A stretch of 64,000 bases of DNA. Source: Gimesia benthica (GTDB taxonomy: Bacteria; Planctomycetota; Planctomycetia; Planctomycetales; Planctomycetaceae). A program made the translations under genes and the position numbers. Every line of letters starts with the position of its first letter. Position 1 is the stretch's first letter. The stretch covers positions 6,708,001 to 6,772,000 of the forward strand of contig NZ_CP043930.1 in NCBI RefSeq assembly GCF_009720525.1, read 5' to 3'. The notes under the pieces were generated by a model. The model was given only the letters and a program-made list of their open reading frames with translations, was not told the origin of the DNA and searched no databases. Below are positions 1-64,000 of this stretch, one piece after another.

Positions 1-8
1 TTTTTAAA

Positions 9-63
9 ATCAGCAGTTCTCAGTTTCCTCTCCCGGATCTCCGGGAGAGGAAATCGTGCTGAT
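9..63. other. long imperfect hairpin at the left edge
   Basis: The inner stem pairs 24-36 (TTTCCTCTCCCGG) with 41-53 perfectly around the loop ATCT. An outer 7-bp stem pairs 9-15 (ATCAGCA) with 57-63. There is no T-run on its right side, and only a short TTTT followed by A's if it is read on the minus strand. It could be the terminator of a gene left of the window or a structured leader of the lipoprotein gene that starts about 46 bases later. Confidence 0.5.
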
Positions 64-108
64 GACCTGAAGTTCATTTATCATTTTGGAATAGGAAACA
101 AACATACG

Positions 109-561
109 ATGATGCGCTCAGCGAACGTACTGTTGGCAACCCTGATGATCTGTCTGACAGGCTGTGGAGGCGGGGATGCTGCAGGGAGCAAGCGGACAGT
201 CGAGACTGTTCCGGCTTCTGGAACTTTGACATTGGATGATCAACCGTTCGGACCGATTCACATTGATCTCTTACCACTGACCAGTGGAGAAAATGTGCGG
301 ACTGCCCGGGCGAATGTGAATGAAGATGGCACCTTTGTGCTGGGAACCTATGAGGAAGAAGATGGGGCTGCCCCCGGCAGTTACCGTGTGGTTCTCGGCA
401 ATATGGGAGAAAACCTGATGGATCCTCCACCTGCAGTCCAGGAGACCCAGGTGATGATCCCAGAAGGGGGCGGAGATTCAATCAAAATCATTTTGAAGTC
501 TGCCAAAGGGGATGCCGCAGCTGACAGTCTGTTGAATCCCAACATCAAAAAAGCAAAGTAG
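109..561 (+). CDS. small secreted lipoprotein, planctomycete type
   Basis: This is a 150-aa protein (149 if the second ATG at 112 is used). A short hydrophobic leader ends in a lipobox (LTGC followed by Gly-Gly-Gly), so the mature protein is probably lipid-anchored at Cys19. The rest reads as one beta-sandwich: a 'SGTLTLDDQPFGPIHIDLLPL' type start, an 'EDGTFVLGTY' middle and a 'PGSYRVVLG' strand. That layout is seen in carboxypeptidase-regulatory-like or transthyretin-like domains, which planctomycetes use in many small lipoproteins. The function is unknown. It stands alone and is followed by a strong terminator, so it is probably monocistronic. Confidence 0.75.
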   Translation: MMRSANVLLATLMICLTGCGGGDAAGSKRTVETVPASGTLTLDDQPFGPIHIDLLPLTSGENVRTARANVNEDGTFVLGTYEEEDGAAPGSYRVVLGNMGENLMDPPPAVQETQVMIPEGGGDSIKIILKSAKGDAAADSLLNPNIKKAK

Positions 562-583
562 CGATTTCCTTTCAGTGGAATGG

Positions 584-620
584 AAAACGGCAGTCCTGAA
601 AACAGGGCTGCCGTTTTTTT
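584..620 (+). terminator. intrinsic terminator after the lipoprotein gene
   Basis: AACGGCAGTCCTG (586-598) pairs with 603-615 (one T-G pair) around AAAA. The stem runs directly into seven T's. It lies 25 bases after the stop codon. Confidence 0.9.
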
Positions 621-772
621 ATGCGCGAAAGACAGCGGTATCCAACCGGGACAGAAATAATAGACATTCTTAAATAATCACCCGTTTAGAAAACTTTACA
701 TTTGATCAATGGCTGTGTGTTCATACAATGGGTTCGCGTCGAACCGAATCTGTCTCAAATAAGGAACTCGTC

Positions 773-1702
773 ATGATGCGCCGGAGAATCACATTTCTCA
801 GTAGTTTTGCAGCGGTTTTACTCTGTTGTGTCGTTATGCCAATCGTTGCCGAGGAAAAAGAAGAGGCGGCCCATGATTCCAAAATCGATACGATGCGGGA
901 GTTGCTCAATGCCTGGTCGATTCGTACCAGGGAAGAACGCAGTGCGCCGCTCGCTTTCGTCCAGGAACCGGTCATGAAATATCATGATCCCAAATATAAA
1001 GTGACCAAAGGTGCGATCTGGCGTTTAGGAACAACGGGCCGCCCCTGGGCTTATATCGCTGTGGAAATGGATCACCCGGAAGGAACTGCGGGACGCGCCA
1101 CTTATGAATTCCTCTCGTTGACCGAAAAACCGTTTCGCATTGAAGGGCCCAGTGTGACCTGGCAACCCTGGGAGGTCGGAATTGAATTCAAACCGCTGCC
1201 CGATGCACCCGATCCGGCGGCAACCGCGGAGGAACGACTGGACCAGATGCAGCAACTGGCAATTCGATTTTCAGCCGAGGAGATGCTGGGACGGGAACAG
1301 ATCTTTCTGAATCTGCATCCCACTCCCTTCGACCAGTATCAACCGACCGATGTAGAGAATTCGGATGCCGCGGCGTTCTATTTTGAACGCGGGTTCAATC
1401 CTGAGGTCATCCTGATTCTGGAAACCGATGGCAAGACCTGGTCCTATGGCTGTGCACGACTGTCTGCAGCAGCGACGACAGTTCAACTCGACAAGCAAGA
1501 AGTCTGGACCAGTCCCAAAATGAGCGTCCGTCCCAAAGAAGGACAGGTACGTTATCAATGGACGAACGCGTACACCGCCAATCGTTTCTATTTTCGATTA
1601 CCCCAGGAGCTGCGCGGCTTTCGAGCCTTCGGTCAGCCGGTTCCGGCAAATCAACAGGTCGCACCACCTCAGAAAGCAGCCGAGCCCGCCAAGGCTGAAT
1701 AG
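773..1702 (+). CDS. secreted protein of unknown function
   Basis: The frame is open from 728, but ATG 773 is the better start. It is preceded by AAGGA (761-765) at a suitable distance and gives a clean signal peptide (Met-Met-Arg-Arg-Arg, then a hydrophobic run ending before AEEKEE). The mature part, about 285 residues, is rich in aromatic residues and Pro ('WRLGTTGRPWAYIAVEM', 'WSYGCARLSA') and has no motif I recognise. The C-terminus is Ala/Pro/Lys-rich. The tone resembles planctomycete periplasmic proteins of unknown function. It converges on the beta-propeller gene with a 14-bp gap. Confidence 0.7.
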   Translation: MMRRRITFLSSFAAVLLCCVVMPIVAEEKEEAAHDSKIDTMRELLNAWSIRTREERSAPLAFVQEPVMKYHDPKYKVTKGAIWRLGTTGRPWAYIAVEMDHPEGTAGRATYEFLSLTEKPFRIEGPSVTWQPWEVGIEFKPLPDAPDPAATAEERLDQMQQLAIRFSAEEMLGREQIFLNLHPTPFDQYQPTDVENSDAAAFYFERGFNPEVILILETDGKTWSYGCARLSAAATTVQLDKQEVWTSPKMSVRPKEGQVRYQWTNAYTANRFYFRLPQELRGFRAFGQPVPANQQVAPPQKAAEPAKAE

Positions 1703-1716
1703 AGTCTGGCCAGAGA

Positions 1717-2967
1717 CTATTTACCGATGCAGTAAAGCACGTCCTGACGTTCTCCCGAGGCACGACCGGCCGCGCGATGAAAGATCTGACTGCCGCAGAT
1801 TGCTGGCGAGGCAAACCCTTCGTCGCCGAGTTGGTTTTCTGCCAGCAGTTCAAATTTCTGAGGATTCGAACGGAAGACAAACGTGGTCCCCCGTTCGTTC
1901 GTCAGATACAGATTGCCGTTTGCGAGGACCAGTGAGGAAGAGACTTTCCCGCCGAGGCGATGCTTCCACATCTCTTTTCCGGTCTGTGCGTCCCAGCAGT
2001 AGGCAATGCCGTTGTCATCGACGGCGTAGAGATATCCATTCGCAGCCAGCATCGATTGCTCATAGCATTTGACGCGGTTCGTCCAGGCGACCTGGTCCGA
2101 ACCATCTGCTTTCACCGCAATGGTTCCCTTGGTTGGAAAACCACCGCTGGCGAAGACGAGTTCCTGATCCCAGACCATAGTGCCACAGCTGACAATCCAG
2201 GGAGCAGGGACCGACCAGATCTCGCGACCGTTACGCGGATCGAAACTCGCAACCCGCGAGTTGCCGCTGTGCAGCAGTTGGTCCCGACCAGCGATGCGGG
2301 TAACAATGGGTGTCGAGAAATTGATTTTATCGGGGCGATCGAGACGCCAGACTTCTTTGCCCGTCTGTTGATCGAAGGCAGCCAGGTAACCGTTCTTTTC
2401 ATACTCGGCTGCCACGATCACGGTATTCCCATACAAAATGGGAGAGGGACCATAGCCGAACTGATACGCTCTGGGCAGAAAGCCTCCTGCCCGGATCTGC
2501 CAGCGCTGTTTCCCATCCAGATCGAGCGCCGTGAGCTGAATGCTTTCATGATGCGGGAAGGCCGCGAAAATCAGTTCGCCATTGGAAGCGAGTGTGGGAG
2601 AAGCGTGCGTATTCTTCTGATGAATTTTGGGAGCGAAACCACCCCGGTTGACGTCGGTCTTCCAGAGAATCTTTCCCGAGTCCCGTGCGAGACAAACCAC
2701 CGACTGGATTTCCTGTGACTCATCAGCGGTCGCAATCAGTACTCGAGCGTTGACTACAATCGGCGAGGCATGGCCCCGTCCGGGGAGTGGGGTTTTCCAG
2801 TGAATGTTTTCCGTTTCCGACCACTTGACCGGTGGTGTTTGCCCGGCAGCAGCCACCCCGTTTCCCGTGGGCCCGCGCCACACGCGCCAGTCATCAGCGG
2901 CAAACAGGCTGGACGCAAACAGGCAGAACAGAAGTGTCAGCACGATCTGGCGGGGGAAGCATCTCAT
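1717..2967 (-). CDS. secreted PQQ-type beta-propeller protein
   Basis: This is 416 aa from ATG 2967; a TTG 18 bases upstream would add six residues. A signal peptide (ending 'LFASSLFAADDW') precedes 'WRVWRGPTGNGVAAAGQTPPVKWSETENIHWKTPLPGRG', the standard opening of planctomycete PQQ-like (PQQ_2/BamB-like) propellers. Repeats with 'DxxTGKExWxxxL' tryptophan-docking motifs follow. PQQ itself need not bind, because many members are scaffolds in the periplasm or outer envelope. The exact role is unknown. A paralogue with the same build lies at 47731-48939. Confidence 0.8.
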   Translation of the reverse strand: MRCFPRQIVLTLLFCLFASSLFAADDWRVWRGPTGNGVAAAGQTPPVKWSETENIHWKTPLPGRGHASPIVVNARVLIATADESQEIQSVVCLARDSGKILWKTDVNRGGFAPKIHQKNTHASPTLASNGELIFAAFPHHESIQLTALDLDGKQRWQIRAGGFLPRAYQFGYGPSPILYGNTVIVAAEYEKNGYLAAFDQQTGKEVWRLDRPDKINFSTPIVTRIAGRDQLLHSGNSRVASFDPRNGREIWSVPAPWIVSCGTMVWDQELVFASGGFPTKGTIAVKADGSDQVAWTNRVKCYEQSMLAANGYLYAVDDNGIAYCWDAQTGKEMWKHRLGGKVSSSLVLANGNLYLTNERGTTFVFRSNPQKFELLAENQLGDEGFASPAICGSQIFHRAAGRASGERQDVLYCIGK

Positions 2968-2985
2968 TTCGGAAACGGCTTTCAA

Positions 2986-3421
2986 ACGGGAATGGAATGA
3001 TACGGATAATCTGAGCAGCTTGAAGTAAGTATTTCGGTTCTATTGTGTGTTTGATGAGAACGGTCTGCAAGCAGAGTCTGGCTTCAAAGTTTTGTTTACT
3101 AAAATACCCGGTAGTAGATATTCAAATATTCATAGAACAGGATGCATTCCCGTCTTCCGTTCAGGAAACCTGTTTTCACAGGTGACAGATTGACTTTTGA
3201 TTTGTTAAGATGGACCAGTTCCGAATCAGGTTATTTATGCGCCAGCATTTCTATTCGCACTTCCAGTGAATTTAACATGATTCAGGCAGGCCAGCTCTTC
3301 CAATCTGAAGTTTCAAGTGTTTCTGGTTCTAATGAATTCAAGCGATGATCCGCAATTGATTTCTCATTGATACCTCTGGTGCGTTCCCGGGGTTCTTTTA
3401 GAACCAGGACTAAGGGCCGTT
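2986..3421. other. intergenic region between divergent genes
   Basis: This is 436 bases without a convincing gene; a 68-codon frame at 3142-3348 has no ribosome site or recognisable product. It must hold the promoters of the divergent propeller and ABC genes. The only structure seen is a small hairpin GGTTC (3391-3395)/GAACC (3401-3405) just before the AAGGG ribosome site of the ABC gene. Confidence 0.5.
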
Positions 3422-4198
3422 ATGATCCGCGTTCAAAACCTCACACGTATTTTCGAAGCCGGAAAACAGGATGTTCTGGCCGTCGATCATATTTCGTTCG
3501 CAGTCGAAGCAGGGGAGGTCTATGGTTTGCTGGGACCCAATGGTGCCGGTAAAACTACAACGCTCCGCATGATTCTCGGCCTGCTCAAGCCCACCAGTGG
3601 CGATGCCGAAGTCGAAGGCTTTCGCGTCTCGACGCATCCCGACGAAATCAAACGGCGGGTCGGCCTCGTCTCAACCAGTGCTGGCTTGTACCAGTGGTTG
3701 ACACCCCGCGAGATCCTCTTTTTTTTCGCTGACGTCTATGGCGTCTCCGCAGCGCAGGCGGAAGACCGCATCCAGCGACTGTCGGATTTGTTTCGGCTCT
3801 CTGAATTCCTCGATCGTCGTTCTGCCACTTTAAGTACCGGTCAGAAGCAACGCGTGAATCTGGCCCGTTCCCTGATCCACGATCCTCCTGTGATGCTGAT
3901 GGATGAACCAACCCGCGGACTGGATGTGGTCGGCAGCAAGGTCATCTTCGATTACATCGATCATCTCCGCGATGAAGGCAAGGCCGTCATCGTCTGCACA
4001 CATCGCCTGGATGAAGCCGAGCAACTCTGCGATCGGTTCGGGCTTTTATACCAGGGTAAGAAAAGCTACGAGGGCACACTGGAAGAGCTGCAGCAATGCA
4101 CTTCCTGTCAGACATTAACCCAGATCTTCCTGCAACTGCTGGATGCGCCTGTGACAAAATCGAAAACAGTCGCCGCGGCACAGGGGGAACTGCTTTAA
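3422..4198 (+). CDS. natA: ABC transporter ATP-binding protein, NatA type
   Basis: This 258-aa ATPase subunit probably powers export together with the permease encoded just downstream. All catalytic motifs are intact: Walker A GPNGAGKT (38-45), signature LSTGQ (137-141), Walker B ending in D161-E162, and switch His194 in '[10 protein letters not shown]'. The sequence resembles the sodium/drug export subunit NatA and the general ABC-2 class. AAGGG lies five bases before the ATG. The stop overlaps the next start (TAATG at 4196-4200), so the two are translationally coupled. The exported substrate cannot be read from the sequence, and the symbol is by resemblance only. Confidence 0.85.
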
Positions 4199-6429
4199 TG
4201 GTGTCGCCCTACGATCAGGACTCGGATCACCGGATCTACACTCCCACGACCGGTTTTCGCTTTTCGGGTCTGTTGAAGAAAGAACTGCGCGAAATTCTCC
4301 GCGACCGCCGCACCGTGATCACCTTGATTCTGATGCCGCTGCTGGTCTATCCACTGCTTGGTCTTCTATTGCAGAAGTTTTTTTTGAGCCAGATGAGCCA
4401 GCTCAGCAAAGTGGAATACCGGATTATTCTCCCCAACGAATCAGAGGGGCAGCTGTTTCGCGCCCTGCTCACCAAGGGGAACCGTCTGCTGGCAACCAAT
4501 CCCGGCATGTCGCCTGTCGAACAGAAATCCGCTGACGACGAGCAGCCCCTGGCCCGCTTTCAAAGGGTCGACCCGGTAATCAAGTTTCTGATCGCCGACA
4601 GTACGGGGGAAAATCAAAACATTTCGAAACTGGTCCGCGATGGTCTGGTCGATGTGGGGGTACGTTACATTCCCATCGACACTGCGCAGGCAGATCAGGC
4701 CGACGAGAGACACAGTGGCCGTTTTCAGATTACCTACGGCGCACAGTCGCCCCACAGTCGACGGGCCGCGGAATATGTCGAGAAACGTCTGCAGGCCGTA
4801 CGCTGGAATTACCGCGACCAGATGCTGACAGAAATGGGAAAAAGCGACACCGTTCCGTTCATCGCGACGTTTGAACCGGTAAAGTCCGAGATGCGACAGG
4901 GGGCTTCCCTGGTGACGTTCGTCCCCATGATTCTGCTGCTGATGACGATGACCGGCGCCGTCTATCCCGCAATCGACTTGACCGCCGGCGAACGCGAACG
5001 TGGAACACTGGAAACCCTAATGGCCGCGCCGTTACCCCGCATGTGGATTCTGTGTTCCAAGTTTTTCGCCGTCCTGGCAGTGGCGACTCTGACGGCAATT
5101 GTCAATATGGTGGCGATGCTGGCGACCGCGTACGCAAATGGTCTGGAGGGGATGCTGTTTGGCGAAGGGCTGACGCCGGTCGTCTTAATGCAGATTCTGT
5201 TACTCCTGTTGATCTTCGCCGGCTTCTTCTCTGCGGTCCTGCTCTGTATCACCAGCTTTGCCCGCAGCTTCAAAGAAGCACAGGCCTACCTGATTCCGCT
5301 GATGCTGATCTCGATGGCCCCCGGGGTCATCGGCCTGGTGCCCGACCTCAAAATGACGCTGCTCTGGGCGGTGATTCCCCTGGCGAATATCGTACTGCTC
5401 AGTCGCGATTTTTTACTGCACCAGGCGCAGCCCACACTGTTTTTTGTTTCGGTCTTTTCCACGGTCTTCTACGGGGTGGTTGCTCTCAGTCTGGCCGCCC
5501 GGATTTTCGGCACCGATACGATTTTGTATCAAAGCGAAGCTTCCTGGAGCGATTTTTTCAAGCGTTCCACCAAAACCCATGCTGCCCCCGCACTGAATAA
5601 TGCGGTGCTCTGTCTGGCGGTATTGTTTCCGGTGTTCATCCTGTCCGCTGCATTTATCAGTCGGCTGCAGGAACTGTCCATGGCGATGCGACTGCTGGCA
5701 TCAGGCACGCTCACCTTCTGTCTGTTCCTGCTGATCCCACTCTTGTTTGCCTGGCTGGGTGGTGTGAATCTGAAGTCCGGCTTTCGATGGAATCGTCCCC
5801 GACCGCTGGCCTGCGTGGGAGCGGTCCTGCTGGGATTCACGCTCTGGCCGATGGCTTACGAGATCGAGATCTTTGCCCTGACAGACTATCGCATTGAAGT
5901 CCTCACGAAACTATTCGATTCAATGAAGCTGGAACTGGAGCTGGTACCACTCTGGATCAAGCTGATCAGCCTCGCGGTACTCCCCGCGATCTGCGAAGAG
6001 CTCTTCTTCCGCGGTTACCTGTTGAGCGGTCTGTTGAACCGATTTTCGAGTACCAAATCGATTTTCATTTCGGCATTTCTGTTCGCACTGTTCCACGTCA
6101 TCGTGCGTGATTCCCTGTTTATCGAGCGGTTTTTCCCCAGCTTCTTCATGGGGATCTCACTGGGATATGTCAACGTTCTTTCGCGAAGTGTGATTCCCGG
6201 GATCCTACTGCACATGTTGCACAACGGTCTATTGATCACCTTCGCCAGCTATCAGCACTACTTCTCACAATGGGACATGAACCTGCAGGATCAGAAACAT
6301 CTACCCCTCTTCTGGCTGATCGTTTCCCTCTGTTCTATCGTGGTCGGATTCGCGCTGATTTATTTCAGTAGTCGCAGCCAGAAGACAGACGAGTCACTGG
6401 TCAGCGTCACTCCTCCGAGGGCCGGTTAA
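4198..6429 (+). CDS. NatB-type ABC-2 permease fused to a CPBP (CAAX protease-like) domain
   Basis: The start at 4198 overlaps the NatA stop and gives 743 aa; the frame is open further upstream, but inside natA. Residues 1 to about 400 form an ABC-2 permease: 'FSGLLKKELREILRDRRTVI' before TM1, a large extracytoplasmic loop, then 'DLTAGERERGTLETLMAAPL' before the second membrane block. The C-terminal part (about 520-730) is a multi-span CPBP domain with all its motifs: E600-E601-xxx-R605 in 'EELFFRGY', His633 in 'ALFHVIV', and His672/His675-Asn676. CPBP proteins include CAAX-type and bacteriocin-immunity intramembrane proteases. The intact motif suggests, but does not prove, protease activity. 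Confidence 0.85.
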   Translation: MVSPYDQDSDHRIYTPTTGFRFSGLLKKELREILRDRRTVITLILMPLLVYPLLGLLLQKFFLSQMSQLSKVEYRIILPNESEGQLFRALLTKGNRLLATNPGMSPVEQKSADDEQPLARFQRVDPVIKFLIADSTGENQNISKLVRDGLVDVGVRYIPIDTAQADQADERHSGRFQITYGAQSPHSRRAAEYVEKRLQAVRWNYRDQMLTEMGKSDTVPFIATFEPVKSEMRQGASLVTFVPMILLLMTMTGAVYPAIDLTAGERERGTLETLMAAPLPRMWILCSKFFAVLAVATLTAIVNMVAMLATAYANGLEGMLFGEGLTPVVLMQILLLLLIFAGFFSAVLLCITSFARSFKEAQAYLIPLMLISMAPGVIGLVPDLKMTLLWAVIPLANIVLLSRDFLLHQAQPTLFFVSVFSTVFYGVVALSLAARIFGTDTILYQSEASWSDFFKRSTKTHAAPALNNAVLCLAVLFPVFILSAAFISRLQELSMAMRLLASGTLTFCLFLLIPLLFAWLGGVNLKSGFRWNRPRPLACVGAVLLGFTLWPMAYEIEIFALTDYRIEVLTKLFDSMKLELELVPLWIKLISLAVLPAICEELFFRGYLLSGLLNRFSSTKSIFISAFLFALFHVIVRDSLFIERFFPSFFMGISLGYVNVLSRSVIPGILLHMLHNGLLITFASYQHYFSQWDMNLQDQKHLPLFWLIVSLCSIVVGFALIYFSSRSQKTDESLVSVTPPRAG

Positions 6430-6566
6430 AGCATTTTCTGTCAGTCCTGCTTTCGCTGTCGTTTTATAACCGGTAGGATAAATAAGAGAAATACTGTCAG
6501 CTTCACAGTGAGTTGCAGTTGGCAATCTCCTGCTTCATTGTCTCGGATCGTCTTGAGGAGTCTACC

Positions 6567-8120
6567 ATGTTGCGCCCGCTTGTCTGTTGTCTCTTGTTGT
6601 GTCTGAGCCCCGGATTGCTTTCGGCGGCTGAACAGCAGCGACCGAATATCGTGGTCATCCTGGCCGATGATTTTGGTGTGGGTGATATCCAGGCACACTA
6701 TCCGGACAACAAAATTCCAACTCCGTATCTCGACCGCCTGGTAAAGCAGGGGATGAGCTTTACTGACGCCCACAGTGGTTCGGCGGTCTGTACTCCCACA
6801 CGCTATGGACTTCTCACGGGCCGCTATGCCTGGCGAACGCGACTGCAGGAATGGGTGATCGCCGCTTACGAACCTCCGCTGATCGCTGCTGACCGACTCA
6901 CTTTTCCCGGGTTTCTTAAGTCACAGGGTTACACAACCGCCTGTATCGGAAAGTGGCACTTGGGATGGAACTGGCCGGGACCGCAGCCCAGCCAAATGAC
7001 GGAGAAACGCAACGGTCAGTGGCAACTGAACTGGGACTTTACCAAACCGATTTCGGGGGGACCGGTTGACCGGGGCTTCGATTATTTCTTCGGCGTCGAT
7101 CTGCCGAATCTGCCTCCGTTTACCTTTATTGAAAACAACCGGGTCTTTCCACAGCCCACAGCCAAATTTCAACCCGATCCCGCAGAGGGAATTGTGTTGC
7201 CCAAAGCGTTCACCGGCGCTCCGGCGGCACCCGACTGGAAGATGCAGGAAATTCTCCCCGAATTAACCCGGCGGGCAGTCAAGTACATCGAACAACAAGC
7301 GACAGAAAAGAAACCATTCTTTCTTTATTTTTCGATGACATCACCGCATGAGCCGGTGGTTCCCTCACCTCCCTTCCGTGGCAAAAGTGGCATCGCCCCC
7401 GTGGCTGATTTCGTGATGGAAACCGACTGGTCCGCAGGTCAGGTCATTCAGGCCATCGATCAGGCGGGACTGGGCGAGAACACCGTGGTGATCTTCACTG
7501 CAGACAATGGCCATTCGCATTACACGGGCTGGAATGATCTGATCAAAGCCGGTCATCGCCCCAGCGGTCCTTATCGCGGACATAAAGGCGATGTCTGGGA
7601 GGGGGGGCACCGTGTTCCACTGGTCGTCCGCTGGCCCGGAAAAGTACAGGCGGGCGGCAGCAGTGACCAGCTGATCTGCCTGACGGATCTCCTGGCAACC
7701 AGTGCTGATCTGCTGGGAACAAAATTACCCGCAGCCGGTGCAGAAGACAGCCTCAGCTTTTTCCCCGCATTGCAGGGAAAAGCGTCGGACGGCTCACGTA
7801 CGTCAGTGGTTAATCATTCGAACTTTGGTGAATTTGCCTACCGGGATGGTCCCTGGAAACTGGTGTATAAACTGAGCGGACGCAATCTGGAAAAGTCGCG
7901 CGGCAAGCCGACGATCGCAGAGCTCTATCACCTGCAGTCTGACATCGCGGAAGAGCAGGATCTGTCACAGAAACATCCGGAACGGGTCAGACAGATGACA
8001 GCCGACCTGCAGGCATTGATCGACCGGGGCAGCAGTCGCCCGGACCAGCAAAGTAAAAATGACGGACAAGTCGAATTCAAGACAACTCAAAAGTTGCGCT
8101 GGGCACCAGTCAAAGATTGA
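6567..8120 (+). CDS. secreted type I sulfatase
   Basis: This is 517 aa from ATG 6567, with GAGGAG six bases upstream; an in-frame start at 6513 lacks such a site. A signal peptide is followed by 'RPNIVVILADDFGVGD', whose Asp pair binds calcium, and then by the active-site motif Cys75-Thr-Pro-Thr-Arg. There the Cys is converted to formylglycine by an FGE that is not in this window. 'IGKWHLG' and 'FTADNGHSHYTGW' are further family landmarks. It probably removes sulfate from algal or other polysaccharides in the periplasm, but the substrate cannot be told. It converges on dinB with a 21-bp gap. Confidence 0.92.
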   Translation: MLRPLVCCLLLCLSPGLLSAAEQQRPNIVVILADDFGVGDIQAHYPDNKIPTPYLDRLVKQGMSFTDAHSGSAVCTPTRYGLLTGRYAWRTRLQEWVIAAYEPPLIAADRLTFPGFLKSQGYTTACIGKWHLGWNWPGPQPSQMTEKRNGQWQLNWDFTKPISGGPVDRGFDYFFGVDLPNLPPFTFIENNRVFPQPTAKFQPDPAEGIVLPKAFTGAPAAPDWKMQEILPELTRRAVKYIEQQATEKKPFFLYFSMTSPHEPVVPSPPFRGKSGIAPVADFVMETDWSAGQVIQAIDQAGLGENTVVIFTADNGHSHYTGWNDLIKAGHRPSGPYRGHKGDVWEGGHRVPLVVRWPGKVQAGGSSDQLICLTDLLATSADLLGTKLPAAGAEDSLSFFPALQGKASDGSRTSVVNHSNFGEFAYRDGPWKLVYKLSGRNLEKSRGKPTIAELYHLQSDIAEEQDLSQKHPERVRQMTADLQALIDRGSSRPDQQSKNDGQVEFKTTQKLRWAPVKD

Positions 8121-8141
8121 AGAAACAAACGGAATTCAAGC

Positions 8142-9335
8142 TCAGTCTGCTTCCGCTGATTCATCTTGCATATCATTTGTAATGCGATTGCCGCGTTTCA
8201 GCGAATCCATTCCGAAACGGTCGGCGATCTGATCTTTGATCTGGTCCAGCCTGGAGTGTTTCTGTTGATCCTCTTCGTCAAACAGACTGCGCTGCTGAAC
8301 GGCGCTCTGATCGAAACCGGAAACGCCGACCCCGATCAGTCGGATTGACAGACGGCGGGCCGGCAGTCGGTGTTCCAGCATCTGCAGAGCGGCGGACTGG
8401 ATATCGCGGGTGATGTCCGTCGGTTGCGCGATAGTCGATGCCCGCGTAAAGGTCGAGAAGTCATCGTACCTGATTTTGAGCTGAATCGTTTTTCCTCGCA
8501 ACTGGTTTTTACGGAGCCGACGAGCCACGTCTTCTACCAGTTCAATCAGGACGGACTTGAGGATTTCCAGATCGGTCACATCGCGGGAAAAAGTGGTTTC
8601 GCGCGAAATGGATTTGGCCTGGCGTTCCGGCACTACGGGACGCTCATCAAGCCCCTGGGACAGCTTCCAGAGATGCGCACCCTGTTCGCCGAACAGTTCC
8701 GTGAGTAATTTCGGTTCGAGGGCCCGTAATTGAGCGACGGTTTGAATTCCCAGTTGGTTAAAGCGGCGGGTGGCGACCTTCCCAATGCCCCAGATGCGGG
8801 AAATGGGGAGTGGGTCGAGAAAATCATGAATACGGTCGGGCGCGACAATCACCAGACCATCCGGTTTGTCCGCATCGCTGGCAATTTTCGCGAGGAATTT
8901 ATTTGGCGCGACTCCCACGGACGCGATCAGGTGTAATGTTTCCTGAACTTCGCGCTTGATGGTGCGCGCTATTTCTGCACCCGTGCCGAAGAGCAGTTCG
9001 CTTCCCGTCACATCGAGGAATGCTTCATCCAGAGACAACGGCTCGACCAGGGGGGTAAAACGCTGGAAGATCTGCTGCAGTGTATGGGAGACGCCTGCAT
9101 AATCTTTCATCCGGACCGGAAAATAGTGTGCGTGGGGGCAGAGTGAGCGGGCGGTTTTCATCGGCATGGCACTGTGAACGCCGAATTTGCGCGCGGCATA
9201 GTTGGCAGCGGAAACGACACCCCGTGACTCAGCCCGACCGCCGACAATGATCGGCTGCCCTTTGAGTTCCGGGTGATCGCGTTCTTCGATGGACGCGTAA
9301 AAGGCGTCCATATCCACGTGCAGGATGGTGCGCAT
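8142..9335 (-). CDS. dinB: DNA polymerase IV (Y family)
   Basis: This 397-aa translesion polymerase has a complete active site: Asp8 and Asp10 in 'HVDMDAFYAS', and Asp103-Glu104 in 'SLDEAFLD'. The helix-hairpin-helix segment 'ISRIWGIGKVATRRF' and the little finger domain follow. Near the C-terminus QRSLFD fits the sliding-clamp binding motif (QxxLF). The length is slightly above the 350 or so residues of E. coli DinB because of the tail after the clamp motif. No LexA-like box was recognised in the 278-base region upstream. Confidence 0.95.
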   Translation of the reverse strand: MRTILHVDMDAFYASIEERDHPELKGQPIIVGGRAESRGVVSAANYAARKFGVHSAMPMKTARSLCPHAHYFPVRMKDYAGVSHTLQQIFQRFTPLVEPLSLDEAFLDVTGSELLFGTGAEIARTIKREVQETLHLIASVGVAPNKFLAKIASDADKPDGLVIVAPDRIHDFLDPLPISRIWGIGKVATRRFNQLGIQTVAQLRALEPKLLTELFGEQGAHLWKLSQGLDERPVVPERQAKSISRETTFSRDVTDLEILKSVLIELVEDVARRLRKNQLRGKTIQLKIRYDDFSTFTRASTIAQPTDITRDIQSAALQMLEHRLPARRLSIRLIGVGVSGFDQSAVQQRSLFDEEDQQKHSRLDQIKDQIADRFGMDSLKRGNRITNDMQDESAEAD

Positions 9336-9613
9336 GTTACCGTTTTAGGAAAGAAAATATGTTAGGGTCTTTTATAAAACCAGGTTCGCCACGTTCGATC
9401 AGCAAAAGCGAGGTGGCGGCACTTTTTTGATACTTTCATTCTATCAGGAATCCCGGACAAGTCGTATGAAGAAAACAGACATAAAGCAGTCTTGATCTTT
9501 GCATTGCCGATTCCGAGTTCCTTATAATGGACTCATTGATCAATCATCCTGCACCTGCGTGATTCCATTCCTGAAATCGGCGCGCACCCTTCCATGTAGA
9601 TAAGGAGTCTTCA

Positions 9614-10987
9614 GTGAGTAATTCCAAGCAGAATCGTCGCGACTTTTTGAAAACCTCAGCAGCCGCAGTCGCGGGAACTAGCGTTCCCTTCTGGTTCAGT
9701 GTTGACCCTGCCAGCGCCTACAAGTTCAAAGCGGCCAATGATCGCCCCGTTGTGGGTTGTATCGGTACCGGGAGCCGCTGGAATGCCGTTGGTCCGAATG
9801 CGATGAAGTACGGGGACGTGATTGCCGTCTGCGATGTCGATGCAGCACACGCTGGTAAAGCACACGACAAGGTCAAAGAAATTCAGGGGAAAAAAGGCAA
9901 CAACAAAGAAGTCGCGGTCTTCGAAGATTACCAGAAAGTTCTGGAAAATCCCGAGATCGATATCGTGACGATCGTAACGACCGACCACTGGCACACCAAA
10001 ATTGCCATTGAAGCAATGAAAGCCGGCAAGGACGTTTATTGTGAAAAGCCGCTGACATTGACGATTGATGAAGGCAAGCAGATCATCAAAGTGCTCAAGG
10101 AAACGGGCCGGGTCTTTCAGGTTGGGACCCAGCAGCGGAGTGAAATGGGGCAGCGGTTCCTGAATGCACTGGCAATTATCAAGGAAGGTCGCCTGGGGGA
10201 CATCACCGAAGTGGAATGTGTGATTGGCGGCATATCACCCAGTGGTTCCATTCCCGTGGCCGAAGTTCCCAAAACTCTGAACTGGGACAAATGGCTGGGC
10301 CAGGCACCGATGACGGATTACCGCTGGAAATCAGCCGACGGACGTCCGAAAACCCGTTGTCATTACGAATTCCGCTGGTGGTATGAATATTCCGGTGGCA
10401 AAATGACCGACTGGGGTGCGCATCATGTGGATATCGCCCAGTGGGGGATTGGCATGGATCATTCCGGTCCGACCCAGGTCGTGCCGATTTCCGCAGTGCA
10501 TCCGGTTCCTCTCAAAGACGGTATGCCGACCAAGGATGATGAATACAATGTGGCTTCCAAGTTCGAAGTGCAGGCGACCTTCCCGAACGACGTGAAGATG
10601 ACGATCAAAAGCGATGGCCGCAACGGAATTCTGTTTAGCGGAACCAAGGGGCGGATGTTTGTCAGCCGCGGCGATCTGACCGGAAAGCCGGTGGAAGACC
10701 TGAAAGACAATCCACTTTCCAGCGATACCATCAAGGAACTCTACAAAGGACGCCAGCCCGGCGATCACATGCGGAACTTCTATGAATGTGTCGATGCCCG
10801 TGAGCAGCCAATCTCAGATGTGATGACGCACCATCGCGCGATCACCACCTGTCACCTGGCCAACATTGCGATTCGCCTGAATCGATCGCTGAAATGGGAT
10901 CCCCAGACGGAACAGATCATCGGCGATGATGAAGCCAACCAGTGGCAGAGCCGTGAGCAGCGGAAAGGCTACGAAATCAACGCATAA
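9614..10987 (+). CDS. Tat-exported Gfo/Idh/MocA oxidoreductase
   Basis: This is 457 aa starting at GTG 9614, with AAGGAG (9602-9607) in front. The leader has a twin-arginine motif ('[15 protein letters not shown]'), so the folded, cofactor-loaded enzyme probably crosses the membrane by Tat. The Rossmann part has '[14 protein letters not shown]', and 'DVYCEKPLT' is the EKP motif of the family. 'WDKWLGQAP' and '[28 protein letters not shown]' are typical of the large planctomycete subgroup. It probably acts on sugars or inositols released from polysaccharides. The substrate is unknown. Confidence 0.92.
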
Positions 10988-11002
10988 ACGTTGACTGCAC
11001 AG

Positions 11003-11040
11003 AAAAAGCCTGGAGGGGCGATCCCTTCCAGGCTTTTTTT
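11003..11040 (+). terminator. intrinsic terminator after the Tat-exported oxidoreductase
   Basis: AAAAAGCCTGGA (11003-11014) pairs with 11027-11038, extended by G-T and three G-C pairs around the loop CGAT. The downstream arm ends in a run of seven T's. Confidence 0.92.
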
Positions 11041-11085
11041 ACAGATCTGCTGTCGGAGTCTCGCAGTCAATTGAGGCCGGATAAA

Positions 11086-11925
11086 TTACAGCCAGAGATG
11101 GATACGCTCGAGTAAATCCTCGGGGACCCGTTTTTTGACCGCGTTGAGCACCTGATTATCGTGGTAGCGCGTACTGAAATGCGCGAGAATCAGTAACTCG
11201 TTCTTAAAACGGTTGGCGCGTTCGATGATATCATCCAGGTGCATGTGCCCGAACTTATGAATTCGTTCCCGCCGATGTTCCGGACGGTGGAACGTCATCT
11301 CGGTGATCAGGACTTTTGATTCATAAGCAGTTTCAAAATGGTCCAGCCCTGCGGGAGCGGTATCGCCCGTGTAGCAGACCAGTGGCACCCGGATTTCTTC
11401 ACTGACTTCGACTCCCGCCATGCGCGCATCGCGAATTTCGGTTTCCGGTTTACCCGTGAATTCCGGCTTGAGCTTTTTACGACAGTCCCAGACCTGGAAT
11501 CCGATCGAAGGGACCGTGTGCTTGGTCTGAAATGCAGTGACTGCATGTTCGCGGGTCAGCTGAATGTCTTCGCCGTCTTTCATGCCGATGAGTTCGCAGT
11601 CCATGCGGCCGCGGTCCAGTTTGTGCCAGCTGCGGAGCATTTTCCAGACGGGATCGACGACTTCTTCGGGCAGATAGATCGTAGGCGGACTCATTTTCAT
11701 CATCCGCCGCCGGGCCACGTACGCAGGGAGCGCTGCCATGTGATCCAGGTGCGCATGAGAAATGAAATACACCGACGTTCCCATAAACGACCAGGGGCTG
11801 GCCCCCAGGTCAAAGCCAAGTTTCAGCTCGGGAATCCTCCAGTAACTCTGTACTGCAGCGCGAGAATACCCCTCGATGGTGAGTCCTTTATATTTTACTG
11901 ATTGGAGAGGTAGATTTTCGAGCAT
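11086..11925 (-). CDS. metallo-beta-lactamase fold hydrolase, RNase Z-like
   Basis: This is 279 aa. The zinc motif is His57-x-His59-x-Asp61-His62 in '[14 protein letters not shown]'. Further ligands fit 'CYTGDTAP' and the '[12 protein letters not shown]' end, which resembles the HxSxRY segment of tRNase Z. '[25 protein letters not shown]' is also RNase Z-like. It is slightly shorter than the usual 300 or so residues, and its first motif is HAHLDH rather than the common HTHGDH. Processing of tRNA 3' ends is therefore possible but unproven; a different phosphodiesterase role is an alternative. Confidence 0.75.
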
Positions 11926-12069
11926 GAGCTTAGCTTATCAGAGACTGGGCAGAGCCGTTTTTTCAGAACCGGACCGGTTATTGTTACCGGTTCAGGTCGG
12001 AGTGATGAAAGAATCGGGCTAAATTGCCCGGGAGTCAGGCTCAGATTACTTCATTTTCAGCAGTATACC

Positions 12070-12120
12070 AAGAAATACACCGCCGGTTTTCGAGAACGAT
12101 TCGAGAATCGGCGGTGTGAA
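12070..12120 (-). terminator. strong hairpin terminator of the cytosolic oxidoreductase gene
   Basis: ACACCGCCG (12077-12085) pairs with 12109-12117. It continues through one G-T pair into TTTTCGA/TCGAGAA (12087-12093 with 12101-12107), about 17 pairs in all around a 7-base loop. Read on the minus strand it is followed by ATTTCTT, 38 bases after the stop of the gene at 12156-13217. Confidence 0.75.
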
Positions 12121-12155
12121 TATAATAATGTGTACTTCAACAGCTGAAGTGACAC

Positions 12156-13217
12156 TTATTTGACAGGAATGGATCGCCCTGTCTGAATACTTTTTGCTTC
12201 CGCGTAGCAGATTTTCAGAGCATCGCGGGCCAGGGCGCCGGAGAGTGCCTCGGGTTCTTCACCCGACTGAATCGCATTCACGGCTGCCTGCAGTTCCAGC
12301 GTGAAGGCGGCACACCATTCGTTGCCCCCTTTGAGTTTCGGATGTTTCAGCTGTCCGGATTTGGTGATCAATGTCAGTGGCTGGCTGACAACCCATTCCT
12401 TATTTTTGCCGACACCCATCGTTCCGGCTCCGAAGAGAACGGTGGCTTCTTCGAAGTAGAGTTCAAAGCCGTGGGCGAATTCGAGGCCCCGCGTCGCGAT
12501 GCCACCGCTGACACAACTGATCGCCAGGTTCGGATCTTCATAGTCATAAACGGTATGCACGTGGTTGATGTAACCCTTGTTTTCGATACCGCGAGAGGTC
12601 ACTTTCTGGGGAACGCCACACATCAGGCTGATCAGGTGGTTGTCATGAATGTGCAGGTCGATGCCCCAGCCCCCCAGTTTCTGGAAGTCTTCAATATTCT
12701 CTGACCATTTGGGAGGTGCCATCACACGGCGGAAGTGTGCGGCCAGCAGTTTTCCATATTTCTGGCTGCGAACACATTCAACGGCAAACTGAAATTCGGG
12801 GAAGAAGGGAAGGACCTGTGCGACCATGAACTGTACGCCCGCTTTTTCGGCTGCCTTCACCATCCGGTTGGCGGCCTTGAGGTCGATGGCAATCGGCTTT
12901 TCTACCAGTGTGTGTTTGCCGGCCTGGATGGAATCCATGGCGACTTTCTCATGCATTTCAGTGGGGAGACAGATATCGACCAGATCAATATCGGGGTCTG
13001 CCAGCAGTTCATGGTAATCACTGTACTGTTTTACCTTGGAGAGATCGACCTGACCTCCGCGAGGACCGAAGTTACCTTCGATGCTGCTCCAGTCGCCAGA
13101 CAGTTTCTTGGGGTCGCGCGTTGAGATCGCAGTGACCTTGGCTCCTTTAAGCTTTTTGGCTCCTTCGTAGTGAGCCATTCCCATAAAACCGACGCCGATT
13201 ATTCCGATACGAACCAT
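12156..13217 (-). CDS. cytosolic Gfo/Idh/MocA oxidoreductase
   Basis: The start at ATG 13217 has AGGGGAA just upstream and gives 353 aa; the frame extends to 13379, but the added residues are unlike the family. It begins directly with the NAD(P)-binding 'VRIGIIGVGFMGMAHYEGAK'. 'HTLVEKPIAID' is the EKP motif, and 'GGWGIDLHIHDNHLISLM' carries the usual His/Asp catalytic region. It has no signal peptide, unlike the Tat-exported relative at 9614, so the two act in different compartments. The substrate is probably a sugar or polyol. Confidence 0.9.
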   Translation of the reverse strand: MVRIGIIGVGFMGMAHYEGAKKLKGAKVTAISTRDPKKLSGDWSSIEGNFGPRGGQVDLSKVKQYSDYHELLADPDIDLVDICLPTEMHEKVAMDSIQAGKHTLVEKPIAIDLKAANRMVKAAEKAGVQFMVAQVLPFFPEFQFAVECVRSQKYGKLLAAHFRRVMAPPKWSENIEDFQKLGGWGIDLHIHDNHLISLMCGVPQKVTSRGIENKGYINHVHTVYDYEDPNLAISCVSGGIATRGLEFAHGFELYFEEATVLFGAGTMGVGKNKEWVVSQPLTLITKSGQLKHPKLKGGNEWCAAFTLELQAAVNAIQSGEEPEALSGALARDALKICYAEAKSIQTGRSIPVK

Positions 13218-13842
13218 GATGTTCCCCTGATAGCGAGGCAGAAATTCTGAGTTAGTTAACACTGTTGCTAAAGACTGACGATCAAAGTGGGAATCGTCAA
13301 GCGGTTCCCCGCTGGTTTTCCGTCTTCTTTTGCATCTGCATTCACCGCCGCCAACCGTTAACCGGCTGAGAGGAGACAAAGAATTTTTGAAATTCTTTTC
13401 CGGCGCACGGACCGGTTTTCAGTAGAGCCTGCGGCATCCACTATACTGGAAATTGACTGCAGGCTGGGCACCGGTCAGCGGGCTGAGGGGAAATTGTCTG
13501 GTTATGAGAGCTCTGGCGATGGTACTGGTTGTGCCCGATTATTGGGCAGTGTGGCCTGTGCTTGATTATTGGGCACAATTTTGGGTAAGATGAGTGGTTT
13601 CGGGGCGGTTTTTGCGGTTGCGCGGGTCGTGATGTTATTTTTCAGTCTGGGCTGGACATGATAATTCAAAAGCTGTTATCATACTGATGTCGACATCGTA
13701 GTGATGGCAGTTTGCTGGCTGGTTTCAGTGAATTGTCGAGATGAGTACTCTTGAACTACCCTCATCCTGCACAATGCTTTCGACCTTCCTGGAAGGTTAC
13801 AGGGAAGTATGAGGGAACAGAAAACGAAGGATTCGAAAAGAA
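13218..13842. promoter_or_regulatory. csrA upstream region with direct repeats, palindrome and CsrA-like sites
   Basis: Several elements lie in this 625-base gap. GTGCYYGATTATTGGGCA occurs at 13531-13548 and 13558-13575, 27 bases apart. An inverted repeat pairs ATGATAA (13658-13664) with TTATCAT (13676-13682). GATGTCGACATC (13686-13697) is a perfect palindrome. ACCTTCCTGGAAGGT (13783-13797) can fold with GG in the loop, and TTACAGGGAAGT (13797-13808) matches 10 of 12 positions of the known CsrA consensus RUACARGGAUGU. A further GGA sits at 13829-13831, in the ribosome site. The first 162 bases overlap an N-terminal extension frame of the neighbouring oxidoreductase that I do not accept. Confidence 0.55.
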
Positions 13843-14046
13843 ATGCTTGTATTATCACGTAAGCCCGGCGAGCGGATTCGGATTGGCGATGACGTAACCC
13901 TGACGATTGTTCGAATTGGTCCCAATTCTGTGCGATTAGGAATTGATGCTCCGCGCAGCATGAGCATTGTTCGCGAAGAATTGTGTATCGACTTTTCAGA
14001 CTTGCCGGAATCAGGCCAGCTGACTGAAGAGCCTTCTTCGCATTAA
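13843..14046 (+). CDS. csrA: carbon storage regulator CsrA
   Basis: This 67-aa RNA-binding protein of the CsrA/RsmA family blocks or stimulates translation by binding GGA motifs in mRNA leaders. The start 'MLVLSRKPGERIRIGDDVTLTIVRI' is canonical, including the RNA-contacting Leu4 and the Arg6 region. The second RNA-binding segment 'RLGIDAPRSMSIVREEL' has the conserved Val-Arg-Glu-Glu core. AAGGA (13827-13831) is the likely ribosome site. No flagellar gene or fliW is next to it, unlike many bacteria. Its leader carries probable CsrA sites (see the upstream region), which suggests autoregulation. Confidence 0.95.
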   Translation: MLVLSRKPGERIRIGDDVTLTIVRIGPNSVRLGIDAPRSMSIVREELCIDFSDLPESGQLTEEPSSH

Positions 14047-14168
14047 AACAGTACGACCGAAGTCTCTATTCATTTCTCAGGGCTTAAAGTCCCTTCTGAT
14101 CGTACTGTCTCCGATCAACATTTTTACGCTCATTAATTTACGGTCTCTTGCTAGAGAGGATATCGGCC

Positions 14169-14480
14169 ATGTGTGCTGATCCTCATCAATCCGGTTCATC
14201 GACGGATCTGATCAGTCTACGCGCGATCTATGCGGGGCGGGTGCAGGGCGTCGGGTTTCGATATCGCACAACTCAACTGGCGGAGCGTTACCCTGTTACC
14301 GGATTCGTCAAAAATCTGTCTGATGGAACCGTGGAACTGGTCGCGCAGGCCCATGATCAGTCAGTACTCGATCGGTTTTTCGATGATATGATGCTGACAT
14401 TCGCAACGAATGTGACGGATGTATCGATTCAAGGGGCCCCGGCCGATCCCGGTCGTCAAAGTTTCACCATCGAATATTGA
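14169..14480 (+). CDS. acyP: acylphosphatase
   Basis: This is 103 aa from ATG 14169, with AGAGAGGA eight bases upstream; the TTG at 14148 is less likely. The enzyme hydrolyses carboxyl-phosphate bonds. The phosphate-binding loop 'GRVQGVGFR' with catalytic Arg31, and Asn49 in '[16 protein letters not shown]', are both present. The length is near the usual 90-100 residues, with about 15 additional N-terminal residues. It lies 122 bases after csrA in the same direction. Confidence 0.93.
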
Positions 14481-14869
14481 GCTCGCCGATCCCTGCTGGA
14501 TCACCAACACACCAGGTTTCTATCAGTCAAAACCCGCTTTGCTGTTCAACGGGAACAGGCTCCCCACCCATTTGCCGTGCGCATGGCAGCAATTTGGGAA
14601 GTTATAGCGAAGCTGCCTGTCAGATTGGGGAAAACGCGGGGCGTTTGGGTCTGTTTTCTTTACTTTCGCCACCGGTTCTCGGTAAAGTAGCTATTGCTTT
14701 CCGGTGATGGTCTGCGAATTCTGAATTCTCTCTCTTTTTTCAGAAGTTCAAAAATAAAACCAACATCGGAGCAGACTTCATTCGTATGATGCAAGTGTAG
14801 TTGCGCACTCAGGTGTCAGCTGCGGGCACTGACTTTTTGATGCATTATTTTAAAGACGGTACATAAAAA
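14481..14869. other. intergenic region before the ABC-2 permease gene
   Basis: This is 389 bases with no supported gene; two short frames overlapping the acylphosphatase end look spurious. A loose inverted repeat CACCGG (14670-14675)/CCGGTG (14701-14706) has a 25-base loop and no T-run. The promoter of the three-gene operon that follows should be here. Confidence 0.45.
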
Positions 14870-15796
14870 ATGGGAAACCTGCTGGTATTGGCTGCTGAGA
14901 CGACAAATCTGACAGTGCAATGGTGGATTACCGGAATCGGAGTGGCAATCTATTTTGTACTCCTGTTCGGTGTGACTTCGATGACCCAGGCGGGTGTAAT
15001 CGCCAGGGCGACGACGAAGGAAGCCATTCGCCAGCCCGTGTTCCTCTTGCTGATGGCACTGGGTTTAATCCTGCTACTGTTAAATACGTTTCTCCCTTTC
15101 TTTTCGATGGGGGATGACGTCAAGATGCTGATGGACTGTGGTCTGGCCACGATCCTGATCTGCAGTCTGTTGCTGGCTGTGTGGTCGGCGAGTACCAGTA
15201 TCGCTGATGAAATTGAAGGTAAGACAGCCATGACGCTGTTGTCAAAGCCGATCAACCGTCGTCAGTTTATCGTCGGGAAATACCTGGGAATTCTGAAGGC
15301 CGTCGTCTGGCTGATGCTGCCGATGGTGATCACTTTCCTGCTGCTGGTTTACTTCAAAGTCGGCTATGATGCCCGCGAAGCGGCCCAGGAACCGCCAACG
15401 CACGCCGAGCGGATGGCTGCGGTCTGGTTGATTCTGCCCGGGATTCTGCTGATCTATATGGAAGTCGCCATTCTGGCCGCCATCAGCGTGGCGATCTCGA
15501 CGCGTCTGCCCATGATGGTCAACATGATTATCTGCTTCGGCGTCTATATCATTGGCCACCTTACTCCCAACCTGGTTCAGGCCAAGGCGGAGGGGCTGGA
15601 ATTCGTGAAGTTTACCGGGCAGTTGATTGCTACGATTCTGCCCAACCTGGATAACTTCAATATGTCACCTGCGGTTGCAACGGGAACCGTGGTTCCACCT
15701 GTCTATATCGGTCATTCCGCATTAAGCTGCCTGCTCTATTCCGGAATTGCGATTCTGGTTGCCTTCATCCTTTTTGAAGACCGGGACCTTGCCTGA
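14870..15796 (+). CDS. ABC-2 type transporter permease
   Basis: This is a 308-aa polytopic membrane protein. 'ATTKEAIRQPVFLLLMALGLILLLL' near the N-terminus, 'DEIEGKTAMTLLSKPINRRQFIVGKYLGI' before the third membrane span, and the overall layout of six spans fit the ABC2_membrane_2 class. Such permeases need an ATPase partner. None with intact motifs lies next to it; the following gene is ABC-like but degenerate. The 46-bp gap to that gene supports one operon. The substrate is unknown. Confidence 0.8.
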   Translation: MGNLLVLAAETTNLTVQWWITGIGVAIYFVLLFGVTSMTQAGVIARATTKEAIRQPVFLLLMALGLILLLLNTFLPFFSMGDDVKMLMDCGLATILICSLLLAVWSASTSIADEIEGKTAMTLLSKPINRRQFIVGKYLGILKAVVWLMLPMVITFLLLVYFKVGYDAREAAQEPPTHAERMAAVWLILPGILLIYMEVAILAAISVAISTRLPMMVNMIICFGVYIIGHLTPNLVQAKAEGLEFVKFTGQLIATILPNLDNFNMSPAVATGTVVPPVYIGHSALSCLLYSGIAILVAFILFEDRDLA

Positions 15797-15842
15797 CAGA
15801 CAGGGGACAGGCCTTTTAATTTAATCACTTAAAACAGATTCG

Positions 15843-17960
15843 GTGGGTCCTGTGTCAAATCGTCAGCCCAACGCATTCCATCGCGCGTTCCCCGCGCGGG
15901 AGTTTTTTCGTGGGTCTGCCAGATCCGTTGTGTTCTGGTCGTTCATCAATGGCCTCTTGCTGGCGTTTCTGCTCATCCTGTTTTTCCTGATCCTGGATCT
16001 GCTGGATCATCGGGGGCAGATTTCGGTGCAGGGGGTAGAGCGAGTTCAGCAACTGCAGGAAATCCTGACCAGTCCCGAACCAGAAGCACCTGCTGAAACC
16101 ACCGAACCATCCGAAGAACCGGCTGAGCCGAAAGCCGATACCGACGAAGTTGCTGCTGTGGAAGAAAAGCCCGCGTCTGAACCGGAGCCGAAAGCGGCTC
16201 CCGCGGACTCACAACCAGCGACTACCCCAGATCGTTTGGTCCTTTCCGATACGGGGATTCTGCCCTCCGTCTGGTGGACGCATTCCAAATACCATCTGGG
16301 GATCATGAAAAGCGTGTATCAACGCGTCCCCTTGCTGCAGCAGAATCAGTCCGCGTTATTCACACTGATTTTAGTCGCGCTGGTCGTGGCCAGCATCCGG
16401 GTTTTGATCCGCTGGCGATGCCGACTGCGGAGCCTGAAGGTTTCCCATCATATTTCGACAACGTTACGCAATATGATTCATCGCCAGGCGCTCCGCCTGG
16501 GCCCCGGGGATCTTTCGGGGAAAGAGACCGACCAGGCATTTCACCTGTTTATTCAGGATGTGGGAACCGTACAGAACGGTGTCTTCCACTGGGTCTACGG
16601 TTTGACGCGGCATACTGTGACGCTGGCGATTCTGCTGTTGATTGCCGTTTCCATCGACTGGCGTTTAACGCTGCAGTGCATCATTCCGCTGGCCGCAGCC
16701 TGGTATTTTCTGATGCAGCATCGCAAAGATTACGATTTGCAGCATGCCAGAACACTGGTTACCATCGACACCGAACTTTCCCTGCTCGCCGAGAATCTGC
16801 GGAGCACACGCCTGGTCCGTGGCTATGGAATGGAAAACCCGGAGCATGAACAGTTTCAGAAGCATCTGGCGAAATACACCGAAAACCTGGAAAAGCTGAA
16901 ACGCGTTGAAGGCTGGGGACATCGTATTGCCCGGGGCCTGGCCGTCTTCTGTTCCTGCCTGGTCGTCTTTCTGGTGGGGTATAAAGTCCTCGTGAATCCG
17001 GATAGTCTGCCGCTCTCTGCAGCGGTGCTGGTGGTCGGGATCTTCGGCTTCTTCTACCTGCCGGTCAACGGTCTGCATGAACTGTTCCGTGTGCGCGAAG
17101 AATCCACTGTGGCTGCCAGCTCGATCTATCGTTATCTGAACCTGATCCCCGAAGTCGGGCAGGCAGTCGGAGCGAAATTTCTGGAACCGATGTCGACGGC
17201 ACTGCAGTTCGAAAACGTCAATTACAGTCTCACGCCCAGTTCACCTCCGATCTTGAATGGCTTTGATCTGAAAATTCCCGCCGGTTCGACAACCGCACTG
17301 GTATCACTGGAGAAGCTCGCCCCGCGCGCTGTCAGTTTCCTGGTACCCCGCTTTATTGAGCCCCGCTCGGGCCGGGTTCTGATCGACGGCGAAGACACGG
17401 CGTGGGTGACCCTGGAGTCTCTGCGGGCGGAAGCGATTTTTGTTAGCGGTAACGATCCCTGTCTCACCGGAACCGTCAAGGACAATATTCGCTGTGGCGA
17501 TGAACGGTATTCGCTGCAGGAAGTCATTGCGGCTTCAAAAGAATCACACGCGCATCAGTTTATCCAGGGACTGCCTCAGGGGTACGAAACCGTGCTGGGT
17601 CAGCACGGGGAAGATCTGACAACGGGTGAGTGTTTCCGATTAGGACTGGCCCGCGCCCTGTTACGAAAACCGGCTCTGATGATCATCGAAGAACCGGAAG
17701 GGCCGCTCGACGAAGATACCAAAACGCTGCTCGAAGATGCCTACTCCCGGATTTTCCAGAACCGGACCGTGCTGGTCATTCCTTCCCGTATCACGACCCT
17801 GCGACGCGTCGATCAGGTCGTCATGATTCACGAAGGCAAAGTGGAAGCGGTCGACAGTCAATCGAACCTGTTGAAGAAATCCGCCCTGTATCGTCACTGG
17901 GAGTACACACGATTTAACCAGTTCCGGCACTCACAGGATACTCCGATCGAAGAACGTTAA
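15843..17960 (+). CDS. ABC exporter-like protein with a degenerate nucleotide-binding domain
   Basis: This is 705 aa starting at GTG 15843 or 15852. TM1 (about 28-53) is followed by a Pro/Glu/Ala-rich stretch (77-130) not found in ordinary exporters. The remaining membrane block (170-415) and an ABC-type domain (about 452-690) then follow. By eye alignment every ATPase motif is altered. The Walker A region is SLEKLAPRA (488-496), with Pro494 at the Lys position. The signature is LTTGE (592-596). Walker B has Glu616 instead of Asp. The switch His is Ser648. It has the fold of an MsbA-like half transporter but is unlikely to hydrolyse ATP. It may be a scaffold or regulatory partner for the upstream permease (inference). 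Confidence 0.8.
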   Translation: MGPVSNRQPNAFHRAFPAREFFRGSARSVVFWSFINGLLLAFLLILFFLILDLLDHRGQISVQGVERVQQLQEILTSPEPEAPAETTEPSEEPAEPKADTDEVAAVEEKPASEPEPKAAPADSQPATTPDRLVLSDTGILPSVWWTHSKYHLGIMKSVYQRVPLLQQNQSALFTLILVALVVASIRVLIRWRCRLRSLKVSHHISTTLRNMIHRQALRLGPGDLSGKETDQAFHLFIQDVGTVQNGVFHWVYGLTRHTVTLAILLLIAVSIDWRLTLQCIIPLAAAWYFLMQHRKDYDLQHARTLVTIDTELSLLAENLRSTRLVRGYGMENPEHEQFQKHLAKYTENLEKLKRVEGWGHRIARGLAVFCSCLVVFLVGYKVLVNPDSLPLSAAVLVVGIFGFFYLPVNGLHELFRVREESTVAASSIYRYLNLIPEVGQAVGAKFLEPMSTALQFENVNYSLTPSSPPILNGFDLKIPAGSTTALVSLEKLAPRAVSFLVPRFIEPRSGRVLIDGEDTAWVTLESLRAEAIFVSGNDPCLTGTVKDNIRCGDERYSLQEVIAASKESHAHQFIQGLPQGYETVLGQHGEDLTTGECFRLGLARALLRKPALMIIEEPEGPLDEDTKTLLEDAYSRIFQNRTVLVIPSRITTLRRVDQVVMIHEGKVEAVDSQSNLLKKSALYRHWEYTRFNQFRHSQDTPIEER

Positions 17961-17975
17961 ACCAGAGTTTGCAGC

Positions 17976-18563
17976 ATGGATACACTTCACTCTCCGGTAG
18001 TCGAGAACGCCATTCGGGTTGCCGCGGAAGCACATAAATCTCAAAAACGCAAGTCGTCCGGAATTCCTTACATCGCACATCCGATGGGGGTCTGTCTGAT
18101 CCTGGTGAAAGCCGGCTTTCATGAGGAATCCATCCTGGCAGCTGCCGCCCTGCATGATGTGGTCGAAGATACCTCGCTGACTTTTGAGGATCTGGAGGGA
18201 ACCTTTTCAGATGAGGTCCTGCACTACGTCAGGGAGATGACCGAAGAGAAGGAAACTCAGGAGGGCGCAAAGCGGAGCTGGCGCGATCGCAAGCGGGATC
18301 ATATTGAGGTGATGCAGCAGGCATCACTCGGCGCGCGGGCGATTGAGCTCGCAGACAAACTGCATAACCTGGAAGCGATGCTGTTTGATCTGCAGACCGA
18401 AGACCGCGCTGAATTCTGGGGGCACTTCGGCGCCCCGCCGGAAGAGATTGTGCAGTATTATCATTCCATGATCGAGGCCGCCGGTCAGTCCGATGAACGT
18501 CTGGTCCCGCTGGTAAAAAACTGCCTGTCTCGCCTGGATGAGTTACAGAAACAGATGCCATAG
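17976..18563 (+). CDS. HD-domain protein, stand-alone alarmone (ppGpp) hydrolase-like
   Basis: This is 195 aa consisting of one HD domain of the SpoT/MESH1 kind. His35 ('YIAHP'), His60-Asp61 ('ALHDVVEDT'), Glu64-Asp65 and Asp127/Asn131 ('LADKLHNL') match the metal and hydrolase residues. No synthetase, TGS or ACT domain follows, so it would be a small alarmone hydrolase that removes pyrophosphate from (p)ppGpp. Another nucleotide substrate is possible. It begins 15 bases after the degenerate ABC gene and is probably cotranscribed with it. Confidence 0.82.
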   Translation: MDTLHSPVVENAIRVAAEAHKSQKRKSSGIPYIAHPMGVCLILVKAGFHEESILAAAALHDVVEDTSLTFEDLEGTFSDEVLHYVREMTEEKETQEGAKRSWRDRKRDHIEVMQQASLGARAIELADKLHNLEAMLFDLQTEDRAEFWGHFGAPPEEIVQYYHSMIEAAGQSDERLVPLVKNCLSRLDELQKQMP

Positions 18564-18713
18564 TCGACACTGTCAGTCGGGGTGACTTTTCATGCCGGCT
18601 GAGGTAGTGTTTAATACATCAGCCGACAGGAAGTGTCTCAATCCGTCTGAACCAGATTTTTCAGGCGCGCTGCCGGAAATGAAACAATAATTGTCACAGG
18701 GGAAGCGTGTGCG

Positions 18714-19337
18714 ATGGGAAATAAAGGCGAATATCCCGACTGGTTTTTGTGGTTGTGGGACAAATGGTTCGTCCTGTTTCTGTTGCTGGGAGTTGTGACC
18801 TTAGTGCTGATCGCGGGGGCAGTGTACCTCGATACCCGCTTCGAACGGTTTGAACACGAATTGAAGTTCGTACCACCGCGCAGCTATGAACCGCCCGATC
18901 TTGCCAGTTACCAGGCAGGCGAAATCGACTCAGAAAAAATGACGCGCAGCGGTTCGATCTATGCGCCCTGTTATTCTCACATCTATTATCATGGCGGATC
19001 GCCGTTGCTTCTGGAAACGACTCTGAGTATCCGGAACATCAATCAGGATCAGCCGGTCTACCTCACCGGAGTCAAGTATGTCGATACTGACGGGGAGTCG
19101 ATTAAGGTCTATCTCGACCAGCCAATCAAGCTCGCCCCGTTTCAGACGATTGAATTCCTGGTGGAAGAAAAAGACAGCACGGGAGGCTCCGGTGCGAATT
19201 TTCTCGTGAACTGGATGGCTGAGGAGCAGGTTGTACCGCCGCTGGTTGAATCCGTCATGGTGGGGGCTTCTGGTTCGCGGGCAATCGCCTTCACGCGGAG
19301 TGGTGTGCCGATTCCTGCTGCTCAAACGGGAGAATAA
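18714..19337 (+). CDS. DUF3124 membrane-anchored protein
   Basis: This is 207 aa. The N-terminus is cytoplasmic and Trp-rich ('YPDWFLWLWDKW'), followed by one membrane span (about 17-42). The rest is probably periplasmic and matches DUF3124: 'YAPCYSHIYYHGGSPLLLETTLSIRN', 'VKYVDTDGESIKVYLDQPIKLAPFQTIEFLVEE', and the signature end 'GGSGANFLVNW'. The function of DUF3124 is not known. It lies between the HD gene and a sulfatase, with 150- and 54-bp gaps. Confidence 0.8.
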   Translation: MGNKGEYPDWFLWLWDKWFVLFLLLGVVTLVLIAGAVYLDTRFERFEHELKFVPPRSYEPPDLASYQAGEIDSEKMTRSGSIYAPCYSHIYYHGGSPLLLETTLSIRNINQDQPVYLTGVKYVDTDGESIKVYLDQPIKLAPFQTIEFLVEEKDSTGGSGANFLVNWMAEEQVVPPLVESVMVGASGSRAIAFTRSGVPIPAAQTGE

Positions 19338-19391
19338 AACCGCCCCGAATCCCGGATTCATTTTTAATTCACTGTCATTGAAAGCGCTCTC

Positions 19392-20960
19392 ATGTCATTT
19401 CGAATCTTCTCACTGCTGACGCTGTTCCTGGTTTGCCTCCTGCATGGTCATTCTCAGCTCCGGGCCGACAAACCCAATGTGATCGTAATCATGGCCGATG
19501 ATCTCGGGTACGGGGACGTTTCCTGTTATGGCGCGACAGCGCTCAAGACACCTCACATCGATCAACTGGCAGCTGACGGACTGCGGTTTACCAGCGGATA
19601 CTGTTCCGCTTCGACATGCACGCCGACCCGCTATTCGTTCCTGACCGGGACCTATGCCTTTCGGGGAAAGCGGACCGGAATTGCGCCACCAAATGCACCG
19701 GCCATTATTAAGCCGGGAACAGAGACCGTCGCTTCTCTGTTGAAACGCGCCGGCTATACCACGGCCGTAATCGGTAAATGGCACCTCGGGCTCGGGGGAG
19801 AAGCGGGACCGGACTGGAACGGAGATTTGAAACCGGGGCCACTGGAGATCGGTTTTGATACCTGCTTCCTGTTGCCGACAACCAATGACCGGGTTCCTCA
19901 GGTGTATGTGAAAGATCACCGGGTTCTCAATCTCGATCCGGCAGATCCCCTCTGGGTGGGAAATAAGAAGCCCAGCCCAGATCACCCGACCGGCCTCACA
20001 CACCGTGATACGCTCAAGATGGACTGGTCTCACGGGCATAACTCAACGATTCACAATGGAATCAGCCGCATCGGCTTTTATACAGGCGGGTATGCGGCTC
20101 GTTTCCGCGATGAGGATCTGGCCGATAAGTGGGTTGAGAAGTCGGTCGAATTTATCGAAGCCAATAAAGATCAACCCTTTTTTCTGTTCTTCGCCTCGCA
20201 CGATATTCACGTCCCGCGCATGCCTCATGAACGGTTTCAGGGAAAAACATCACTCGGTTATCGCGGCGATTCAATTATTCAGCTCGACTGGTGTGTGGGT
20301 GAGCTGATGAAAACACTCGATCGTCTCAAGCTGGCTGAGAACACGCTCGTCGTATTCTGTTCCGATAACGGTCCTGTGATGGATGATGGTTACAAAGATG
20401 GTGCGCTGGAGAAAGTAGGAGATCACCGCGCTGCCGGACCATATTCCGGGGGCAAGTACAGTGTTTATGAGGGGGGAACCCGGACGCCCTTTATTACCCG
20501 CTGGAAAGGGCGTATCCCGCATGGTGTCAGTGATGAGCTGGTCTGTACTATCGATTTGCCAGCCAGCCTGGCAACATTGACCGGACAGAAACTGCCCCAG
20601 GATGCCTGTCGAGACAGTTTCAATGTGCTGGATGCACTGCTGGGGAAACCGGATGCTGCAGGGCGTGCGCATCTCGTGCAACAGAATAACGGGAACAACG
20701 GCACGTATGCCTTGCGGACCGGGAAATGGAAATTACAGCGGTACGACAAACAGACCGCCCGCAATATCATTGTCGAGCAGCAGCTGTCAAACACCAAAGT
20801 CCCCCAATATCAGTTGTTCGATCTGGAGCAGGATCCTGCGGAAAAGCAGAACGTCATCCAGGCACATCCGGAACTTGCACAGCGGTTGAAAAAACAGCTG
20901 GCCGATCTGATCGAGCAGGGGAGCAGCCGACCCGGTGCCGTTGCACCTGCAGAGAAATAA
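19392..20960 (+). CDS. secreted type I sulfatase
   Basis: This is 522 aa. A signal peptide ends near 'HSQLRADKPN'. 'VIVIMADDLGYGD' gives the calcium ligands and the active site is Cys76-Thr-Pro-Thr-Arg in 'SASTCTPTRYSFLTG'. 'IGKWHLGLGG', 'FFASHDIHVPR' and 'FCSDNGPV' complete the family signature. It most resembles the arylsulfatase-like enzymes that planctomycetes carry in large numbers for sulfated polysaccharides. Its stop codon is directly adjacent to the stop of the opposing sulfatase at 20961, with no gap. Confidence 0.93.
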   Translation: MSFRIFSLLTLFLVCLLHGHSQLRADKPNVIVIMADDLGYGDVSCYGATALKTPHIDQLAADGLRFTSGYCSASTCTPTRYSFLTGTYAFRGKRTGIAPPNAPAIIKPGTETVASLLKRAGYTTAVIGKWHLGLGGEAGPDWNGDLKPGPLEIGFDTCFLLPTTNDRVPQVYVKDHRVLNLDPADPLWVGNKKPSPDHPTGLTHRDTLKMDWSHGHNSTIHNGISRIGFYTGGYAARFRDEDLADKWVEKSVEFIEANKDQPFFLFFASHDIHVPRMPHERFQGKTSLGYRGDSIIQLDWCVGELMKTLDRLKLAENTLVVFCSDNGPVMDDGYKDGALEKVGDHRAAGPYSGGKYSVYEGGTRTPFITRWKGRIPHGVSDELVCTIDLPASLATLTGQKLPQDACRDSFNVLDALLGKPDAAGRAHLVQQNNGNNGTYALRTGKWKLQRYDKQTARNIIVEQQLSNTKVPQYQLFDLEQDPAEKQNVIQAHPELAQRLKKQLADLIEQGSSRPGAVAPAEK

Positions 20961-22388
20961 TTAAAACAGAGCCGGCTTCATCTGCGAATTAAGTTCGTTC
21001 CAGCGGGTGAGCAGTTCCTGCAGTTTGTCCTGCTGCTCGCTGGCGAGATTGGTCTGTTCCGACAGATCCTCTGTGATGTGGTACAACTCCCAGTCTTTGA
21101 TGTCGGATTTGCCCCGCATTTTGACAATTTTCCAGTCCCCCAGTCGGAGTGCAGCTCGTTTGCCCTGACGCCAGAAAAGCTCGTGATGCGGCGTACCGTC
21201 TTTTTCTTTCAACAGGTACGGCATCAGGTTTTCACCATCCAGATCGTCCGGCAGCGGTGCACCGGAGAGAGCTGCCGACGTGCTGAAAAGATCCATGCTG
21301 CTGACTGGCTGCGAATAGGTTTGGCCTGCAGGTAACTTATCTGTCCAGCGCATCAGAAAGGGAACCCGCAGCCCTCCTTCGTACATGGATCCCTTCTCGC
21401 CACGCAGAGGAAGATTACTGGACGTGAGTTCGCGCGTCGGGCCGCCGTTGTCACTTAGAAAGACAATCAACGTGTTGCGATCCAGTTTGGCATTTCGGAC
21501 CTGCTTCAGAATCTGACCGACACTTTGATCCAGGGAAGAAAGCATGGCGGCAAAAATGCGTCGGTGCACATCGTCAATGTTTTGAAAACGCTGCATGTCC
21601 GCCTGTTTCCCCTGCAGGGGGCTGTGAACTGCGTTATACGCCAGGTAGAGAAAAAAGGGTTTGTCCTGGTGGCGATCGATAAAGCTGAGCGCTTCCCGTG
21701 TGAACGCATCGGTCAGGTATTCCGTTTCCACAACCGGTTGTCCGCCGCGAATGATGGGGTTGTTGGCGTCATAGTCGGGTTCATCGTATCCCAGATGCGT
21801 TGAGTAAATCAGCTGTTCGCCAATCCAGCGCCCCTTGCTTCCACCGGGAAGTGTCTTGCGACGCAGCATGGTTGTCACCCCCTGATACGGCGGCGGGACG
21901 AAGTAATGCCCTTCGTGCATGAAGCCGAAGAATTCGTCGAATCCATGGCGGTAGGGATGATAGTCGGCAGCGCCCCCCAGATGCCATTTTCCGATCAGGC
22001 CGGTCGTGTAACCCTGATCGTGCAGAAGTTCGGCCAGCGTCTGTTCTGCGGGCGGCAGCCCCGTACCCGGATCTTCATTGCGGGCACCGATGGGATTGAA
22101 TTCATAACCGAAGCGAGTCGGGATCTTGCCCGTCAACAGTCCCGCCCGTGACGGACTGCAGTTAGGCGCGGTGACATAAGCCTGTGTAAAACGAATGCCC
22201 TCCTGGGCGAGTGAGTCGATATGTGGCGTGGGGATTTGCGGATTTCCCTGGCAGCCCAGTTCTCCGTAACCCAGGTCATCGGCGAGTAGGATGATGATGT
22301 TGGGCTGTTCTGCTGCCCGCAGAGAGGGATCTGTTGCCACGGGGGACAGGATGAAACTGAGTAGAAACAGGGAGACGATCAAACGCAT
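20961..22388 (-). CDS. secreted type I sulfatase
   Basis: This is 475 aa with a signal peptide. 'IIILLADDLGYGELG' precedes the active site Cys77-Ser-Pro-Ser-Arg in 'APNCSPSRAGLLTGK'. 'IGKWHLGGAADYHPYRHGFDEFFG' and 'FLSDNGGPTREL' fit the arylsulfatase A / N-acetylgalactosamine-sulfatase-like branch, which is distinct from the neighbour at 19392. The two are therefore not a simple tandem duplication. The Cys needs an FGE encoded elsewhere. Confidence 0.93.
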   Translation of the reverse strand: MRLIVSLFLLSFILSPVATDPSLRAAEQPNIIILLADDLGYGELGCQGNPQIPTPHIDSLAQEGIRFTQAYVTAPNCSPSRAGLLTGKIPTRFGYEFNPIGARNEDPGTGLPPAEQTLAELLHDQGYTTGLIGKWHLGGAADYHPYRHGFDEFFGFMHEGHYFVPPPYQGVTTMLRRKTLPGGSKGRWIGEQLIYSTHLGYDEPDYDANNPIIRGGQPVVETEYLTDAFTREALSFIDRHQDKPFFLYLAYNAVHSPLQGKQADMQRFQNIDDVHRRIFAAMLSSLDQSVGQILKQVRNAKLDRNTLIVFLSDNGGPTRELTSSNLPLRGEKGSMYEGGLRVPFLMRWTDKLPAGQTYSQPVSSMDLFSTSAALSGAPLPDDLDGENLMPYLLKEKDGTPHHELFWRQGKRAALRLGDWKIVKMRGKSDIKDWELYHITEDLSEQTNLASEQQDKLQELLTRWNELNSQMKPALF

Positions 22389-22656
22389 GCTGGTTTCCTC
22401 TTCGATGAGCGAATCGATTTGAATACACAGGGCCGTTTCCGGGACCGGAGTGAATCAGCGGCTCATCGATTGTAACGCTTCGGGAAACTGCTGCCCATGA
22501 AATCCTGATTGAATTGGTGAAATACGAGTGTGAATGGGGCATCGCTGGAAGGGATCGCCTCGAACGCCTATACTGCAGGTTCGCTGATGAAAGCGATCCC
22601 GTCCGCAAGCGAGACCGGGGGCAGCGAAGAATGTCACTTAATCCGGAAAGAGAATC

Positions 22657-23514
<858 letters not shown>

Positions 23515-23730
23515 ACGATTTTCTTAAAGACTGCTAAAATCCGAAATACCCTCTCATGCCATCAATTTCGCCCAGTCGATAAAGGGTAACAGGCGAAGTG
23601 TCGGGTGCGGTTGCGCGCCTGTGTCATGTCTCGCCTGCACCTCAACGCCCCATTGAGGCTGCTCCCCGCGACCCAGGCAGAGATCTCGTTCCCGTGACGA
23701 TGTCTGCATGCAGAAACAGGATTTTTCGTT

Positions 23731-25593
23731 GTGAAGATCGGTCTGTTAACACGAAAACTGACAACGGTTTATTTATTGCTGGCACTCTTCGGTTATCTGA
23801 CCGTGGGATGTCTGCGCCAGCCTGCGGACGTGATCTCCCAGTCGAATCAGAAATCTGACAACCCGCTGATCACTGCCAGTAACAGCTCCAGCTTTAACTT
23901 TTTTGATCAGAAAAAGAAAGTTTCTGTTCAAGAGAAGCCGGGCCGTGTGAAGCTGGGGGCGCCGACCTCAGTGCCGGAAGAGCAGATTGCTCAAGCGGAA
24001 CACAAATCAGAGGCGATGCAACCGGGGCCTGTAAAAATCAGCCAGGCTGCCTTTGAGGATGCGGAACGCCAGCGACAGGATGCAGAAGCAGCAGCTCAAA
24101 ACAAACCGGTCAAACGCAGCCCCGCAGATCTGGATGACTGGCGCTCTAAATCACTGATCGCTGAGGCCAGGAAATATCCTTCAAAGCTGATGGACGCCTG
24201 TCAGCAGAACTCCGAACGGATTCAACAGGCTTCCGGTTCGATCAGCAGGGAATTTTCACAAGGGATTCGGCGTCTGGCGGGAACCTCACAGCCGGAATCC
24301 AATTCGCAGGAAAAAGCTGTCACACCGCAGGAACCTCCCCAAGAGGAACCAAATTTCGAACAAACGGCAGATGATGTTTTTCGATCGGACGAGCTCAGTC
24401 GCTATTTAGATCAGGCCGATCAGCAGCAGTCAGCTGATCCTCAGCTGAAACAACTTGGTCAGGAATTAGAGCGGGATCTGCAGCAGACGAATCCAGTCTT
24501 CGAAGATGTGTCACAGGAAATGCGAAGACTGCAAATCAGTTCGATCATGGAACGAGCCCGGCGTGAATTGAAACAGAAGAACTATGAATACGCACAGTTC
24601 CTGGCGGAACAGGCCCTGGAAACCAGCTATCGCGGGCATGTCGCCTTTGGTCTGGATGAAGTCTCTCCACAGATGCTGTTGCAGCAGATCAAAGAAGAAC
24701 TGGCAGCCCAGCAGCCGTCCGATTTGAAGCAGACAGGTCATTCAGAACCGCAGGTACAGTCTAACGGCGGTCAGAGAGTTCCTAACTTCCGTCCCTCAAG
24801 GGTTCATCCCTTGAAACGACGTGCTACACCTCCTCAGCAACCAGAACCAGTGAAAACGCGTCCTGTTCAACCGACTTCACCCGGTCCTGCGAGTGATGAG
24901 TTACCACTGATCGTACCTCGTAACATGGGGACGACTCCTGTTCAGCCACAACAATCCAACAGGCAGAGAAGTTCCGCAGGAAGTCTCTCTCTCGAACCTC
25001 CGAGTTTTGAACCAACTCTGGAGGCACCCGAAGAGTTGCCGCCGATCGAACAGCCGATCCAGCGGCGGGAACAGCCCGTTCCACAGGAACCGTCTGTCAA
25101 ACTGGAACTGGAAGAAGTACCAGCCGAAGCGCCTGCTCGGATTGAGCTGAAAGAGCCGAAACCAGCGGCTGCTCCGGTGCAACCGTCGCAGACTGTTGAA
25201 AAGCAGGACGAAAAGCCTGCTGCAGGGGCGGGGCCTCAGCTGATGCTGCCGAAACTGCCTTCTGTTCCCGGTGATCAGACTTCACAGACGGGGCGTCACC
25301 GCAGTACGCAGACAGCACCTGTGAAGTTTCGCTCGCGGATTCAGGATCGTGGCGCAGAACCATCTCCCTTTGTCGAGCAGAAACTGGAAGAAGTTCAAGC
25401 GGAAGCAGGCCAGCCAGGCACGAGTCTGCAATTGGATGAGATTGAGTGGGACCTGGCAGAGCGGAAACGCCCCGAAGTGAAAAACGGCTGGGGAAGTCTG
25501 ACAACCCTGTTACTGGTGGCAGGCGGGGTGATCATCTTTCTGCTGTCCGGGATCATCATCGTTCTGCTGCGACGCGGAACCTCTGCCTCCTGA
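23731..25593 (+). CDS. large Pro/Gln-rich lipoprotein with a C-terminal membrane span
   Basis: This is 620 aa from GTG 23731. A lipobox (Leu-Thr-Val-Gly-Cys27) predicts a lipidated N-terminus. A helical part around 265-330 ('SIMERARRELKQKNYEYAQFLAEQALETSYRG') has a TPR-like flavour. About 330-560 is low-complexity, rich in Pro, Gln and Glu. A hydrophobic segment (about 590-615) followed by Arg-Arg suggests a membrane anchor at the C-terminus. No known family is recognised. With both ends anchored it could bridge membrane and wall space; this is inference. Confidence 0.7.
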   Translation: MKIGLLTRKLTTVYLLLALFGYLTVGCLRQPADVISQSNQKSDNPLITASNSSSFNFFDQKKKVSVQEKPGRVKLGAPTSVPEEQIAQAEHKSEAMQPGPVKISQAAFEDAERQRQDAEAAAQNKPVKRSPADLDDWRSKSLIAEARKYPSKLMDACQQNSERIQQASGSISREFSQGIRRLAGTSQPESNSQEKAVTPQEPPQEEPNFEQTADDVFRSDELSRYLDQADQQQSADPQLKQLGQELERDLQQTNPVFEDVSQEMRRLQISSIMERARRELKQKNYEYAQFLAEQALETSYRGHVAFGLDEVSPQMLLQQIKEELAAQQPSDLKQTGHSEPQVQSNGGQRVPNFRPSRVHPLKRRATPPQQPEPVKTRPVQPTSPGPASDELPLIVPRNMGTTPVQPQQSNRQRSSAGSLSLEPPSFEPTLEAPEELPPIEQPIQRREQPVPQEPSVKLELEEVPAEAPARIELKEPKPAAAPVQPSQTVEKQDEKPAAGAGPQLMLPKLPSVPGDQTSQTGRHRSTQTAPVKFRSRIQDRGAEPSPFVEQKLEEVQAEAGQPGTSLQLDEIEWDLAERKRPEVKNGWGSLTTLLLVAGGVIIFLLSGIIIVLLRRGTSAS

Positions 25594-25693
25594 TGGACTG
25601 ATCACGTACTTTCAGTTATGGGGCAGCAAGCGGGCAGCGGTCGACCGCTCCTGCGAGCGGTCTCTTCTGGATGGATCTGGTATCAGCGTCTGC

Positions 25694-26044
25694 TTAGTTT
25701 TCCGGTTTGGTGAGAAACTCACCACCGCTGATGAACATACCGTTATCGCAGGGCGTGCACCACATGATCTTGACGCGGTATTCAAATTCACGCGTCTCGC
25801 TGGCCAGTTTGACGGTGACTTCGCCCGGATTGATCATCCCTTTGTGCAGCAGTCCGAGTCCCTGGCGGCTGATTTCGCGAGTCATGGCTGAAATAGTATT
25901 CCCCCGAGAGGTTTTGATCTCTGCAGGCACGGAGAGTTCCAGGCGATCCACGTCACGGACATTGACGGCATCCTGATTACCGAAGCTGGCCAGTACGTGT
26001 TTCAGGTCCTCCATTGAAGGACGGCTCCATGGCGTTTCTTCCAT
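25694..26044 (-). CDS. PilZ-domain protein
   Basis: This is 116 aa. The segment 'DRLELSVPAEIKTSRGNTISAMTREISRQGLGLLHKG' followed by 'GEVTVKLASETREFEYRVKIMWC' has the PilZ barrel pattern. The usual RxxxR is not clearly present and D/NxSxxG reads ISRQGLG, so c-di-GMP binding is uncertain. It stands alone and has no catalytic partner domain. PilZ proteins of this size often act as adaptor switches on motility, secretion or polysaccharide machines. Confidence 0.75.
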   Translation of the reverse strand: MEETPWSRPSMEDLKHVLASFGNQDAVNVRDVDRLELSVPAEIKTSRGNTISAMTREISRQGLGLLHKGMINPGEVTVKLASETREFEYRVKIMWCTPCDNGMFISGGEFLTKPEN

Positions 26045-26567
26045 TGAATTACTCCCGGGTTAGAAGTCTGTATTTTGATTTTGTATGTGGGTTCAGTTCT
26101 GACTGATATAGAAATATAGAATACAAATCGCGAATAGTGCCTGATTTCATGCCAGATTACAGAGTTTGCTGGAACTGGAAGTTCGTAATTTGAGGGGAAA
26201 GACTGAGCTCACCACAGTCGATCCCTGCGAACGGGGTAACCGCTGACTTTTGTGTGAGTCAGATTGATGGCACCGACTGTTCCAAATCTACCGGTTGTGA
26301 CGGTATTTCACCCTTTGAAGGTACGAGTTATACCAGTCGTACGAAAGAAATCAGCTGATTCTGCTATACCGGCTGCCGTTTGGAAAAACCGTTTGACGCA
26401 TTGTTTCAAGTCGGTTCGATATGAAATTGGGGTGGTCTCAGTAATCGATCATTTGACTGATGACTCAGCCGGGCCTGGATCCTGAGTTCAGAATAATGTT
26501 GATTACCAGGGGTGTGAGTACTTGAAATGGCTCGAGCAAGCGAAAGCAGATTGATCTACCAAATCTT
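26045..26567. other. intergenic region between divergent PilZ and MMPL genes
   Basis: This is 523 bases. The only open frame (26264-26485) has no ribosome site and no recognisable product. No tRNA, repeat or terminator was seen. It probably holds two divergent promoters. Confidence 0.4.
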
Positions 26568-28793
26568 ATGATCTCATCTTTCTATCAAAAATACAGTCGT
26601 TACCTGATCTGGGGTGTGTTCTGCACGCTGCCGATTCTGGCCTTCATGGCAGAGCTGCTGCCTTCCAACAATGATATCGAAACCTGGTTGCCCAAGGATT
26701 CGGATGTTCGCATTGTTTACGATCGCTTCAAGGCGGAGTTCGGTGCGGAAGAGGTCATTCTGGTGGCGGTGGAGAAGGGGCTGGATCAGCCGGCACTGAT
26801 CGAAGGCACCGCAGGGCGGATCGAAACCCTGGATTCCGTCAGAGAGTGCTGGACCCCCGATCGACTGAAAAATATTCTGAATGAATTCCAGGTAGAACCA
26901 GCAGAGATCAACCGTCGTCTGGACGGCCTGTTGATGAACAAGCAGCATAACATGGCCGGGATCCTGGTATTACTCTCAGACGAGGGGATTAAAGACCGGG
27001 CTGGAACGGTCGCCGGGATTCGTGAAAAGCTGGAGTACAACCAGTTAACCGGACGTGAGGTCAAGCTGGCGGGAGCGCCGGTGGTGATTGCAGAACTGGA
27101 TCGCCTGGGCAGTCAGAAAACCAATAAAAAGTTTTTCATCATCACGCTGCTGATCAGTCTGTGTCTCCTGTATTACTCCTTCCGCGAATGGAAGAAAACA
27201 CTGGCCACACTGGGTCTGACGATCTGGGCCATCAACCTGACCACCGCTCTGATCTACCTGGGCGGCGGTGAGATGAACTTCATTCTTGGTGCCCTGTCGG
27301 TGATGGTGCTGGTATTCACACTCGCCATTTCGATTCACGTGCATCACTATGTCGCCAGCTGTATCGATCAACCCGATCCCCTGTCTGCTGCACTCAAAAT
27401 CGCCTGGAAACCCTGTTTTCTGGCAACCCTGACAACCACGATCGGCCTGTACTCGTTGACGATCAGCGAAATCGGACCAGTCACCCAGTTCGGCTATGCC
27501 GCCTCACTGGGGACGTTCGTCTCCCTGATTACCGGACTCGGGCTCACACCGGCGGTGTTGACCATCTGGCCCATCGATCCGAAAACCATCCACGCAGCGG
27601 AATCCCGTTGGAACTTCCAGAAATGTGCCAACTGGTTGATCGATCATTCTGGACGAGTGTCGCTGGCGACAATCGTATTGGTGATGATTACCGGCGTAGG
27701 GTTGTTCAGTCTTAAGACGAAAATTGATCCACTCGATTTTCTGCCCGCGGAAGGACGAGTGATTCAGGATGTGAGATCCGTTCAGGAGAATCTGACCGAA
27801 CTCGATTCTGTCGAAGCGATTGTTGATTTTGGCGATGACGACAAGCCGTTTATCGAAAAAGTAGAGCGAGTTCGCGAGCTGGAAAAAGTAATCCAGCAGC
27901 ATCCTGCTGTCAGGCACACCATGTCGCTGGCGAGCTTCTTCCCGAATCAGTTTCCCGAAAGTCCGTTCGAAACAGCCCGGCTGTTGTCAAAGGCACAGTC
28001 GAAGCACGGAGAGAATGACTTCGTTTCAGATGGAGAACGGCTGTGGCGGATTTCTGCTCGCATCAGCAGCGATGCAGAACTGCCTCAGGATCAGATTTAC
28101 GACGAACTGTCGGCGATGATCAATGATCCACAGGTCGTTTTGACCGGAGTGGCTCCGTTGTTGAGACGGGCTCAGAACCAGATCTTTACCGGCTTCTGGG
28201 AAAGCTTTTCGATGGCGTTTGTGATCATTACGATTGTGATGATTGTCTCGCTGCGTTCCATCAAAGCGGGACTGGTAGCCATGGTTCCCAACCTGACGCC
28301 GATCTGCATCGTGTTCGGTATCCTGGGCTGGTACCAGATTCCGATCGACATCGGGATCATGATGACTGCCAGTATTGCGCTGGGTATCGCCGTCGACGGG
28401 ACGTTCCACTTCCTGGTGCGATACCAGGAGCAGTTCCGTCTTTCCCGTAATTCGGCTCAGGCTTCCCGCGATTCCCTGCTGATGACCGGTGAACCGATCT
28501 TTACGGCTGCGGTGATTACCGGGGCCGGTATGCTGGCGTTAACGCTCAGCAACTTCGTGCCGACCGCGCGGTTTGGCTATATGATGACTTCACTGCTGGT
28601 GGCAGCACTGGTGGGAGATTTGATCCTGCTGCCCTGTCTGCTGGCCCTGCGACCACGGAATGTCGATCAGCTGGATGGATCTGATCACAAAGACAGTGGT
28701 GCCGAGACTGATGAGTCCCGGCCACGGAGTCCGCATTTTCTCAAGCAGTCGCAGCAGGGAGCGAAAGATCAGTCAGACAAAGCAGTTGCATAG
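26568..28793 (+). CDS. MMPL/RND family transporter
   Basis: This is 741 aa with two RND halves. Each half has one membrane span, a large periplasmic domain, then a block of five or so spans ('FFIITLLISLCLLYYSF' to 'GLGLTPAVLTIWP', and 'SFSMAFVIITIVMIVSL' to 'VGDLILLPCLLAL'). 'GIAVDGTFHFLVRYQE' in the second half is typical of the sterol-sensing/MMPL branch, as in hopanoid or lipid exporters. The C-terminus is a charged cytoplasmic tail. A role in moving lipids or other hydrophobic molecules is likely, but the substrate is unknown. Confidence 0.87.
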   Translation: MISSFYQKYSRYLIWGVFCTLPILAFMAELLPSNNDIETWLPKDSDVRIVYDRFKAEFGAEEVILVAVEKGLDQPALIEGTAGRIETLDSVRECWTPDRLKNILNEFQVEPAEINRRLDGLLMNKQHNMAGILVLLSDEGIKDRAGTVAGIREKLEYNQLTGREVKLAGAPVVIAELDRLGSQKTNKKFFIITLLISLCLLYYSFREWKKTLATLGLTIWAINLTTALIYLGGGEMNFILGALSVMVLVFTLAISIHVHHYVASCIDQPDPLSAALKIAWKPCFLATLTTTIGLYSLTISEIGPVTQFGYAASLGTFVSLITGLGLTPAVLTIWPIDPKTIHAAESRWNFQKCANWLIDHSGRVSLATIVLVMITGVGLFSLKTKIDPLDFLPAEGRVIQDVRSVQENLTELDSVEAIVDFGDDDKPFIEKVERVRELEKVIQQHPAVRHTMSLASFFPNQFPESPFETARLLSKAQSKHGENDFVSDGERLWRISARISSDAELPQDQIYDELSAMINDPQVVLTGVAPLLRRAQNQIFTGFWESFSMAFVIITIVMIVSLRSIKAGLVAMVPNLTPICIVFGILGWYQIPIDIGIMMTASIALGIAVDGTFHFLVRYQEQFRLSRNSAQASRDSLLMTGEPIFTAAVITGAGMLALTLSNFVPTARFGYMMTSLLVAALVGDLILLPCLLALRPRNVDQLDGSDHKDSGAETDESRPRSPHFLKQSQQGAKDQSDKAVA

Positions 28794-29052
28794 TTCATTT
28801 TAGTGCAGTTGCCTGAATTCGTCGGTCAATCTCTTCGCTTTTCCGTACCCGTTGATTGATATATGAAGCCAGTTCATTATCATTGACTTTCCCCTGAAAA
28901 ACAGCATTTTTTCTGTGTCGGCGAGGGAGCGGTCTGCAGCGTTTCTGTGCTGCAGCGATGCCAGCTGGATAGGCCGACCAGAAAACAGAGATAACAAACA
29001 GAGCTATTCAGCACTCCTTTTTTTCAACTACAGGTTCATAGCGGAAATCAAA

Positions 29053-30186
29053 ATGGGATACCATCTGATCACAGGTGCCACCGGCTTACTGGGAAGATAC
29101 TTAATTCGAGATTTGTCCATGGCGGGAGTCCCGCTGGCGGTGCTGGTGCGACCTACCCGACGGATGACAGCAGAGCAGCGGATCGACATGATCATGGGCT
29201 TCTGGGATGATCAGCTGGGCCGTGAACTGCCACGACCTGTCGTGCTGGAAGGCAACATTAACGAAGAGAATCTGGGTTTGAGCGAAGAGAATCTGAAGTG
29301 GGCCACTGAGAATGTGGATCGCATGATTCATTCGGCTGCCAGTCTGTCGTTTTACAGTACCAGCCACGAAAGCGAGCCCTGGCGCTCCAACGTGGGTGGT
29401 GTAAAAAATGTGCTGGAGTTCTGTAAAACCGCGGATATCAAAAAATTCGATCATGTTTCAACCGCGTATGTCTGCGGTTTACGAACCGGTCGGATCATGG
29501 AATCCGACGTCGATGTGGGACAGGAATCAGGAAACGACTACGAACGGAGCAAGCTCGAAGCAGAAATGCTGGTTCGCGGTTCCGATCAGTTTGAATCGCT
29601 GACCGTCTTCCGTCCTGCGATCATTATTGGCGATTCCAAAACCGGATTCACGAACACTTTCCACGGGTTCTATGCCGCTCTGCAGTTGGGACACACTCTG
29701 ATGCAGATGCAGTCCCGGGATGAAACGGGCCTGCTGTATGCCGACTCCCGGTTCACGCTGAACGGGGATGAATCCAAGAACCTGATTCCCGTGGACTGGG
29801 TTTCCGCAGCGATGTCACACATCATCACCCATCCCAAGCATCATGGCAAAACGTACCATCTGACGCCACTGCATCCGGTTCAGTCCCGCCTGGTGCACGA
29901 TGTACTGCAGACGGCCTGTAAGTTCTATGGTTCCCGGTTTGCGGGGGCTGGTGTGGAACTGACTGACCCCAACGAAGGGGAGCGGTTATTCTACGATCAC
30001 ATCCGGGTGTACAACTCTTACTGGCGCGATGACCCGGTCTTCGACAGTTCCAACACACAAGAGGCGGCACCGCATCTGCCTTGTCCGCACGTGGATCGCG
30101 ATCTGCTGCTGCATCTTTCGCAGGTGGCGATTGATATGAACTTCAGCTGGAACGATCGTACGCCCCACCGGTTCGGCGTTAAGTAG
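29053..30186 (+). CDS. NAD(P)-dependent extended SDR, thioester-reductase-like
   Basis: This is 377 aa from ATG 29053; the frame is open from 28915, but the added residues are not family-like. 'HLITGATGLLGRYLIRDL' is the GxxGxxG nucleotide-binding loop, and Tyr and Lys of the YxxxK catalytic pair are in 'DYERSKLEAEML'. 'VDRMIHSAASLSFY' and 'NVGGVKNVLEFCK' match the male-sterility/thioester reductase branch (NAD_binding_4), which reduces acyl thioesters or modifies nucleotide sugars. A hairpin CTGCAGC/GCTGCAG (28934-28955) lies in the leader. Its last 8 bases overlap the end of nusB. Confidence 0.82.
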   Translation: MGYHLITGATGLLGRYLIRDLSMAGVPLAVLVRPTRRMTAEQRIDMIMGFWDDQLGRELPRPVVLEGNINEENLGLSEENLKWATENVDRMIHSAASLSFYSTSHESEPWRSNVGGVKNVLEFCKTADIKKFDHVSTAYVCGLRTGRIMESDVDVGQESGNDYERSKLEAEMLVRGSDQFESLTVFRPAIIIGDSKTGFTNTFHGFYAALQLGHTLMQMQSRDETGLLYADSRFTLNGDESKNLIPVDWVSAAMSHIITHPKHHGKTYHLTPLHPVQSRLVHDVLQTACKFYGSRFAGAGVELTDPNEGERLFYDHIRVYNSYWRDDPVFDSSNTQEAAPHLPCPHVDRDLLLHLSQVAIDMNFSWNDRTPHRFGVK

Positions 30187-30694
30187 CCCAGGGGCTGCCC
30201 GGCTTCAATGGAGGATCTTCTTCTTCGGGATCCTCTTCCACCGGTGGTTGAGGAGCAGGCTCAGTTGGCAGAGGAGGGGCGGCACGATTTTCGTCGTGTC
30301 GTCCGGGGACGAGCTTATCCAGGATCCCGTTAACGAACTGGGATGACTGAGCACTGCCGAATTCACGAGCCAGTTCGACGGCTTCGTCGATAATGACCGC
30401 GGACGGCGTGTCGGTATGCAGCAGCTCGTAGGTTCCCAGTCTCAGGATATTGCGATCGGTGACCGCCATCCGTTTCAGGGACCAGTTCTCTGCGACGTGG
30501 ACAATTTCCGCATCGATCTGCTGTTTGAACTCCATCACTCCGGTAAACAGTTCCCAGGCGAAAGCGCGAACTGTTTTGCTGCGACCATGCTCATCGATCA
30601 TTGCGCGAATCTCTTCCGCAGTGATGTCAGAGTTGAGGTCGATCTGGTAAAGCATTTGCACGACCAGCTGTCGTGCCTGTTTTCGGAGAGACAT
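30179..30694 (-). CDS. nusB: transcription antitermination factor NusB
   Basis: This is 171 aa. The all-helical NusB fold is plain: 'SLRKQARQLVVQMLYQIDLN' at the start, then 'MAVTDRNILRLGTYELLH' and 'SAVIIDEAVELAREFGSAQSSQFVNGILDKL'. It pairs with NusE (S10) on boxA RNA during rRNA transcription. A Pro/Glu-rich tail of about 35 residues follows residue 135 and is not part of the usual 140-aa protein. It ends the run polA, coaE, rho, ribH, nusB and is 72 bases from ribH, an arrangement common in bacteria. Confidence 0.95.
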   Translation of the reverse strand: MSLRKQARQLVVQMLYQIDLNSDITAEEIRAMIDEHGRSKTVRAFAWELFTGVMEFKQQIDAEIVHVAENWSLKRMAVTDRNILRLGTYELLHTDTPSAVIIDEAVELAREFGSAQSSQFVNGILDKLVPGRHDENRAAPPLPTEPAPQPPVEEDPEEEDPPLKPGSPWAT

Positions 30695-30766
30695 AGGGGT
30701 ATCACAACTACAGTCTGGAGACAGAAAAATCCGGTTTGTCCGGGGAAGCGGATCAGGGCCTGATTA

Positions 30767-31255
30767 TCAGGCGGATGGCTGATCCTGATCAATCGAGTCT
30801 AACAGATTGACCATCTCAATAGCAGCCAGAGCGGCTTCACTCCCTTTATTGCCGACTTTTCCACCGGCCCGGTCCATGGCCTGTTCCATTGTTTCACAGG
30901 TTAAAACACCAAACAGAACGGGAATCCCGCTCTCCTGGCTGCTGCGCATGATGCCTGCAGCCACCTGATGATTGATGTAATCGTGGTGCATGGTGCTGCC
31001 CTGAATGACGGCACCGAGGCAGCAGACTGCCTGAAAGCGTCCACTCTTGGCCAGTTTATCAGCGACGAGCGGCAGCTCGAAGGAACCAGGCACCCAGTAG
31101 ACAGAAATTTTCTCTTCGGAACCACCGTGACGACGGAATGTCTCCAGTGCGCCATCCAGCAGACGGCGGGTAATCAGTTCATTCCAGCGGGATACAACAA
31201 TTGCATAGTTCGCATCGCGGGCCAGCAGGTTGCCTTCAATCAGTTTGTGGTTCAT
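30767..31255 (-). CDS. ribH: 6,7-dimethyl-8-ribityllumazine synthase
   Basis: This 162-aa enzyme makes the last intermediate of riboflavin synthesis from a ribityl-pyrimidine and a butanone phosphate. 'YAIVVSRWNELITRRLLDGAL', 'VYWVPGSFELPLVADKLA', 'AVCCLGAVIQGSTMHHDYI' and the end 'RAGGKVGNKGSEAALAAIEMVNL' are all canonical, including the catalytic His of the 'HHDY' segment. Other riboflavin genes are not in the window. Confidence 0.97.
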   Translation of the reverse strand: MNHKLIEGNLLARDANYAIVVSRWNELITRRLLDGALETFRRHGGSEEKISVYWVPGSFELPLVADKLAKSGRFQAVCCLGAVIQGSTMHHDYINHQVAAGIMRSSQESGIPVLFGVLTCETMEQAMDRAGGKVGNKGSEAALAAIEMVNLLDSIDQDQPSA

Positions 31256-31343
31256 CGAGGTCGTTATTTCAAATAGCCAGGTGGATAAAATGACAGTTCC
31301 GGGAGATTCAGCAGTCAGCTTTGAGACTGCTTTGCAGTGCTGA

Positions 31344-32777
31344 TTATCCCAGGTTCATGCTCAGCAGAAATTCTTCGTTCGTTTTAGAACGTCGCATCCG
31401 GTTGGTCAACAGTTCCATCGCATCAACCGGATTCATATCGTTGAGAACCCGTCTGAGGATCCAGACGCGACGGAGTTCTTCTTCGTCCATCAGCAGTTCT
31501 TCGCGTCGGGTACCCGACTTGTTGACATCGATGGCGGGCCAGATACGCTTTTCGACCATTCTACGGTCGAGGTGCAGTTCGGTGTTACCGGTCCCTTTGA
31601 ATTCTTCGAAGATCACTTCATCCATGCGGCTGCCGGTATCGACGAGGGCGGTTGCAACGATTGTCAGGCTGCCCCCTTCTTCCACGTTACGGGCAGCACC
31701 AAAGAACCGTTTGGGGTGCTGCAGCGCGTTTGCGTCTACACCACCGGAGAGGATCTTACCAGAGTGCGGGACTTCGGTGTTCCAGGCACGGGCCAGGCGG
31801 GTAATGGAATCCAGGAAGATGACAACGTCTTCACCGTATTCCACCATGCGTTTGGCTTTTTCAATGACCATTTCCGAAACCTGAATGTGTCGGCTCGGTG
31901 GCTCGTCGAATGTACTGGAGACGACTTCGCAGCGGTCGCCGCCGACCTGTCGTTCCATGTCGGTGACCTCTTCCGGCCGCTCGTCAATCAGCAGGATGAA
32001 TACGTACGCGCTGGGATGGCTGGCGAGAACGCACTTGGCCATTTCCTGCAGCATGACCGTTTTACCGGCACGTGGAGGCGATACGATCAGACCACGCTGT
32101 CCCATACCGACGGGGGCCACGAGATCGACAATGCGCGTGCTCAGGTTGCCGGCCGGTGAAGAGAGGCGGAGCCGTTCCTTCGGGTGCAGCGGGGTCAGGT
32201 CATCGAAGAAGACTTTGGTCGTGAGGATTTCGGGATCACAACCGTTGACCGCTTCGACTCGCAGCAGTGCGAAGTAACGTTCGTTTTCTTTGGGCGGACG
32301 AATCTGGCCCGCCACGATCGCACCGGTGCGTAATCCGAAGCGTCGGATCTGGCTGGGCGAGACGTAAATGTCGTCCGGGCAGGGGAGGTAGTGGTAATCG
32401 GGGCTGCGGAGGAAGCCGAAGCCATCCGGCAGGATCTCGAGAGTTCCTTCGCCGAACATGAGGCCGTTAACCTTGGTCCGTTCTTTCAGGATCTTAAAGA
32501 TCAGGTCCTGTTTTTTGAGCCCGGTGTATTCGGTGAGGTTTTCTTCCTTGGCAAGCTGCATGAGTTCTTTCATGGTCAGCCGCTGCAGATCAGCGATATG
32601 GATTTCGCTCTGCTTGATTTTTTCGTAGCGTTCATCAGCGGCTTTGGAGATGGCATCCGCGCGCTGATCTCGCGTCGCGGTTTTGCCCGCTTTACCGTTC
32701 GAGTCTAACCCGTCTATATTTTCTGAAGCCACAAGCCCGTCATTTTCAGATGTCTGAAGTTTTATGGATTTGGCCAT
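31344..32777 (-). CDS. rho: transcription termination factor Rho
   Basis: This is 477 aa from ATG 32777, with GGAAAG nine bases upstream; a TTG two codons earlier is possible. An N-terminal extension of about 60 residues precedes the Rho_N helices ('[16 protein letters not shown]'). The cold-shock-like RNA-binding domain ('[41 protein letters not shown]') and the hexameric ATPase follow. Walker A is '[11 protein letters not shown]', and the Q-loop ('[22 protein letters not shown]') is complete. It sits downstream of polA and coaE, an order that is also known in Chlamydia. Confidence 0.97.
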
Positions 32778-33010
32778 GATCAAATACTTTCCGAATTGCT
32801 AAATAGTGAGATGAAATCGAGTGGAGTTTCTGGGAATTTTAAGCAGATGGGTTGAACGCGAAGAATTTTGAACCTCTGGAAAGGTCAGGTAACATTTGAA
32901 AAGGCATCAACTGGTTTCGGTTGAATCAGCGGCGAGTCAGCTGTCTCAGGTTGAAGACGAAATTATTATATGTGTCAGACTGAGGATGTGAATGGGATAT
33001 CCTCAAATCA

Positions 33011-33655
33011 TTAAATTGTCTCTTTTTCTGTTGGCAGTATTGAATCGATGAATCTGGATAATTGAAGACCTGCTGATTCCAGGTCCTGATCATTGTGAAT
33101 CACGCTGGTTGCCAGTTTACGCTTTTCTGAGAGAGGCAACTGTTGATTCTCCCGTTTGGTTAATTCTGCTGCTGACCACCCTCGATTCTCAGTCACTCTG
33201 AGTAGGCGTTGCTCAAAGGGACACTCAATAAAAACGATGTGATCACACAGCTTTTGCCATCCCGCTTCCAGAATCACGGCGGCGTCTACCAGGATGGCAT
33301 CAACCTGTCCTGCGGACCGGGCTGCCACAATTTCCTGTTCCAACCTCCGATGAATCTCGGGATGGACGATCTTTTCAAGTGCGTCTAATGCTTCCTGATA
33401 TTGTTTTGATTCTCCAAAAACGAGTCTGGCGAGTTCTTTACGCATTATTATCCCCTGTTCATTGAACACCACAGACCCGAAACGGGCTCGTATTTTCTGT
33501 TGAACTTCGGGGAAATCAAGTACTTCGTGTCCGATCTTGTCGGCATCGATGACTCTGATCGGTCGAAATGAATTTACTGTTTTGGCTACTGCACTTTTAC
33601 CTGATCCGATTCCTCCAATCAGAGCAATCGTAGGGATGGCTTTATGACAAGACAC
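33011..33655 (-). CDS. coaE: dephospho-CoA kinase
   Basis: This 214-aa enzyme phosphorylates the 3'-OH of dephospho-CoA, the last step of CoA synthesis. The P-loop is 'LIGGIGSGKSAVAKT', followed by 'RVIDADKIGHEVL' with the conserved Asp. 'KIVHPEIHRRLEQEI', 'AILVDAAVILEAGWQKLCDHIVFIECP' and 'RVTENRGWSAAELTKRENQQLPLSEK' follow the family template. It lies between polA and rho on the same strand. Confidence 0.95.
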   Translation of the reverse strand: MSCHKAIPTIALIGGIGSGKSAVAKTVNSFRPIRVIDADKIGHEVLDFPEVQQKIRARFGSVVFNEQGIIMRKELARLVFGESKQYQEALDALEKIVHPEIHRRLEQEIVAARSAGQVDAILVDAAVILEAGWQKLCDHIVFIECPFEQRLLRVTENRGWSAAELTKRENQQLPLSEKRKLATSVIHNDQDLESAGLQLSRFIDSILPTEKETI

Positions 33656-33970
33656 AAGGTGGTTGTGCTAACTTGCAATGGTGGAAAATGGATTTCTTAC
33701 ACATTCCTTCGCAACAGAAACGTACCACACAGGAGGCTTATGATTGCTGAATCCCTTAGCAACAAGTAGATGAGACACATAGGCGTGCATTAATATCGTT
33801 ACCAATACCCAACAGGTTGTCAACAAAAAAAAGGAAAGTTCACTGTTTTCAGCTTAAAATTTATCTTTTCTTTACAAGACTGTTGAACTGCCGGATCAGC
33901 CCTTTTTGATGGGTGACAGTTTGTCGGGCCCATGCTCCGGAAAATGCCGGATTTTGCGAAGAATCAAGCC
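33656..33970. other. gap between polA and coaE
   Basis: This is 315 bases, A/T-rich in the middle. A small hairpin TCCGG (33936-33940)/CCGGA (33947-33951) lies just after the polA stop in minus orientation but has no clear T-run. No gene was seen. The gap argues that coaE may have its own promoter despite the conserved gene order. Confidence 0.4.
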
Positions 33971-36667
33971 TCAGTCACTTCCCAGAGACGTCTGCTCCAG
34001 CCAGTTCAGCCCGGACGACATATCGACGATCAGAGGCACCTCCAGATCCATGGCAGATTCCATCTCGCACTGTACAATTTCTCCCAGCGATTCCAGTTCG
34101 CCCACCGGAACTTCGAAGACCAGTTCGTCATGAATCTGCATCAGCATCCGGCCGGGGTGTGCTTCGTCTTTGAGACGCTGGCTGACGTTGATCATCGCCT
34201 GCTTGATCAGGTCGGCGGCTGATCCCTGAATGACGGTATTGATGGCGGTCCGTTCGGGCATATTCAACTGTTTCTGAACGCCGCCTCGCACGCCCTGAAT
34301 CTCACGTTTTCTGCCACAGATGGTCGTGACGTAATTCTTGCTCGCACAATCCTCCAGGATCTGATCCAGGAATTCCCGGACACCCTGGTAACGATCAAAG
34401 TAATCATCGATAAAACCGGCGGCTTCGTTCTGAGGGATGCCAATCGCTTCGGAGAGACCGAAGGGACTCTGACCATAAATCACACCGAAGTTCACCGCTT
34501 TGGCGGTCCGCCGCATGTCACTGTCGACGTCATCCGGAGAGACGCGGAAGATATCGGCGGCGACCGCGGTATGAATGTCGGCTCCTTCCCGGAAAGCCTG
34601 GCTGAGAGCATCGTCCTGACTGAGATGGGCCAGCACACGGAGTTCGATTTGCGAATAGTCCGCACAAAGCAGTCTCCAGGTTTCATCCTGCGGAATGAAG
34701 GCTTTGCGGATCAGACGCCCTTCCGGTGTGCGGATCGGGATGTTCTGCAGATTCGGGTCACTGGAACTCAGACGCCCGGTGGCAGCGACCACCTGGTTGA
34801 AGCTGGCGTGAATGCGTCCGGTTTCCGGATTGACCAGCCCGGGCAGGGCATCGAGGTAGGTACTCTTCAACTTGGAGAGGTGCCGGTGTTCGGTGATTTT
34901 CGCAGGCAACTCGTGTAACGGGGCCAGCTTCTCCAATACACTCTGATCGGTACTGGGGCCGGTTTTGGTTTTCTTGACGACGGGCAGATTCAGCTCTTCG
35001 AACAGCACCGTTCGGAGCTGCAGGGGAGAGGCAATGTTGAATTCATGGCCGGCCAGTGAGTGGATCTCTTCGATGAGCGTTATCAGTCGTTCATCCAGCG
35101 CCTGGCTCTGCTGCTTGAGTTCATCGATGTCGACGCGGATGCCGGTGAATTCCATCTCGGCGAGAATCGGAATCAGCGGACGTTCCAGGTCCCAGTACAG
35201 GTCCCACAGGTTATGTTGCTGCAGTTCATCCTTGAGAATCCGGGAGAGTTGCCAGGCGATCTCGGCATCTTCGACCGCGTATTCAGCGACCTTGTCGATT
35301 TCGACTTCGAACATCTTTTTCTGCTGTTTTCCAGAGCCGATCAGTTCCGAAATGGGAATCATGGTGTGCTGCAGATAGCGTTCGGACAGCTTGTCCAGAC
35401 TGTGTCCCCGTTCGCCGGCATTGAGCAGATAGGAAGCGACCATCGGATCGATACTGACGCCCTGCAGAAAGACGCCGGCCCGCATCAGCACGACCATATC
35501 GTACTTGATGTTCTGATTCGTAATCAGGATCTCGGGGTCTTCCAGCAGTGGTTTGAGCTGGCTGAGTACCAGTTGAGGATCAAGGGCCGGCTGCCCCGGA
35601 GGACCTTCGACGGGAATGTAATAGCCGCTGTGCTTTTCCCAGCTGATGGCCCAGCCGACGATTTCCGCTTCGGCGGGTTTCAGTCCGGTGGTTTCCAGGT
35701 CGACGCAGAATTCGTCCTGTTCCTTGAGCAGTGCCACGAATTTCTCGAAGGCGGCTTCGGTATCAACAGTTTCCCGGATGCGTTCCTGGGGCTCGACTTC
35801 CTCTGGTTTGGTGAAGTCTTCTTTCATCTCCTCGGCGAAGCGACGGAAGCCGAAATCCATGAACAGCTCGCGCAGTCGTTCCCGGTCGGGATGGGTCAGA
35901 CGGGAGGCTTCCCAGTCAACGCTGAGGTCCAGGTTCTGATTCAGCGTTACCAGCTCGCGGGACATGCGGGCCTGTTCGGCGAATTCTTTCAGGTTCTGCT
36001 GCAGTTTGGGGCCTTTGGCTTTATCTGCATTGGCGAGTACCTCTTCCAGGGAACCGAACTGCTCGATCAGGGTTTGTGCCTTCTTGGGACCGATGAGAGG
36101 GACGCCGGGGATATTGTCGACGCTGTCTCCCACGAGTGACTGGAAATCGATGACCTGATCCGGTCGCACGCCCCAGTCGTCTTCGACGGCCTGGGCGTCC
36201 ATGAACTTGTTTTTGCGAATGTTGTAGAGCCGTACGGCTTCGTTAATCAGCTGGCGGGCATCCTTATCGTTGGTGACGATCACGGTATCGATGCCTTTTT
36301 CCCGGGCCTGGCGGGCAATGGTGGCAAAAACGTCATCAGCTTCCCAACCCGGACATTCGATAATCGGAACCTGAAATCCCCGTACGACGTCCATGATGTG
36401 CGGAATCTGGGGACGGAGGTCTTCCGGCATCTCGGTGCGATTCGCTTTATATTCGGGATACACATTATTCCGGGTGCCCGGTCCGCTGGAATCCATGGCG
36501 AAGATCAGGTAGTCGGGGGCCTGGCTCTTGATGATGTTCAGAATGTCCCGCGTAATGCCAAAGATGGCATTGGTCGGTTGACCCGCAGGACTGGTCATGG
36601 CCGGCACAGCATGAAAAACCTGAAATACCAGAGAAAACGTATCAATGATGTAAAGTGTTTCTTTCAT
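33971..36667 (-). CDS. polA: DNA polymerase I
   Basis: This is 898 aa with all three activities. The 5'-3' exonuclease spans residues 1 to about 290. The 3'-5' proofreading exonuclease is intact: Asp323 and Glu325, Asn385-x-x-Lys388-x-Asp390, Tyr463 and Asp467. The polymerase has motif A at Asp670 (DYSQIELR), motif B at 'RRTAKAVNFGVIYG' (Lys723) and motif C His846-Asp847-Glu848. It processes Okazaki fragments and fills repair gaps. Many bacterial PolA proteins have lost proofreading residues; here none are lost. Confidence 0.98.
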   Translation of the reverse strand: MKETLYIIDTFSLVFQVFHAVPAMTSPAGQPTNAIFGITRDILNIIKSQAPDYLIFAMDSSGPGTRNNVYPEYKANRTEMPEDLRPQIPHIMDVVRGFQVPIIECPGWEADDVFATIARQAREKGIDTVIVTNDKDARQLINEAVRLYNIRKNKFMDAQAVEDDWGVRPDQVIDFQSLVGDSVDNIPGVPLIGPKKAQTLIEQFGSLEEVLANADKAKGPKLQQNLKEFAEQARMSRELVTLNQNLDLSVDWEASRLTHPDRERLRELFMDFGFRRFAEEMKEDFTKPEEVEPQERIRETVDTEAAFEKFVALLKEQDEFCVDLETTGLKPAEAEIVGWAISWEKHSGYYIPVEGPPGQPALDPQLVLSQLKPLLEDPEILITNQNIKYDMVVLMRAGVFLQGVSIDPMVASYLLNAGERGHSLDKLSERYLQHTMIPISELIGSGKQQKKMFEVEIDKVAEYAVEDAEIAWQLSRILKDELQQHNLWDLYWDLERPLIPILAEMEFTGIRVDIDELKQQSQALDERLITLIEEIHSLAGHEFNIASPLQLRTVLFEELNLPVVKKTKTGPSTDQSVLEKLAPLHELPAKITEHRHLSKLKSTYLDALPGLVNPETGRIHASFNQVVAATGRLSSSDPNLQNIPIRTPEGRLIRKAFIPQDETWRLLCADYSQIELRVLAHLSQDDALSQAFREGADIHTAVAADIFRVSPDDVDSDMRRTAKAVNFGVIYGQSPFGLSEAIGIPQNEAAGFIDDYFDRYQGVREFLDQILEDCASKNYVTTICGRKREIQGVRGGVQKQLNMPERTAINTVIQGSAADLIKQAMINVSQRLKDEAHPGRMLMQIHDELVFEVPVGELESLGEIVQCEMESAMDLEVPLIVDMSSGLNWLEQTSLGSD

Positions 36668-37186
36668 AAAGATTTAGCTTTACCTGAAATTTTGAAATGA
36701 GATAGCCGAAACTGGAAACATGAGGAGATTTTACGGGCCCCGCATGAGGACCTGCTGTTCGCGAATCTGCAGGAAATCGACTCGTGAGAGTCTCATTATT
36801 GGGGAGACAGTCGCGAATCGCCATGTACAGGCGGGCCGAAGTCGGAACTCAATGAAATCTTTTGTCAGTCAGACTGCAGGAACGCAGTTTACTGATACTT
36901 TGTGTAGCCTGGCAGGTGGGGCAAGCCTGCCGGTATATCGGAAACTGTTTATCGACAGAGGGGGGAGGTTCAGAGAAGCTGCTTGACACTGCTATTCCTG
37001 AACTTAGAATGATAGATAGCAGGACGCTGTTCTTCAGAATTCTCAGAACCACCTCTTCTGGTCTTCCTGCAGGTTGTCATGGCAGACTGCCGGGCATTGC
37101 TGAAGATAGTTTGACATATCGACCATCACCGCCACGGTGCTTCGTTTCCCACGATTGTCACTTGAAAATCCTTAAGGTTAGAAAAA
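36668..37186. other. intergenic region between divergent polA and coiled-coil genes
   Basis: This is 519 bases. GGCAGG (36911-36916) can pair with CCTGCC (36926-36931), but there is no T-run and no sign of a gene. Short frames across it show no family pattern. Divergent promoters are expected. Confidence 0.4.
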
Positions 37187-38686
37187 ATGGCTGCCAGTAA
37201 ACCAACTGCTGTTCACTTCTCATTAATCTTTTTCGTCATGCTCACACTGATTTGTGGCGTGATGGCTTACCTGAACTATAAAGATCTGGCAGAAGCCAAC
37301 GCCAAGCTGAATCAGGCTGAGTCAAACGCTCGTACCAGCGATGCCGCAGTACGAAAGCTGGACGAAGAACTGCAGGCTTTGAAAAAGCTGATCGGGAACG
37401 AGCAGGATGAAATCGGCCTTGATAACAAAACTCCGAACACCGTCATTGGTGCGACCGAGCAGGATATCAAGACCCATGCTGACGTTCTGGCAGAGCCCAC
37501 GATTAAAAACACCCTGATCAAGCTCTCCACTCAGCTGAACCAGACCAAGAATCAGCTGGCACAGGAACAGGCCGACAAAAACAAACTCGAAGCCCAGTTC
37601 CTGGCTCTCAAAGGCGAGCTGGATAAAGTTGTTGACCAGCACCGGACTGCCCGCGAAGGGGCAGAAAAGGATCTGGCAGACACCCAGAAAGTCAAAGAAG
37701 AAGAAGTTTCCGCCAAAGATCAGCAGATCGCTGCCCTGCAGAAGGAAAACGAAGAAATCCTGATCGAGCTGGACCAGCTGCGTGAAACCAACGCGAAAAC
37801 CATTAAAGACCTCGAAAACAAAAACAATACCTACGCCAGCCTGATCGACACACTGCGTAGCCGTCTGACCGAAGTTCAAAAGGAGAGTTTTGAAGTGCCG
37901 GATGGCGTTGTCCGCACCGTTGATAACAGCACCGGCGTAGTCTGGATCAACCTTGGTGAAGCAGACCGGCTGCCCAAGCGGATGACATTCAGCGTCTATC
38001 GTAAAGCCCACCAGGGGATTGGTCGTGGTGAAGAAGACATCATTGGTGCCATCGAAGTCACCAAGATCCTCGGGCCACACCTCTCTGAAGCTCGTATCGT
38101 TTCTGACGACATCTATCAGCCGATCAGCCCCGGCGATCCGATTTACACACCGCTCTGGGGGGTTGGACGTCCTGAAACCTTCGCGATTTCAGGTATCATC
38201 GATCTGGATGGGGACGGCAAGTCCGATATGGATCTGCTGCAGCGGATCATCGAGAATGCGAACGCCAAGATCGACAACATCGTGACCGAAAACGGTGAGC
38301 GGATCGGCAACGGCCTGACTGTACATACCAAGTTCCTGGTGATTGGCGAATCTCCCAATATTGATGCCGCCAAGACTGATGAACAGCGGGATAAGATGCA
38401 ACAGGTTATCGCGAAGATGAAGGAAATTCGTGATGAAGCCCGTCTGAAAGCAGTCCGCGTGATCGGCATCAATGATTTCCTGAGCTACATCGGCTACAAG
38501 CCGCAGCGTCGTCTGCACACTCCCGGTTCGGGAATTGCCTCCCCGATCAAAGCGGGAGCCAAGAAAACTGGCGTGAATGCTACTTCGTCCGGACAGGTTT
38601 CCGGAGTCTTCACCCGCAGTAAACGACTGAAGCAGCAGACCTCTTCCGGTCAGACTTCGAATGTCTTTGGTGGGGCCGGCAAATAA
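37187..38686 (+). CDS. membrane-anchored coiled-coil protein
   Basis: This is 499 aa. One N-terminal membrane span (about 9-29) is followed by a long coiled coil from about 33 to 235, with heptad-rich Leu/Lys/Glu/Gln. A globular domain (about 240-425) then begins 'PDGVVRTVDNSTGVVWINLGEADRLPKRMTFSVYRK'. It contains a stretch 'ISGIIDLDGDGKSDMDLLQRIIENANAKID' and 'AVRVIGINDFLSYIGYK'. The last 65 residues are Ser/Gly/Lys-rich and probably disordered. No named family is recognised. The architecture suggests a structural or envelope-spacing role (inference). Confidence 0.75.
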   Translation: MAASKPTAVHFSLIFFVMLTLICGVMAYLNYKDLAEANAKLNQAESNARTSDAAVRKLDEELQALKKLIGNEQDEIGLDNKTPNTVIGATEQDIKTHADVLAEPTIKNTLIKLSTQLNQTKNQLAQEQADKNKLEAQFLALKGELDKVVDQHRTAREGAEKDLADTQKVKEEEVSAKDQQIAALQKENEEILIELDQLRETNAKTIKDLENKNNTYASLIDTLRSRLTEVQKESFEVPDGVVRTVDNSTGVVWINLGEADRLPKRMTFSVYRKAHQGIGRGEEDIIGAIEVTKILGPHLSEARIVSDDIYQPISPGDPIYTPLWGVGRPETFAISGIIDLDGDGKSDMDLLQRIIENANAKIDNIVTENGERIGNGLTVHTKFLVIGESPNIDAAKTDEQRDKMQQVIAKMKEIRDEARLKAVRVIGINDFLSYIGYKPQRRLHTPGSGIASPIKAGAKKTGVNATSSGQVSGVFTRSKRLKQQTSSGQTSNVFGGAGK

Positions 38687-38711
38687 GCGGCTGACACACT
38701 GACCTCAAAAT

Positions 38712-38752
38712 AAAAACCGCTGTCCCGATTACTCAGGACAGCGGTTTTTTTG
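38712..38752. terminator. bidirectional terminator between convergent genes
   Basis: AAAACCGCTGTCC (38713-38725) pairs perfectly with 38736-38748 around a 10-base loop. A T-run follows on the plus strand, and the A's at the left give one on the minus strand. It therefore serves both the coiled-coil gene and the helicase gene. Confidence 0.92.
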
Positions 38753-38762
38753 TATCCGCAGC

Positions 38763-40526
38763 TTAGGCTTTCTGCTGCTTGTGTTTCTGTTTGCCTTTGA
38801 AGCGTTTCTTCTTACCGGCAAAGGTTTCGGGGGATTCCCAGCGGGAGATCCGTAACTGCTGACCTGCCACCCAGACGTTCTTCAGAGCACGGAAGATATT
38901 CCGGGGCATCCCTTCGGGAAGATCGACGGTACTGAATTCATCAAAGATATTGATGCGGCCGATGTACTGACTGTCCAGGTTGGCTTCGTTTGCGATAGCA
39001 CCAACGATGTTGCCAGGTTTGACACCATGGTTGTGGCCCACCTGCAGCTTGAAGCGTTCCATACCCTCTTCCGGTGAATCGCTGAATTCCCGTTTGCGGG
39101 GACGCTCCGGACGGTCTTTGTCTTTGTTAAAACGACGTTCGCCTTGCGGTGGTTTGTGGCCTTCGGTTTCGCGCGGTTTGCGTGTTTCCTGCCGGGTTGT
39201 TTCCTGGAGAAACAGCGGGCGTTTGCCCTGATGCAGGCAGGCCAGGGCAGCGGCGATTTCGATTTCCGGGCAGCTGGTGTCAGCCTGGTATTCGCTGAGC
39301 AGCTTGCGGAACATGCCAAAATCGGGAGCACTCATGGCGCTGGTGATGGATTCCTTGAAACGAGCGGTGCGACGTTCATTGATCACCTCGATCGTGGGCA
39401 GGTCCATCCGTTCCAGTTTGTGTTTGATAGCACGTTCAATGTTGGACAGTGAGCGGGTTTCACGCGGGGAAACGAAAGTGATCGCGTGGCCGGTTCGGCC
39501 GGCACGTCCCGTTCGTCCGATGCGGTGTACGTAGGCTTCGGAGTCCCCCGGCAGGTCGTAGTTGATCACGTGACTGATACGGTCTACGTCCAGTCCGCGG
39601 GCAGCGACATCGGTAGCGATGACAATGTTGACATGGCCGGCTTTCAGTCTGCCGACGGTGAGTTCACGCTGCCTTTGAGGAATATCACCATTCAACGGAG
39701 CTGACAGGAAGCCGCGGGCTTCCAGTTTTTCAGCCAGCTCAGTAGTGATGCTCTTGGTACGGACAAAGATGATCACGCCGTCGGTTTCTTCCACTTCCAG
39801 GATGCGGGTCAGAGCATCCATTTTGTGGTGCCCTTTCGCGAGCCAGAAACGCTGATGAATTGTATCAGCGGTCCGAGTTTTGACTTTAACGGTAATCTCT
39901 TCCGGCGACTGCAGGTAGTTAACTGCGATGCGACGGATGGCATCAGGCATCGTTGCGGAAAAGAGTGTGGTCTGATGGTTCTCAGGAGTCTGTTCCAGAA
40001 TCCATTCCACGTCGTCAATGAAGCCCATACGCAGCATTTCGTCTGCTTCATCGAGTACGAGGCAGCGGAGCTGGTCCATTTTCAGAGTGCCACGACGCAT
40101 GTGGTCCATGACGCGTCCGGGAGTTCCCACTACGACATGCACGCCCCGTTTCAGGGGTTGCAACTGGTCGCGGAAGCTGGCGCCTCCATAGATGGGGAGT
40201 ACCTGCAGTCCCTGCAGTTCCGCACCGTAATCTTTGAACGATTCAGAAACCTGGATTGCCAGTTCCCGGGTCGGAGCCAGTACTAGTACCTGGGGAGCTT
40301 TGACTTCCAGATCAATATTTGAGAGCAGGGGGAGTGCGAACGCGGCGGTTTTGCCGGTTCCCGTCTGTGCCTGACCTACCAGGTCACGACCTTCCAGCAG
40401 ATGCGGGATCGTTTGTGCCTGAATCGGGGTGGGTGTCTGGTAGCCCAGCGTCTCAAGTGCAGCGAGAATGGGTTGTGCAAGCGCAAAATCAGTGAATTTT
40501 GTCTGCTCAGAGACATCAGTTGACAT
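38763..40526 (-). CDS. deaD: DEAD-box ATP-dependent RNA helicase (CsdA/DeaD type)
   Basis: This is 587 aa from ATG 40526; another ATG nine codons earlier is possible. The Q motif, 'GQAQTGTGKTAAFALP' (motif I), 'VLDEADEML' (II), 'FSATMP' (III), 'ATDVAARGLDVDRI' (V) and 'YVHRIGRTGRAGR' (VI) are all present. After the two RecA domains there is a charged linker ('ETRKPRETEGHKPPQGERRFNKDKDRPERPRKREF') and a DbpA-like RNA-binding domain (GNIVGAIANEANLDSQYIGRINIFDEFSTVDLP split over 490-560). It unwinds RNA in ribosome assembly, decay or cold adaptation. A long structured leader precedes it. Confidence 0.95.
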   Translation of the reverse strand: MSTDVSEQTKFTDFALAQPILAALETLGYQTPTPIQAQTIPHLLEGRDLVGQAQTGTGKTAAFALPLLSNIDLEVKAPQVLVLAPTRELAIQVSESFKDYGAELQGLQVLPIYGGASFRDQLQPLKRGVHVVVGTPGRVMDHMRRGTLKMDQLRCLVLDEADEMLRMGFIDDVEWILEQTPENHQTTLFSATMPDAIRRIAVNYLQSPEEITVKVKTRTADTIHQRFWLAKGHHKMDALTRILEVEETDGVIIFVRTKSITTELAEKLEARGFLSAPLNGDIPQRQRELTVGRLKAGHVNIVIATDVAARGLDVDRISHVINYDLPGDSEAYVHRIGRTGRAGRTGHAITFVSPRETRSLSNIERAIKHKLERMDLPTIEVINERRTARFKESITSAMSAPDFGMFRKLLSEYQADTSCPEIEIAAALACLHQGKRPLFLQETTRQETRKPRETEGHKPPQGERRFNKDKDRPERPRKREFSDSPEEGMERFKLQVGHNHGVKPGNIVGAIANEANLDSQYIGRINIFDEFSTVDLPEGMPRNIFRALKNVWVAGQQLRISRWESPETFAGKKKRFKGKQKHKQQKA

Positions 40527-41036
40527 AAAATCAGCCTTTTGACGCACCTTCATCCCGCAGGTGAGGCTTGCGTCGCGTAAAAAAGAACATGGTGTGAGAG
40601 TCGATCCCTATCGACTCAGGGGGCATGAACAGACGACGGTCTGGACAGCGCTCTCCTCGAAGCTCTGCTTCGTATCACCCCACTGCTACGGTCAGAAGCG
40701 AAACCCCTGTCTCAGGATTTCGGCAATATGTAGCAAAAACAACACGAAAAGAGGGCAAACAGCCGGCTCTTTATGAAAGAGATTCTGGAGATCAGCTCAG
40801 AGCGGGTCGGTCACCGTACCGGTAGACGGACCATCTGGCTCCTCATCGGAGTGGAATTGTATCAGCGGTCCCCGCTAAATACAGCCCCTGAATCGGGATT
40901 TTCAGAGAATATCTCATTTCAGAGGACCGTTGCCGAAAAAGCTGACAAATTGAACCAGATGACTTAAGTCAGGCTCAAGTATTCCTCTACAATAGTTCTC
41001 AAACCGACCAGTGCCGTTATTTCAGGAGCAAGCAGG
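40527..41036. promoter_or_regulatory. long leader of the helicase gene with hairpins
   Basis: This is 510 bases with no supported gene. GAGTCGAT (40598-40605) and ATCGACTC (40610-40617) form a perfect 8-bp stem with loop CCCT. CGAAGC (40658-40663) and GCTTCG (40667-40672) form a 6-bp stem with loop TCT. These lie 70-150 bases upstream of the helicase start. Helicase leaders of the cold-shock type are often long and structured, so post-transcriptional control is possible. The promoter of the S9 peptidase gene also falls here. Confidence 0.45.
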
Positions 41037-43091
41037 ATGGATGCAGCAGAAAATTCCGATCAGCAGGATTTAGAGCATAAAGAAGAACAGTCGCTGCTCT
41101 GGCTGGAAGAAATTGAAGGAGAGCAGGCCCTGGACTGGGTAAAGCGACAGAATGCCGAGACCCTGCAGGTGCTGACCAGCGATCCCCGTTATCAGCAGTA
41201 TGAACGGGAAGCCCTGGAAATTCTGACTGCCGCCGACCGGATTACTTACGGGACCCTGCGGGGAGATTTCGTCTATAACTTCTGGCGCGATCCGCAGCAC
41301 GTGCGGGGAATCTGGCGTCGCATGCCCCGGGAGCAGTACCGGCAGAAATCGAAAGAGTGGGAACTGCTGCTCGACGTCGATCAGCTGGCCAAAGAAGAAG
41401 CGGAAAACTGGATCTACAAAGGCGTCGACTGTCTGGCCCCGGATCACGACCGCTGTCTGGTGGAACTGGCACCGGGCGGAACGGACTCGGCCGTCTATCG
41501 TGAATTCGATCTTCCTTCGCGGTCGTTCGTGCAGGGGGGCTTTTCTGTACCACAGGCGAAGAGTAATCTCTGCTGGGAAGACCGCGATCATCTGCTGATT
41601 GCTACTGATTGGGGCCCAGGCAGTCTGAACTCATCAGGGTATGCCCGCATTCTGAAACGCTGGCAGCGGGGGACGCCACTCTCGGCAGCGGAGACCGTAC
41701 TGGAAACGGGCGAAGACGAGACCTTCGTGTATCCCGTCAATCTGAAACACAACGGCCGACAGAGCTGTTTCGTGATGCGGGGACATGATTTTTATCACTT
41801 TACGTTTTACCTGGTGACTGCGGAGGGAACACTGCAGCAGCTTCCGCTGCCACAGAAATGCAGTCTTTCGAGCCTGTTTCGGGATCAGTTGCTGGCGGAA
41901 CTGAAAGAGGACTGGCGCGACTTCTCGGCGGGGGCCCTGGTGAGTTTCTCCCTGTCCGATTTTGCCAGGACGGGGGAGATTGCCGACATCTTGTCCGTGT
42001 ATGATCCTGGCCAGAGTGGAACGATTTCTCAGGTCCGCTCTGCGCGGGATGCGGTTTATGTGACCGGAATCGAACATGTTTCGAGTCAGATCCGCGAATT
42101 CAAACTTGCTGACAACGCCTGGCAGGGGCGTGTGCTTCCCTGGGGAGAGGGAGATGTAATCTCTATCAGTTCTTCTGACAGCAGCAGTAATGATCTGCTG
42201 ATGTCGCGCGACGGATTTCTGCAGCCGGGCAGCCTGTACTATGTCAATTTTCAGGAAGGGATCGAAACGCTGTTGCAGTCGACGCCGGCCCGCTTTGATA
42301 CGAAAGGTCTGACAGTGAAAAAATCATTTGCCGTCAGTCGCGACGGAACGAAGGTGCCTTATTTCCTGGTACATCACGAAGAGATCCCGCTGGATCATTC
42401 CACGCCCGTCTTACAGTACGGCTATGGTGGGTTCGAGATTTCGATCCTGCCGCACTACAGTCCGCTAATGGGAAAGCTCTGGCTGGAGAAGGGGGGCGCG
42501 TACGTGCTGGCCAACATTCGCGGCGGTGGGGAATACGGTCCCCGCTGGCACGAAGCGGCGCTGCAGGAGAACCGACAGCGTGCCTACGATGACTTTTTCG
42601 CGGTTGCCGAAGCGGTGCAGCATCAGGGAGTGAGTTCGCCTGAACATTATGGGGCGATGGGCCGGAGTAACGGCGGGCTCTTGATGGGAGTGACACTGAC
42701 ACAACGCCCGGATCTGTTCAATGCCATCGTCTGCGGCGTACCGCTGCTGGATATGAAGCGTTTCAACAAGCTGCTGGCAGGCGCCAGCTGGATGGCGGAG
42801 TACGGAAATCCCGATCTCCCCGAACAGTGGGAGTTCATCAGCCAGTATTCGCCGCTACAGAACCTGAAGCCAGGACAGGCTTATCCCCGGGTTTACTTCT
42901 TTACGTCGACCAAGGATGACCGCGTCCATCCCGGGCATGCGCGAAAGATGGCGGCCCGCATGGATCAACTGGGGTACGACTACTTTTATTACGAGAATAT
43001 CGAAGGGGGCCACAAAGGGACGGCGAACCAGCAGCAGGAGGCGATGCACAGCGCCCTGGAATATCTGTATCTGATCCGGCAACTCAGTTAA
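41037..43091 (+). CDS. prolyl oligopeptidase family (S9) serine peptidase
   Basis: This is 684 aa from ATG 41037, with AGGAG (41024-41028) upstream. The N-terminal part is a beta-propeller and the C-terminal part an alpha/beta-hydrolase. The catalytic triad is Ser544 in 'GAMGRSNGGLLMG', Asp627 or Asp628 in 'TSTKDDRVHPGHA', and His659 in 'IEGGHKGTAN'. 'VLQYGYGGFEISILPHYSP' and 'YVLANIRGGGEYGPRWHEAAL' are typical of the S9A branch. No signal peptide is seen, so it probably cuts short peptides in the cytoplasm. Confidence 0.93.
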   Translation: MDAAENSDQQDLEHKEEQSLLWLEEIEGEQALDWVKRQNAETLQVLTSDPRYQQYEREALEILTAADRITYGTLRGDFVYNFWRDPQHVRGIWRRMPREQYRQKSKEWELLLDVDQLAKEEAENWIYKGVDCLAPDHDRCLVELAPGGTDSAVYREFDLPSRSFVQGGFSVPQAKSNLCWEDRDHLLIATDWGPGSLNSSGYARILKRWQRGTPLSAAETVLETGEDETFVYPVNLKHNGRQSCFVMRGHDFYHFTFYLVTAEGTLQQLPLPQKCSLSSLFRDQLLAELKEDWRDFSAGALVSFSLSDFARTGEIADILSVYDPGQSGTISQVRSARDAVYVTGIEHVSSQIREFKLADNAWQGRVLPWGEGDVISISSSDSSSNDLLMSRDGFLQPGSLYYVNFQEGIETLLQSTPARFDTKGLTVKKSFAVSRDGTKVPYFLVHHEEIPLDHSTPVLQYGYGGFEISILPHYSPLMGKLWLEKGGAYVLANIRGGGEYGPRWHEAALQENRQRAYDDFFAVAEAVQHQGVSSPEHYGAMGRSNGGLLMGVTLTQRPDLFNAIVCGVPLLDMKRFNKLLAGASWMAEYGNPDLPEQWEFISQYSPLQNLKPGQAYPRVYFFTSTKDDRVHPGHARKMAARMDQLGYDYFYYENIEGGHKGTANQQQEAMHSALEYLYLIRQLS

Positions 43092-43213
43092 CGGCCCTCG
43101 ATTGACAGGCGGCGCTTAACATGTTGTGATGGAACCGGGGCCTGTCGCAGGTCTCAGCGCTACGCAAAGCGACCGAATTAATCGCCTGTTGAGAGTGATC
43201 CGGAGAAGCCGTG

Positions 43214-44575
43214 ATGAATTACCGTCTGTTCTGTCTGTTGAGTCTCTGTTTTGTTGGTTTGTGTCTATCATCGGAGCCGGTGGCAGCGCAGCAGAAAAAA
43301 CAGCAGCGGCCGAATATCCTGTTGATCACAGCAGACAATCTGGGTTACGGTGATCTGGGCTGCTATGGAAACAAGGTCATGCAGACTCCCCGCCTGGATC
43401 AACTGGCGCGGGAAGGGACGCGGCTGACCGATTTTTATACGGCTTCCCCCACCTGTACGGTTTCGCGGGCGACACTGCTGACGGGCCGCTATCCGCAGCG
43501 GATCGGCCTGAATCACCAGTTGAGTGCAGATGAAAATTACGCGGATGGCCTGCGACAGAGTGAGCGGCTGATTCCACAATATCTCAAACCGCAGGGATAC
43601 CGGACGGCCTGCTTCGGCAAATGGAATGTTGGCTTTTCGAAAGGCAGCCGACCGACGGAGCGGGGTTTTGACGAGTTCTTTGGATTCGCAGCCGGCAACA
43701 TCGACTATTATCACCACTACTACGCCGGGCGGCACGATCTGTGGCGTGGCGTCAATGAAGCCTTCGAGAAAGGCTATTCCACGGAGCTGTTTGCCGACGA
43801 AGCGTGTCGTTTCATCACCGAAAATAAGCAGCGTCCGTTTTTCATCTATCTGCCTTTCAATGCACCGCATTTTCCCAGTAAACGCAACAAGCAACCGGGA
43901 CAGGGCAATGAATGGCAGGCGCCGGACAGTGCCTTTGCCGCGTATGGCTATTCGCCCGGGACAAAAGATCCCCGGAAACGATATCGCGCCGTTGTGACCG
44001 CGCTGGATACGGCGATCGGCCGCGTGCTGGATCAGCTGGACACCTGCGGATTGCGGGACAATACATTGGTGATCTGGTATTCGGACAACGGTGCGTTCAT
44101 GCTCAAGGACCGTGGACTGGAAGTCGCTTCTAACAAACCCCTGAGAGACGGCGGTGTCACTTTATGGGAGGGGGGCATCCGCGTGCCGGCGATCGTGCGT
44201 TATCCCGGTCACATTGAAGCAGGCTCTGTTAACAACAGTCCGTTGATCAGCCTGGATATCCTGCCGACCCTGATTGCGGTCTCTGGAGGAGAGCGGCCTG
44301 CAGATCGAACGCTGGATGGAACGAATATGCTGCCGGTCCTGGAGCAACCGGAATCGGCGAAGCCGAGGACGTTCTTTTTCCAGTACCGGAAATACGCTGC
44401 GGTGCGGCATGCAAATTACAAGCTGCTGCGAACGAGTCCTGACAAGCCCTTCATGCTGTTTGATCTGGATCAGGATCTGAGTGAGACAACCGATCTTGCA
44501 GACCAGAAGCCGAAGATTACTAAACAGATGAAAGCAGCGTACGCAGCGTGGGAACAACGGGTACAGGCTGAGTAA
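43214..44575 (+). CDS. secreted sulfatase with an atypical active-site motif
   Basis: This is 453 aa. ATG 43214 sits six bases after GGAGAA; the GTG directly before it is too close. A signal peptide ends around 'EPVAAQQKK'. The fold landmarks are those of type I sulfatases: 'NILLITADNLGYGDLGCYG', 'FGKWNVGFSKGSRPTERGFDEFFG' and 'IWYSDNGAFM'. The formylglycine motif reads Cys-Thr-Val-Ser-Arg (Cys81 when counted from 43214) instead of Cys-x-Pro-x-Arg. The first metal-binding pair is Asp-Asn rather than Asp-Asp. It may still be active, as Cys-x-Ala-x-Arg variants are known. Confidence 0.87.
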   Translation: MNYRLFCLLSLCFVGLCLSSEPVAAQQKKQQRPNILLITADNLGYGDLGCYGNKVMQTPRLDQLAREGTRLTDFYTASPTCTVSRATLLTGRYPQRIGLNHQLSADENYADGLRQSERLIPQYLKPQGYRTACFGKWNVGFSKGSRPTERGFDEFFGFAAGNIDYYHHYYAGRHDLWRGVNEAFEKGYSTELFADEACRFITENKQRPFFIYLPFNAPHFPSKRNKQPGQGNEWQAPDSAFAAYGYSPGTKDPRKRYRAVVTALDTAIGRVLDQLDTCGLRDNTLVIWYSDNGAFMLKDRGLEVASNKPLRDGGVTLWEGGIRVPAIVRYPGHIEAGSVNNSPLISLDILPTLIAVSGGERPADRTLDGTNMLPVLEQPESAKPRTFFFQYRKYAAVRHANYKLLRTSPDKPFMLFDLDQDLSETTDLADQKPKITKQMKAAYAAWEQRVQAE

Positions 44576-44584
44576 GCAGCGGGC

Positions 44585-45052
44585 TTACATCAGCATGTCA
44601 TTGTGGTCATCGTTGTCGATGGACTCTTCGAGCAGCGAACGGCGATCTGAGTAGGTTTCGTCGAGGGAGTGCCAGTGGCCGACTTCCTCTTCACCCAGTC
44701 TCCAGCAGAGGTAAACCTCTTTGCCTTCGCGGAGGGTCGGGAAGTTGACGACACCCAGACCAGGATCTTCCAGCTCGACACCCAGTTCGAGCAGTTCTTC
44801 TTCGTAGGTTTTCAGCTGCTCTTTATCGTTTTCGATGTCCAGCTCAGCCTGCAGCAGTTCTTCGCTGTAGACCGAGTCTTCATCGCGCGTGGTGGAGCCG
44901 GGGAGATGCTTGATCTCTTCGATCCGTTCCTGGCGGTCATGCAGATTTTCGTACAGCGCGACAATGTCTTTGACGATGGCCCGTACGAGCGGTAAACGGA
45001 GATTGGCCTCATCCGGATTGAAAATCAATTTGCGTTGTGCTTCAGCATTCAT
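44585..45052 (-). CDS. DUF2203 family protein
   Basis: This is 155 aa from ATG 45052, preceded by AAAGGTC; a longer frame to 45157 adds 35 residues unlike the family. 'FNPDEANLRLPLVRAIVKDIVALYENLHDRQERIEEIKH' with a following acidic helix and 'VNFPTLREGKEVYLCWRLGEEEVGHWHSLDETYSDR' is the DUF2203 pattern. The function is unknown. The C-terminus adds a short acidic tail with Asp/Asn repeats. It stands alone. Confidence 0.85.
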   Translation of the reverse strand: MNAEAQRKLIFNPDEANLRLPLVRAIVKDIVALYENLHDRQERIEEIKHLPGSTTRDEDSVYSEELLQAELDIENDKEQLKTYEEELLELGVELEDPGLGVVNFPTLREGKEVYLCWRLGEEEVGHWHSLDETYSDRRSLLEESIDNDDHNDMLM

Positions 45053-45208
45053 AATGGTGAGACCTTTATTTTTGCCAGAAACCACTGAACATGGTCTCTG
45101 GTCGGGGTGACATTGTTTTGAGGAATTATAAGAGTCAGTCCAGATTCGGCAAGTCAACCTGACGAAAGCATTCGTTTTTTGTTAGACCCGCGTGGAATTT
45201 CGTCTTAT

Positions 45209-46240
45209 TTATTCTCCTCCTCTACTACTGCTAAAGTCGATGAGTTGTTGGAGTTTTTCGCGTACTTTTCCCTCATCGATCAGTTGAGCGACCTTTTGAA
45301 CAGCCTGCATCAGATCGGAAGCCTGTTCAGCAGCCAATAAAGCAGCTGAAGCATTGGCGACGACCATGTTACGGGCCGGGCCCTGTTCACCATTCAGGAT
45401 CTCGCGGATGATGTTGGCACTTTGCTCGGAGGATTCGACTGTCAACTGACTTACGTCGCATTCGGGTAACCCGAAGTCGGCAGCAGTCCATTCGAAGTGA
45501 TTCAGGTTGGCACCCGTCACTTCGAAAACGGTCGTTTTTCCCCAGAGGCTGACCTCATCCAGTTCTCCGTTGCCACAGACAACCAATGCATGTTTTCGAC
45601 CTAATTTTAACAGGGCTTGAGCAATTTTTTCCGCAGCCTCTACCGAATTGGCCCCCAGCAACTGGTACTCGGCGCTGGCCGGATTCGTTAAAGGCCCAAG
45701 GTAATTGAAGATGGTGCGAATGCCGAGTTCCCGCCGGACCGGGGCAACATATTTCATCGCGGAATGGAGCAGGGGCGCGAAGCAGAATCCAATGCCGGTC
45801 GTCTCCAGGCACTGGCCGATTTGTTCAGGTGTCAGGTCGAGTCGGACGCCGAGTGCTTCGAGGACATCTGACGACCCGCTGGAACTGGAGACGCTGCGGT
45901 TGCCATGCTTGGCGACGGGAATGCCGGCTGCCGCCGCGACCAGGGCGACTGTCGTGCTGATGTTGAAGGTGTGCAGCTGATCGCCGCCGGTGCCACAGGT
46001 ATCCAGCAGACCTTGTCTGTTCGTGGGGATCGCGAGTGCCTTGGCGTGCATCGCCTGGGCAGCGCCGACGAGTTCGTCAGACGTTTCACCTTTCATGCGG
46101 AGGGCTGTCAGCAACGCGGCAATCTGGGCATCGCTGCATTCTCCCTGCATGATCGAGGAGATAACCTGGCGGGTCGCTTCACTCTCCAGATTCTCTCCCT
46201 CGAGCAGTCGATTCAGAGTCTGGCTGAGAATTAAAGACAT
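45209..46240 (-). CDS. trpD: anthranilate phosphoribosyltransferase
   Basis: This 343-aa enzyme attaches phosphoribose from PRPP to anthranilate in tryptophan synthesis. 'LLDTCGTGGDQLHTFNIST' carries the PRPP loop, 'VAKHGNRSVSSSSGSSDVLEALG' the Lys-His-Gly-Asn site, and 'YLGPLTNPA' the later helix. The length matches single-domain TrpD. No other trp gene is nearby, so the pathway genes are scattered, as is common in planctomycetes. Confidence 0.97.
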   Translation of the reverse strand: MSLILSQTLNRLLEGENLESEATRQVISSIMQGECSDAQIAALLTALRMKGETSDELVGAAQAMHAKALAIPTNRQGLLDTCGTGGDQLHTFNISTTVALVAAAAGIPVAKHGNRSVSSSSGSSDVLEALGVRLDLTPEQIGQCLETTGIGFCFAPLLHSAMKYVAPVRRELGIRTIFNYLGPLTNPASAEYQLLGANSVEAAEKIAQALLKLGRKHALVVCGNGELDEVSLWGKTTVFEVTGANLNHFEWTAADFGLPECDVSQLTVESSEQSANIIREILNGEQGPARNMVVANASAALLAAEQASDLMQAVQKVAQLIDEGKVREKLQQLIDFSSSRGGE

Positions 46241-46527
46241 ACGAGAAGTTCCTGGGGCTCAAAAGTAGTCAATCTGATTCGTACGGGAATTATATCACAG
46301 GCAAGACTCAGATTCAGCCAAGACACGAACGGAATGCAGGAAGTTCGTTTGAATTGGCTGACAGGCAGCATTCCGTGATAGCGACTTCCCGGGGAAAATT
46401 GTCTGCATACTTGTTGGTGCGGGAAGGAAACTGGTACAATTGCAGGCACTTGACTCTACTCAACGACGCGATCTCCAGGCAGCGGAGATTGCTGATTCAG
46501 AACAATTTTGAAAGTCGGGAGATTCTC

Positions 46528-47673
46528 ATGCAGCGAAGTCGTTTTCTTTTCTGCTGTTTGTGTCTGTTCAGCGTACTGAGCAGCGTGCGGGCGGATGATG
46601 TGGAACAACAGATCGCCAGAATCAAACAGGTTCAAAAAGAGGGGCAGGGAAATCAGGCTGCCTCCCAGGCGGTTCAATCGCTTTCCCAGGCAGATGCGTC
46701 GGCACTGATTCCGATTCTGTCCAGTTTCAAGGGGGCGAATCCTCTGGCGGTCAACTGGCTGTGCGGGGCATTTGAAGCAGTCGCGGCGAACGCAATTCAG
46801 CAGGGAAAGCTGCCTGAAGCAGAGCTCGAAAAGTTCATTCTGAACAAATCCCACAATCCCCGGGCACGACGACTGGCTTACGAAACGCTCATCAAAGTAG
46901 ACGCGAGTGCCAGCGAACGCATCATTCCCGGAATGATCAACGACCCGAGTGTGACTCTCAGACGCGATGCCGTGCAGCGACTGATTGATCAGGCCAAGAA
47001 ACTGGAAAAAGACGGCAAGAAAGATGCAGCCAAGCAGGCCTACGAGCAGGCACTGAGCGGCGCGACCGATGATGATCAGGTGAAAGCGATTGTCAAACCG
47101 CTGCGCAGCCTGGGCGAGAAGATCGACCTGCAGAAGCATTTCGGTTTCCTGTCGGACTGGAAGATTATCGGCCCCTTCGATAACCGGGAACTGAAGGGAT
47201 ACGACACGGCCTACCCGCCCGAGAAAAATCTGGACTTCTCCTCGGCCCTGAAAGGCAAGGAAGGGGAAGTGAACTGGAAGTCGGTGAATACAGAAGACGA
47301 TTACGGTATCTTCGACATCGCGAAAGAGATTTCTCCCTACAAAGGGGCCGTGATGTATTGTGCGGCTGACTTCTATAGCCCGGGGGAACAGGAACTGGAG
47401 ATTCGCCTGGGAACGCCCAATGCCTGGAAAATCTGGGTGAATGGCAAGCTGCTGTTTGCCCGCAATGAATATCACCGCGGGATGATCATGGACCAATACA
47501 GCGTGCCCGTGACATTTAAACCGGGGAAAAATGTGATTCTGCTGAAACTCTGTCAAAACGAGCAGACCGAAAGCTGGGCACAACGCTACCAGTTTCAATT
47601 ACGTATCGCCCGTCCTTCCGGGACCGGCGTACTTTCCGAAAAACCAGAGGCAACGACGCAGTTAACGCCGTAA
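46528..47673 (+). CDS. secreted HEAT-like protein with a C-terminal jelly-roll domain
   Basis: This is 381 aa from ATG 46528 (GGGAGA upstream); the longer frame from 46354 has no such site. A signal peptide precedes a helical part that looks like short HEAT repeats ('IPILSSFKGANPLAVNWLCGAFEAVAAN', 'ARRLAYETLIKVDASASERIIPGMINDPSVTLRRDAVQRLI'). From about 230, 'DWKIIGPFDNRELKGYDTAYPPE' and 'EIRLGTPNAWKIWVNGKLLFARNEYHRG' match the galactose-binding/sugar-hydrolase-type beta domain that many planctomycete secreted proteins carry. It is 57 bases before the propeller gene and probably cotranscribed with it. The function is unknown. Confidence 0.78.
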   Translation: MQRSRFLFCCLCLFSVLSSVRADDVEQQIARIKQVQKEGQGNQAASQAVQSLSQADASALIPILSSFKGANPLAVNWLCGAFEAVAANAIQQGKLPEAELEKFILNKSHNPRARRLAYETLIKVDASASERIIPGMINDPSVTLRRDAVQRLIDQAKKLEKDGKKDAAKQAYEQALSGATDDDQVKAIVKPLRSLGEKIDLQKHFGFLSDWKIIGPFDNRELKGYDTAYPPEKNLDFSSALKGKEGEVNWKSVNTEDDYGIFDIAKEISPYKGAVMYCAADFYSPGEQELEIRLGTPNAWKIWVNGKLLFARNEYHRGMIMDQYSVPVTFKPGKNVILLKLCQNEQTESWAQRYQFQLRIARPSGTGVLSEKPEATTQLTP

Positions 47674-47730
47674 CTGCCGATCTGCAGTTTCTCCTCGAAT
47701 TCAAACATACTTTCCTGACAGGTTAAAATT

Positions 47731-48939
47731 ATGAATAAGAGTGCCTTTCAACTTGTGATGCCTCTGATTGCCATCGGTCTGTGCTGTGGAGCCGACTGGC
47801 CGCAGTTCCGGGGACCGCTGACCAACAACGTGGCGACTTCGGATACACCGCCGACCCTGGTCGACCAGGAGAGCATTGCCTGGACCGCCGATCTGGAAGG
47901 TCGTGGTGCTTCTGGGCCGATCATCGTGGGAGACAAGGTCTTTTTGACCAGCACTACCGGCTTCAAACAGGACCAGTTGCACGTACTCTGTTTCGATGCG
48001 AAGACCGGCAAGCAGCTCTGGGACCGTCAGTTCTGGGCAACAGGACGGACACAGTGTCACAACAAAATGTGCGTGGCGACGCCGACTCCCGCCAGTGATG
48101 GCAAGCGGGTGTTCGCCACATTCTCGAGTAATGATGTCGTCTGTCTGGACCTGGACGGAAACCTGCTCTGGATCCGTGGACTGTCACACGATTTCCCCAA
48201 TGCGAGCAACAGCCTGGGAATGGCCTCTTCACCCATCGTGGTGGGTGAGACTCTGATCGTACCCGTCGAGAATGACGACGATTCTTTCACCACCGGCCTG
48301 GATGTGAAAACCGGCATCTCCCGCTGGAAAATCAAACGTCCCCGGGTCGCCAACTGGACCTCACCCGCGATTCTGAAAGCCTCTGACAGTGCCGAAACCC
48401 TGGTGCTGTTGCAGTCGAGTGAAGGTGTGGATGCGATTTATCCCGAAACGGGAGATACTGCGTGGAGCTACGAGCAGGGAGCCGGCCGTATTCCTTCGAC
48501 CACGGTCGGAGACAATACGCTGTATATTCCTTCCAACGGTCTCACCGCACTCGTACCCGGGTCCAGCAGCGAACCTCCCAAGGTTCTCTGGCAGGAACAG
48601 AAGCTCTCTCCCGCGACGGCCAGTCCCCTGGTGTATGAGAAGAAAGTCTTCACTGTGAACCGGGCAGGCGTATTGACCTCTGCGAATCCGGAAGATGGCG
48701 AAGTGATCTGGCGTCTGCGGTTAAAGGGGCCTTTCAGTGCGACTCCGATCGCCGCCGGCAAGCATCTGTACCTGGTCAACGAAAAAGGACTGTTACAGGT
48801 GGTGCAGGTGGGGGCAGACGAAGGTAAAGAGACGGGCGAAATCGATCTGAAAGAGACGATTCTTGCCACGCCCGCGATTGCGGATAACGCTCTGTTCCTG
48901 CGCAGCGACAAGCACCTGTGGAAGATCTCTTCCAAGTAG
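47731..48939 (+). CDS. secreted PQQ-type beta-propeller protein
   Basis: This is 402 aa. A short signal peptide is followed by 'DWPQFRGPLTNNVATSDTPPTLVDQESIAWTADLEGRGASGPI'. Repeats with 'LDLDGNLLWIRGLS', 'LDVKTGISRWKIKRP', 'YPETGDTAWSYEQG' and 'NPEDGEVIWRLRLKGP' then follow, with tryptophan-docking blades as in BamB. It follows the HEAT-like protein, and the two may form one secreted assembly (inference). It resembles the gene at 1717-2967 but is not a close copy. Confidence 0.82.
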   Translation: MNKSAFQLVMPLIAIGLCCGADWPQFRGPLTNNVATSDTPPTLVDQESIAWTADLEGRGASGPIIVGDKVFLTSTTGFKQDQLHVLCFDAKTGKQLWDRQFWATGRTQCHNKMCVATPTPASDGKRVFATFSSNDVVCLDLDGNLLWIRGLSHDFPNASNSLGMASSPIVVGETLIVPVENDDDSFTTGLDVKTGISRWKIKRPRVANWTSPAILKASDSAETLVLLQSSEGVDAIYPETGDTAWSYEQGAGRIPSTTVGDNTLYIPSNGLTALVPGSSSEPPKVLWQEQKLSPATASPLVYEKKVFTVNRAGVLTSANPEDGEVIWRLRLKGPFSATPIAAGKHLYLVNEKGLLQVVQVGADEGKETGEIDLKETILATPAIADNALFLRSDKHLWKISSK

Positions 48940-49010
48940 TTTTCCGAGAACTCAAACCGATTCGTACGCCTGTGTCAGCAGGCTGAGCAGACTGAAAAAA
49001 GGGATAACAG

Positions 49011-49406
49011 GTGTCACAACTGCTGGCCGTTGGACTGGGTGGATTTTTCGGAGCGATTGCGCGCTACAGTATCACGGAATTCATGTCACGAAAGTACCCC
49101 GGATTTCCCGCGGGTACCTTCGTGGTGAATGCGACAGGCTGCCTGTTGATCGGCATTCTGATGGCGATCGTCTCGCATAAGCAGATCCACTCTTCAGTGT
49201 GGGTGCATAAACATGTGAGCCTGTTTCTGATTACGGGCATGCTGGGCTCACTGACCACTTTTTCCACGTTCGGCCATGAAACCGTCAGTCTGCTGCGGAA
49301 TGCAGAGATGCATCATGCGTTGATCAACATCGCCGGGAACCTGCTCGTCGGCCTGTTCGCTGTCTGGCTGGGCTGGTCGCTCGTCATGCTCTGGATTCAG
49401 AAGTAA
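49011..49406 (+). CDS. crcB: fluoride channel CrcB (Fluc)
   Basis: This is a 131-aa membrane protein with four spans and the motifs of the fluoride exporter: 'GLGGFFGAIARYSITEFM', 'PAGTFVVNATGCLLIGILMA' with the key Asn, and 'GMLGSLTTFSTFGHETVSLL' with the conserved Thr-Phe-Ser. It starts at GTG 49011, with AAAGGGA upstream. It forms a dual-topology dimer in the inner membrane that lets fluoride leave the cell. No fluoride riboswitch was seen in the 71-base gap before it. Confidence 0.95.
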   Translation: MSQLLAVGLGGFFGAIARYSITEFMSRKYPGFPAGTFVVNATGCLLIGILMAIVSHKQIHSSVWVHKHVSLFLITGMLGSLTTFSTFGHETVSLLRNAEMHHALINIAGNLLVGLFAVWLGWSLVMLWIQK

Positions 49407-49586
49407 TCTGGGCCGGTACATGGGGGAAATCCAGGATTCCCCAGCCGTTCTGAGACCATTTCTGGCTGTTCGACCACCTTCAATCAGTAGTGACACTGAT
49501 ATTATCTCTGCGAATGTTAAGAATTTCTGATTATAACGATTAAGACGCGCGAGGCTTTCAGCCGATATTAAGGCTTAACAGGGGGG

Positions 49587-49626
49587 ATTCTGCCTGACCT
49601 TCTTACGCAGGCAGGCAGAATTTTTA
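49587..49626 (+). terminator. hairpin terminator or leader attenuator before the TIGR03546 gene
   Basis: ATTCTGCCTG (49587-49596) pairs with CAGGCAGAAT (49612-49621) and a T-run follows. It is 180 bases after crcB but only 41 bases before the next ATG (49667), leaving little room for a separate promoter beyond it. Confidence 0.75.
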
Positions 49627-49666
49627 TTCCTTTTAACTCCAATGATATAACGGAGTTCACCCCGAA

Positions 49667-50179
49667 ATGTCTTACTGGCTTCGCTCTCTGCGATTTCTGG
49701 CCAGCGCCTTCAGTGGCGTTTCCTCACCGCGTCAACTGGCCCTCGGGTTCAGTATGGGCATGGTGATCGGTCTGGTTCCCAAAGATAATCTCATCGCCTT
49801 GATGCTGCTGTTCATTCTGGCAAGTTCCAAGGTCAATCTCTGCTCCGCTTCCCTGGCGACCCTCGTCTTTTCCTGGCTGGGTGTTTTGCTCGATCCGTTG
49901 AGTCATCTGCTGGGTAAAAAGGTCCTCAGCGCGCCGTCGTTACAGGGATTCTGGCAAAGCGTGTATGAACTCCCGCTGGCTCCCTGGACTGATTTCAATA
50001 ATACCGTCGTGATGGGTAGCTTACTCTTGGGGCTGTGTCTGTTCTATCCGGCTTATCGACTGACGCGCCCTCTCTTTGAAAAATACACGCCGATTGTGGC
50101 TGAGCGGCTGAAAAAGTACTGGATTGTCAAACTGCTCTGGGGAACCGAAGTCGGTACCGTGGTGGGAGAGGTTTCATGA
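49667..50179 (+). CDS. TIGR03546 family membrane protein
   Basis: This is 170 aa with three or so membrane spans ('ALGFSMGMVIGLVPKDNLIALMLLFILASSKVNL', 'LATLVFSWLGVLLDPL', 'VVMGSLLLGLCLFYPAYRL'). The sequence and size fit TIGR03546, a family of unknown function whose gene lies next to a TIGR03545 gene. Exactly that neighbour follows here. CGGAG precedes the start, and the end overlaps the next ATG by four bases (ATGA at 50176-50179), so translation is coupled. Confidence 0.8.
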   Translation: MSYWLRSLRFLASAFSGVSSPRQLALGFSMGMVIGLVPKDNLIALMLLFILASSKVNLCSASLATLVFSWLGVLLDPLSHLLGKKVLSAPSLQGFWQSVYELPLAPWTDFNNTVVMGSLLLGLCLFYPAYRLTRPLFEKYTPIVAERLKKYWIVKLLWGTEVGTVVGEVS

Positions 50180-51909
50180 AGTGGAATTACCTGCTCCCCC
50201 GCCTGACCCTGGCAGCGATTATCTGGGTCTTTTTTGCCTTCGCCTTCGATCCACTCGTGCGCTCCGGCCTGATTCAAATGAGTCAATCCGTGACGGGAAC
50301 GCAGGTGGAAATTTACGATCTCAAAACCGGCTTCTTTCCCCCGGCGATCAAGACCGGTCCTGTGGCAATCGCCAGTCCGGCCAAGGACAAGAGCTACATC
50401 GCCACGTTTTCTGAGATGGAACTGAAACTCGCGGGACGCCCGTTGCTACAGCGGAACCTGATTGTCGAAGAGGCGGCCATTCTGGGAATGGAATTCAATC
50501 CGCCACGTTCCACTGTTGCGACTGCGGAAGAGAATTCGGAGCCGGGCAGTCACTTTCACTTGAACTTCGCCCCCTTTCGGAAAAAGTCAAAACAACTGGG
50601 CAAGAGCTGGCTGGATGTTTTGAAGCAGTCTGCTGTCGAGCAGCTGGATCCCGATCGTCTGGCAACCGTACGGGTTTCAAAGCAGGTCCAACAGGAGTGG
50701 AAGCAGCGTTTCGCGCAGTATGAATCGAGGGTGGACCAGGTGAAGCTGGAACTGGATTCGGTTCAGGATTCGGTCAAAACCGCCGAGGGCAAGACCCTGG
50801 ATCGAATCAAAACCTACGCGGAGTCGGCTGAACGTGTCGATCTGCTGGTCAAGGAAGGCAAGCAGATGCGGGAGGAACTCAATAACCTGCCTCAACTGGC
50901 ACAGCGCGACTTCCAGCGGATCGAAGAGGCCAAAGATCAGGATCTGGCTCAACTCGATTCGCTGATGGACTCCGTCTCGCCCGATCCAGAGAAAATTCTG
51001 CACGCTCTGATTGGTGAAGAACTCACAGCACAACTGGAAGAGATGACGGGCTGGTCGAGTATGATCTTTCGGACTGTCAGAACCATGCGTGACGAACAGG
51101 AGCCGGAGCGGATGCAGGGGGAATGGATCGATTTCCGACCGGCGGATGCACTGCCGAATGTGTTATTCAAGCAGATCAAAGTGAGTGGAAGCACGCGTGT
51201 GAATCAACAGAAATATCCGTTTCAGGCACTCGTACGGGAACTCTCCTCTGAGCCGAAAGCGTATCGCCGTCCGATTCAGCTGCAGGCACGCGTCGAGGCG
51301 GAAGGAGAAGTCAGGCTCGCGGGAGAACTCAAATTTTATGAGCAGCAGCCTACACACGACTTTCTCGTCAAGTTTGACCTGCCGAAACAGAAAACGATTC
51401 AACTTGAGAATTCCGATAAGTTATCGCTGGCGCTGATCGCGGATCAGACCGAGTGTGAGTCGCGGATTTCGTTTCGGGAAAATGATTTCACGTGCCGGGT
51501 GGAATTTAAACAGACTCCCGTGCGGTTTCAGTTCGATTCTGAGCAGGCAGGCATCAAGCCTCTGACACAGGTCGTCGCCCAGGCTCTCTCCACCATCGAT
51601 TCCATCTCAGCGACCCTGGAGGGATCGGGAAGTTACAGCCAGCCTGTCTGGCGGCTGGAATCGGAAACCGGCGAGCAGATTGCCCGCGGGCTGAAGCTGG
51701 CCTGCCAGGCGGAAATCGGTCGACAGAAGCAGGTACTGGCCCAACAGATCGAACAGCTGGCCCAGCAGGAGCGGGATCAGCTGATAGAAAAGCTGAATCG
51801 CCAGTACTCGGCAGTGATCGCTGACCTGGAAAAAGAAGAGACCCGGGTCCAGTCGGTTATTCAGAAAGTCTCAGGGCGGTCACTGAACATTCGCAGCCTG
51901 TTGCGTTGA
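50176..51909 (+). CDS. TIGR03545 family protein, AsmA-like flavour
   Basis: This is 577 aa. An N-terminal membrane anchor ('LTLAAIIWVFFAFAFDPLVRSGLI') precedes a large periplasmic part that starts with 'GTQVEIYDLKTGFFPPAIKTGPVAI'. A coiled-coil region spans about 160-275, with beta-rich parts before and after it and a second coiled coil at 515-565. The order and overlap with the preceding gene match the TIGR03545/TIGR03546 pair. The start is reminiscent of AsmA-like envelope lipid-transport proteins (inference). The function is unknown. Confidence 0.78.
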   Translation: MKWNYLLPRLTLAAIIWVFFAFAFDPLVRSGLIQMSQSVTGTQVEIYDLKTGFFPPAIKTGPVAIASPAKDKSYIATFSEMELKLAGRPLLQRNLIVEEAAILGMEFNPPRSTVATAEENSEPGSHFHLNFAPFRKKSKQLGKSWLDVLKQSAVEQLDPDRLATVRVSKQVQQEWKQRFAQYESRVDQVKLELDSVQDSVKTAEGKTLDRIKTYAESAERVDLLVKEGKQMREELNNLPQLAQRDFQRIEEAKDQDLAQLDSLMDSVSPDPEKILHALIGEELTAQLEEMTGWSSMIFRTVRTMRDEQEPERMQGEWIDFRPADALPNVLFKQIKVSGSTRVNQQKYPFQALVRELSSEPKAYRRPIQLQARVEAEGEVRLAGELKFYEQQPTHDFLVKFDLPKQKTIQLENSDKLSLALIADQTECESRISFRENDFTCRVEFKQTPVRFQFDSEQAGIKPLTQVVAQALSTIDSISATLEGSGSYSQPVWRLESETGEQIARGLKLACQAEIGRQKQVLAQQIEQLAQQERDQLIEKLNRQYSAVIADLEKEETRVQSVIQKVSGRSLNIRSLLR

Positions 51910-52321
51910 TGTCAGGGCGACAGAATGCCGTATTTTCGGGCTGTAGAAGGGCGTGCCCCTGACTGCTGATCGAAAATGCCCTTGATTTCTTTCATATCCT
52001 GATATGATTGATGGTAGGAACGGAGTGCGTTGCAGGATGCGATTATCCTCTTTATCTGCCTTTTCTGGCTGCACCCTCCTGTCCTCAACAAATCATCTCT
52101 GTCTGTCTGCAGCGGTAGAACCGGTGCTGAAAAATCCGTTAATCGTTTCTATGAAGATAAAACCTGTATTTCGCCGTTGAGATCAGCGGGAAATGCTTGA
52201 CTTCAGCTATTTTAAATACAAAACTCATTTATTGACACTGACTTCTAATCAGACAAATTTCAGAGGGTCACAATCGTGTGTTGGGAAGATTGTTTGTTGT
52301 AGTACCAGCGGGGAGTCCTCT
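51910..52321. other. intergenic region before the M24-like gene
   Basis: This is 412 bases. The frame of the following gene is open back to 52193, but the residues before 52322 do not look like the family. No RNA gene, repeat or terminator was identified. Confidence 0.4.
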
Positions 52322-53491
52322 ATGACGATCGTAGCAGTGAATGCTCATGCACCAATTTCTTCCGGAGAAATTCCCACGACAGACCCCCGGCGTGCCACCG
52401 ATGTTGAATACAAGCAGCAACAGGTGATCTCGCTGCTGGAGGCTCATAACCAGGACGCGCTGCTGCTGCAGTCCCCCGAGAATATGGCCTGGTTCACCGC
52501 GGGAGCTGAACTGACCCGTGCTGGATCGAACAATCCCTGTGCTGCGGTTTTCATTACCCCGGATGCCCGGTTGATTGCCTGCAGCAATGTGGACGCGAAT
52601 CAGATTTTTGACCGTGCGATCCCGGGACTGGGCTTCCAGATCAAAACCCGCCCCTGGCACGAACCGTTGTCACAACTGGTGCGGGACCTATGTAAAGGAC
52701 GAAATGTCGCCAGCGATACGGGAGTTGAGGGAACGCTGAACCTCTCCGATGAATTAAGGACCCTGCGGTTTCCGTTTACCGAACTGGAAGGGGAGCGCAT
52801 CCGCGAACTGGGGAAACTGGTTTCGCATGCGGTCGAAGCGACTGCCCGCCGGGTGGAACGGGGAAATACCGAACAGGAAATCGCCGGTTGCCTTTCACAT
52901 CGTCTATTGAAACATGGCGTCAACCCCCGGCGGTTACAGGTGATGGCAGACGGACAGAGTATCCGTTATCGACACTGGGGCTATGGCGAAGACCGCCTCG
53001 AGAGGTACTGTGTGATCTCTGCCGTCGGTTCCCAAAACGGTCTGCATGCGGCTGCGACACGCACCGTATCATTGGGAAAACCTCCTTCGAGTATCATTAA
53101 ATCGCATCATCTGGCACTGCTCATGCAGGCGACCGGAATGTATTTTTCCAAGCCGGACTGGGCTCTGTTTGATACGTGGAACCGGGTGAAACGCATCTAC
53201 GAGAAATACGATTGCCCCGATGAATGGCAGCACGCCGACCAGGCGGACATCATGGGGTATCAGTCGGCTGAGACCTCGATTCTGATCAACAGTGAGTTCA
53301 AGTTTCAGCCCGGCATGGCTGCATTCTGGCATCCTTCCGTTGGTCCCGCGATGACCGGGGATACCATCCTGATCGAAGAGAACGAGACCATCATGATTAC
53401 GCCGATGGAGCAATGGCCCGCGGCCAAAATCATGGTGAAGGAAAACCAGCTGAGCCTGCCTGATATCCTGATTCTGCCTGACGCAGACTGA
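52322..53491 (+). CDS. M24 (aminopeptidase P/creatinase) fold protein lacking metal ligands
   Basis: This is 389 aa from ATG 52322. The N-terminal part is creatinase-like ('ALLLQSPENMAWFTAGAEL') and the C-terminal part has the pita-bread order of M24. By eye alignment the five metal ligands are all replaced: the two Asp by Ala234 and Ala244 ('ISAVGSQNGLHAAATRTVSLG'), the His by Tyr313, and the two Glu by His337 and Gly346. Neighbouring conserved residues such as the TRT at 246-248 are kept, so it looks like a true homologue without the metallopeptidase chemistry. A binding or regulatory role is likely but unproven. Confidence 0.75.
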   Translation: MTIVAVNAHAPISSGEIPTTDPRRATDVEYKQQQVISLLEAHNQDALLLQSPENMAWFTAGAELTRAGSNNPCAAVFITPDARLIACSNVDANQIFDRAIPGLGFQIKTRPWHEPLSQLVRDLCKGRNVASDTGVEGTLNLSDELRTLRFPFTELEGERIRELGKLVSHAVEATARRVERGNTEQEIAGCLSHRLLKHGVNPRRLQVMADGQSIRYRHWGYGEDRLERYCVISAVGSQNGLHAAATRTVSLGKPPSSIIKSHHLALLMQATGMYFSKPDWALFDTWNRVKRIYEKYDCPDEWQHADQADIMGYQSAETSILINSEFKFQPGMAAFWHPSVGPAMTGDTILIEENETIMITPMEQWPAAKIMVKENQLSLPDILILPDAD

Positions 53492-53670
53492 GCGACAGCA
53501 CCGGCTGAGACAAACTGTTCTCAAATCGGTTCCCAATCACGCTTTGGCTTGTTTCGCTCTTGTCAAACTGCCTCAATCCAATCAAGATGCGGAGATAACG
53601 GTGTTCACTGTGAACCTGCAGCGGACTTCTCTCCTTCAATCCTGATCCTCATTGATGTGTGTTGACTGGT

Positions 53671-54666
53671 ATGGCAGCTGCTGACAGCGCTGGTAATTCG
53701 AATGAGCCTGCTCCGGCTCCTCTGCTGGAGGAATTTCCGGAACCGCTGGAATTGTCGGAAGATGTCTCGCGGGTTCGTCGCCGCAGAACTTCCCGGCTCA
53801 TGCGCGTGGCCTGGGTGGGAATCAATGTCCGCCTGTTCGTGATTGTGATGGAGCTGGTGGGACTCTGGTTTCTGGGGCATTCGGTGCTGCTGGTCGATGC
53901 CCTGGCGAGCTGTGCTGATGTGTTTACTTCGCTGGCAATTCTGTTCGCGATTCGTCTGGCAGAACAGCCTCCCGATGAAGACCATCCTTTCGGGCATGGT
54001 CGCTATGAACCGCTGGCAGGATTTCAGCTGGGCATCTTGATTCTGGTGGTCGGAACAGGCACATTCTTCTATCAGCTGGTAGCGGCTTTCAGCCATGTTC
54101 AGTACGAAGTGATCGGCTGGGTGAGTTGGACCATTCCCCTGTTCGCTGCCGTATTGCTGGAAGTGACCTGTCGTGTGGTACTCCGTATGGCCCGTCAGGA
54201 GAAGAGCTCGGCGATGATAGCCGAGGCTTATCATTATCGAACCGATGCCCTGACCAGCTTCCTGGCGGCCCTGGGGCTGCTGATTGCCAGCTGGATCCCC
54301 GGATACGGTCATTTGATCGATCACATCACAGCAATGCTGCTGGCGTTAATCATGATCTACCTGGGCTGGGTCGCTGCCCGGGAGAACCTGCACGAGCTGA
54401 CCGATAAGATCCCCGATCAGAAGTATTTTGATCAGGTGCGGGCTTCTGCCCTGAAGGTCGCAAGGGTGCTGGATGTGGAAAAGGTCCGGATACAGACTGC
54501 AGGGCCTGACGCGCATGTGAATATCGACATTGAAGTCAACCCGAACGAAACCGTTGATCAGGCCCATCTGACGGCCCAGCAGGTCCGCCAGCAGATTCAG
54601 CACGACTGGCCTTCCGTGCGGGAGGTTGTGGTGCATGTCGAGCCCTACTACGAAGATGACCATTAA
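53671..54666 (+). CDS. cation diffusion facilitator (CDF) metal transporter
   Basis: This is 331 aa from ATG 53671; a GTG four codons earlier is possible. Six membrane spans carry the metal-site pairs: Asp-x-x-x-Asp in 'LLVDALASCADVFTSLA' and His-x-x-x-Asp in 'EAYHYRTDALTSFLA'. 'DEDHPFGHGRYEPLAGF' is the classical CDF loop. The cytoplasmic C-terminal domain (about 250-330) ends in 'REVVVHVEPYYEDDH', and its last residues could bind metal. It exports Zn, Fe, Mn or a similar ion by proton exchange; the ion is not predictable here. Confidence 0.93.
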   Translation: MAAADSAGNSNEPAPAPLLEEFPEPLELSEDVSRVRRRRTSRLMRVAWVGINVRLFVIVMELVGLWFLGHSVLLVDALASCADVFTSLAILFAIRLAEQPPDEDHPFGHGRYEPLAGFQLGILILVVGTGTFFYQLVAAFSHVQYEVIGWVSWTIPLFAAVLLEVTCRVVLRMARQEKSSAMIAEAYHYRTDALTSFLAALGLLIASWIPGYGHLIDHITAMLLALIMIYLGWVAARENLHELTDKIPDQKYFDQVRASALKVARVLDVEKVRIQTAGPDAHVNIDIEVNPNETVDQAHLTAQQVRQQIQHDWPSVREVVVHVEPYYEDDH

Positions 54667-54689
54667 CGGGTCTTCGAGTACTTGCCCCT

Positions 54690-54717
54690 CATCCGCTTCC
54701 TGTATTAGAAGCGGATG
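54690..54717. other. hairpin across the end of the porin gene
   Basis: CATCCGCTTC (54690-54699) and GAAGCGGATG (54708-54717) form a perfect 10-bp stem whose 8-base loop ends in the porin stop codon (54705-54707). There is no T-run on either strand, so it may act as a 3'-end stabiliser or a Rho-type end rather than an intrinsic terminator. Confidence 0.5.
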
Positions 54718-56138
54718 ATCACGTCGCCACCCAGCAGGACCTGGTAATCAGACTGGAAGTTTCGGTAAGGTCCCTGAACGTTGAGCAGAGGAGCCCGGGT
54801 ATCAGACCAGTCGAACCGCAGTTCCGGTCGAACAGTAACGCAGGGATGTGGTCGCCAGTTGGCACCCACGGTCAGCCCGTAATAGTTTCCGCCGGTGGCC
54901 AGGAACTCAGGTACCTGCAGTACCCGTGAGAAGTTCTGATCCCGGAAGTATTCGAAGCGGGCACCCACGGCAAATTTATCGGTGATGTCGTAGAACAGGT
55001 ATTGATTAAAGGAGTACCATTTGGCAGGAACGACCTGGAACTGGTTATTGATAGTTCCGTTGTCCTGAATACCGAAATCGCTCTGGAAGACGTAAGTCAG
55101 GCAATCGGTGAAGTCGTGTGACAACACGAAGCTGATCAGGGTCCGGTTGGCGGTATTGCTGAATCCATTGTCCTGATCGCCCGAAGTCAGGGTCAGGTTG
55201 ATGCTGGTGTCTTCATTGGCGCTGTTCCAGCCGATACCTGCCAGCAGTTCCCCATCGTCATTCGGATCTTCCCAGGCATCCCAGCCCCGAGCAACACCGG
55301 CCAGTACCTGCAGTTGATCATTGATCTGGACTGTGCCCAGGACACCGGTATGAGTGAAGGGCTCACCATACTGCATGCTATAAGAGTGTGAGTAGAAGAA
55401 GTTCTTCGGGGCCATCACGCTTTCATAACCGATGGGCGTATAAAAGTGACCGGCTTTGAAGCTGACGCCAGACAGGAAGGGCAGATAGAATTCTGCATAT
55501 AACTGAGGCATCGCCAGGCCGTACATGGCATAATTATATCCGCCGCTGCTCCGAGGTCCGTTGGAGCTGTTCCAGTGAGGGGCTCCATCAGAGCGGGTTT
55601 CCAGACCGAGTGCGGTTGTGTAAAAGTAGTCAGTACCGTAGAGCAGGTCTCCGCGGAAACCCCAGTCGAACTCATCGCCGCCGTAGTCAACGGGACGCTC
55701 GACGAACAGGTACAGCTGATTCATCTGGTATTCGTTGGAGCGGTCGTTGAATGTGACAGGCAGGTTGAAGTTGTTTGATGGTTTCTGGAAGTTGCCTGTG
55801 AAACCCTGGTCCAACCAGCCGCCAACGCGAACCCGCTGAGAGTTCATCGAAGGGTAGATCGGTGAATGACGCATCAGAAACTGCTCAAGGAAATTGCAGC
55901 ACTGGCATTCGGGCAGGCAGATCTGATTCACGCAGTCCTGAGCGGCCATGGCATCAGGAGCGCAAACTGCTTCCTCAGCTACGTTTAGCGAGATCGGCTG
56001 GTACAGGCTCTCTTCCGTGCTCGGAGCCGATTCGTCAAGGTAGCCGGGTGCCGGGTAGGTTTCACCACCGAAAACGATACCGTGAGTACTGATCGCGAGA
56101 GCAACCACAATCCATTGTGAAAATTTATTCATTCGCAT
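54705..56138 (-). CDS. outer-membrane beta-barrel porin, OmpL-like (BBP2 type)
   Basis: This is 477 aa from ATG 56138 (GGAAA upstream); ATG 56132 is equally possible. A signal peptide is followed by an acidic, Cys-rich segment ('EAVCAPDAMAAQDCVNQICLPECQCCNFLEQFL') and a long run of amphipathic beta strands. 'RVGGWLDQGFTGNFQKPSNNFNLPVTFNDRSNEYQMNQLYLFVERPVD' and the C-terminal 'YQVLLGGDVIIRF' fit the beta-barrel porin-2 family. The terminal Phe is the usual BAM signal. The Cys-rich stretch before the barrel is unusual for a porin. Confidence 0.85.
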   Translation of the reverse strand: MRMNKFSQWIVVALAISTHGIVFGGETYPAPGYLDESAPSTEESLYQPISLNVAEEAVCAPDAMAAQDCVNQICLPECQCCNFLEQFLMRHSPIYPSMNSQRVRVGGWLDQGFTGNFQKPSNNFNLPVTFNDRSNEYQMNQLYLFVERPVDYGGDEFDWGFRGDLLYGTDYFYTTALGLETRSDGAPHWNSSNGPRSSGGYNYAMYGLAMPQLYAEFYLPFLSGVSFKAGHFYTPIGYESVMAPKNFFYSHSYSMQYGEPFTHTGVLGTVQINDQLQVLAGVARGWDAWEDPNDDGELLAGIGWNSANEDTSINLTLTSGDQDNGFSNTANRTLISFVLSHDFTDCLTYVFQSDFGIQDNGTINNQFQVVPAKWYSFNQYLFYDITDKFAVGARFEYFRDQNFSRVLQVPEFLATGGNYYGLTVGANWRPHPCVTVRPELRFDWSDTRAPLLNVQGPYRNFQSDYQVLLGGDVIIRF

Positions 56139-56926
56139 GTTTTCCAACTCGTGCGATCACCAGATTGTTTATCTGCAGACCTGTCGTTGATTTTTTCCCT
56201 GAATCCAGCTGCAGGATGTCAGGACGAACCGATTCAGCTCAAACAATGTATTTGTAAAACAGAATGACCTGATTCCGTGGATTCAGGCCTCGATAGAGGT
56301 AGAAATCCCGCGGGAGAGTCATAATCACTCTTCTTCACTCTAGTTCGGTATGTGGGATCAGCTCTGGCGAATCAATTTAGAGCTGAACAGGTCTCTTCAT
56401 ACTGATTTTCGGTTGCAAACGTTAACTTTCCCTCTGGATTGCCTATTTTACGGGGAAAGATCGTGCCTGAAGGTCCCTGTGTGTCACGTATCGGAATCTG
56501 TTGATCTCTTATTGGATTTTGTTCAGGTTTCTTATCAAGCGTGTTGCCTAAATGAAACTTTCTTGTTGAGTTAAGGCATCAGCATGTCCTATCCCCCCTA
56601 CTGAACATGAAACTCATTTTTGCGCTGATCTTTACGAAGGTCCTACAACCTGAACTAGATCTCCTAAACATTCCAGATTGCCTTTTTATTAATTGCAATT
56701 CCTTCACGCGTAGGCAAAGATATTTCATAAATTGCATTATTGGCTGAAAACTTGAGCTAAAAATGCGTACTCAAAAAGAAAAAAACGTATTTCGAGCAAG
56801 TGGCTGACTGTTAGGTTTAATTAGCTTAATCGTCAAAGTATGTGTCTATTTCGACAGTAAATATCCTCATCTGCCATACCTGTATATTCTTTGACCACGA
56901 TCCAATCCAATACGAGTAAAAACACT
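56139..56926. promoter_or_regulatory. long A/T-rich region between the porin and the giant surface-protein gene
   Basis: This is 788 bases with no supported gene (the longest frame, 74 codons, shows no family). It is A/T-rich between about 56500 and 56926. It contains the divergent promoters. No riboswitch or terminator was identified. Confidence 0.5.
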
Positions 56927-59900
56927 ATGAAGAGCCTCAAGAGATTATTTGGCCGCAACTCTACTCGCAAATTCAAGCGTCGTTTACCTTTTCGGATGTC
57001 TCGTCCGATTGGATATGCCAGCCACGTTGAACGTCTGGAGGACCGGACTCTGCTGGCGAGCAACATCCTGGCGTCGCTGGAGAGTTCAGTAAACCAGCCA
57101 AATGATTCGACTGAACTGCTGCTGACGGTTGGTGCCGGCAGCTCGCCGACTTTGGGATTTGAGGTTCATGCCTCTCCCGGCTCTGCATTCAATCCGGCTG
57201 CGGTCCAGATTCTGGATGCGAACACCAATGCTGTGGTTCCGCTGCAACTGGCTGAACACGATCATGCTGGCACGTCCAGCTCACTGGTCCTGGCCACACT
57301 GGCTCCTGGTGACTACTCGATCTTCGTCCAGGGCCAGACAGCAGCCACCGGTAATTTCACCATCGACATCTTTATGCCGGGTGACTCCGACGGCAGTGGC
57401 TCTGTCAGTGATACTGAATATCAGCAGGCTCTGGCTGCTTCTTACCAGCATCTGTTTGGATTTAATCATTTCACTTCGCAGATGATTCTATCGATGGGTC
57501 TGAATCCGAATCAGAACTATTACTCTGAAGAGCAGGACAGTGACAAAGATGGTGACATCGACAACTACGACCTGCAGATGATGAACAACAACCGCAACGT
57601 ACCTGCGGTGCAACTGGAACTGATTGGGGATCAGGATGCGCCGGCAGTGGTAGCCGGCCTGCAGACGGATTCCGGAATTTCCAATTCGGACGGCATCACC
57701 AACGATCTGACGATTGTCGGTACCGTTTCTGACGAAAGCCTGATTACCCAGTTCAAAGTCGCCCTGGATGGGGGCAGCTATGTGGATATCTTCGGGCTGC
57801 TGTCTGGCGGCTCCAGCGGTGGTTCTTTCACACTGTCACGCAGCTGGCTGGAAACCAACCTGAATGGTGGTGGTTCGCTGGAAGGGGGCACTCACACGCT
57901 GCACTTCATGACTGTGGATGAACATGCCAATGTCAGCCCGGCTGGTGCCTTCAATGTCAATTTTGAACTGGATACGATTGCACCTACCTTAGCGACTCCG
58001 GTCGGGAACCAGACACTCAACGAAGATTTCGGCAGCTTCAACCTGGGCCCCTTCACTGATTTCTTTAACCAGAACGGGGGAACCCCGCTCAGCTACAGTG
58101 TTGATTCCATTACCAATGCCATTGTCAATTTTGATTTCGCCACAGACGAACTCATTTTGACTTCCCGGCAGGATGTGAACGGATCGGCCGACATTGTCAT
58201 TCAGGCCATCGACGTCGCCGGGAATGCTGTGCTGTCGAATACGTTCACTGTGACAGTCAATGCACTTAATGACGCCCCGGTAGCTGTCGACGACAGTTTC
58301 AGCACAGATGAAGAAACAGTCCTTAATGGTGCCAGCAATGTGCTCGCTGCAAACCCTACGACAGCTGATTCCGATGTTGAGAACAATACGCTGACCGTAA
58401 CGGAAGTCAACGGGGTGGCAGGTGACGTCGGCAATCAGATTGCACTCGGTTCCGGTGCGTTACTGACACTGAATTCCGATGGTACGTTCACCTATGATCC
58501 TACTGGCGTGTTTAACTATCTGGCAGTCGGAGAATCAGCGACGGAAAGCTTTACCTACACCATCGACGATGGAACCGGGCTGCTGGTTACCTCGGATACC
58601 GCGACCGTCACGATTACGATTCACGGCGTGAACGATCCTCCGGTCGCTGCTGACGATGACTTTACTATCACTCAGAACGAAACCCTGAGCATGAATCACC
58701 ACAGTGTGATCAGCAGTAACGGCAATGGTGTGGACTACGATCCCGATAGTAGCGACAGTATTGAGGTAACGGCCGTCAATGGTAGCGCAGCCAATGTGGG
58801 TAATGAGGTTGTGCTGGCTTCCGGTGCATCGTTGACACTGTTCAGCGGTGGGTTTATTTCTTACCGCCCTGAGGGGGCCTTTGACTATCTGGCTCTGGGT
58901 GAGACCGCGACCGAAACCTTTACCTACACCCTCAGCGATGGGAACGGCGGCACCGATACTGCGACCGTAACGATCAAGATCACCGGTTTGAATGATGATC
59001 CTGTCGCCAATCCCAATACAATTCTGACGGTAGGCGCAGATGAAGATAATCCTGTAATCGTTCCCGCCGGGGCGATTTTTGAATTTGCCACTGATGCGGA
59101 AAACGATTCCCTGCTGATAACGGAAATCAATGGCGCTGTCGGGAATGTGGGGGCTACTATTTCCATCGGACTCGGAGGATTGCTGACTGCGAATGCAGAC
59201 GGCAGTTTCACCTTTGACCCGAACGATAGCTATGACTTTCTAGCTGTTGGTGAATCTTACGACGAAGCATTTACGTATAAAATCTCTGATGGCAACGGTG
59301 GTACGGATGGAGGCACCTACACCATCAGGATTCATGGCATTAACGACGCCCCGATCGCCGCCGACGAAGGCATTGCAGCGACCGAAGATGGTGGTACGGT
59401 ATCCACGAGCGTGCTGGCCGATGATGTGGACAGTGACGACGACGCCAACAGCCTGGTCTATGCGATCACCGCACAACCCAGCGAAGGAAGTGCTTCTTCC
59501 AACGGAGATGGCAGTTTCACCTTCAATCCGGGGACTGACTTCCAGGACCTGGCCTTGGGCGAAACCCGTCAGGTGACCTTCACCTACACCGCCACCGATT
59601 CAAATAGTGCCGTAAGTAATACGGGAACCGTGACCGTGACCGTAACCGGCGTGAACGATGATCCAACGGCCGCCGACGAAGGTATTGCCGCGACTGAAGA
59701 TGGTGGTGCGGTATCCACGAGCGTGCTGGCCGACGATGTGGACAGTGACGACGACGCGAACAGCCTGGTCTATGCAATCACCGCTCAGCCGAGTGAAGGA
59801 AGTGCTTCCTCCAATGGTGACGGGAGCTTCACCTTCAATCCGGGGACTGACTTCCAGGACCTGGCCTTGGGCGAAACCCGTCAGGTGACCTTCACCTACA

Positions 59901-62900
59901 CCGCCACCGATTCAAATAGTGCGGTGAGTAATACGGGCACCGTGACGGTGACCGTGACCGGCGTGAACGATGATCCGACGGCTGCCGACGAAGGCATCGC
60001 GGCGACCGAAGACGGTGGTGCGGTATCCACGAGCGTGCTGGCCGATGATGTGGACAGCGACGATGATGCCAACAGCCTGGTCTATACAATCACCGCTCAG
60101 CCGAGTGAAGGAACTGCTTCTTCAAACGGAGATGGCAGTTTCACCTTCAATCCGGGGACTGACTTCCAGGACCTGGCCTTGGGCGAAACCCGCCAGGTGA
60201 CCTTCACTTACACCGCCACTGACCAGCACAGTGCTGTGAGCAACACGGGCACCGTGACCGTGACCGTCACCGGCGTGAACGATGATCCGACCGCCGCCGA
60301 TGTGGGTATTGCTGCGACCGAAGATGGCGTCACCGTGGATGGCAACTTCGACGGGGATGACGTGGATTCGGATGATACACCAGCGAGCCTGACTTACGCG
60401 ATTACGAGCACTCCCTCGGAAGGTTCTGTGATCAATAACAGTGACGGCAGTTTCACCTTCAATCCGGAAACTGACTTCCAGGACCTGGCTGTGGGCGAAA
60501 CCCGCCAGGTGACCTTCACCTACACCGCCACTGACCAGCACAGTGGTGTGAGCAACACGGGCACCGTGACGGTAACCGTGACCGGCGTGAACGATGATCC
60601 GACGGCCGCCGACGAAGGCATCGCGGCGACCGAAGACGGTGGTGCGGTATCCACGAGCGTGCTGGCCGATGATGTGGACAGTGACGACGACGCGAACAGC
60701 CTGGTCTATGCGATCACCGCTCAGCCGAGTGAAGGAACTGCTTCTTCCAACGGAGATGGCAGCTTCACCTTCAATCCGGGGACTGACTTCCAGGACCTGG
60801 CCGTTGGTGAAACCCGCCAGGTGACCTTCACCTACACCGCCACCGATTCAAATAGTGCCGTAAGTAATACGGGAACAGTCACGGTCACCGTAACCGGCGT
60901 GAACGATGATCCGACGGCAGCCGACGAAGGTATTGCCGCGACTGAAGATGGTGGTGCGGTATCCACGAGCGTGCTGGCCGACGATGTGGACAGCGACGAC
61001 GACGCGAACAGCCTGGTCTATGCGATCACCGCTCAGCCGAGTGAAGGAAGTGCTTCCTCCAATGGTGACGGGAGCTTCACCTTCAATCCGGGGACTGACT
61101 TCCAGGACCTGGCCGTCGGTGAAACCCGCCAGGTGACCTTCACTTACACTGCCACCGATTCAAATAGTGCCGTAAGTAATACGGGCACAGTCACGGTCAC
61201 CGTAACCGGCGTGAACGATGATCCAACGGCCGCCGACGAAGGTATTGCGGCGACTGAAGACGGTGGTGCGGTATCCACGAGCGTGCTGGCCGATGATGTG
61301 GACAGTGACGACGACGCCAACAGCCTGGTCTATGCAATCACCGCACAACCCAGTGAAGGAAGTGCTTCTTCAAACGGAGACGGCAGCTTCACCTTCAATC
61401 CGGGGACTGACTTCCAGGACCTGGCCTTGGGCGAAACCCGCCAGGTGACCTTCACCTATACCGCCACTGACCAGCACAGTGGTGTGAGCAGCACGGGAAC
61501 CGTGACGGTGACCGTAACCGGCGTGAACGATGATCCGACCGCCGCCGACGAAGGTATTGCCGCGACTGAAGATGGTGGTACGGTATCCACGAGCGTGCTG
61601 ACCGACGATGTGGACAGTGACGACGACGCGAACAGCCTGGTCTATACAATCACCGCTCAGCCGAGTGAAGGAACTGCTTCTTCCAACGGAGACGGCAGTT
61701 TTACCTTCAATCCGGGAACTGACTTCCAGGATCTGGCTGTGGGCGAAACCCGCCAGGTGACCTTCACCTATACTGCCACCGATCAGCACAGTGCTGTGAG
61801 CAACACGGGGACCGTGACAGTTACCGTAACTGGAGTCAATGACCTCCCCATCGCTCAAAATGACGATTTTGATGTCAACAAGGAAATCGTCTTTAATGGG
61901 AACGTATTCGCCAATAATGGTAACGGCATTGACAGTGACCCGGATACGAATGACACCTTCGATGTGATCGAAGTCAATGGTGTCTCCGGTGATGTCGGTG
62001 CTCAGATTACGCTGGCCTCAGGTGCATTGCTGACATTGAATCAGGACGGTACTTTCAGCTACGACCCGACTACCAGTGCGACTTTCCAGGCACTGACCGG
62101 GACTGACACAGCCACGGAAACATTTACATATACAATTGAAGATGAGTCCGCGGCAGTAAGTTCCGCATCAGTGAAGTTCACTGTTTCTGCCAATCAGTTA
62201 CCGATCGCCAATCCGGATGCCGCTTCAACTGATGAAGAAACACCTATTCTGAATATTGATGTTTTAGGGAATGATACGGACCCGGATCAGATTACTGATC
62301 CGCCAACCGTAGTCAATTTGCCCAGCTTGACTTCAAATGGTGGGGCCGCGCTGACTCTGAATCTCGACGGGACCATTAACTACGATCCGACGGGAGCATT
62401 CGACTCTCTGGCCGCCGGGGAAATGGTAGTTGATACATTTACCTACACACTGGAAGATGAACGTGGTGGTCAGTCAATAGGGACCGTGTCGGTCACGGTG
62501 ACTGGCGTGAACGATGATCCAACGGCCGCCGACGAAGGCATCGCGGCGACCGAAGGCGGTGGTGCGGTATCCACGAGCGTGCTGGCCGATGATGTGGACA
62601 GCGACGACGACGCGAACAGCCTGGTCTATGCGATCACCGCACAACCGAGTGAAGGAAGTGCTTCTTCCAACGGAGACGGCAGCTTTACCTTCAATCCGGG
62701 GACTGACTTCCAGGACCTGGCTGTGGGCGAAACCCGCCAGGTGACCTTCACCTACACCGCTACCGATTCAAATAGTGCGGTGAGCAATACGGGCACCGTG
62801 ACGGTGACCGTCACCGGCGTGAACGATGATCCGACCGCCGCCGACGTGGGTATTGCTGCGACCGAAGATGGCGTCACCGTGGATGGCAACTTCGACGGGG

Positions 62901-64000
62901 ATGACGTGGATTCGGATGATACACCAGCGAGCCTGACTTACGCGATTACGAGCACTCCCTCGGAAGGTTCTGTGATCAATAACAGTGACGGCAGTTTCAC
63001 CTTCAATCCGGAAACTGACTTCCAGGACCTGGCTGTGGGCGAAACCCGCCAGGTGACCTTCACCTACACCGCCACCGACTCAAATAGTGGTGTGAGCAAC
63101 ACGGGCACCGTGACCGTGACCGTGACCGGCGTGAACGATGATCCGACGGCTGCCGACGAAGGCATCGCGGCGACCGAAGGCGGTGGTGCGGTATCCACGA
63201 GCGTGCTGGCCGATGATGTGGACAGTGACGACGACGCCAACAGCCTGGTCTATGCAATCACCGCACAACCCAGTGAAGGAAGTGCTTTTTCCAACGGAGA
63301 CGGCAGTTTCACCTTCAATCCGGGGACTGACTTCCAGGACCTGGCTGTGGGCGAAACCCGCCAGGTGACCTTCACCTACACCGCCACTGACCAGCACAGT
63401 GGTGTGAGCAACACGGGCACCGTGACCGTGACCGTGACCGGCGTGAACGATGATCCGACGGCTGCCGACGAAGGCATCGCGGCGACCGAAGGCGGTGGTG
63501 CGGTATCCACGAGCGTGCTGGCCGATGATGTGGACAGCGACGACGACGCGAACAGCCTGGTCTATGCAATCACCGCTCAGCCGAGTGAAGGAAGTGCTTC
63601 CTCCAATGGTGACGGGAGCTTCACCTTCAATCCGGGGACTGACTTCCAGGACCTGGCCTTGGGCGAAACCCGTCAGGTGACCTTCACCTACACCGCCACC
63701 GATTCAAATAGTGCGGTGAGTAATACGGGCACCGTGACGGTGACCGTGACCGGCGTGAACGATGATCCGACGGCTGCCGACGAAGGCATCGCGGCGACCG
63801 AAGACGGTGGTGCGGTATCCACGAGCGTGCTGGCCGATGATGTGGACAGCGACGATGATGCCAACAGCCTGGTCTATACAATCACCGCTCAGCCGAGTGA
63901 AGGAACTGCTTCTTCCAACGGAGATGGCAGTTTCACCTTCAATCCGGGGACTGACTTCCAGGACCTGGCCTTGGGCGAAACCCGCCAGGTGACCTTCACT
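56927..64000 (+). CDS. giant surface protein with tandem cadherin-like repeats (3' end beyond the window)
   Basis: One uninterrupted frame of 2358 codons runs from ATG 56927 to the edge without a stop. The basic N-terminus leads to 'HVERLEDRTLLAS', the LExRxLL-type motif that starts many very large planctomycete proteins. Two EF-hand/dockerin-like loops follow ('PGDSDGSGSVSDTE', 'DSDKDGDIDNYD', about 150-225). Beta-domains come next, then at least 18 repeats of the 'NDxPxAxDDxxxTxEDxxxxxxVLANDxDxD' tandem-95/cadherin-like kind, rich in Asp for calcium. It is probably an exported adhesin or surface-layer component. Automated gene calls can miss it because it has no stop here. Confidence 0.9.
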   Translation, partial: MKSLKRLFGRNSTRKFKRRLPFRMSRPIGYASHVERLEDRTLLASNILASLESSVNQPNDSTELLLTVGAGSSPTLGFEVHASPGSAFNPAAVQILDANTNAVVPLQLAEHDHAGTSSSLVLATLAPGDYSIFVQGQTAATGNFTIDIFMPGDSDGSGSVSDTEYQQALAASYQHLFGFNHFTSQMILSMGLNPNQNYYSEEQDSDKDGDIDNYDLQMMNNNRNVPAVQLELIGDQDAPAVVAGLQTDSGISNSDGITNDLTIVGTVSDESLITQFKVALDGGSYVDIFGLLSGGSSGGSFTLSRSWLETNLNGGGSLEGGTHTLHFMTVDEHANVSPAGAFNVNFELDTIAPTLATPVGNQTLNEDFGSFNLGPFTDFFNQNGGTPLSYSVDSITNAIVNFDFATDELILTSRQDVNGSADIVIQAIDVAGNAVLSNTFTVTVNALNDAPVAVDDSFSTDEETVLNGASNVLAANPTTADSDVENNTLTVTEVNGVAGDVGNQIALGSGALLTLNSDGTFTYDPTGVFNYLAVGESATESFTYTIDDGTGLLVTSDTATVTITIHGVNDPPVAADDDFTITQNETLSMNHHSVISSNGNGVDYDPDSSDSIEVTAVNGSAANVGNEVVLASGASLTLFSGGFISYRPEGAFDYLALGETATETFTYTLSDGNGGTDTATVTIKITGLNDDPVANPNTILTVGADEDNPVIVPAGAIFEFATDAENDSLLITEINGAVGNVGATISIGLGGLLTANADGSFTFDPNDSYDFLAVGESYDEAFTYKISDGNGGTDGGTYTIRIHGINDAPIAADEGIAATEDGGTVSTSVLADDVDSDDDANSLVYAITAQPSEGSASSNGDGSFTFNPGTDFQDLALGETRQVTFTYTATDSNSAVSNTGTVTVTVTGVNDDPTAADEGIAATEDGGAVSTSVLADDVDSDDDANSLVYAITAQPSEGSASSNGDGSFTFNPGTDFQDLALGETRQVTFTYTATDSNSAVSNTGTVTVTVTGVNDDPTAADEGIAATEDGGAVSTSVLADDVDSDDDANSLVYTITAQPSEGTASSNGDGSFTFNPGTDFQDLALGETRQVTFTYTATDQHSAVSNTGTVTVTVTGVNDDPTAADVGIAATEDGVTVDGNFDGDDVDSDDTPASLTYAITSTPSEGSVINNSDGSFTFNPETDFQDLAVGETRQVTFTYTATDQHSGVSNTGTVTVTVTGVNDDPTAADEGIAATEDGGAVSTSVLADDVDSDDDANSLVYAITAQPSEGTASSNGDGSFTFNPGTDFQDLAVGETRQVTFTYTATDSNSAVSNTGTVTVTVTGVNDDPTAADEGIAATEDGGAVSTSVLADDVDSDDDANSLVYAITAQPSEGSASSNGDGSFTFNPGTDFQDLAVGETRQVTFTYTATDSNSAVSNTGTVTVTVTGVNDDPTAADEGIAATEDGGAVSTSVLADDVDSDDDANSLVYAITAQPSEGSASSNGDGSFTFNPGTDFQDLALGETRQVTFTYTATDQHSGVSSTGTVTVTVTGVNDDPTAADEGIAATEDGGTVSTSVLTDDVDSDDDANSLVYTITAQPSEGTASSNGDGSFTFNPGTDFQDLAVGETRQVTFTYTATDQHSAVSNTGTVTVTVTGVNDLPIAQNDDFDVNKEIVFNGNVFANNGNGIDSDPDTNDTFDVIEVNGVSGDVGAQITLASGALLTLNQDGTFSYDPTTSATFQALTGTDTATETFTYTIEDESAAVSSASVKFTVSANQLPIANPDAASTDEETPILNIDVLGNDTDPDQITDPPTVVNLPSLTSNGGAALTLNLDGTINYDPTGAFDSLAAGEMVVDTFTYTLEDERGGQSIGTVSVTVTGVNDDPTAADEGIAATEGGGAVSTSVLADDVDSDDDANSLVYAITAQPSEGSASSNGDGSFTFNPGTDFQDLAVGETRQVTFTYTATDSNSAVSNTGTVTVTVTGVNDDPTAADVGIAATEDGVTVDGNFDGDDVDSDDTPASLTYAITSTPSEGSVINNSDGSFTFNPETDFQDLAVGETRQVTFTYTATDSNSGVSNTGTVTVTVTGVNDDPTAADEGIAATEGGGAVSTSVLADDVDSDDDANSLVYAITAQPSEGSAFSNGDGSFTFNPGTDFQDLAVGETRQVTFTYTATDQHSGVSNTGTVTVTVTGVNDDPTAADEGIAATEGGGAVSTSVLADDVDSDDDANSLVYAITAQPSEGSASSNGDGSFTFNPGTDFQDLALGETRQVTFTYTATDSNSAVSNTGTVTVTVTGVNDDPTAADEGIAATEDGGAVSTSVLADDVDSDDDANSLVYTITAQPSEGTASSNGDGSFTFNPGTDFQDLALGETRQVTFT
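58268..59338 (+). repeat. three longer cadherin-like repeats
   Basis: Units begin with Asn-Asp-x-Pro at 58268, 58631 and 58991. They are 121, 120 and 117 codons long and differ from each other much more than the later 312-bp units do. Confidence 0.85.
59339..61834 (+). repeat. eight 312-bp tandem repeats (104 codons each)
   Basis: Units start at 59339, 59651, 59963, 60275, 60587, 60899, 61211 and 61523, always in the same frame. The unit at 60275 is a different sequence type ('ADVGIAATEDGVTVDGNFDG'). The others share most codons, and differences such as 'DSNSAVS' and 'DQHSAVS' are shuffled among them. Confidence 0.95.
61835..62506 (+). repeat. two divergent repeats that interrupt the 312-bp array
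   Basis: Asn-x-x-Pro starts lie at 61838 and 62192. These units resemble the older repeats at 58268-59338 more than the neighbouring 312-bp units. Confidence 0.85.
62507..64000 (+). repeat. second array of 312-bp repeats, cut by the window edge
   Basis: Units start at 62507, 62819, 63131, 63443 and 63755; the last is incomplete. The unit at 62819 is nearly identical to the odd unit at 60275. 63539-64000 matches 59747-60208 with one mismatch. Confidence 0.95.

Follow-up and report, generated by a model that had tools for sequence, protein, structure and literature searches.

Genes and sequence features at the locus

The window (the whole stretch of 64,000 nucleotides that was analysed) carries, at 15843..17960, a reading frame open over exactly this span, as long and intact as had been described in the original prediction, which encodes 705 amino acids from a putative GTG start. 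ORF analysis, Pfam, the predicted structure and Foldseek identified the product as an ABC exporter of the MsbA type, with Walker A, the Q-loop, the signature, the Walker B Asp and the switch His all substituted (hereafter, the dead exporter). Pfam placed ABC_membrane at residues 167-389 (E 7e-12) and a partial ABC_tran at residues 504-618 (profile positions 34-135 of 137, E 4e-8), with the P-loop strip outside the latter match. The usual order of a membrane domain followed by the nucleotide-binding domain (NBD) fold was borne out by Pfam, the predicted structure and Foldseek. The model (pLDDT 89.2), in which the NBD fold is kept, had MsbA, TM287/288 and TmrAB as its closest folds. Fold and domain order were those of the type IV exporters MsbA, Sav1866 and ABCB, with 18-26% sequence identity in the 50 top-ranked Foldseek hits, and MsbA was also the best NCBIfam model, with 198 of the 602 bits required.

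The features of this gene and its neighbours are all on the + strand. The predicted structure starts with helix TM1 (residues 24-56; 15912..16010), followed by the TM1-TM2 loop (residues 61-135; 16023..16247), which includes a Pro/Glu-rich part and probably lies on the extracytoplasmic side, and by the remaining type IV exporter membrane domain (residues 166-432; 16338..17138; Pfam PF00664 and model). Conservation defined a family-specific linker, QAVGAKFLxPL (residues 440-450; 17160..17192), in which Q440, A444 and F446 were conserved in 84%, 96% and 85% of 79 family rows, respectively. The NBD-fold domain (residues 451-682; 17193..17888; Pfam, conservation and predicted structure) is followed by a conserved C-terminal tail, YRHWEYxxFN (residues 683-697; 17889..17933), whose residues R684, H685, Y688 and F691 were conserved in 89-92% of the same 79 rows. 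The TM1-TM2 loop was the fastest-evolving part of the protein, and its residues 90-124 were modelled with a pLDDT below 50. Its Pro/Glu segment had been called foreign to ordinary exporters, which proved overstated for what is a minor feature: a long hydrophilic segment at this place was seen by eye in several ordinary planctomycete exporters, and its Pro plus Glu share was 0.19-0.40 in the genus vs. 0.10-0.28 in other relatives (rows with at least 50 aa there).

Alignment located each residue of the former ATP site. The Walker A position (residues 488-495; 17304..17327) reads SLEKLAPR, with Pro494 in place of the Lys; the Q-loop Gln is replaced by Gly536 (17448..17450); the signature position (residues 592-596; 17616..17630) reads LTTGE; the end of Walker B (residues 616-618; 17688..17696) is EEP, with Glu616 instead of the Asp, the catalytic Glu617 kept and Pro instead of Ala; and Ser648 (17784..17786) occupies the position of the switch His. 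Pro494, LTTGE, Glu616 and Ser648 had all been correctly read in the original prediction; its wider statement that every ATPase motif was broken held for the motifs it named, to which the Q-loop must be added, but not for Glu617 and the D-loop Asp623, both of which are retained. The dead exporter differs from MsbA, Sav1866 and ABCB in lacking Walker A, the LSGGQ signature, the Walker B Asp, the Q-loop Gln and the switch His, with just the catalytic Glu left, and in having the family-specific linker, the EEP motif and the C-terminal tail. Intact motifs hidden elsewhere in the chain, which alignment was expected to reveal if they existed, were ruled out: no Walker A pattern was found along the entire 705 residues, and the Walker A and signature regions were gap-free in two alignments against solved ABCB exporters.

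Three genes accompany the dead exporter. An ABC-2 permease of 308 aa with a NosY-like fold (14870..15796; PF12679, model, Foldseek and synteny) ends 46 nt before the GTG. A protein with an HD domain, akin to the RelA/SpoT hydrolase half (17976..18563; Pfam, NCBIfam comparison and neighbourhood clusters) starts 15 nt past the stop; it may be a small alarmone hydrolase, going by its sequence, and its gene likely belongs to the same operon. An acylphosphatase-like gene (14148..14480; matches below curated cut-offs), often found upstream of the permease, is itself preceded by a gene for a CsrA-like carbon storage regulator (13843-14046), whose scores narrowly miss the NCBIfam cut-offs (63 of 73 and 62 of 70 bits). 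No Rfam family reached its gathering score between positions 12000 and 20000, and promoter and terminator counts were within the scatter of shuffled sequences.

Motif losses and distribution in relatives

Of 126 aligned rows, 89 were classed as full-length family members and 27 as ordinary exporters; the other 10, which are fragments (L030, L053, L117, L118, L121, L122, L123, L125, L127 and L180), were dropped before motifs were counted. Walker A (GxxGxGK[ST]) was present in none of the 89 family members and in all 27 ordinary exporters; LSGG[QEA], sought at any position, was matched by 2 family members and 26 ordinary exporters; and a single family member, but every ordinary exporter, had the Walker B Asp. 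The catalytic Glu was universal in both groups (89/89, as Glu617, and 27/27), and EEP emerged as a new family motif (73 of 89 members; xEP in 86 of 89). The sorting relied on the same motif table as these counts, so that the motif count alone is partly circular, and the motif-free tree and the permease linkage described below matter as independent support.

The remaining residues were lost less uniformly: the Walker A Lys was kept in 24, the Q-loop Gln in 27 and the switch His in 27 of the 89 members. All three were retained together in 11 of 14 members from family f2, 6 of 14 from f3 and 2 of 4 from f8, and none of the 47 members from f1, the taxonomic family of the window, kept any of them. 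The simplest reading of these sequences is a graded loss: the Walker B Asp would have disappeared initially, together with the signature and the glycine loop, and the remaining residues afterwards, in the family of the window.

The gene was present in all 16 same-genus genomes (13 complete copies at 72-98% identity; in pieces in G005, G010 and G015) and in all 8 same-family genomes (38-47% identity). A profile built from 69 members matched 198 of the 297 genomes of the class (E 1e-128 or better); the best match in one of them, G066, was an ordinary exporter (L128), which leaves the dead exporter in about 197 of 297 genomes, a score-based figure. Motifs were actually read in the 89 full-length members, the 10 fragments and two doubtful matches (G252 and G278, both devoid of Walker A and the LSGG signature and carrying EEP), the remaining genomes being assigned by score; none of the family members read had the canonical motifs. 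The gene was rare or absent in several families (two f5 genomes and none from f7, f11 or f15 in the match list). In a phylum sample of 294 genomes, the sole match outside the class (E 1e-130 or better; L120 in G355) had intact motifs. A scan of contigs from other genomes added one relative, from a Planctomycetaceae MAG (L046), together with an ordinary exporter (L047) and a short match (L048). In one fragment (L123, genome G263) the reading frame departs from the family pattern past the signature region, perhaps through a frameshift or decay. The search for planctomycete orthologues with the same losses, proposed with the original prediction, thus found them throughout the class, and the copy in the window is not a sporadic mutant.

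Phylogeny, selection and conservation

In a tree calculated without the motif columns (“quick” method, using 63 of the family's 89 full-length rows; two rows, L052 and L054, were long), a single branch separated the 63 family rows from the 27 ordinary exporters (SH-aLRT 100). Convergent loss in unrelated exporters is not favoured by this topology.

The dead exporter is under strong purifying selection. Nei-Gojobori dN/dS values, several of them rough because dS exceeded 1, were 0.014-0.059 for the NBD in 8 of 9 same-genus pairs (the ninth was saturated), 0.010-0.093 for the membrane domain in the nine pairs, and 0.13-0.33 for the TM1-TM2 loop in the seven usable pairs. Broken motifs would be expected in a decaying pseudogene or a sequencing artefact, a reading refuted by the open frame, the purifying selection in the genus and the losses shared family-wide, and to which we give a negligible probability; conservation in both genus and class excludes chance or local decay. 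The original statement that the gene is not simply decaying is borne out by the same losses across the class, their one origin and this selection.

Mean conservation among 79 less redundant members was 0.59 for the NBD and 0.40 for the membrane domain, compared with 0.65 and 0.52 in the 27 ordinary exporters. The NBD is the better conserved domain in ordinary exporters as well, so these values indicate that it has been kept and are not, alone, proof of a new role. The relaxation was concentrated in the 16 ATP-site columns (0.47 in the family vs. 0.90 in ordinary exporters); outside them, the NBD was conserved about as in ordinary exporters (0.60 vs. 0.64). Several positions were family-specific or more strongly conserved than in ordinary exporters: the linker QAVGAKF, T523, S526, K566, EEP at 616-618, D/E631-D632, R636 and the tail YRHWEYxxFN. 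With the active site lost and other conserved positions gained, a binding or scaffold role is the best explanation.

A rival reading is a site rebuilt for another ligand or nucleotide, which would make the protein a sensor: Glu617 is invariant, and EEP, A496, D/E631-D632 and the strip P647-R649 are conserved in a family-specific form. The Walker A strip, however, varies widely between lineages, unlike a maintained binding pocket, and we regard a rebuilt sensor as improbable. Nucleotide sensing in particular is improbable given the loss of the nucleotide site, though residual nucleotide binding is possible in those lineages which keep Lys, Gln and His.

The upstream permease and the gene neighbourhood

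An ABC-2 permease lay upstream of 75 of 88 family genes (same strand, at most 1.5 kb away), in 53 of these 75 with no more than 100 nt between the frames, and upstream of 62 of the 75 genes that were left once the other same-genus rows were removed; it was absent from all 27 ordinary-exporter loci (flanks of about 0.1 to 7 kb). Thirteen of the 88 family loci had no upstream permease. One match each to the permease was found in 286 of the 297 class genomes, vs. about 197 with the dead exporter, so the permease does not need the dead exporter and their association is not obligate.

The permease model (pLDDT 81.4) has a NosY-like fold: Foldseek ranks 1-11 were all NosFY, NosDFY or NosDFYL chains, with TM-scores of 0.49-0.57 by query length and E values from 5e-5 to 4e-4 among the nine best, and at the sequence level the NosY chain of 7o0y was weakly matched (E 0.0039). 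Its C-terminus, FEDRDLA, was nearly invariant (17 aligned members), and its dN/dS in same-genus pairs was 0.011-0.041. Unlike NosDFY, in which a NosY-type protein has its own ATPase encoded alongside, the permease has no constant NosF-like neighbour. Of 37 permease neighbourhoods, some of which end at contig ends, just 4 had an NBD with intact Walker A, at a distance of 1.8-7.3 kb, and 13 short loci had no NBD of any kind; 16 further neighbourhoods, 12 of them outside the dead-exporter match list, likewise had the permease without a constant ATPase partner. A classical permease-plus-ATPase operon was therefore rejected. At one locus (L200), the ATPase upstream, which we take to be LolD-like, is followed by a presumably TolC-like protein and was assigned to another system.

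A passive conduit is the main rival to a scaffold or regulator: standing alone, the protein would still move or flip lipid or another substrate passively through its membrane domain, without ATP, the dead NBDs would hold the dimer together and the permease would be incidental. The complete exporter membrane fold of the model, the purifying selection on the membrane domain and the separability of the permease are all consistent with it. However, conservation of the membrane domain falls below that of ordinary exporters, the NBD outside the ATP site is conserved about as well and has new family-specific positions, and the permease is linked at 75 of 88 loci; on this balance we consider a conduit unlikely, if less so than a rebuilt sensor.

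Other neighbours were less regular. Of 25 neighbourhoods, 8 had the HD-protein cluster downstream of the exporter, and five of these 8 are from the genus. The acylphosphatase-like cluster (c6) occurred in 13 of 25 neighbourhoods and, by eye, directly beside the permease in 6 of the 16 further ones; a gene of this type lies near the permease in many lineages, including those without the dead exporter. Longer permease frames of about 485-702 aa were seen in families f5, f11 and f21 (L185, L186, L187, L192, L195, L199 and L200); most of these genomes are without the dead exporter, and the extra N-terminal region might substitute for something. Elsewhere in the window, an ABC permease at 4096-6429, presumably fused to a CPBP-like intramembrane protease, lies downstream of an ABC ATPase match at 3485-3913, and three sulfatase-like genes occur within 16 kb (6513-8120, by eye; 19392-20960 and 20961-22388, by Pfam). 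Sulfatase genes are common in planctomycetes.

Comparison with degenerate ABC exporters and ABC regulators

To our knowledge, all degenerate ABC exporters known so far keep at least one functional ATP site per dimer. The dead exporter resembles TM287/288, TmrAB, TAP and MsRv1273c/72c in departing from the ATPase consensus. It could be paired with an ordinary exporter encoded elsewhere and supply the degenerate half of the resulting heterodimer, on the model of TmrAB or TM287/288, both of which are among its closest folds, and two related full-length exporters with intact motifs are encoded in its own genome. Exporters with one degenerate site are well studied and, in a review (PMC7756269), are described as retaining one working site per dimer, the degenerate site having taken over a structural and mechanical role. 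By its motifs, however, the dead exporter has lost every site half, on the signature side as well as on the Walker A/B/His side, so no composite ATP site could be complete with any partner. There is also no adjoining gene for an intact exporter half, the neighbours being the ABC-2 permease and the HD protein; in the neighbourhoods examined no ordinary exporter was directly adjacent, though L050 has one about 5 kb off and L057 another NBD-bearing ORF about 8 kb off. A heterodimer with an intact exporter is disfavoured on both counts, and we judge it as improbable as the rebuilt sensor.

A conceptual likeness exists with SUR1 and SUR2 of KATP channels, ABC proteins that serve as regulatory subunits of another membrane protein. 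SUR still binds nucleotides. The dead exporter also differs from SUR in that its link to the permease comes from gene order alone. No exporter family without any ATP site was described among the matches listed in a literature search covering few subscription journals.

Proposed role of the dead exporter

The reading that we prefer, with slightly better than even confidence, is that an exporter lost the ability to bind and hydrolyse ATP on a single, early occasion in the planctomycete class and was retained as a pseudo-transporter. It would act as a scaffold or regulator, the upstream NosY-like permease being its most likely target. The same dead site recurs in many planctomycete species, usually beside the same permease gene, which points to a scaffold or regulator rather than a pump. 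Two copies would form an exporter-shaped dimer whose NBDs could not be closed by ATP, so that the dimer would not cycle. The NBDs may instead offer a fixed cytoplasmic docking platform through the invariant Glu617 with EEP, the linker and the C-terminal tail. The most likely client, to judge from gene linkage, would be the NosY-like permease, itself probably powered by an ATPase encoded elsewhere. Since the permease persists in genomes without the dead exporter, a regulator or assembly factor is indicated rather than an essential subunit.

“Pseudo-transporter”, one of the possibilities raised originally, is supported by the class-wide losses, the single tree branch and the purifying selection. 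The suggestion of a partner or sensor of the permease fared less evenly: gene order (75 of 88 loci) speaks for a partnership, which we infer from it, and the wider occurrence of the permease (286 vs. about 197 of 297 genomes) and the 13 loci without it speak against. More specifically, the sequences raise the possibility of a nucleotide-independent bacterial family of exporter-fold dimers, their NBDs always free of ATP, that serve an ABC-2 (NosY-type) permease as its regulatory or assembly subunit, a proposal that we put forward tentatively and with rather more doubt than confidence. If true, a single complex would combine two different ABC membrane folds and would be the bacterial equivalent of SUR, though free of nucleotide control.

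About two thirds of the sampled genomes of the class carry a member of an exporter family that has lost every ATP site with its NBD fold still strongly constrained. Its graded losses are a natural test of NBD function without ATP, and the family provides a lead to the assembly or control of a class-wide permease which has no adjoining ATPase gene.
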